25,586 nt of DNA from a virus. Every line of letters begins with the position of its first letter. The first letter of the stretch is position 1. The notes beneath the pieces are model-generated. The model searched no databases. It was not told the DNA's origin and was given only the letters and a program-made list of their open reading frames with translations. Below are positions 1 through 25,586 of this stretch, piece after piece. The DNA is taken from IMG/VR virus record IMGVR_UViG_3300009431_001185, positions 1-25,586 of that record; one strand, 5' to 3'. Both the position numbers and the translations under genes were made by a program.

Positions 1-119
1 CGCGCCTGCCGCATAAGTTGGTCCGCTACGCCGACCACGCCAGGCTGCTGCTGTCGCTCATCCTCGACAAGCGGTGCACCGGTCGACTGGACGCTGGCGA
101 CTGGGCGCGCTTGCAGTGG
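1..119. repeat. Terminal direct repeat, left copy (circular join)
   Basis: These 119 bases recur exactly at 25468-25586. One open frame continues from the right end into the left end, so the repeat is best explained as the overlap an assembler leaves when it closes a circle. Removing one copy gives a 25,467-bp unit. A tandem integrated array would look the same. Confidence 0.93.
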
Positions 120-1277
120 AACATACTCGTCAGATACATCCCCGCGCGGCAACTCGCGCCGCTGAAGATGTTCCTGATCGACCACGGCGCCCTGACAACA
201 CCCGACAGCTACTCGCCCGAGAAGCGGTCCATGGGCTATCGCATCGAGCCGTGTTTTGACGGCCCGCCGGTGCGGGTGGTGTTAAGGGACCGGCTGCTGG
301 TCAGGAAACTCAGGGACTACCGAGCGGGGAAGGGCAAACAGCACGATGGCCCGCCGGCGGAACTCGTCGAGGCGCGGGGGCCGATCCTCGACGCGATGTG
401 GGACGCACTTCGCAGGCTGCACCTGTCCGAGCCCGCCGAGGCGATACAGCGAAAGCTGGCTCCGGAGGGTCGCCGCGCGGACAACATCCGCCTCACCACA
501 AACATCATCGAATACGGCGATCACGGACGTCCCACCATCGCCCCGCGAGGGTGGCGGGTCAACAGCGTGATTACCCACGCGGCCAGGGTGGTGAGGCCGT
601 TCCTGAGATACGACGACCTGGTGCTTGTCGAACTGGATGTGGCCAACTCGCAGCCACTGATTCTGGCAGCACTGTTGCGTCAGTCACAGAAGCGCAAGAC
701 ATACGTATGTGGCGCAAGACATATCGGTCCTGTCTCCGGGTGTTTGTCTTGTTCTCCGTGTTGTGTTTGCGGTTCTTCTGTAACTTTGCCCTGCGTGGAT
801 TTGCCTGATAGCGAGGTCGAGGAGTTCGCCAGGCTGTGCGAGGAGTGCCGCATCTACGAGCATCTGCAGGCCCGAGGCGGCTTCGCCGACCGCAAGACGG
901 TCAAGACGCAACTGTTCAGCCAGTTGCTGTTCTCCCCGACTCACATCGATGGAGACATGACGCGGCTGTTCAGGTACCTCTGGCCGGAGCTGTTCGAGTG
1001 GATTACCGCGCTGAAGACCCAGTACGGCCACGAGTACCTTGCCATACTGCTTCAGCGGGCGGAATCGTCCATCGTCATCGATGGCGTGTGTGGGAGGCTG
1101 CTGCGCGAGTATCCGGAAATCCCGCTGCTGACCATTCACGACTCCCTGCTCGCGCCCCCGCGCCACGCGGGAACGGTCAAGCAGGTGATGGAGGAGGAGT
1201 TCGCTCGCCACGGCGTGCGTGCGACGGTAAAGAAGAAGGGACTCCATGCGGATGAACTGACGGGGGTGCAGAGATGA
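1..1277 (+). CDS. Family-A DNA polymerase-like protein (3' part; 5' part at 25398-25586)
   Basis: This is the main part of a 448-aa protein whose ATG lies at 25398 across the circular join; the first complete codon here is at base 3. Family-A polymerase palm and finger motifs are recognisable. A motif A-like stretch reads LVELDVANSQPLILAALL (around 640), with the Asp as likely metal ligand. A fingers-helix-like RKTVKTQLFSQLLF (R-x3-K, around 892) follows, then QRAESSIV (around 1055) and a motif C-like LLTIHDSLL (around 1127). No 3'-5' exonuclease motif is visible. I recall similar proteins in planctomycete mobile elements. It probably takes part in element replication or gap filling. Codons at about 675-800 encode a cysteine-rich, T-rich insertion between motif A and the fingers. 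The stop overlaps the next in-frame ATG at 1274. Enzyme activity is inferred only. Confidence 0.68.
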   Translation, partial: RLPHKLVRYADHARLLLSLILDKRCTGRLDAGDWARLQWNILVRYIPARQLAPLKMFLIDHGALTTPDSYSPEKRSMGYRIEPCFDGPPVRVVLRDRLLVRKLRDYRAGKGKQHDGPPAELVEARGPILDAMWDALRRLHLSEPAEAIQRKLAPEGRRADNIRLTTNIIEYGDHGRPTIAPRGWRVNSVITHAARVVRPFLRYDDLVLVELDVANSQPLILAALLRQSQKRKTYVCGARHIGPVSGCLSCSPCCVCGSSVTLPCVDLPDSEVEEFARLCEECRIYEHLQARGGFADRKTVKTQLFSQLLFSPTHIDGDMTRLFRYLWPELFEWITALKTQYGHEYLAILLQRAESSIVIDGVCGRLLREYPEIPLLTIHDSLLAPPRHAGTVKQVMEEEFARHGVRATVKKKGLHADELTGVQR

Positions 1278-1385
1278 CAGAGTACCTTGTCGCCCCCGCG
1301 AAGACGAAGCAGGACGTTCCCACACTGGCCCTGAGGCCGGGCCGAGAAGATGAAACGGTGAGAACGGGCAATCCAGAAGAGACGG

Positions 1386-1414
1386 TTGTCAGGCGGCAAG
1401 TAGCATGCTACAAT
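1386..1414 (+). promoter_or_regulatory. Sigma70-type promoter of the XRE regulator
   Basis: TTGTCA at 1386-1391 and TACAAT at 1409-1414 are separated by 17 bp. The start codon at 1421 lies about 7 bases after the -10 box, so the transcript is probably leaderless or nearly so. Confidence 0.75.
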
Positions 1415-1420
1415 GAGATC

Positions 1421-1630
1421 ATGGCGAAGATGATCGAACAGATCAGGCGGGCCCTTGAGGCGAGCGGCAAGACGCGGTACCGCATCTCCCAGGAGTCAGG
1501 CATCTCGCAAGGTCAACTGTCTCGGCTGGTCAGCGGCGAGCGTGGCCTGACAGTTGACACGCTGGAGAGGCTGGCCGAGTGCCTGGGGCTGGAGATTACG
1601 ATCCGTCCGAAGCGGCGGAAGAAGGGATAG
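1421..1630 (+). CDS. XRE-family helix-turn-helix regulator next to the integrase
   Basis: This 69-aa protein is one small XRE/Cro-type DNA-binding domain. TRYRISQESGISQGQLSRLV forms the helix-turn-helix, followed by a conserved GERGLTVDTLERLAECLGLE helix pair and a basic tail. I chose ATG 1421 because it starts just before the recognisable domain and just after a good promoter. The same frame is open back to ATG 1274, which overlaps the polymerase-like stop, so a 118-aa form coupled to that gene cannot be excluded. The integrase begins 4 bp downstream. Small XRE genes of this kind commonly sit directly upstream of integrases in Planctomycetota; it probably controls integrase or its own expression. 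Function is inferred from family and position. Confidence 0.85.
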   Translation: MAKMIEQIRRALEASGKTRYRISQESGISQGQLSRLVSGERGLTVDTLERLAECLGLEITIRPKRRKKG

Positions 1631-1634
1631 TGTG

Positions 1635-3125
1635 ATGGCGAGCGTGAGCCATGAGAAGAAGACAGGACGGCGCACGGTGCAGTTTGTAGGCGGCGACGGC
1701 AAGCGTCGGTCGGTGCGACTGGGCAAGGTGAGCAAGCGACAGGCCGAGGCGGCCAAGCTCCGCATCGAGGACCTCGTCGCGTGCAAGAAGACGGGGACAG
1801 CGCCGAAGGGCACGACGGCGGAATGGCTGACGAGCGTGCCCGATGTGATTCGCAGACGGCTGGAGCGCGTGGGGCTTGTCGAGCCACAGGAGCGGCGCGA
1901 CTGCCCCACCGTGGCGGCATGGATACGTCAGTACATCCAAGGCCGAACCGACGTGAAGGCGAGGACGCGGACGAACATGGAGCAGGCCGAGAAGGACGCG
2001 GTGAAGTTCTTCGGCGGCAAGCGCCTTGACGAGATCACGCCCGGCGATGCCGAGGACTTCCGTATCTATCTCAAGGAACGGGGGCTGGCCGAAGGAACGC
2101 TCAGGCGGCACTGCAAGCGTGTCAAACAGTTCTTCATTGCCGCCGTGAAACGCAAGATCATTGCGGAGAACCCGTTCGCGGGCATCAGGTGCGGGGACTA
2201 TGCCAACCCGACCCGCTATCGCTTCGTCAGTCGTGAGGAAGCCCAGGCGGTCCTTGACGCGTGCCCCGATGCCGAGTGGCGTCTGATCTTCGCGCTGTGC
2301 CGCTACGGGGGCCTGCGTTGCCCGTCAGAGGTACTGCGACTCACATGGGCGGATATTGACTGGGAGCGTGACCGATTCACGGTCCACGCCAGCAAGACCG
2401 CTCACCACGCCGACGGCGGTATCCGTCAGGTGCCGATCTTCCCCGAACTGGCCCCCTACCTGTCCGAACGATTCGAGCAGGCCGAGCCGGGCGACGAGTA
2501 CGTCATCACGCGGTATCGAGGCGGCAGTGCGAATCTCCGCACGCAACTCCACCGCATCATCAGGCGCGCGGGACTGACGCCCTGGCCCAAGACATTTCAG
2601 AACCTGAGGTCCACCCGAGAGACCGAACTGACGGAGAGGTTTCCGGTGCACGTAGTCTGCAAGTGGATCGGGAACAGTCCAAAGGTGGCGAACAGGCACT
2701 ACCTCCAGACAACGGATGAGCACTTCGCGGAGGCGGTGCGGAAAGCGGTGCAGAATCCGGTGCAGTACTCGTCGGAATCGTCGCGCATGGAGCGGAAAAC
2801 GCAGAATCACGGCGCGGCCGATGGGCCAGAACTCGCTGGAATCACCCCGGAAAGCGAAAAAAAAGCAGTCCTCGGCGTGAACCGAGGACTGCTCCGACTA
2901 CCCCCAAGGGGAGTCGAACAGGGCGATATAAGGGGTTATGAGAACAGATACTTACAGAATCCCCCGAAATCAGACGGTGCAGAATCCGGTGCAGAATCCA
3001 CCGAAACGGGGCAATTGGACGCCGATCTTGCTTGCGTGGTCGATGCCTGGTCGACTCTGCCCGAGAACGTCAGGGCGGCGATCCTGAGCACAATCGAAGC
3101 ATACAGGCGCGAAGGAAACAGATGA
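1635..3125 (+). CDS. int: Tyrosine recombinase (main integrase, planctomycete type)
   Basis: This 496-aa site-specific recombinase probably integrates and excises the element. It has an arm-binding-like N-terminus, a core-binding domain (about residues 90-180) and a catalytic domain (about 197-375). Visible catalytic positions are Arg228 in GLRCPSE, Lys254 in HASK, Arg325 in QNLRSTRETEL and the nucleophile Tyr356 in RHYLQ. The usual His of the HxxR motif is Gln and the usual LGH is WIGNS; both changes are, to my knowledge, normal in planctomycete integrases. ATG 1635 follows the XRE stop by 4 bp; GTG 1632 is an alternative. About 140 residues follow the catalytic Tyr. That tail is read through a tRNA-like inverted repeat and a minus-strand terminator (2857-2919), which look like the attachment site, and ends in a helix with a W-x3-LPE-x-VRAAIL pattern. 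Confidence 0.93.
   Translation: MASVSHEKKTGRRTVQFVGGDGKRRSVRLGKVSKRQAEAAKLRIEDLVACKKTGTAPKGTTAEWLTSVPDVIRRRLERVGLVEPQERRDCPTVAAWIRQYIQGRTDVKARTRTNMEQAEKDAVKFFGGKRLDEITPGDAEDFRIYLKERGLAEGTLRRHCKRVKQFFIAAVKRKIIAENPFAGIRCGDYANPTRYRFVSREEAQAVLDACPDAEWRLIFALCRYGGLRCPSEVLRLTWADIDWERDRFTVHASKTAHHADGGIRQVPIFPELAPYLSERFEQAEPGDEYVITRYRGGSANLRTQLHRIIRRAGLTPWPKTFQNLRSTRETELTERFPVHVVCKWIGNSPKVANRHYLQTTDEHFAEAVRKAVQNPVQYSSESSRMERKTQNHGAADGPELAGITPESEKKAVLGVNRGLLRLPPRGVEQGDIRGYENRYLQNPPKSDGAESGAESTETGQLDADLACVVDAWSTLPENVRAAILSTIEAYRREGNR
2734..2767 (+). repeat. Direct-repeat cluster 1, CGGTGC(A/G)G(A/T)A, 12-bp phased
   Basis: Three copies start at 2734, 2746 and 2758, exactly 12 bp apart. They lie on the left of the candidate attachment core and may be arm-type binding sites for the integrase or excisionases. 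Confidence 0.6.
2857..2892 (-). terminator. Perfect intrinsic terminator on the minus strand, inside int
   Basis: Read on the minus strand, an 11-bp perfect stem (GCAGTCCTCGG paired with CCGAGGACTGC, loop 6) is followed by eight Ts. It lies within the integrase coding sequence and points against it, so it does not serve int. It is most easily understood as the terminator of a chromosomal gene, probably a tRNA, carried in the attachment site. Confidence 0.75.
2895..2919 (-). other. Candidate attP core: tRNA T-arm-like inverted repeat
   Basis: On the plus strand CGACT-A-CCCC-CAA-GGGG-AGTCG forms a nearly perfect inverted repeat with one bulged base. On the minus strand it reads GTTCGACTCCCC followed by TTGGGGGTA, like the T-loop and 3' end of a tRNA, and the terminator at 2857-2892 follows directly. 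The 5' half of a T-stem is absent, as expected when only the 3' end of a target tRNA is carried. Location inside the integrase gene and repeat clusters on both sides support attP. The target gene cannot be named from this window. Confidence 0.55.
2975..2996 (+). repeat. Direct-repeat cluster 2, same unit as 2734-2767
   Basis: Two copies of CGGTGCAGAA start at 2975 and 2987, again 12 bp apart. The 20-bp stretch at 2975-2994 is identical to 2746-2765 but is read in a different codon frame, so the repeat is kept at DNA level, not protein level. A lone copy occurs at 3425-3434. Confidence 0.6.
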
Positions 3126-3153
3126 TCGTCAGAGAACATGGAAAGGGTATGCA

Positions 3154-3507
3154 ATGAGACAAGCACAACCGTCACCAACGGCGGTTAACGGTCGCCAATC
3201 CAATGGTCGATTCGGAGCAGGCAACACGTTCGGAAAGGGTAACCCGTACGCGAAGCAGGTCAATGCCTGGCGAGTGGCGCTCGCCGAGGCGGTTACGCCT
3301 GACGATATCACGGCAGTGGTCACAGTGCTGGTCCAGGAGGCCAAGGCAGGGCAGTCTTGGGCGGTGAGAGAGTTGCTGAACCGAACGCTCGGCAGAACAC
3401 GGCAGTCCGTCCAGATCGAGGGGGCGGTGCAGAACGTTGAGTACTTCCCCGACGACTTCCTGGAATATCTGGACTGGAAGGCGGCCCGAACGGAGGTGGA
3501 TACATGA
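3154..3507 (+). CDS. Hypothetical protein, DUF5681-like
   Basis: A 117-aa soluble protein. The N-terminus carries a basic, glycine/asparagine-rich segment (NGRFGAGNTFGKGNPYAKQV). A helical domain follows with QEAKAGQSWAVRELLNRTLG, resembling DUF5681-like proteins that are frequent beside planctomycete mobile genes. A purine-rich GGAAAGG lies 7 bases before the ATG. Its stop overlaps the next gene by 4 bp (ATGA), so the two are translated together. It carries one copy of the integrase-region repeat at 3425-3434. No function is established; a nucleic-acid-binding role is only a guess from composition. Confidence 0.72.
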   Translation: MRQAQPSPTAVNGRQSNGRFGAGNTFGKGNPYAKQVNAWRVALAEAVTPDDITAVVTVLVQEAKAGQSWAVRELLNRTLGRTRQSVQIEGAVQNVEYFPDDFLEYLDWKAARTEVDT

Positions 3508-3866
3508 CCCCCAGCGAGTTCGTGGACTCCATCCTGGCCGATGAGGACCCGCAACGGCAGCGTCGGCGGATACGTGCATTCCTGGGATTTCCCATGGCCG
3601 TGAGGCAGAAGGTCGTTCGAGTCTATCCACCCGATGAGTTCTATGACCTCGTCTTCTCCGTCGCGTTCCCGGACCTCTCTGGAACAGACGCCCCGTTCTT
3701 TCGGGCACTGATGGGTTCTATGGCCCTTGATCTGCCATCCCCAGACGAGGAAACCGATGCCGACCGGGAAGCCGCCGAAAACTCGCGTCGCAAGTGCGAG
3801 GCCCTCGTGGCCGAGTATACCGCCGCCCCTGCAGAAGCAGCACTCGGACCTGACGTCACATGCTGA
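3504..3866 (+). CDS. Hypothetical small acidic protein
   Basis: A 120-aa soluble protein without a family I recognise. It is acidic, mostly helical by appearance, and has no signal peptide or membrane span. A basic patch (DPQRQRRRIRAFLG) lies near the N-terminus, and the C-terminal third is rich in alanine and glutamate. The ATG overlaps the stop of the upstream DUF5681-like gene, indicating translational coupling and a shared process. The 225 bp after it contain no convincing gene, only a TACAAT at 3961-3966 without a -35 and the promoter of the next gene. Confidence 0.65.
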   Translation: MTPSEFVDSILADEDPQRQRRRIRAFLGFPMAVRQKVVRVYPPDEFYDLVFSVAFPDLSGTDAPFFRALMGSMALDLPSPDEETDADREAAENSRRKCEALVAEYTAAPAEAALGPDVTC

Positions 3867-3997
3867 CGTAAGGGAGATAAACAAGGTTGAGGCGATCAGG
3901 TGGCGCGGGGAACCCCGGCCCGCTGAAAAGGCAAGGCGCCGCAGGCGTCGTTGCTGCCCCTACAATGACGCAGTGGGTTACGTTTTGCCTGACAAGC

Positions 3998-4026
3998 TTG
4001 ACATACGAGAGCGGCCTGCGTGAAAT
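3998..4026 (+). promoter_or_regulatory. Probable promoter of the DprA-like/PRTase pair
   Basis: A consensus TTGACA at 3998-4003 is followed after 17 bp by TGAAAT at 4021-4026. It lies 66 bp before the preferred start at 4092. Confidence 0.55.
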
Positions 4027-4091
4027 ACTAGCTCAGGGATGTGGCCCATGCGATTGAAGGCGAGCCATCGAGGCAGAGGAGTCCCACGACA

Positions 4092-4988
4092 ATGACACCT
4101 GCACTGTGCAACGCGATATCACCATTCGAGGAGATGGTATCCTACGAAACCCTTTGGAGCGTTCCTAAGGCAACAGTGAAGAGCGTGGCGGAACTGTTCC
4201 CCCAGAGCGGCGAGTCGCTGCTTCCGTCCGAGGTGCTGGAGCGACAGGCGGAAGAAACCCTGTTCGGCTTGCAGGACCTCAGGGAGAAGGTGGAGAGGTT
4301 CCTCCGGCCCCTGACAGGGTTCTCCGTCTGCGTGTATCGAGCATTCGACTATCCCGAGAGGTTGCGTGAGGCGAAGTACCCGCCAGAGGTGTTCTACTAC
4401 CGTGGTGACATCGGCCTCATGGAGAGTCGGTGCATCTCGATTGTCGGGGCTCGGAGGTGTTCCCCGGAAGGTAGACGCAGGGCGGCCAAACTCGCCAACG
4501 GCCTTGTCGACCGGGGCTATACCATCGTGTCGGGGCTGGCCGCAGGGGTGGACACAGCGGCCATGACAACGGCCATTGAGCGCGAAGGGCGGACGCTGGG
4601 GGTCATCGGAACGCCCATCACCGAGTCGTATCCGCGCGAGAATGAGGCGCTCCAGGCGGAGGTCGCTTCCGAGCACTTGCTCATGAGTCACGTGCCGTTC
4701 TACCGCTACAAACATGAGTCCTTCAGGTCGCACAGGTTCCACTTTCCAGCCCGCAACGTGCTCATGGCTGCGCTTTCGGAGGCGACCGTCATCGTTGAGG
4801 CGTCTGACACGAGTGGCACACTCACGCAGGCCCGCGCCTGTCTCCAGCAGGGCCGGAAGTTGTTCATCCTCAACTCGTGCTTCGAGAATCCTGATATCAC
4901 CTGGCCCAAGACGTACGAGGAGAGGGGCGCCATTCGTGTACGCGAGTTCGGGGACATCTTCTCATCTCTTGAGGAGGACGACGACTGA
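4092..4988 (+). CDS. DprA/Smf-like SLOG-fold protein
   Basis: A 298-aa protein with the Rossmann-like fold shared by DprA/Smf and LOG proteins. Key signatures are ISIVGARRCSPEG (about residue 116), a SGLAAGVDTAA loop (about 147) and a GVIGTPI segment. An FYYRGD motif comes just before the Rossmann domain, as in DprA. The N-terminal 90 residues are helical and partly unlike standard DprA. I chose ATG 4092, which has AGAGGAG 11 bases upstream, over GTG 4041. Housekeeping DprA loads RecA on incoming single strands. Here the gene stands beside a phosphoribosyltransferase inside cargo DNA, which fits the SLOG proteins of nucleotide-based conflict systems better. It may bind or cleave a nucleotide or nucleic-acid signal; this is inference. 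Confidence 0.85.
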   Translation: MTPALCNAISPFEEMVSYETLWSVPKATVKSVAELFPQSGESLLPSEVLERQAEETLFGLQDLREKVERFLRPLTGFSVCVYRAFDYPERLREAKYPPEVFYYRGDIGLMESRCISIVGARRCSPEGRRRAAKLANGLVDRGYTIVSGLAAGVDTAAMTTAIEREGRTLGVIGTPITESYPRENEALQAEVASEHLLMSHVPFYRYKHESFRSHRFHFPARNVLMAALSEATVIVEASDTSGTLTQARACLQQGRKLFILNSCFENPDITWPKTYEERGAIRVREFGDIFSSLEEDDD

Positions 4989-4989
4989 C

Positions 4990-5616
4990 GTGGCCAAGCT
5001 CTGGACACTGATGGATCAGGTGGAATCCCCACCATGCTACCTGACCCCGGATGATTGCAGGAACTGTCTTTACGCCCGGGATTACGTGGCGGGCGGTGGA
5101 TACGCGGCCTCCACCGCCAATCAGCTCATCGTGAACCTCAAGAAGAAGCCCGCACTCCGGGGCACCAATCAGTGGCCCCACAAGATCAACGCCCTCTGTC
5201 AGTTCGCCGACGAAGTAGCCAGCCTGTTCAAGCGCGAAAGTCGGGCCCACATCGCTTGCATTCCGGGGTCCAAGTCGAAGGATGACCCGGAGTATGATCC
5301 TCGCATGGACCTGATGCTTGAGCGACTGTCCTCACGACGCCCCCACCTCACCATCGAAGCTCCTTTCGCCAGGGCGGCGAGTGGGACGCCATGCCATACA
5401 GGCGGCAGCCGGGATATCGAGCGGCTTTGCGATGAAATCCAATACGGGGGAATGACTTCGGGAATAGACACCCTCATACTCATCGATGATGTCATCACGC
5501 GCGGGACGCATTTCAAGGCTTGCCAGAGGATCCTTTGGGAGTACCATCCCCGTCTGGAAGTCATAGGCATCTTCTGGACTCGCACAGTTCGGCCAAGCGG
5601 CATCGAGACGCAGTAG
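4990..5616 (+). CDS. Phosphoribosyltransferase-family protein paired with DprA-like
   Basis: A 208-aa protein with the PRPP-binding loop of type I phosphoribosyltransferases: LILIDDVITRGTHFKACQ near residues 157-174, hydrophobic strand, two acidic residues, then T-R-G-T. An upstream IACIPGSKSKDD segment fits the pyrophosphate loop. The N-terminus has an unusual LTPDDCRNCLYARDYVAGGGY segment with two cysteines. Translation should start at GTG 4990, one base after the upstream stop, using GAGGAGG inside the preceding gene, so the two proteins are made together. The natural substrate (base, nucleotide or another phosphoribosyl acceptor) cannot be read from sequence. The DprA-like plus PRTase pair is a candidate defence module. 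Confidence 0.82.
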   Translation: MAKLWTLMDQVESPPCYLTPDDCRNCLYARDYVAGGGYAASTANQLIVNLKKKPALRGTNQWPHKINALCQFADEVASLFKRESRAHIACIPGSKSKDDPEYDPRMDLMLERLSSRRPHLTIEAPFARAASGTPCHTGGSRDIERLCDEIQYGGMTSGIDTLILIDDVITRGTHFKACQRILWEYHPRLEVIGIFWTRTVRPSGIETQ

Positions 5617-5697
5617 GCACGGCCCTCAGCCCCTTCGCGTCTCCGCTGGCGGCTGATGCTGTTCTCTGACGATCCGAGCCCGATACCGTAGCTACCA

Positions 5698-5728
5698 TTG
5701 ACACGAGACAGCTAGGGCGGGATATTAT
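5698..5728 (+). promoter_or_regulatory. Promoter upstream of the small membrane protein
   Basis: TTGACA at 5698-5703 is followed after 19 bp by TATTAT at 5723-5728. The start codon is at 5778, leaving a leader of about 45 bases. Confidence 0.5.
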
Positions 5729-5738
5729 CGGGGAACAC

Positions 5739-5845
5739 CTGGCAAGGCATTTCTGGGGCCGGACGAAAGGGCGAGAGATGACTCGATACGTTGTACTGGC
5801 CGGTTGCGTGCTGATCGCGGCGATGGTGATGTTCCCGCCATATCA
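5739..5845 (+). repeat. Shared leader plus N-terminal coding module, copy 1
   Basis: From about CTGGCAAGGCATTTC before the start codon through the first 22 or so codons, this stretch aligns with 11283-11397 before and into the HtrA-like gene. Both the untranslated leader and the coding start are similar, although the proteins differ afterwards. Confidence 0.55.
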
Positions 5846-6164
5846 AGGCGTTTACCGTCGCTCACGGACCACCACCACCCGCTTCATGGGATACTACAGT
5901 TTCTTCTCGCCCCCCGACTCCAAAGCGGTATGGGAGGAGATTTGGGATAAGTCATGGGACCGCGATTTCAAGGCGTGGGTGTCTGAGGACGGTCGCCCGG
6001 GGCGAACATGGGAAGACCATCATGAGTACTACACATCCCACATCGACACCGACCGCCTCCATGCCCAACTCGTCGCCATCGTCCTGATAACGTGCGGTGT
6101 CGCGTTTGCCTTTCGACAACGGGAACACAAGAGAACTGGCCCCGATACCAAACCCCCAGCTTAG
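5778..6164 (+). CDS. Small two-span membrane protein
   Basis: A 128-aa protein with an N-terminal hydrophobic segment (about residues 5-20, ending in MFPP) and a second span near the C-terminus (LVAIVLITCGVAFAF, about 97-115). In between lies a hydrophilic domain rich in aromatic and acidic residues, with GYYSFFSPPDS. This FPP, GY-x-FFSPP and second-span layout recalls small membrane proteins common in Planctomycetota, of unknown function. Its first 22 residues and leader resemble those of the HtrA-like gene at 11320. The downstream neighbour is convergent; no terminator is obvious between them. Confidence 0.75.
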   Translation: MTRYVVLAGCVLIAAMVMFPPYQGVYRRSRTTTTRFMGYYSFFSPPDSKAVWEEIWDKSWDRDFKAWVSEDGRPGRTWEDHHEYYTSHIDTDRLHAQLVAIVLITCGVAFAFRQREHKRTGPDTKPPA

Positions 6165-6195
6165 TCGTTGTCGACATGGAGCGACTGGTGCCCGT

Positions 6196-6447
6196 TCATG
6201 CGTGACGGCCCAGCCGCTTGCTGGCGGGCGGCTCATGCCGATCTCGCACGACCCGCGCCCGATACTGCAACTGCGTCAACTCACCGCAACGGTCCTGCAA
6301 CAGCCCGATCAGCCGCTCAAGTCTCGGCATGTTCGCTTCGATGAAGTGGCAGTTGCCTTCGTCGATCGCCTGCTCCAACTTCGCGATGAAGGGCTCGCCG
6401 TCGTGCCAGGGGAGTCTTGTACGCATGGTGCTGATACGGTCCATCAT
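6196..6447 (-). CDS. Hypothetical small protein behind the zinc-ribbon membrane protein
   Basis: An 83-aa soluble, charged helical protein with no recognised domain. I placed the start at the first of two adjacent Met codons (6447), which follow TAGGAG closely; upstream codons overlap the preceding gene and look unreal. It lies 8 bp after the stop of the zinc-ribbon membrane protein and is surely co-transcribed with it. A central EANMPRLERLIGLLQDRCGELTQLQ segment could form an amphipathic or coiled-coil helix, suggesting it binds a protein partner. Confidence 0.6.
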   Translation of the reverse strand: MMDRISTMRTRLPWHDGEPFIAKLEQAIDEGNCHFIEANMPRLERLIGLLQDRCGELTQLQYRARVVRDRHEPPASKRLGRHA

Positions 6448-6455
6448 CCTGGCTC

Positions 6456-7706
6456 CTACAGGCTGCCGTAGTAGAAATACCGTCCGAAGTAAGACGGAGA
6501 AACCTCCGGCAGCTTCCGCGGCACGTCGGTGAGAACATGCAATGCTGCCTCCACCCACACTGACTCATAGAGCTTGTAGACCTGCATGGCGATCGCATCA
6601 GACTGCCTCTTGTACTCTCGCATGCTCATGACGCGCGCTCTATACCTCTTGTACAGTTTGCCATGTGCTTCATCCAAGGGTCTCCTGCGGTCGTATAGTT
6701 GTCGTGTCGCGGCAGTGGCGGCCCTGAGTGCCTGCCGGCTATAGCGCATGGTGACAGCCGGATCGGTGCTGCCCTTGCTGTAGTGGTGGACAATAACGCT
6801 GTTCAGGCCAGGCAAGGCAGGCCAGCAGCACGCGCGGCTCTCGCCCGGGAGGTACATCTTCACCATTTGGAGGATCACCGCAGGCATCGACAGGCGGTCG
6901 GTGTAGTTCGCCACAGTCTGGTCGTGGTACACGAGGGTGCCCGTGTCAGAGTCGTATTCGCAGGACACCCCCCCGAGCACTCGCTCCTCGGATACCAGAT
7001 GGTCCCATTCGAGGTATGCCCGAAAGAGTCCAAGAGAGTCCGTGCGGTCTGGCAAAGCCCCGCTCAGTTGCACCTCGTAGCCACCGCTCCGGGTGGCGCC
7101 GATCCATATGACCTCCATGTCCATGTTGAAATCGGCCCGATCGTAGAACAGCCAGGCCTTCAAGTGATCGCCCCCACGCTGCTTCATTCGTGCCACCAGC
7201 CATCGCCCCAGGAGTTCGAGTTTGGCCCGTGGCAATGGATCGATGAGGATCCACGCGTAGTAACCACCAGACGCTTGCTGAGGTCCCTTCTCGCGCAGGA
7301 ATTCCATCTTCGGAGGTGTGTACTGATCAGCGTTGTCCGTGCCGACCGAAGGTTGGGCGCCCCGAACGTCCTCGCTTTCCCGAGGTCTGTGAGCGGTGAA
7401 CGTGGCACGAGCAATCAGGAACACGCTTATGAAGATCAGCGTAGCCCCAAAGGCGACAGCAAGCACGCGGGGCCTCCGCCAAGCGGGAACAGCACCGGCA
7501 TCAGGCTCCTCGGCGGGGTCTGGGCTGCGCATCTCCCGCTCCCTGGCTTTCTGCTGGCGACGGGCTTCCTTGGCAGCCAGCTTCTGAATCTTGGACATGG
7601 GAACGTCACACAGGGCGCCGCAGCCAGGACACTGATCCTTGCCGCCGCCGACCGTGTCATCGCTTTCCAGCTTGGCCCCGCATCTCCAACACTTGTATCG
7701 GACCAT
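6456..7706 (-). CDS. Zinc-ribbon, single-span membrane protein
   Basis: A 416-aa protein. The N-terminus is a zinc ribbon with two knuckles, CWRCG and CPGCG, about 17 residues apart. A charged helical linker (KLAAKEARRQQKARERE) follows, then one membrane span (about residues 82-102, VLAVAFGATLIFISVFLI), then a 300-residue domain on the other side of the membrane. That domain has no family I recognise; it includes WILIDPLPRAKLELLGRW and a helical C-terminal third. Start ATG 7706 has AAAGGGTGAG just upstream. Zinc-ribbon plus span architecture is frequent in planctomycete proteins of unknown role. Its promoter is visible at 7763-7791. Confidence 0.82.
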   Translation of the reverse strand: MVRYKCWRCGAKLESDDTVGGGKDQCPGCGALCDVPMSKIQKLAAKEARRQQKAREREMRSPDPAEEPDAGAVPAWRRPRVLAVAFGATLIFISVFLIARATFTAHRPRESEDVRGAQPSVGTDNADQYTPPKMEFLREKGPQQASGGYYAWILIDPLPRAKLELLGRWLVARMKQRGGDHLKAWLFYDRADFNMDMEVIWIGATRSGGYEVQLSGALPDRTDSLGLFRAYLEWDHLVSEERVLGGVSCEYDSDTGTLVYHDQTVANYTDRLSMPAVILQMVKMYLPGESRACCWPALPGLNSVIVHHYSKGSTDPAVTMRYSRQALRAATAATRQLYDRRRPLDEAHGKLYKRYRARVMSMREYKRQSDAIAMQVYKLYESVWVEAALHVLTDVPRKLPEVSPSYFGRYFYYGSL

Positions 7707-7762
7707 CACTCACCCTTTCCCGTTCTTGCCCGGCCCCGGAGGTGCTGTCGGGCACGCACACA

Positions 7763-7791
7763 ATTGTCGAGAGCGTCCCATCCCACGTCAA
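7763..7791 (-). promoter_or_regulatory. Promoter of the zinc-ribbon membrane protein gene
   Basis: On the minus strand TTGACG (7791-7786) and GACAAT (7768-7763) are 17 bp apart. The -10 is identical to that of the TIR gene promoter at 9311-9339. The start codon is about 57 bases downstream. Confidence 0.65.
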
Positions 7792-7875
7792 CAGTGACGG
7801 CCGAAGCGGGCCACCGGGCGCGACAGGAGCGGCCCCAGACCCGTCTGTGCGCCCCGTCGCAGCACCGGCGGCGTA

Positions 7876-8295
7876 TCACTTCCTCGGCACGTAGGCCGTC
7901 GCGTGCCCCTGGCGGATCATCTCGGCGCCGACATCCAGGTCTCCGACGTACACCTTGCACAGCAGCCTCCCGAAGTTGTCTCGCTTGCGAGGCCCGGGGA
8001 ATTCGAGGCGCACCGTCCGGCCGTCGATCAGTTTCGCCAGGGCCGCGGTGGCCACCGGCCCGGCCGGATCGCGACGCTCCGGTGCATTGATCCCGAATAT
8101 GCGGACGCTGGTTTCCTCGCCGTCGTAGGTGACCTTGAACGTGTCCCCGTCCACGACCCGCAGGACCCGGAATTTCCGGGCGGTGATTTCGCGGCAGACG
8201 TGCGGCGATCCCTCTAGCCGTGGCGACTGACCGCAGCCAGCCAGGAGTGAGAGGGCCGCGATGGCGACGACGAGCCTGTCTTGAGAGACTGTCAT
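7876..8295 (-). CDS. Secreted/lipoprotein thermonuclease (SNase-like)
   Basis: A 139-aa protein with a lipoprotein signal peptide (hydrophobic LVVAIAALS then lipobox LLAGC) and a staphylococcal-nuclease domain. The active-site pattern is complete: VVDGDTFKV supplies metal-binding Asp residues, VRIFGINAPE gives the equivalents of SNase Arg35 and Glu43, and DNFGRLL gives the Arg87 equivalent. The family cleaves DNA and RNA with calcium. As a lipoprotein it should act outside the cytoplasm, on the membrane. ATG 8295 has GAAGGGA upstream and is the only start that gives a good signal peptide. It lies 52 bp after the TIR gene on the same strand and is probably co-transcribed. Roles could be nutrition or destroying incoming nucleic acid. 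Confidence 0.92.
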   Translation of the reverse strand: MTVSQDRLVVAIAALSLLAGCGQSPRLEGSPHVCREITARKFRVLRVVDGDTFKVTYDGEETSVRIFGINAPERRDPAGPVATAALAKLIDGRTVRLEFPGPRKRDNFGRLLCKVYVGDLDVGAEMIRQGHATAYVPRK

Positions 8296-8347
8296 GGAAA
8301 CGTCCCTTCGTCTTGCTTCTGCATCGAGACCGCACGCCCCGGCAACA

Positions 8348-9220
8348 CTACTCCCGCCACTCGACAGGGCCAACTGCAAGGGGAAGGGCTTTGAGTATAG
8401 CGCGGAGGGCATCGAGATCGCCCGAGGGTTCCACGCACTTGTACGTCTTCAGCAGATCCGGGATGTCCCCCTGGTTGCCGTTCTCGTCCTTGAACAGCAG
8501 AGGGATGATCCGAAACTGTTCCGGCCTCTCGCGGGCTTCGGCAATGGCGTAGTTGATCTCGGCCGCCAAGTACTTCTCGTCCTTGAAATCGGGCGTGATG
8601 AAGAAGACGGCCGCGCAGGATTCTTTCATCCCTTTCAGTAGAGCCCTCTCCAACTCTTGCCCAGCAGGCATCGCGTCCTCATCAAGCCACGGATCGAAGC
8701 CGAGGGCTCGCAGCGTCTCTGCAAACTCCCGGACGTCGGGCTTGTTCTTGCCCTTGTGGCTAAGGAATACCTTGCGGTGACGGCTCATGAGAACGCCCTC
8801 TCTGGTGATTGCGAATCGGACGAAGGTGTTCTCGCGGAATCGCGGGACTCGGACGACTCCCTCCATCTCCAGTCCGGCCGCGGAGATCGCCTCATCTTCG
8901 CGCTCGATATCGACATCAGGCTCAAGATCGTATTCCCCGCCCAACCAGTCGACCGAGTGGCGCTCATCAAAGAACGAACGCAGGAATTCCAGGTCCACCC
9001 TCCACATGCGTCCCCGACATGCCAGCCAGGGCTCGTCATTGTGTGCAAGGGCATCTTCGACGTGTGCCAAGGCGTCCTTCAACCGTACGCGACCAGACAG
9101 ATTGAACTCAATCGTCACGCTATCTTCGCCACGCATCCACCGGGGTGCGGACCTGCACGTCATGAGTCGCCACCGTGGGGAGGCGCCAATCCGACCGATG
9201 CTCTGTAGCAGGTAATGCAT
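8348..9220 (-). CDS. Protein with C-terminal TIR domain
   Basis: A 290-aa protein. A TIR domain occupies about residues 148-250: strand KVFLSHKGKNK, FAETLRALGFDPWLDE, the ERALLKGMKESCAAVFFITPDF segment, then YLAAEINYA whose Glu221 is the likely catalytic residue for NAD cleavage. The N-terminal 145 residues are an unrecognised, mostly beta-looking domain that could be the sensor (SVTIEFNLSGRVRLKDALAHVEDAL and an acidic EYDLEPDVDIERED stretch). ATG 9220 was chosen because upstream codons are proline-rich and run over the promoter. Bacterial TIR proteins are frequent NADase effectors of anti-phage systems. The trigger is unknown. The downstream thermonuclease gene and the divergent glycine-zipper gene may belong to the same module. 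Confidence 0.85.
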   Translation of the reverse strand: MHYLLQSIGRIGASPRWRLMTCRSAPRWMRGEDSVTIEFNLSGRVRLKDALAHVEDALAHNDEPWLACRGRMWRVDLEFLRSFFDERHSVDWLGGEYDLEPDVDIEREDEAISAAGLEMEGVVRVPRFRENTFVRFAITREGVLMSRHRKVFLSHKGKNKPDVREFAETLRALGFDPWLDEDAMPAGQELERALLKGMKESCAAVFFITPDFKDEKYLAAEINYAIAEARERPEQFRIIPLLFKDENGNQGDIPDLLKTYKCVEPSGDLDALRAILKALPLAVGPVEWRE

Positions 9221-9310
9221 GGTGTCGATCCGCCATTCGGCGTCTGCGGTGGCTGAGGTCGCTGTTGCCCTTTCCCCGGCTCTGATATGACCTGCCGGTA
9301 TCTTCCCACC

Positions 9311-9339
9311 ATTGTCCGGGGCGGGGCGGGGCGTGTCAA
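9311..9339 (-). promoter_or_regulatory. Promoter of the TIR gene
   Basis: TTGACA (9339-9334) and GACAAT (9316-9311) on the minus strand are 17 bp apart; the spacer is a run of CCCCG repeats. It lies back to back with the plus-strand promoter at 9347-9376. Confidence 0.7.
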
Positions 9340-9346
9340 CAGAGGG

Positions 9347-9376
9347 TTGTACTGGCCCCGATCCCAGCCGTACAAT
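9347..9376 (+). promoter_or_regulatory. Promoter of the glycine-zipper gene pair
   Basis: TTGTAC at 9347-9352 and TACAAT at 9371-9376 are separated by 18 bp. The start codon at 9445 follows after a leader of about 60 bases. Its -35 is only 7 bp from that of the divergent TIR promoter. Confidence 0.65.
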
Positions 9377-9444
9377 CCATGGGACACCGCTTGCGGCGGT
9401 CGTGGGCGGGAAGTCAAAATGATGCATTTCAGGGAGTCCGTGGG

Positions 9445-9717
9445 ATGAGCGACAAGAAAGACAACTCTGGTAAGTACGGAGCTTATGCCGCTGGGGCCGG
9501 TGCGGTAGCCGGGGGAACGGCGGCAGTCGCCGGAGTCATGGCGGGCGGGGCCGCAGGCACGGCGGGTGCCGCAGCCTTGACCTCGGGGCTGGCGACAGTC
9601 GGTAGCGTGGTCGGGGGCGGGATGCTGGCTGGAATCGTCGTGGTGGCCGCCGCACCTGTCGCGGGCGGGCTGGGGGCATTCGGTCTCTTCAAGGTGTACA
9701 AGAAGCTGGCGAGTTAA
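9445..9717 (+). CDS. Glycine/alanine-rich two-span membrane peptide
   Basis: A 90-aa, extremely small-residue-rich protein. After a charged start (MSDKKDNSGKYG) come two long hydrophobic stretches (about residues 13-38 and 46-78) full of GxxxG and AxxxG zippers, then a basic tail (KVYKKLAS). Such zippers pack helices tightly and are typical of oligomerising membrane peptides, including pore-formers and bacteriocin-like proteins. ATG 9445 is preceded by AGGGAG. The partner at 9720 starts 2 bp after the stop. It is divergent from the TIR gene and shares its promoter region. A membrane-disrupting effector is a reasonable hypothesis, but no activity can be read directly. Confidence 0.8.
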   Translation: MSDKKDNSGKYGAYAAGAGAVAGGTAAVAGVMAGGAAGTAGAAALTSGLATVGSVVGGGMLAGIVVVAAAPVAGGLGAFGLFKVYKKLAS

Positions 9718-9719
9718 GC

Positions 9720-9932
9720 ATGGGCAGAGTCACACACAGAGCGGTGATGAAGGCGTTTCTTGGGAGGCGTGCACGGGTATCGCACGATTGCCTGTACATA
9801 AGCCTCGGAGGAACGTTGATGGTAGGGGGCAATGTCGTGGCGCGTCATACCGAGAGAGGGATATCTGTGTCAACCCCGAAAGGCCCGTGGACCGCCGAGC
9901 GCCTTGAGGAATTCACGGAACTCTGGCGGTGA
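9720..9932 (+). CDS. Small soluble partner of the glycine-zipper peptide
   Basis: A 70-aa basic protein with no named family. Apparent beta strands (CLYISLGGTLMVGGNVVARH, RGISVSTP) are followed by a C-terminal helix (ERLEEFTELWR), so it is probably a small compact fold. It begins 2 bp after the membrane peptide gene and must be translated by coupling, since no strong ribosome-binding site is seen. The tight pairing suggests an antitoxin, chaperone or regulator of the membrane peptide; this is inference from gene order only. Confidence 0.65.
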   Translation: MGRVTHRAVMKAFLGRRARVSHDCLYISLGGTLMVGGNVVARHTERGISVSTPKGPWTAERLEEFTELWR

Positions 9933-9953
9933 CGGTGACGGGCCTACTCGCCG

Positions 9954-10124
9954 TCAATCGCCGTCTTCGTCCGGGGCCGGGCCCGGCACGACCCCGGATG
10001 CGATCTCCTCGGCCAACTCGCCAACGTCCACTTCGACCTCATCGTCCCGGACCGCCACGATGGCCTCATGGCATAGCGCGTTCAATCCGTCCGGGCCGAC
10101 TTCAATCCTCGCATGCCCTCGCAC
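9954..10124 (-). CDS. Small acidic ORF directly behind the second recombinase
   Basis: A 56-aa frame starts at GTG (10124-10122), 3 bases after the recombinase stop codon, and ends with TGA at 9956-9954. It reads MRGHARIEVGPDGLNALCHEAIV and continues acidic (DDEVEVDVGELAEEIA). Codon use resembles its neighbours, with G/C at most third positions, and the close spacing suggests coupling. No family is recognised. It might be a small regulator of the recombinase. Existence as a gene is plausible, not proven. Confidence 0.45.
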   Translation of the reverse strand: MRGHARIEVGPDGLNALCHEAIVAVRDDEVEVDVGELAEEIASGVVPGPAPDEDGD

Positions 10125-10127
10125 CAG

Positions 10128-10733
10128 CTACTCATCGTAAAGCCCCGTCACACCGTCCTTCATCTCTTCGAACGAGACGTCGGCGTACATGTTGGCCGTG
10201 GTGGCCGGACTGGCGTGGCCGAGTTGCTTCTGGACCTGGCGCAGGTTCTTCGTCTTCCGAAGCAGGTGGGTGGCCAGCGTGTGCCGCGCGCAGTGGATCG
10301 ACAGTTCCTTCGGCAGATCGGCGTCGCGTATGGCGCGTTTCCATATCTGCTGAAGCCCTTGGGCCGTCAGGGGGCCGCGCTTGCCGACGAACAGGGCGTC
10401 GTCCTTTCCAGTGGGCTGGTCAACTGTCGCCTTCCACGCGATGAATTCGGCTAGATGCTCGGCGAACTCAGGGCCAATGGCCAACGTCTCGGTGGTCGGC
10501 TTCTTCCGCTTGAGTCGCTTGACCTTCAGACACGACCTCTTCAGGTCCACGTCGCCGACCTTCAGCGCGGCGATCTCGCTGACTCGCAGGCCGGTTGATA
10601 GAGCCGTATCGACGACGGACCAGGCCAACACGCCCCCGACGCGCCCGGCTTTCAGGTCTCGAACGGCCCTGTTCTCGGTGATCGCCCTGAGCAGTTTCAC
10701 CTCTCGCTCGTCCAGATATCGCTCTCGATCCAT
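10128..10733 (-). CDS. Catalytic-domain-only tyrosine recombinase
   Basis: A 201-aa protein consisting of the catalytic half of a tyrosine recombinase, without the N-terminal core-binding domain. All standard catalytic residues are visible: Arg in TGLRVSE, Lys in the KRLKRKKP hairpin, His and Arg in HCARHTLATHLL, His in QLGHASP and Tyr in ANMYADVS. That makes it an intact, not decayed, short form; such stand-alone proteins are, from memory, common in Planctomycetota. AAAGGGG precedes the ATG closely, and a promoter with consensus -10 lies at 10778-10806. It may act on a different site from the main integrase, help excision, or mark a second smaller mobile unit captured in this element. Confidence 0.9.
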   Translation of the reverse strand: MDRERYLDEREVKLLRAITENRAVRDLKAGRVGGVLAWSVVDTALSTGLRVSEIAALKVGDVDLKRSCLKVKRLKRKKPTTETLAIGPEFAEHLAEFIAWKATVDQPTGKDDALFVGKRGPLTAQGLQQIWKRAIRDADLPKELSIHCARHTLATHLLRKTKNLRQVQKQLGHASPATTANMYADVSFEEMKDGVTGLYDE

Positions 10734-10777
10734 TTCTGTGCCCCTTTATTCAACAGATTATAGACTCGATACAATAG

Positions 10778-10806
10778 ATTATACGCGACAGGAAGCCGTT
10801 TGGCAA
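10778..10806 (-). promoter_or_regulatory. Promoter of the second recombinase
   Basis: On the minus strand TTGCCA (10806-10801) and consensus TATAAT (10783-10778) are 17 bp apart. A second TATAAT at 10762-10757 lies within a directly repeated AGATTATA context. The stretch is markedly AT-rich compared with its surroundings. Confidence 0.72.
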
Positions 10807-10822
10807 TGCCTATTCGATATAT

Positions 10823-10844
10823 TATTGGATAAACATATCCAATA
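10823..10844. promoter_or_regulatory. Perfect palindrome upstream of the second recombinase
   Basis: Arms TATTGGATA and TATCCAATA (9 bp, perfect) are separated by 4 bases, AACA. It lies about 17 bp upstream of the -35 box, in AT-rich DNA. It could be an operator for the nearby XRE protein or a recombinase binding site. Confidence 0.55.
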
Positions 10845-10913
10845 TGGAGGGTTCTGTAGGGCCAGTCATATGGGGGAGTGATGGGCAGAGCGGAAGGTCG
10901 GGAAGGCCGGGGT

Positions 10914-11138
10914 TCAGCCGATTCCCTGGAGAAGCTCCGAGACGGAGACGCCGAAGGCGCGGGCCAGGCGGCGCAGGTTCAGAGCGGCGAGGTTCCGTCT
11001 GCCCCCTTCCAGCGTACCGATGTACGTACGATGCAGACCGCTGCGGCGAGCAAGCTCCTCTTGGGTCCAGTTCCGTGCGGCGCGAAGCTCCCGGATTCTG
11101 CGACCAATGGACCGAAGGTATTGTTCGTCACTTGCCAT
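10914..11138 (-). CDS. XRE-family regulator beside the second recombinase
   Basis: A 74-aa protein that is a complete XRE/Cro DNA-binding domain. IGRRIRELRAARNWTQEELARRSGLH forms helices 1-3, TYIGTLEGGRRNLAALNLRRLARAFG the rest, and VSELLQGIG closes it. It probably acts as a dimer on short palindromes. Its start codon lies inside a perfect 7-bp-arm palindrome (11131-11150), a natural site for self-repression. It is transcribed toward the recombinase, 180 bp upstream of it, and may control that gene through the palindrome at 10823-10844. Confidence 0.9.
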   Translation of the reverse strand: MASDEQYLRSIGRRIRELRAARNWTQEELARRSGLHRTYIGTLEGGRRNLAALNLRRLARAFGVSVSELLQGIG

Positions 11139-11150
11139 TGCATTGGCAAG
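11131..11150. promoter_or_regulatory. Palindrome over the XRE start codon, possible operator
   Basis: CTTGCCA (11131-11137) and TGGCAAG (11144-11150) are perfect inverted arms around 6 bases. The XRE start codon (11138-11136) overlaps it, as expected for autoregulation. Confidence 0.5.
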
Positions 11151-11282
11151 CTACCCCGTGCATACTATCGGTAACACAGAATCGGAGTAACAATCGATGA
11201 GGCTGTGTGAGTGTATGCAAGGGCCTCGCCAACTACGGACGACAACGGCGGGCCAGCATTGGTGGTGTCGAGATCGAAGAGA

Positions 11283-11397
11283 CTGGCATGGCATTTCGTG
11301 GCCGGGGAAAGGATGAGACATGACGCGTTACCTGATGCGAGTTGGCTGCGTGCTGCTCGTAGCCATGACGCTGTTCCCGCCGCATGAGGGCGTATGC
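11283..11397 (+). repeat. Shared leader plus N-terminal coding module, copy 2
   Basis: This matches 5739-5845: CTGGCATGGCATTTCGTGG before the start codon, then codons for MTRY, GCVL, AM, FPP and GV at corresponding places. The similarity covers untranslated and coding DNA and stops where the two proteins become different. Confidence 0.55.
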
Positions 11398-12855
11398 GTT
11401 CGTGCAGATGACACGGAAGACGGTACTGGCAGTTCCGAAGACCGTCCGCAGGGGATGTCGGCCAAAGAACTCTTCGCAAAGGCTTCGCCAGCCGTTGTGC
11501 GGGTCGTTGCCTACGGGAAGGACGGCAAGCCGGTCGCCTTGGGCTCTGGTGCTTTCGTCTCGGCTGACGGGAAGGTCGTAACGAATCATCACGTCATCAA
11601 GGACGCCAAGGCGGTGAATGTTGTCCTATCCACCAACGCGAGTCTCCGGGTCCACAAGATACTCGCCCAAGACATCGCGGCTGACTTGGCGCTGCTTCAG
11701 ACGACCGGGCAGAAGGTCGCGTTTCTGCCCTTGGCAAAGGTTGTGCCTGCTATCGGCACACGGGTGTACGCCATCGGCAACCCCCAGGGCCTGACCAACA
11801 CCATCAGCGAAGGAATCATCAGCGGCGTCAGGAAGCTCAAAGAGATCGACTTCATACAGACGACAGCACCCATCAGCAAGGGATCGAGCGGCGGGCCGCT
11901 CCTGACAACAGCAGGGGAGATCATTGGCGTTACGACGTTCATGCATACTGGAGGTCAGAATCTCAACTTCGCGTCGCCCCTCGATCGGATCAGGCGCCTC
12001 TTGAGTGGAAAGGGAAGTGAGAGACTGCTCGGTAACACTCCAGTTCCGCACAAGCCTCCCGCGCAGGTTAAGACCTATCCATCTGTCGCCGCCGTCGCCC
12101 GAGACGCACCGAAGGGGACGGTGACCAATCTTCCTTTGGGCAGCATTAGCGAGGATGCGGGCAGGGTAATGTCAAGAAAGCTACTCGACAAATGGATCAA
12201 AGAAGAGCTCATCGGCCACAAACTGCGATTGCAGAGCGTTACGTGGGACAAGCCCGAGGTTAAGGAACCCCGCTCGAGTTCGGACACCTTGCGCATCCGC
12301 GCATACTGTAAGGAGAGATTCAGCGGCTACACTCTCTATATCACGGTATATGGATTCTTCGAGGCCTACACTCGCCCAGACAGGGTTTCCAAGGCCAAGT
12401 CGCTGCTATCTCGCAGGCCAGGAAGTCGGGTGAGCATCGACGGGCGCATCGAAGGGGCCCATTTCAGCGAGGGGAGCGGTTCAATACGCCTGTGCGCCAA
12501 GTACGGAGTCACACGAGGGTCAACGACGGTGGAGATTCGGCCAAACCACTATGGGTCGCGTGTTCCCGAGTTCACAGACAGAAGAGGCGTCAATGTCTAT
12601 ATCTGGTTGGATGACTGGAATGTGCCAGCAGCACCGGCCCGCCGAACTGTGGACAAGCCAGTGCTGCCGAAGCCGAAGCCGCCACGCGAACTGACGCCGG
12701 AGGAACAGGCCAAGGGCAAGCTCAGTATTGCGCAGTCCTACCACCAGGCTGGCTTGAAGGACAAGGCCCGTAAGATCCTCGAATCCATCCTTGCCGACTA
12801 TCCCGAGACGCCGGCCGCGAAGAAGGCCAAGGAAGAACTGAAGCGTCTGGAGTAG
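11320..12855 (+). CDS. Secreted HtrA/DegP-like trypsin-fold protease with C-terminal helical repeat
   Basis: A 511-aa protein with a signal-like N-terminus (GCVLLVAMTLFPP) and a trypsin-fold protease domain of HtrA type at about residues 50-225. The catalytic triad is visible: His in VTNHHVI, Asp in IAADLALLQ and Ser in ISKGSSGGPLL. The substrate pocket strand (GQNLNFASP) is also typical. No PDZ domain is evident. Instead a 200-residue unrecognised, beta-looking region follows, then a proline-rich linker (KPVLPKPKPP) and a TPR-like helical pair near the end (KLSIAQSYHQAGLKDKARKILESILADYPETPAAKKAKEE). It probably works in the periplasm on misfolded or foreign proteins. Its leader and first 22 codons resemble those of the 5778 gene. 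Confidence 0.9.
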   Translation: MTRYLMRVGCVLLVAMTLFPPHEGVCVRADDTEDGTGSSEDRPQGMSAKELFAKASPAVVRVVAYGKDGKPVALGSGAFVSADGKVVTNHHVIKDAKAVNVVLSTNASLRVHKILAQDIAADLALLQTTGQKVAFLPLAKVVPAIGTRVYAIGNPQGLTNTISEGIISGVRKLKEIDFIQTTAPISKGSSGGPLLTTAGEIIGVTTFMHTGGQNLNFASPLDRIRRLLSGKGSERLLGNTPVPHKPPAQVKTYPSVAAVARDAPKGTVTNLPLGSISEDAGRVMSRKLLDKWIKEELIGHKLRLQSVTWDKPEVKEPRSSSDTLRIRAYCKERFSGYTLYITVYGFFEAYTRPDRVSKAKSLLSRRPGSRVSIDGRIEGAHFSEGSGSIRLCAKYGVTRGSTTVEIRPNHYGSRVPEFTDRRGVNVYIWLDDWNVPAAPARRTVDKPVLPKPKPPRELTPEEQAKGKLSIAQSYHQAGLKDKARKILESILADYPETPAAKKAKEELKRLE

Positions 12856-12976
12856 CCGATGAAACCGATCCTGCCCCTCAGGTGCTTGACGTGGCGAGCA
12901 AGATGACTGGCAGGACCGTCAAGGCTGATGATTCGGTCGGCCGAGACGGACGTATAATCTGATGAGGAGACAGAAC

Positions 12977-13297
12977 ATGGACGCGAACGACGCGATGTGC
13001 GGGATGCTGGCCGACAAGGGCTCCGCCGAGATGAAGCGGCTGTTGAACAGCAACCGGGCGAGGCAGGAGTATCGCCGGGAGTACCTGAGGGCCGAGGACC
13101 CGTACGCGGAACTGGACAGCCAGGAGGCCGCCGAGCTGGCGTCGGTGAGCGTGAGCCGGATGGAGGCCGCAGCGAAGACGTACTTCAACCTTCCCCCGAA
13201 GCACCAGGAGAAGGTCAAGGCACTCCTGAAGGAGAGCGAGGGGAATCCCAGCGAGTTCGAGGAGGAGTTGGAGCCGTACGAAACCTTCCCGGTCTGA
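12977..13297 (+). CDS. Hypothetical small charged protein
   Basis: A 106-aa charged, helical, cytoplasmic protein with no family I recognise. It contains ELDSQEAAELASVSVSRMEAAAKTYF and ends in an acidic tail (EFEEELEPYE). I chose ATG 12977, with GAGGAG 7 bases upstream, over ATG 12962, because a TATAAT at 12953-12958 would put transcription start near 12965. A -35 box is not clear. It sits between the HtrA-like gene and the restriction operon but has its own promoter, as has hsdR, so it is probably an independent unit. Confidence 0.7.
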   Translation: MDANDAMCGMLADKGSAEMKRLLNSNRARQEYRREYLRAEDPYAELDSQEAAELASVSVSRMEAAAKTYFNLPPKHQEKVKALLKESEGNPSEFEEELEPYETFPV

Positions 13298-13364
13298 ACC
13301 ACATCATTCAGCCTGAAGAGGCTTGCTGGCCGGGCTATCGTGAACCCGTGTTCCGGCGCGGCAC

Positions 13365-13393
13365 TTGTCCTCGCCGATCGCGCGCCGTACAAT
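13365..13393 (+). promoter_or_regulatory. Promoter of the hsdR-hsdS-RT-cyclase-hsdM operon
   Basis: TTGTCC at 13365-13370 and TACAAT at 13388-13393 are separated by 17 bp. The preferred hsdR start codon at 13433 lies about 40 bases downstream. Confidence 0.7.
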
Positions 13394-13432
13394 CCTGGTC
13401 GCGCAAGGTAATTGTCACCGGGAACACCTGTT

Positions 13433-16222
13433 ATGCCCACGGGGACACCTGAATCTGAGGCCCGTCGGAACATTGACCGGCAGCTTGAGCTGTGCGGCTG
13501 GACGGTACAGGACCATTCGGCCATGAACATCTCGGCGGCCCTGGGCGTGGCCGTGCGGGAGTTTCCGCTCAAGACCGGCAGCGCCGACTACCTGCTCTAC
13601 GCCGACGGCAAGGCCATTGGCGTCGTCGAGGCCAAGCCCGAGGGCCACACCCTGAGAGGCGTGGAAATCCAGTCGGCCAAGTACGTCCAGGGGCTTCCCG
13701 AGGCCCTGCCGCACTACCACCGGCCCCTGCCGTTCGCCTACGAGTCCACCGGCGTCGTGACGCAGTTCACCGACGGCCTGGACCCCGATTTCCGCAGCCG
13801 CGAGGTCTTCACGTTCCACCGCCCCGAGGAACTAATCCGCCTGGCCACCCTCGACCGCCAGCTCCGCGCCGCCCTGCGCGACCTGCCCGACCTCGCCCCA
13901 GGCCGCCTGTGGCCCGTCCAGGCCGAGGCTATCACCAACCTCGAACGGTCCCTCGCCGCCAACCGCCCCCGGGCGCTCATTCAGATGGCCACCGGCTCCG
14001 GCAAGACCTACACCGCCTGCTCGCTGGCCTACCGCCTGGTCAAGTTCGCCAACGCCAAGCGCATCCTGTTCCTGGTGGACCGCAACAACCTCGGTCGCCA
14101 GACGCTCAACGAGTTCCAGCAGTACGCCAGCCCGCACACCAGCTACAAGTTCACCGAGGAGTTCAACGTCCAGCACCTGCGGCGCAACGCCATCGACACC
14201 GCCAGCCGCGTCTGCATCACGACCATCCAGCGGCTGTACTCGATGCTCAAGGGCGAGGACGAGTTCGAGGCCGACAACGAGGAAGGCTCGATGTTCGAGT
14301 CCGGCTCGCCGCTTGTCTCCGAGCCCCTGCCGGTGGTCTACAACCCGGCCATCCCCATCGAGACGTTCGACTTCATCATCGTGGACGAGTGCCACCGAAG
14401 CATCTACAACGTCTGGCGGCAGGTCCTGGACTACTTCGACGCGTTCCTGATCGGCCTGACCGCCACGCCGACGGCCCAGACCATCGGCTTCTTCGACCAG
14501 AACCTCGTCCAGGACTACTCCCACGAGAAGGCCGTCGCCGACGGCGTCAACGTGGGCTACGACGTGTACACCATCGAGACGAGGGTCACCAAGGAAGGGG
14601 CCGCCCTGAAGAAGACCCCCGGCTTCTTCGTCCCGCACCGCGACCGCCGCACGCGCCAGAAGCGCTACCACGAACTCGACGACGACCTGACCTACACTGC
14701 CAACCAACTCGACCGCGACGTGGTCAACGCGTCACAGCTCCGCCTGGTCGTTCGGACGTTCCGCGACAAGCTGCGTACGGAGATATTCCCCGGTCGCACG
14801 GAGGTCCCCAAGACGCTCGTCTTCGCCAAGATCGACCTGCACGCCGACGACATCGTCAAGGTCATGCGGGAGGAGTTCGGCAAGGGCAACGACTTCTGCC
14901 AGAAGATCACCTCCAAGACGACCGGCAAGAAGCCCGAGGTCCTGCTCAACGAGTTCCGCAACTCGTACAACCCGCGCATCGCCGTCACGGTGGACATGAT
15001 CGCCACCGGCACGGACGTCAAGCCGCTGGAGTGCCTGCTGTTCATGCGGAACATCAACTCGGCGGCCTACTTCGAGCAGATGAAGGGCCGGGGCAGCCGT
15101 ATCATCAACCCCGACGACCTCCAGTCCGTCACGCCCGACGCGAAGCACAAGACGCACTTCGTCATCGTCGACGCCGTCGGCGTCTGCATGAAGGACAAGA
15201 CGCACTCCAAGCCGCTGGACCGCAAGCCGTCAGTCTCGTTCGAGAAGGTCCTCCAGACCGTCGCCCAGGGCGTGGTCCATCCCGACGTGGTTTCCACGCT
15301 GGCGGCGCGCCTGGCCCGCCTGGGCCGCGAGATCACGCCCGACCACGCCGAGCAGATCGCCTCCGCCGCAGGGGGCAGGTCCCTGGAGGTTCTCGCCGCC
15401 GACCTGCTGACCAGTATCGACCCCGACGCCAACGCCGCCCGCGCCGTCGAGGCCCTGTCCCTGCCCGAGGGCGCCGAGCCCACCGACGAGCAGATCAGCG
15501 CCGCCGAGGCCGAGGCCATGGCCGAAGCCCTCAGGCCGTTCCACGACCCGAAGCTGCGGGAACTGGTCCTCAACATCAGGGCCTCCCTGGAGCAGATCAT
15601 CGACGAGGTCACGCAAGACAGCCTCCTGTCCAGCGGGTTCGACGCGGCGGCCACCGACAAGGCCCGGTCCGTCCTGGCCGACTTCCGGCAGTTCATCGAG
15701 GACAACCGGGACGAGATCGAGGCCCTCCAGATACTCTACAGCCGCCCGCACCGCGCGGGCCTGCGCTACCGCCACGTCAGGGACCTCGCCGCCAAGCTCG
15801 ACAGGCCGCCGTTCTTCGTCAAGCCCAAGGACCCCGCCAGCGTCCTGCGGCTGTGGCAGGCGTTCGAGGCCGTCGAGCCCGAGAAGGTCACCGGCCAGGC
15901 CAGCAAGATCGCCGACCTCGTCGCCATGGTGCGCCACGCCATCGACCCCGACCAGGCCCTGGTGGCCCGCGACATCACCGTGAACCAGCGATACGACCAA
16001 TGGCTGGCCGACCAGCAGGCCGCCGGCGTGACCTTCACGCCCGAGCAGCGCCTGTGGCTCGACGCCATTCGCGACCACATTGCCAGCAGCCTGGCCATAG
16101 AAACCGACGACTTCGACACGGTCCCCTTCAGCCAGATGGGGGGCCTCGGCAAGGCCTACCAGTTGTTCGGCGACGACCTGCCCACCATTCTTGAAGACCT
16201 CAACAGGAGCCTGGCGGCATGA
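13433..16222 (+). CDS. hsdR: Type I restriction enzyme, motor and nuclease subunit
   Basis: A 929-aa HsdR subunit, which moves DNA using ATP and cuts it far from the recognition site in complex with HsdM and HsdS. The N-terminal PD-(D/E)xK nuclease is visible: Asp in SADYLLYADG and EAK at residues 66-68. The SF2 helicase follows: Walker A MATGSGKT (about 184), DECH box DECHRS (about 318), TATPT (about 342), VDMIATGTDVKPLECLLFM and the arginine motif EQMKGRGSR (about 550). The C-terminal third is the helical EcoEI-type assembly domain. I chose ATG 13433; TTG 13412 is in frame upstream. Third codon positions are almost all G or C, unlike the RT and cyclase genes. It overlaps hsdS by 4 bp (ATGA). 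Confidence 0.97.
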   Translation: MPTGTPESEARRNIDRQLELCGWTVQDHSAMNISAALGVAVREFPLKTGSADYLLYADGKAIGVVEAKPEGHTLRGVEIQSAKYVQGLPEALPHYHRPLPFAYESTGVVTQFTDGLDPDFRSREVFTFHRPEELIRLATLDRQLRAALRDLPDLAPGRLWPVQAEAITNLERSLAANRPRALIQMATGSGKTYTACSLAYRLVKFANAKRILFLVDRNNLGRQTLNEFQQYASPHTSYKFTEEFNVQHLRRNAIDTASRVCITTIQRLYSMLKGEDEFEADNEEGSMFESGSPLVSEPLPVVYNPAIPIETFDFIIVDECHRSIYNVWRQVLDYFDAFLIGLTATPTAQTIGFFDQNLVQDYSHEKAVADGVNVGYDVYTIETRVTKEGAALKKTPGFFVPHRDRRTRQKRYHELDDDLTYTANQLDRDVVNASQLRLVVRTFRDKLRTEIFPGRTEVPKTLVFAKIDLHADDIVKVMREEFGKGNDFCQKITSKTTGKKPEVLLNEFRNSYNPRIAVTVDMIATGTDVKPLECLLFMRNINSAAYFEQMKGRGSRIINPDDLQSVTPDAKHKTHFVIVDAVGVCMKDKTHSKPLDRKPSVSFEKVLQTVAQGVVHPDVVSTLAARLARLGREITPDHAEQIASAAGGRSLEVLAADLLTSIDPDANAARAVEALSLPEGAEPTDEQISAAEAEAMAEALRPFHDPKLRELVLNIRASLEQIIDEVTQDSLLSSGFDAAATDKARSVLADFRQFIEDNRDEIEALQILYSRPHRAGLRYRHVRDLAAKLDRPPFFVKPKDPASVLRLWQAFEAVEPEKVTGQASKIADLVAMVRHAIDPDQALVARDITVNQRYDQWLADQQAAGVTFTPEQRLWLDAIRDHIASSLAIETDDFDTVPFSQMGGLGKAYQLFGDDLPTILEDLNRSLAA

Positions 16223-17760
16223 ACGGACTTCCAGCAGGTTGGTCATGGGTACGTCTGAAGGAACTCGCCTCGGAGATGTGCCTCGGGAAGATGTTGGACA
16301 AGAAGAAGAACCAGGGAACGCTCAAACCCTACTTGCGGAACGTTAATGTGCGATGGTCTTCCTTTGATCTGACGGACCTGAAGGAAATGCGATTCAAGCC
16401 GGGCGAGGGAGAGCGCTACGGCCTGCTTCCAGGCGACTTGGTTATCTGTGAGGGCGGAGAGCCGGGCCGCGCTGCCGTGTGGGCCGGCCAGTCAGAAGAC
16501 GCAAGGATACAGAAGGCACTTCATCGAGTTCGCTTTGACCCAGCGGTCTACTTGCCACACTTCGCCATGTACTACCTGTACTTTGCTACGTCCACAGACC
16601 AATTGGCCTCATACTACACTGGCACCACGATCAAGCATCTCACAGGGAAGTCGCTGGCCGAAGTACCTTTCCCTCATTGCCCTCCTGCCGAGCAGCGTCG
16701 CATCGTCGCCAAGATCGAGGAACTGTTCTCGGACCTGGACGCGGGCGTGGCCGCGCTGGAGCGGGCCAAGGCGAACCTGAAGCGGTACCGCGCGGCGGTC
16801 CTGAAGGCCGCCGTGGAGGGCAAGCTGACCGCCCAGTGGCGCGCCGAGCATCCCGACGTTGAACCCGCCGACCAACTGCTCGCCCGCATCCTGGCCGAAC
16901 GCCGCCAGAAGTGGCAGCAGGACCAACTCGCCAAGTACGAAGCCAAGGGCAAGAAACCGCCGAAGAACTGGAAAGACAAGTACAAGCCCCCCGCCGAACC
17001 CGACACCACCAACCTGCCCGACCTGCCCGAAGGATGGTGCTGGGCAAGCGTGGGACAGATTGGCAACGTTCAACTGGGCCGACAGAGATCGCCCAAGAAT
17101 CGCTCGAAGGATTACCCAACGCAATATATCCGTGCGGCAAACATAACAGAATCAGGGCTCGATCTGAGCGATGTTCTGGATATGGAATTCCGCCCTGAGG
17201 AAGCTGAACGATATCGGCTACGCGCAGGAGATATCGTGCTTTCGGAGGCTTCCGGCAGTCCCGATCAGGTAGGAAAACCTGCCCTCTGGCGAGGGGAAAT
17301 GGAGTTGTGCTGCTTCCAGAATACGGTGATCAGACTGCGTCCGTGCTTGGCTGCGAGTGATTACATCTTGACCGTGTTTCTCCACTACTACACGAATAGC
17401 GTGTTTGCGGCAGTGGCGGGTGGGGTTGGGATTAACCACCTGAGTGCAGCGAGGTTCTCGGCGATGCCCTTCCCGTTGGCTCCCCAAGAAGAGCAATCTG
17501 TGATCGTAGCTGAGACTGAAGAGACACTGTCGCGAAATCAAGCTGGGGATGTCGCAATCACGAAGAGCCTTGTTCGCGCCACTCGCCTCCGCCAAGCCAT
17601 CCTGAAACGTGCCTTCGAGGGCAAGCTCGTCCCGCAGGACCCTACCGACGAACCGGCCAGCGTCCTGCTGGACCGCATCAAGGCCGAACGTGACGCCGCC
17701 GCAGCAAGAGCCAAGTCCGCGAAGAAGAAGGCCCGGAAGAGAAAGGGGAAGAAGCGGTGA
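16219..17760 (+). CDS. hsdS: Type I restriction specificity subunit
   Basis: A 513-aa HsdS subunit, which reads the split DNA target for restriction and methylation. Two target-recognition domains are visible, each opening with the typical motif: LPAGWSWVRLKEL (residue 4) and LPEGWCWASVGQI (about 271). Each ends with a PLAPQEEQ/PPAEQRRIV element and a long conserved helix (IEELFSDLDAGVAALERAKANLKRYR and its second counterpart). The inter-domain spacer is high in GC, whereas both recognition domains are lower, as expected for segments that swap by recombination. A very basic tail (KSAKKKARKRKGKKR) ends the protein. The start overlaps hsdR by 4 bp. Unusually, hsdS is followed by a reverse transcriptase rather than hsdM. 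Confidence 0.96.
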   Translation: MNGLPAGWSWVRLKELASEMCLGKMLDKKKNQGTLKPYLRNVNVRWSSFDLTDLKEMRFKPGEGERYGLLPGDLVICEGGEPGRAAVWAGQSEDARIQKALHRVRFDPAVYLPHFAMYYLYFATSTDQLASYYTGTTIKHLTGKSLAEVPFPHCPPAEQRRIVAKIEELFSDLDAGVAALERAKANLKRYRAAVLKAAVEGKLTAQWRAEHPDVEPADQLLARILAERRQKWQQDQLAKYEAKGKKPPKNWKDKYKPPAEPDTTNLPDLPEGWCWASVGQIGNVQLGRQRSPKNRSKDYPTQYIRAANITESGLDLSDVLDMEFRPEEAERYRLRAGDIVLSEASGSPDQVGKPALWRGEMELCCFQNTVIRLRPCLAASDYILTVFLHYYTNSVFAAVAGGVGINHLSAARFSAMPFPLAPQEEQSVIVAETEETLSRNQAGDVAITKSLVRATRLRQAILKRAFEGKLVPQDPTDEPASVLLDRIKAERDAAAARAKSAKKKARKRKGKKR

Positions 17761-17870
17761 AGGCAGACCTCCACGACATCAAGAGGGTTTTCGGTTTGGG
17801 TTGGCGCCTGTTTCCTCCGTTCACTCTGCGACTCCTCACTTGGCAAGATGCATTTGCGATAGGTTAACAC
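17761..17870 (+). other. Intergenic gap before the reverse transcriptase
   Basis: These 110 bases contain no gene and no convincing promoter. Some defence reverse transcriptases and retrons use a structured RNA encoded immediately upstream, so this gap, like 19446-19629, is a place to look for one. I see no strong stem by eye. Confidence 0.3.
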
Positions 17871-19445
17871 ATGGATACCGTTACACCTGAGGCCCTTGAC
17901 TGGTCACTGGCCCATATTGAGAGATTCGGCGACACGGACTTCTTTCCGGTCCCATTTGAGTTCAAAGCCATCCGACATTGCTGGACGTGGGTAAGAGACT
18001 ATCTGGCCGGAACTGATATGGACAGTTACCAACCGCATGTTCCCCGTCACATTGCCGTTCCTAAGCCAACCGGCGATTTCCGAATAGCTGCCCAGTTGGC
18101 CCCCCTTGACTCGCTACTCTATACCGCCTTGATATATGAGGGGGCATCGCAGGTAGAGGAAGCCAGAGTTGCAGATGGCCTGTCGGTTGCTTGCTCTTAC
18201 CGAATCGAGTTGGACGCCAAGGGGTCATTCTTTGCCCCTCGGCAGGGTTGGTCCAGTTTCCATCAACAATCAGAGCTGTTGGTCGATTCGGGGGAATACG
18301 AGTATGTTCTCGTGGCTGATATCACCGATTTCTACAACCAGGCATCACAGCATCGCATCGAGAATGCCCTGGAACTAGCGGGTATCTCGACGGCGCGTGC
18401 CAAGAACATTGAGCGATTCTTGTCCTCTGTTGCGGCCAAGCAATCCCGAGGGCTCCCCGTGGGGCCAGCGGCGTCAATTATCCTCGCTGAAGCCTGCCTG
18501 AACGATGTAGATTCTTTCCTCATGAGGCGTGGCCTTAGACACACGCGGTATGTGGATGACTTTCGGATATTCTGCTCCAGTCGGGGCGAAGCGCTTCAGG
18601 TACTACATGATCTTACATGTTACCTCTATACATCGCACCGTCTCGCACTGAATGCCGGGAAGACCCGAATTCTCCCGGTAGAAGAGTTCCGAGAAGAGGA
18701 ACTGCTGGACCCTGAGGAGGAGGTGGAACGTGGTCGAATGGACCAATTGCTACTACTTGTTCAGGAGATTCTTGCGGAGTTTGGCGGCTACGGCGCATTT
18801 GAAGAACTCGATGAGGATGCTGTCAATGAGCTTGTTGATGACGCACGCCAGATAGGAGCACTCCGAGATAGTCTGGTCGTGATGTTCTCGGACTGTCTCT
18901 CTACCAATCCCCTGCATCTTGGGATAGCACGACATCTGCTACGCCGGGCGACCCAGCTACGCACGAACGTCCTCACAAGGATGGTATTCGACAATCTGGC
19001 GAAGTTGGGACCAGTATTTCGCGATGTGGCCATCTACCTTTGTGCAACCAAGAGCGCATCTGTTGAGCGAGGAGATACACTTGTTGACTTCCTCCTGAAC
19101 AGTGATTGCGGGAAGCTACCGTTCTGTCGGCTATGGGGTGTTGAGATTCTGAATCGCATAGTGGGGATTGTCTCCTCGGAGTTGGCATGGCAGGTGGCGG
19201 AGCAGTCACCTGGAGGAGGGGACTTCAGGTCACTGGCATTGGTCGCGACCAGTCACAAGTGTGTTGACTGGGTTCGCGAACAGAAAGAGAGTTGGTCCCA
19301 TCATGGGCCATGGGATAAGCGAGGAATCGTCTGGGCCTCACAGGTGTTGCCGAGAGATGAGCGAGGACCTTGGCTGTCTGTTGTTGAGGGAACGGGGGAC
19401 CTACTGGACAAGGCAGTTGCGCAGTATGTTCGAGGCATTACATAG
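17871..19445 (+). CDS. Reverse transcriptase of the defence (Abi/UG) type inside the hsd operon
   Basis: A 524-aa protein. Residues about 55-260 form a reverse-transcriptase domain: HIAVPKPTGDFRIAAQLAPLDSLLY (fingers), motif A VADITDFYNQ with Asp150, motif B GLPVGPAASIILAE (194-207) and motif C RYVDDFRIF with YVDD at 227-230. All catalytic aspartates are present. The C-terminal half (about 290-524) is helical without a known enzymatic motif, like the helical repeat domains of Abi and defence-associated RTs. No maturase or group II intron features were seen. ATG 17871 follows a weak AGG. Base use is lower in GC than in hsdR and hsdM, so it was probably acquired separately. It lies between hsdS and hsdM with a cyclase-fold gene, so a back-up abortive-infection role is likely but unproven. 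Confidence 0.93.
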   Translation: MDTVTPEALDWSLAHIERFGDTDFFPVPFEFKAIRHCWTWVRDYLAGTDMDSYQPHVPRHIAVPKPTGDFRIAAQLAPLDSLLYTALIYEGASQVEEARVADGLSVACSYRIELDAKGSFFAPRQGWSSFHQQSELLVDSGEYEYVLVADITDFYNQASQHRIENALELAGISTARAKNIERFLSSVAAKQSRGLPVGPAASIILAEACLNDVDSFLMRRGLRHTRYVDDFRIFCSSRGEALQVLHDLTCYLYTSHRLALNAGKTRILPVEEFREEELLDPEEEVERGRMDQLLLLVQEILAEFGGYGAFEELDEDAVNELVDDARQIGALRDSLVVMFSDCLSTNPLHLGIARHLLRRATQLRTNVLTRMVFDNLAKLGPVFRDVAIYLCATKSASVERGDTLVDFLLNSDCGKLPFCRLWGVEILNRIVGIVSSELAWQVAEQSPGGGDFRSLALVATSHKCVDWVREQKESWSHHGPWDKRGIVWASQVLPRDERGPWLSVVEGTGDLLDKAVAQYVRGIT

Positions 19446-19494
19446 AGTAACGAGACAGCATTCAGAGAAGCAATGGCATGATGGACGCATGCGA

Positions 19495-19587
19495 ATGAGT
19501 AACGACACACACCGAACGGCCAATAGGGCTCGGAGTTCTGTATGGCCACATCCGGCTAGTGAAGGCGAACAGGAGGCAGAGCATTGA
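19495..19587 (+). pseudogene. Possible decayed copy of the hsdM start
   Basis: A 30-codon frame begins MSNDTHRTANRARSS. The true hsdM at 20532 begins MSNDTQQIVNKAWSY. Over the first 48 bases the two agree at about 33 positions, and many differences are at third codon positions. After about 16 codons the likeness ends. It stands between the RT and the cyclase-fold gene, so it could be what is left of an hsdM that once followed the RT directly. Chance similarity, or a real short peptide, is possible. Confidence 0.5.
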
Positions 19588-19629
19588 TGCGAAGGCAGAA
19601 AGCCTGGAAAATTGGGAGATCGCAGACAG

Positions 19630-20535
19630 ATGCCCGATAGAGAGGACTTGGACATCAGGTACCACGCCGTGTGCGTGCTGGACATCCTCGGTCAGAAGCA
19701 TGGCCTCGAAGGCTGGTCAGACGTCCCAGAGAATCTCGAACCCACACCTTCCTATCTCCACGCCTTGCAAAGGACAGTTGGTGTCGTCGTGAATCTCCGC
19801 GAGATGTTCAAGAACTTCTTCGCAACGTGTGACCGGGGATGGATATCCGGTGATGATTACGCACGGATGGATGCACAGCAACGCGAAGTCTATGAGCGCT
19901 ACAGGGACTGCTTGCTGAGGACTCAGCAGTTCTCCGATACTTTCATCTTCTACTCACCTCTGATGAACTCATCGGGTGAGCTGAGTGCTACCCCTCTCTA
20001 TAGAATTCTGGCCGCATGTTGCATGGCCATGTCCTCCTCCCTCGCCTCGAAGATCGCCGTACGCGGTGGAGTATGCATTGGAATAGGCGCTGAAGTAGCC
20101 CCACACAGCTTGTATGGACCGGCGCTAGCCAAAGCCCACTGGCTGGAGAACAAGATCGCCAAGTACCCGCGCATCGTCGTATCGCCGGAAGTGCCGTCCT
20201 TCTTGCGGCAGATGCGCACAAATCGCGATGAATGTCCTTCAGAGATCATGGCTTTGCTGGCCGAAGTATGTGAGTCCATGCTGTGCATGGACACCGACAA
20301 CTGGCCCATTGTGGACTTCATCGGCAAGGGATACCAACAGATCGTGGGGGGTGAGAACGCCAAGGCGATAGAAGGAGTATCGAAAGCGTATTCATTCGTG
20401 ACGTCCGAACGCAGGAGATTCCACCAAGACCAGGGAACCGGACTGGAGGAACGGTACGGTAGACTTCAGGACTACATGCAGTCGCGACTGCATCTGTGGG
20501 GGCTTAGCCCAGATGGTGAGAAGAACGAAGAATGA
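19630..20535 (+). CDS. Cyclase-fold (PycC-like) protein paired with the reverse transcriptase
   Basis: A 301-aa protein whose first 190 residues look like a class III nucleotidyl cyclase fold. Asp18 in CVLDILGQ and Asp103 in QQFSDTFIFY match the two metal-binding aspartates. AVRGGVCIGIG (about 144), LYGPALAKAHWLENKIA (about 161) and YPRIVVSPE follow, the order seen in the cyclases of Pycsar defence. The C-terminal 110 residues are helical and unassigned. I chose ATG 19630 with GGGAG upstream. The stop overlaps the hsdM start by 4 bp, so it is part of the restriction operon. It may make a cyclic nucleotide or have lost activity and only bind one. No Pycsar effector gene is adjacent. The fold assignment is from motif reading alone. 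Confidence 0.68.
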   Translation: MPDREDLDIRYHAVCVLDILGQKHGLEGWSDVPENLEPTPSYLHALQRTVGVVVNLREMFKNFFATCDRGWISGDDYARMDAQQREVYERYRDCLLRTQQFSDTFIFYSPLMNSSGELSATPLYRILAACCMAMSSSLASKIAVRGGVCIGIGAEVAPHSLYGPALAKAHWLENKIAKYPRIVVSPEVPSFLRQMRTNRDECPSEIMALLAEVCESMLCMDTDNWPIVDFIGKGYQQIVGGENAKAIEGVSKAYSFVTSERRRFHQDQGTGLEERYGRLQDYMQSRLHLWGLSPDGEKNEE

Positions 20536-22019
20536 GCAACGACACGCAGCAAATCGTCAACAAGGCCTGGAGCTACGCACACGTCCTGCGGGATGACGGG
20601 CTGTCGTACATGGCCTACACGGAGCAGATCACGTTCCTGCTGTTCCTGAAGATGGCCGACGAGCAGACCAGGCCGCCGTACAACCGCGAGCCGATCGTGC
20701 CGCCGGAACTCGGCTGGCCGAGCCTGTTGGCCAAGGACGGGGACGACCTTGAAGTGCATTACCGGCACGTCCTGGAGGAACTGGGCCGCCAGCCGGGGAT
20801 GCTGGGCGAGATATTCAAGAAGGCCCGGCAGGAGATACAGAACCCCGCGACGCTTCGCCGACTGATCGTGGACCTGATCGACGCCGAGCAATGGTCGTCG
20901 ATGCAGGCGGACGTCAAGGGCGACATCTACGAGGGTCTGCTGGCCAAGAGCGCCGCTGAGAGCCCCAAGGGGGCGGGCCAGTACTTCACACCGCGCGAGC
21001 TGATCAAGGGCATCGTGGACGTGATGCAGCCGGGGCCGGGCGACACGGTGTGCGACCCTGCGTGCGGGACCGGCGGATTCCTGCTGGCCGCACACGACTA
21101 CGTGACGCGCCACCACGGCAGGGAACTCGACCCGGACCAGAAGAAGCACCTGCGACAGGCGTTCGCGCGGGGCTGGGAACTGGTGCCCGCCACGGCGCGG
21201 CTGTGCATCATGAACGTTTTCTTGCACGGCATCAATGCTGTCCCCTGCCCGGTGACCTCCGGGCTGGACAGCCTGGCCAGCGACCCCGGCGAGCGGTTCA
21301 GCATGGTCCTGACCAATCCGCCGTTCGGCAAGAAGAGCAGCATCTCCATCGTCAACGAGGAAGGCCAGTTGGAGAAGGCCGACCACGCCTACGAGCGGCA
21401 GGACTTCTGGGTGGCGACGAAGAACAAGCAGCTCAACTTCCTCCAGCATGTCAAGACACTGCTGAAGATCAACGGCAGGTGCGCTATCGTCGTGCCGGAC
21501 AACGTCCTGTTCGAGGGCGGGGCGGGCGAGACGGTGCGGAAGAACCTGCTCAAGCAGTTCGACGTCCACACGCTGCTGCGCCTGCCGACGGGTATCTTCT
21601 ACGCCCAGGGCGTCAAGGCCAACGTGCTGTTCTTCGACGCCAAGCCCGCACAGGAAGCGGCCTGGACGAAGACGCTGTGGGTCTACGACCTGCGGACGAA
21701 CATGCACTTCACGCAGAAGACCAACCCGCTGAAGCGGGCCGACCTGGACGAGTTCGTCGCGTGCTTCAACCCCGACAACCGGCACGAGCGCGAGGCGACG
21801 TGGAGCGAGGAGACGCCCGAGGGCCGCTGGCGCGGGTTCGACTACGCCGACCTGGTCAAGCGCGACAAGGCCAACCTGGACATCTTCTGGCTGAAGGACA
21901 AGAGCCTCGAAGACGCCGAGGACCTGCCCGAGCCGGACGTCCTGGCCCAGGAGATCGCCGACGACCTGCAAACGGCATTAGACCAGTTCACCGCCATCGC
22001 GGAGGGGCTGAAGGAGTAG
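20532..22019 (+). CDS. hsdM: Type I restriction-modification DNA methyltransferase
   Basis: A 495-aa N6-adenine methyltransferase that with HsdS protects host DNA. The N-terminal helical HsdM domain (about residues 8-130) includes TEQITFLLFLKMADEQ. The catalytic domain has the S-adenosylmethionine motif DPACGTGGFLLAA (175) and active-site NPPFG (262), with GQYFTPRELI before them and GRCAIVVPDNVLFEGG after. Length is normal. Its start overlaps the cyclase-fold stop (ATGA), so methylase translation depends on reading through the inserted pair; that could make methylase level sensitive to the cassette. High GC and third-position bias match hsdR. No terminator is evident after it. Confidence 0.97.
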   Translation: MSNDTQQIVNKAWSYAHVLRDDGLSYMAYTEQITFLLFLKMADEQTRPPYNREPIVPPELGWPSLLAKDGDDLEVHYRHVLEELGRQPGMLGEIFKKARQEIQNPATLRRLIVDLIDAEQWSSMQADVKGDIYEGLLAKSAAESPKGAGQYFTPRELIKGIVDVMQPGPGDTVCDPACGTGGFLLAAHDYVTRHHGRELDPDQKKHLRQAFARGWELVPATARLCIMNVFLHGINAVPCPVTSGLDSLASDPGERFSMVLTNPPFGKKSSISIVNEEGQLEKADHAYERQDFWVATKNKQLNFLQHVKTLLKINGRCAIVVPDNVLFEGGAGETVRKNLLKQFDVHTLLRLPTGIFYAQGVKANVLFFDAKPAQEAAWTKTLWVYDLRTNMHFTQKTNPLKRADLDEFVACFNPDNRHEREATWSEETPEGRWRGFDYADLVKRDKANLDIFWLKDKSLEDAEDLPEPDVLAQEIADDLQTALDQFTAIAEGLKE

Positions 22020-22109
22020 CGGGGAGGGAGCCGGGACGGCGCGAGGACTGGAAGGGCCGTAGGCACAGCAGTACAATCTCAACGGTCGGCTAGGGAAGGA
22101 CGGACACGG

Positions 22110-23093
22110 ATGGCTTGGCATTACCTTGCAGTTCAGTTCCCGCAATGGTACTTCGAGTCAGAGTACAGCCTTGGTATCGATGCGCATTGGGGCAAGCTTG
22201 ACGTCGAATCGTATGAAGCCGAGGTCCACGTCTTCTATCGAACCAGGTCTAGCGCAATCGCGCACGGACTCTTGGAGCTGTTCGAGAAGGAATACAGCCA
22301 GTCAGTAGATTCCGAGGCAAGGCCACGATTCCTTGCCGTCGCCGAAACGAAACTGTCCAACGCTGACCGTGTTCTCCATGCGGAAGCGGTTCAGCGTGTC
22401 GCCGATGATGTGAAAGATGCGCATTCTGTCACAGGTGGCCCAGTGTATCCCCGAGAGAAGGTCAGGGGAACGTTGGCACGGTGGCACGACCGCGCAAGAG
22501 ACTGGGAGCGGCTGCTGGAGGGGCTGAACGAGGACGACAAGACCAACGGAGCAGGGGCTAAGGTCGGCCCCGATGACGTTCCAGAGGATAGAGGCGTAAT
22601 GGATCAGGACAGAACCGAGGCTACGCAAGGGGGCGAGAGGATGTCAAGTGACACTGGCGAGACAGAAGCCAAGCTATCTGAGGTCGAACAACCGAATCGC
22701 GGTGAGACACAGGCTGACCTTGAAGACCTTGCCACGGGCACGGACAGCGCGATAACAGAAGCGTCCCCCCCACATGAGCAGCAGCAAGCGACGAGAACCC
22801 GGAAGGGAAGGAAGAGGCGAACAGGTACTGACGAGGTAGAACTGTTCTCCGCTCTCCTACTCCATCATCGGTTTGAAAGCAAGGACCCCAACCTGGAAGC
22901 CGCGAGCCAGAAGGAGATTCTTGCACTCCTGCCAGGCTGGACCCAATCCAAGGTGAGCCGCGCTATGAAGAAGCTCTTCGGTGAGAAGGGCATGGCGAGG
23001 TACAAGCGCTGCTGTGCGAGGGGCATGATCAACGGGTTCCTGAAGAGGCACGACGACGGTACGACCTCTGTTGAGGCCATCGACGAGAGTTGA
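22110..23093 (+). CDS. Hypothetical protein with C-terminal winged-helix-like domain
   Basis: A 327-aa protein with three parts. The N-terminal 60-odd residues (MAWHYLAVQFPQWYFESEYSLG) are unrecognised. A long hydrophilic, acidic, probably disordered centre (about 130-235) ends in a basic patch, TRTRKGRKRRTG. The C-terminal 80 residues (ELFSALLLHHRFES, QKEILALLPGWTQSKVSRAMKKLFG, MARYKRCCARGMINGFLKRHDD) resemble a winged-helix-like domain I know from planctomycete proteins, likely to bind DNA. A TACAAT at 22072-22077 with a weak -35 precedes it, so it probably has its own promoter although it follows hsdM. Its role may be regulation of the restriction operon or of the core module that follows. 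Confidence 0.78.
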   Translation: MAWHYLAVQFPQWYFESEYSLGIDAHWGKLDVESYEAEVHVFYRTRSSAIAHGLLELFEKEYSQSVDSEARPRFLAVAETKLSNADRVLHAEAVQRVADDVKDAHSVTGGPVYPREKVRGTLARWHDRARDWERLLEGLNEDDKTNGAGAKVGPDDVPEDRGVMDQDRTEATQGGERMSSDTGETEAKLSEVEQPNRGETQADLEDLATGTDSAITEASPPHEQQQATRTRKGRKRRTGTDEVELFSALLLHHRFESKDPNLEAASQKEILALLPGWTQSKVSRAMKKLFGEKGMARYKRCCARGMINGFLKRHDDGTTSVEAIDES

Positions 23094-23290
23094 ATATTCA
23101 TTTATGCAGTCGGTTTAGCATATCGCATAGAATTCTCCTCGCTCCCTAAGTCATTTGCCGACAAATCCTTTCACTTCGTCTCACGTCCATTCATCTGTTC
23201 AGCCAGCATATCTCCTTCTACTTGTGAATACGCGCAACACGGTTGCGTGACCAAGGACTCTCGGTTGTGCAAATACAAGGAGTACGACAC
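23094..23290. other. AT-richer non-coding gap before the excisionase genes
   Basis: About 200 bp without a gene and lower in GC than the neighbours. It holds two short palindromes, ATTTG-CCGA-CAAAT (23153-23166) and CGCAAC-ACG-GTTGCG (23233-23247). No clear sigma70 promoter is seen, though one must exist for the downstream genes. It could carry the regulatory region or origin of the core module; nothing stronger is visible. Confidence 0.4.
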
Positions 23291-23542
23291 ATGCGGAACG
23301 CTGGAAAAGCAGAAACAAACGGTCAGTCATTGATCATGGCGCTTTCGGCTGCCGAGCTAGCGCAGGCCTTGGGCGTATCTCTCCGGCATGTCCATCGAAT
23401 GAACACGGCGGGCAAGATACCTCGCCCGATTCGGCTGTCCCGATCAGTACGCTGGCCGATCCAAGAAATCCAAGCCTGGCTTGCTGCGGGCGCGCCCGAC
23501 CGCCGGACGTGGGAAGCGATAAAGGAGGTGCCTTGTGACTGA
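23291..23542 (+). CDS. Excisionase/AlpA-like helix-turn-helix protein
   Basis: An 83-aa DNA-binding protein of the MerR-like excisionase (AlpA/HTH_17) group. LSAAELAQALGVSLRHVHRMNTAGKIPRPIRLSRSVRWPIQEIQAWLAAG contains the helix-turn-helix and wing, with the usual RW-x(2-4)-I-x-AWL ending. AAGGAG lies 8 bases before ATG 23291. The stop codon lies within the start of the next gene (GTG 23535). Proteins like this direct excision or activate an integrase promoter. It probably steers the main integrase, perhaps at the 12-bp-phased repeats near 2734-2996. Confidence 0.85.
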   Translation: MRNAGKAETNGQSLIMALSAAELAQALGVSLRHVHRMNTAGKIPRPIRLSRSVRWPIQEIQAWLAAGAPDRRTWEAIKEVPCD

Positions 23543-23852
23543 ACGGACAACGACACCTCCGCTGCTTCTGACAGCTCGTGAGGCGGCAAAGGCTCTGGCG
23601 ATCTGCGAGCGGACCTTGTTTGCCTTGACGAAGAGCGGCGAGATTCCAGTCGTGCGTATTCGGCGAGCCGTGCGCTACGACCCTAACGATCTCCAGACGT
23701 TCATCGCGAAACGGAAGGCGGAGGGAACAGAGAACACCTCGGACAGCGCGAAGGCCCGACCGCCAAACCAGAACGCCGCCGATGCACCGCTTCGACTGAA
23801 CCAACGTCACGGAAAGGACACCACACATGAGCAACGGACACCCGCAAATTGA
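23535..23852 (+). CDS. Second excisionase-family helix-turn-helix protein
   Basis: A 105-aa protein. LLTAREAAKALAICERTLFALTKSGEIPVVRIRRAVRYDPNDLQTFIAKRK is a complete excisionase-family (MerR-like) DNA-binding domain. A hydrophilic, probably flexible tail of about 40 residues follows. GTG 23535 is supported by a strong AAAGGAGGTG, and overlaps the previous gene by 8 bp. The 3' end overlaps the ParB-like gene by 26 bp. Two different excisionase-type proteins in a row suggest a two-part control of excision or of replication. Confidence 0.87.
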   Translation: MTERTTTPPLLLTAREAAKALAICERTLFALTKSGEIPVVRIRRAVRYDPNDLQTFIAKRKAEGTENTSDSAKARPPNQNAADAPLRLNQRHGKDTTHEQRTPAN

Positions 23853-24762
23853 CCCCGAGTTCGCCGCGCTTCTGTACCCGCTTGAGGGCAGGGACAGGGA
23901 GCTTCTGGAGGAGAGTATCCTGCGCGAGGGGTGCAGGGACCCTCTGACCGTCTGGGATGGCATCCTCCTGGACGGCCACAACCGGCTGAAGATCTGCAAG
24001 AAGCATGGAATCGGATACCGTGTCACGACCATCGAGCTGCCCGACCGGATCGCGGCGATGGATTGGATCGACGCCAACCAGCTTGGCCGGCGAAATGTTT
24101 CGCCAGAACAGGCCCAGGTGATTCGGGGTCGACTGTACAACCGTCGGAAGAAGCAGGCAACGGGGTTTGATGATCGTAAGTCCAGTAAAACCTCCGTAGA
24201 TCAAATTGATCCACGGGAGACAACCGCCCAGCAGGTTGCCCGCGAAACGGGCGTTTCTGAGGCCACTGTCAAGAGGGATGGACAATTCGTCGAGGCCGTC
24301 GACAAGCTCCGCGAGGCCCTGCCCGACCTCCAGGGACAGGAGTTCCCCAAGAGCCGTGTCATCGAGGCGGCGAAGCACCTCGACGACCTGGACGAGGCCC
24401 GTGCGATCCTGACCGGCAAGGCCAAGCGGGAGCAGGTGCCGACCGACGCCCTGGGCCAGCCCATCGAGGGAACCATCGCCGACGACTTCGCCCGGAAGGG
24501 CGAGATGCAGTCGCTGGTCAGCCAGATCAACAAGATCCTCGCGACCCTTCGCGACGGGGCCAAGAAACGAGATCCGCTGTTCATCGCCCTGAACATGCAG
24601 GCCATCGAAGTGGACCTCCGGGGCGTCCGTCACCGCCTGAAGAGCGCGATGCCCTACGCCATCTGCCCGTACTGCGCCGGCGACGGGTGCAAGGCCTGCC
24701 TGAAGCGGGGCTGGGTGGGCAAGTTCGTCTACGACCACGCACCCCGGGAGATGAAGGCATGA
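23827..24762 (+). CDS. ParB/Srx-fold partition or plasmid-type protein
   Basis: A 311-aa protein with an N-terminal ParB-like domain (about residues 10-90). LEGRDRELLEESILREG is followed by DPLTVWDGILLDGHNRLKICKKHGI, holding the DGHNR box of the ParB/sulfiredoxin fold. A helix-turn-helix follows (TTAQQVARETGVSEATVKRDGQFV, about 135-160), then a helical centre. Near the C-terminus lies a knuckle-like CPYCAGDGCKACLKRGW. No ParA was seen, so it may act in regulation, replication or nuclease functions rather than in classic segregation. GGAAAGGA precedes the ATG. It overlaps both neighbours, including a 4-bp ATGA join with the helicase stump. Confidence 0.85.
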   Translation: MSNGHPQIDPEFAALLYPLEGRDRELLEESILREGCRDPLTVWDGILLDGHNRLKICKKHGIGYRVTTIELPDRIAAMDWIDANQLGRRNVSPEQAQVIRGRLYNRRKKQATGFDDRKSSKTSVDQIDPRETTAQQVARETGVSEATVKRDGQFVEAVDKLREALPDLQGQEFPKSRVIEAAKHLDDLDEARAILTGKAKREQVPTDALGQPIEGTIADDFARKGEMQSLVSQINKILATLRDGAKKRDPLFIALNMQAIEVDLRGVRHRLKSAMPYAICPYCAGDGCKACLKRGWVGKFVYDHAPREMKA

Positions 24763-24854
24763 AGCTCCGTCCGTACCACCAGGAAGCTGTCGATGGCGTT
24801 CGTGAGGCGTGGAAGGAACTCGGGGGGGGCGGGCGGAGTGGGGGTGCCACATGA
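24759..24854 (+). pseudogene. 31-codon stump of a DEAD/DEAH-type helicase
   Basis: The frame reads MKLRPYHQEAVDGVREAWKE then a run of glycines and a stop. The opening is a typical N-terminus of SF2 helicases (MKLRPYQQEAVDAV-like), which normally continues into a Walker A motif. Here it breaks off at a G-rich stretch (24821-24846). Both edges keep ATGA overlaps with neighbours, so the stump may survive to hold translational coupling. It is probably what is left of a replication helicase lost by deletion. Confidence 0.6.
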
Positions 24855-25270
24855 CTCCCGGCGCGCTGGCCAGGGAATGCTGCGGGAACTGGACCAACGG
24901 TATTTGCCTCGGGGGCGGGTTCCGGGCTCTCCCAAACGGGGAACTACGCCACTTCGTTCTGGAGCAGGACGGTGAGCAGTTCGGGGGTCGCCCGTGCCGG
25001 GTGGGTCGGGGCCAGCGGTGCGAGTTCTTCGAGCGGATGGTCCTTCCGGTGGCCGAGTCGCCCGGCGAGGTCGCCGCCCGGACGACCTACGTGAGCAAGT
25101 TTCCCGTGGACCGTTTTGCCGGCACGGGGCGGTATTGCTCGTGCGGCGAGCCGATTCCGAGACGGCGTCGGGTGTGCGATTCCTGCCGCGAGGCGCGAAG
25201 GCGAGCCTCCCGGCGGAACAGCTACCACCGCAAGAGGCCCACTGGACAGTTAACCGATTTTCGCCCTTAG
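24851..25270 (+). CDS. Cysteine-rich zinc-ribbon protein of the replication module
   Basis: A 139-aa protein. Its N-terminal half has scattered cysteines (ECCGNWTNGICLGGGF, GGRPCRVGRGQRCEFFERMVLPV) in a pattern I know from small proteins of bacterial mobile elements. A C-terminal zinc ribbon (RYCSCGEPIPRRRRVCDSCREARRRASRRNSYHRKR) is strongly basic and should bind nucleic acid. ATG 24851 overlaps the stop of the helicase stump. The last dozen residues are read from an inverted repeat (25242-25253), so the original end may have been replaced. It sits between ParB-like and polymerase-like genes, so a role in copying the element is likely. Confidence 0.75.
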   Translation: MTPGALARECCGNWTNGICLGGGFRALPNGELRHFVLEQDGEQFGGRPCRVGRGQRCEFFERMVLPVAESPGEVAARTTYVSKFPVDRFAGTGRYCSCGEPIPRRRRVCDSCREARRRASRRNSYHRKRPTGQLTDFRP

Positions 25271-25372
25271 GGAGATGAGCAATGACAGGAGTTTACGAGA
25301 ACCGGAGTCGGCGATATTGCGACCAAGGTACTTTGGGGCCGAGAACCCGAAATCAGGGCTTTAACTGTCCAG
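25242..25372. repeat. 131-bp unit bounded by perfect 12-bp inverted repeats
   Basis: CTGGACAGTTAA at 25242-25253 and TTAACTGTCCAG at 25361-25372 are perfect inverted copies. The left arm forms the end of the zinc-ribbon coding sequence, the right arm lies in the next tiny ORF. No target duplication is evident. It may be a small non-autonomous mobile element (MITE) or a pair of regulatory sites. Confidence 0.55.
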
Positions 25373-25401
25373 CGCGAGGGACTGGGGAGGTGCGACCATG
25401 A
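25282..25401 (+). CDS. Tiny ORF coupled to the polymerase-like gene
   Basis: A 39-aa frame (MTGVYENRSRRYCDQGTLGP...) with GGGAG 7 bases before the ATG. Its stop overlaps the polymerase-like ATG (ATGA at 25398-25401). The product is basic, without a recognised family. It may exist mainly to couple translation of the polymerase-like gene. Confidence 0.4.
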   Translation: MTGVYENRSRRYCDQGTLGPRTRNQGFNCPARGTGEVRP

Positions 25402-25586
25402 TTGCTGCTGACTCGCCGGAGATTGCGGTCTACATCCCGGAGAACGAGAGGCTACGCGGCCTGCTGTCGCGCCTGCCGCATAAGTTGGTCCGCTACGCCG
25501 ACCACGCCAGGCTGCTGCTGTCGCTCATCCTCGACAAGCGGTGCACCGGTCGACTGGACGCTGGCGACTGGGCGCGCTTGCAGTGG
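25398..25586 (+). CDS. Family-A DNA polymerase-like protein (5' part; continues at 1-1277)
   Basis: These are the first 63 codons of the polymerase-like protein, starting MIAADSPEIAVYIPENERLRG. The ATG is preceded by GGGGAGG at 25384-25390 and overlaps the tiny ORF stop. In the circle the frame continues directly at base 1 of the window (the last 119 bases repeat it), giving 448 aa in all. The polymerase-like motifs lie in the other part. Confidence 0.75.
   Translation, partial: MIAADSPEIAVYIPENERLRGLLSRLPHKLVRYADHARLLLSLILDKRCTGRLDAGDWARLQW
25468..25586. repeat. Terminal direct repeat, right copy (circular join)
   Basis: Identical to bases 1-119. The length of 119 equals a common de Bruijn k-mer size, which supports an assembler-made overlap of a circular molecule. 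Confidence 0.93.

Follow-up and report, generated by a model that had tools for sequence, protein, structure and literature searches.

How does a tyrosine integrase gene come to contain, on its opposite strand, what looks like the 3' end of a tRNA gene followed by a terminator, and what becomes of the enzyme if the element integrates at this site? The question is raised by an IMG/VR record of 25,586 nt, which was analysed over its full length and is termed the window hereafter. The window has a perfect 119-bp direct repeat at both ends (Table 1) and is therefore a circular molecule of 25,467 bp; a tandem array is less likely.

A tRNA 3' end and a terminator within the integrase gene

The gene product combines a catalytic domain (Pfam E 1.5e-11 for PF00589) with the conserved arginines, the histidine and the nucleophilic tyrosine, R228, R325, H355 and Y356 being invariant in the alignment of the integrase family, and its predicted fold matches those of lambda Int, Tn1549 Int and XerA. 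Read 5' to 3' on the minus strand, the site consists of GTTCGACTCCCCTTGGGGGTA (2919-2899), GTCGGA, a stem of 11 perfect pairs formed by GCAGTCCTCGG and CCGAGGACTGC (2892-2882 and 2875-2865), and eight Ts, i.e. the A-run 2857-2864 of the plus strand. The minus-strand RNA fold has -40 kcal/mol and z = -6.25, none of 200 shuffles folding as well, and a terminator scan recovered the hairpin independently. A sequence-only reading of this DNA had pointed out the T-loop-like stretch, the perfect stem with its eight Ts and their translation as integrase, and all of this was confirmed: core and terminator lie wholly within the ORF 1635-3125 (+), where the core corresponds to codons 422-429 and is preceded by the catalytic Tyr356.

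The same reading had proposed a tRNA-like 3' end with a counterpart in planctomycete genomes. Such a counterpart exists: of 392 Planctomycetota genomes sampled, 5 contain the 21 nt of 2899-2919 without a mismatch, in every case as the 3' terminus of a tRNA-Glu(ctc) gene, at a chance expectation of about 1e-8 for one given 21-mer in 25.6 kb. The likeness does not extend to an entire T-arm: the window has only the 3' part of it, which is what an attP would contain, and no tRNA was called by ARAGORN when run on the window. A tmRNA or another tRNA as target had been an early idea that was dropped when the match to tRNA-Glu genes was found.

The stretch of protein behind the core comprises 67-68 residues, fewer than the about 75 first estimated. 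If the integrase were instead read up to the core and on into antisense tRNA-Glu, the predicted integrated form would have 433 aa and end in ...LPPRGVEPLSPD, with ...PPRGVEPLSPD directly before the stop. Relatives that are integrated at tRNA-Glu genes have similar ends, namely GLEPLSSG, GVEPLSSG and GIEPLSHG.

Table 1. Positions of features in the window and characteristics of four integrated relatives
Feature	Position	Strand	Basis or details
Direct terminal repeat, left copy	1..119	.	identical to 25468-25586
Tyrosine integrase gene, 496 aa in the circular form	1635..3125	+	PF00589 at residues 197-362, PF13102 at 93-182
Arm-like repeat GTGCAGAATCCGGTGCAG, body side of core, read VQNPVQ	2748..2765	.	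18/18; putative arm site
Intrinsic terminator, 11-bp stem, 8 Ts	2857..2892	-	coding on + strand; fold and terminator scan
Predicted attP core, 21 nt, equal to tRNA-Glu(ctc) 3' end	2899..2919	-	identical to genomic tRNA-Glu genes
Tail predicted to be made only in the circular form, 67-68 residues	2920..3122	+	orphan homologues after far-end core in integrated elements
Second arm-like repeat GTGCAGAATCCGGTGCAG, tail side, read GAESGA in another frame	2977..2994	.	18/18; putative arm site
Conserved two-helix C-terminal module, residues 457-493, DADLACVVDAWSTLPENVRAAIL...	3003..3113	+	AlphaFold2, profile matches, dN/dS
AlpA/HTH_17-like protein, candidate excisionase	23243..23542	+	PHROG 66 and PF12728; putative role
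Second excisionase-like HTH protein	23535..23852	+	PHROG 66; putative role
Direct terminal repeat, right copy	25468..25586	.	identical to 1-119
Lacipirellula limnantheis tRNA-Lys element			core 21 nt, 19 kb
Lacipirellula limnantheis tRNA-Arg element			core 26 nt, 45 kb
Lacipirellula limnantheis tRNA-Met element			core 14 nt, 6 kb
Adhaeretor mobilis tRNA-Val element			core 22 nt, 17 kb

Integrated relatives carry the tail at the far end

Relatives were collected by a species-genome scan that yielded 80 loci, nearly all titled planctomycetes and many of them metagenome-assembled, with integrases 45-68% identical to that of the window and a usable integrase ORF in 77 cases. This ORF ends inside an antisense tRNA gene in 61 of the 77 and within 30 nt of one in three more, whereas of 565 further ORFs from these loci, all with 300 codons or more, just one ends in an antisense tRNA. 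The 64 tRNA-associated integrases, near misses included, are distributed over 12 tRNA types, with a median overlap of 41 nt. For the other 13, no tRNA is present at or within 30 nt of the end, and several of these genes look truncated or decayed.

A second copy of the core was found upstream of the integrase, at the far end, in 14 elements, the two copies being 5-45 kb apart. Ten of these elements lie within the fetched loci (L021, L031, L038, L046, L053, L065, L074, L080, L090 and L097), and four come from two chromosomes that were searched as a whole, those of Lacipirellula limnantheis and Adhaeretor mobilis (Table 1). The closed-chromosome elements include cores of 21-26 nt; cores of 14 nt, taken alone, are weak evidence of a junction. 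Together, the identity of the window's core with the 3' end of tRNA-Glu and the cores at both ends of 14 relatives identify these as tRNA-targeting elements.

At the junctions of the integrated relatives the core covers the tRNA from its T-loop to its 3' end; the severed tail is located at the other end of the element, where an open orphan frame directly follows the second core, with a length of 64-79 codons in eight of the elements. The frame of the orphan tail is that of the integrase at the core in 13 of 14 elements. Three T-loop frames are in use (GLEP, DSNP and RTRT type) and a tail matches each of them, i.e. frame agreement is not built in. If only tails located by the protein profile are counted, the frames agree in 11 of 12 cases, which has a probability of about 5e-5 at a one-in-three chance. 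The core of L065, for which the longest common string had given a wrong one, was set by hand and shows the same frame, and L091 was left out of the comparison for its degenerate core. The exception is L031, in which the integrase stops just short of the core and its frame differs from that of the tail. Thus, the layout of the integrated relatives supports what had been proposed from the window alone, namely that integration cuts the tail from the integrase and joins the truncated gene to chromosomal DNA.

Some loci show other arrangements. In two tandem-like ones (L031 1-1458 and L053 2-1147) the frame of the left-hand integrase stays open across the core and continues into the tail belonging to the element on the right; as judged from the reading frame, this restores the predicted long form in the integrated state. 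In L027 (11245-11448) a tail follows the core beside the integrase in another frame, which may be due to decay of a circular form, to a frameshift or to faulty sequencing. A pairing of integrase and tail over 4 Mb and on opposite strands of one closed genome (L120/L105) was rejected, the tail probably belonging to a second element elsewhere.

The tail is a conserved helical module

Most tails share the pattern ..(D/E)L..(I/V)(I/V).AW..L......A.(I/L/V).. with the window's DADLACVVDAWSTLPENVRAAIL, so that the W motif, which had merely looked conserved in the window, recurs as a conserved W-x2/3-L tail in the relatives. A profile built from 11 tails detected 1-7 copies per genome in six out of six named genomes and, in a sample of the phylum, at least one copy in at least 54 of 294 genomes at E <= 1e-5. 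Among the matches listed, the open frame of 37 of 49 tail copies contains an antisense T-loop ahead of the tail, as compared to 4.6% of shuffles. The tail matched none of the Pfam and NCBIfam models. Tails also occur in unintegrated viral contigs: L163/L164 encode a 504-aa integrase with tail and W motif, and in L016 (2157-3536) and L170 (7442-8914) the integrase passes through the T-loop core into ALQKAL..., a basic tail of a different kind, the W module thus being common, not universal. These relatives were obtained from alignment-based scans, a single-protein scan of viral contigs having returned one distant relative only, and the phage and plasmid collections that were searched for the integrase held no close relative.

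For structure prediction tail fragments were left out of the alignment, as they were misaligned when added to the full-length sequences. AlphaFold2 assigns mostly high confidence to residues 1-372 and values below 50 to residues 373-457. Residues 457-493 are predicted confidently as two paired helices, the bulk of them at a pLDDT of about 80-93. The attP DNA would therefore be located within a linker, and integration would remove the helical hairpin.

The swap might be real and the tail nevertheless be passive read-through without any function, as an attP that overlaps the integrase gene needs some stop codon in the circle. Tails do vary among the elements, and those of L080, L097, L016 and L170 are devoid of the W motif. 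Yet the module with the W motif is found repeatedly in elements that are divergent and insert at different tRNA genes, it is predicted to fold into a confident helical hairpin, and in four homologous Adhaeretor tails dN is 0.06-0.28 vs a dS of 0.34 to saturation, these being rough values as the sequences are short. Since a protein motif would not be expected to be kept in a passive tail, we regard this explanation as unlikely.

Even less probable, in our view, is that the tail is a remnant or a separate gene that is expressed alone from the far end of the integrated element, with the fused form in the circle as a by-product. Such a gene would agree with the intactness of the orphan tails in chromosomes and with those profile matches that lack a recognisable core (12 of 49 among the matches listed). 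However, in six of eight elements an in-frame stop precedes the core by only 0-31 codons, which leaves no space for a conserved start; of the other two, L053 has another integrase upstream and L097 merely an open frame. Moreover, the frame of the tail is matched to that of the integrase.

The attachment site as coding sequence

The 18-bp repeats on both sides of the core (Table 1) have counterparts in the relatives. With up to 5 mismatches, the integrase-side motif is present in 53 of 64 relatives but in only 3 of 127 control windows; it lies 116-148 nt from the tRNA end, in clusters at about 118, 130 and 140 nt. The tail-side motif is found 45 or 57-61 nt past the core. As the repeat is kept as DNA in two reading frames and the spacings are about one helical turn apart, this pattern points to the repeats being candidate arm sites of the integrase. 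Terminator-like hairpins behind the tRNA and within the integrase coding sequence are likewise more frequent in the relatives (29/64) than in control stretches (21/255). As part of the best explanation of these data, the whole attP, i.e. arm, tRNA terminator, core and arm (about 250 bp), is very probably encoded within the disordered linker on the C-terminal side of the integrase. That the T-loop-like stretch and the terminator are instead a product of chance or a decayed tRNA fragment is very improbable in view of the exact 21-nt match to tRNA-Glu, the equal placement in 61 of 77 relatives and the symmetrical arm repeats, although neither an integrated copy of the window's own element nor a host was found.

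Proposed mechanism

We consider it highly likely that the site is the attP of a planctomycete integrative element, that it is located inside the element's own tyrosine integrase gene, and that integration swaps the tail of the enzyme. The elements combine what an integration-dependent exchange of the C-terminus would produce, i.e. an attP in the integrase gene, integrated integrases with tRNA-antisense ends, and an in-frame tail at the far end. The attP layout, the deduced tail swap, the matching of the frames and the conservation of the tail all follow from the comparison of genomes. In the circle, the gene would yield a 496-residue integrase with the conserved pair of helices at its C-terminus. 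Recombination at the 3' terminus of tRNA-Glu would restore the tRNA and supply the element's terminator, which would end the transcript of the restored tRNA. At the same time, the ~68-residue tail, comprising predicted linker and helical hairpin, would be replaced by a few residues from antisense tRNA and be stranded at the far end with no start of its own, and excision would rebuild the long form. By analogy with phage Mx8, the long form may be the integration-proficient enzyme, and the short form may be weaker or depend on an excisionase, candidates being the genes at 23243 and 23535, so that integration would turn down its own enzyme.

The chances seem about even to us that this scheme applies to Planctomycetota as a whole, with the two-helix tail as a circle-only control domain that renders the long integrase integration-competent and is swapped away by integration, leaving the chromosomal enzyme inert or restricted to excision until the circle re-forms. 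If true, a self-limiting recombination switch would be contained within one gene, and in tandem copies (L031, L053) one integrase would be lent the tail of its neighbour.

Comparison with known systems

The closest parallel is provided by Mx8, in which 112 residues of the integrase C-terminus are replaced by 13 residues and the prophage enzyme is reported to be less active (Tojo 1996; Magrini 1999), as stated in a review (PMC4701971); another review mentions a changed specificity of the prophage integrase (PMC6070905). In our analysis the Mx8 integrase gene (L196) encodes first a terminator-like hairpin and then a T-loop core (STGLEPV), both antisense and at about 6390-6480, followed by a long tail. 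Hence, in both systems the attP is located in the 3' portion of the gene for a tyrosine integrase, and its hairpin and antisense T-loop core are coding. In contrast, the Mx8 integrase is only 22% identical to that of the window in an alignment of 209 aa (single comparison, E 0.003), and its C-terminus is not matched by the tail profile, i.e. the tails are unrelated. With this identity and the unmatched tail, the window's enzyme does not belong to the Mx8 integrase family by descent. Furthermore, Mx8 is one phage, whereas the planctomycete family occurs across a phylum and targets 12 tRNA types.

In archaeal SSV-type ('suicidal') integrases the attP also lies within the integrase gene and integration, at a tRNA gene, splits it (PMC8371274). 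There, however, the split inactivates the enzyme, its N-terminal part and its catalytic domain being separated, whereas the integrated planctomycete gene keeps all catalytic residues and only the tail is exchanged. As Tyr356 precedes the core and integrated genes contain the full catalytic domain, the planctomycete enzymes are not suicidal integrases of the SSV type.

In mycobacteriophage BPs the protein altered by integration is the repressor and not the integrase. The likeness to its integration-dependent immunity, as outlined in the literature (PMC4557955), lies in an attachment site within a coding sequence, by which integration alters a protein. Streptococcal ICEs in rumA have their att site within the integrase gene, and the C-termini of excised and integrated forms differ (PMC4701971), but these enzymes belong to the serine integrases and do not target a tRNA gene. 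According to reviews, att sites inside integrase genes are found in very few elements (PMC4701971), and recombinases that disrupt their own gene are exclusively archaeal (PMC8371274). Our searches of the open literature, with subscription papers mostly outside their scope, returned no description of an integrase tail swap in planctomycetes.

In bacteria, an integration-driven swap of the integrase tail is thus otherwise known mainly from Mx8. Whereas the layout of Mx8 type is already known, the planctomycete family with its conserved tail appears to be new, and in this large family an att site within the integrase gene is the usual state, with a conserved domain joined to the enzyme only in the circle. 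The family may thus offer many natural test pairs for the control of integrase activity and direction. In planctomycete genomes, the tail swap would also account for the odd 'GLEPxxSG' C-termini of integrases and for short ORFs consisting of an orphan tail, and the arrangement of core and tail may serve as an exact means of locating both ends of an island.

Other genes of the element

The record is classed as viral, yet the ORFs of the window that were tested included no gene for a capsid, a large terminase or any other structural protein, and the element may be an integrative plasmid-like element or a satellite. Type I restriction-modification genes (hsdR, hsdS and hsdM) occupy 13412-22019, and a TIR-domain protein is encoded at 8348-9427 (-); the element therefore looks like a carrier of defence genes. 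Between hsdS and hsdM the restriction region holds an ORF of unknown function (19612-20535) and a reverse transcriptase gene (17871-19445), whose product is nearest to Drt4-like antiviral reverse transcriptases, with a score under the family cut-off. A second, shorter tyrosine recombinase gene, XerC-like and encoding 201 aa, is located at 10128-10733 (-).
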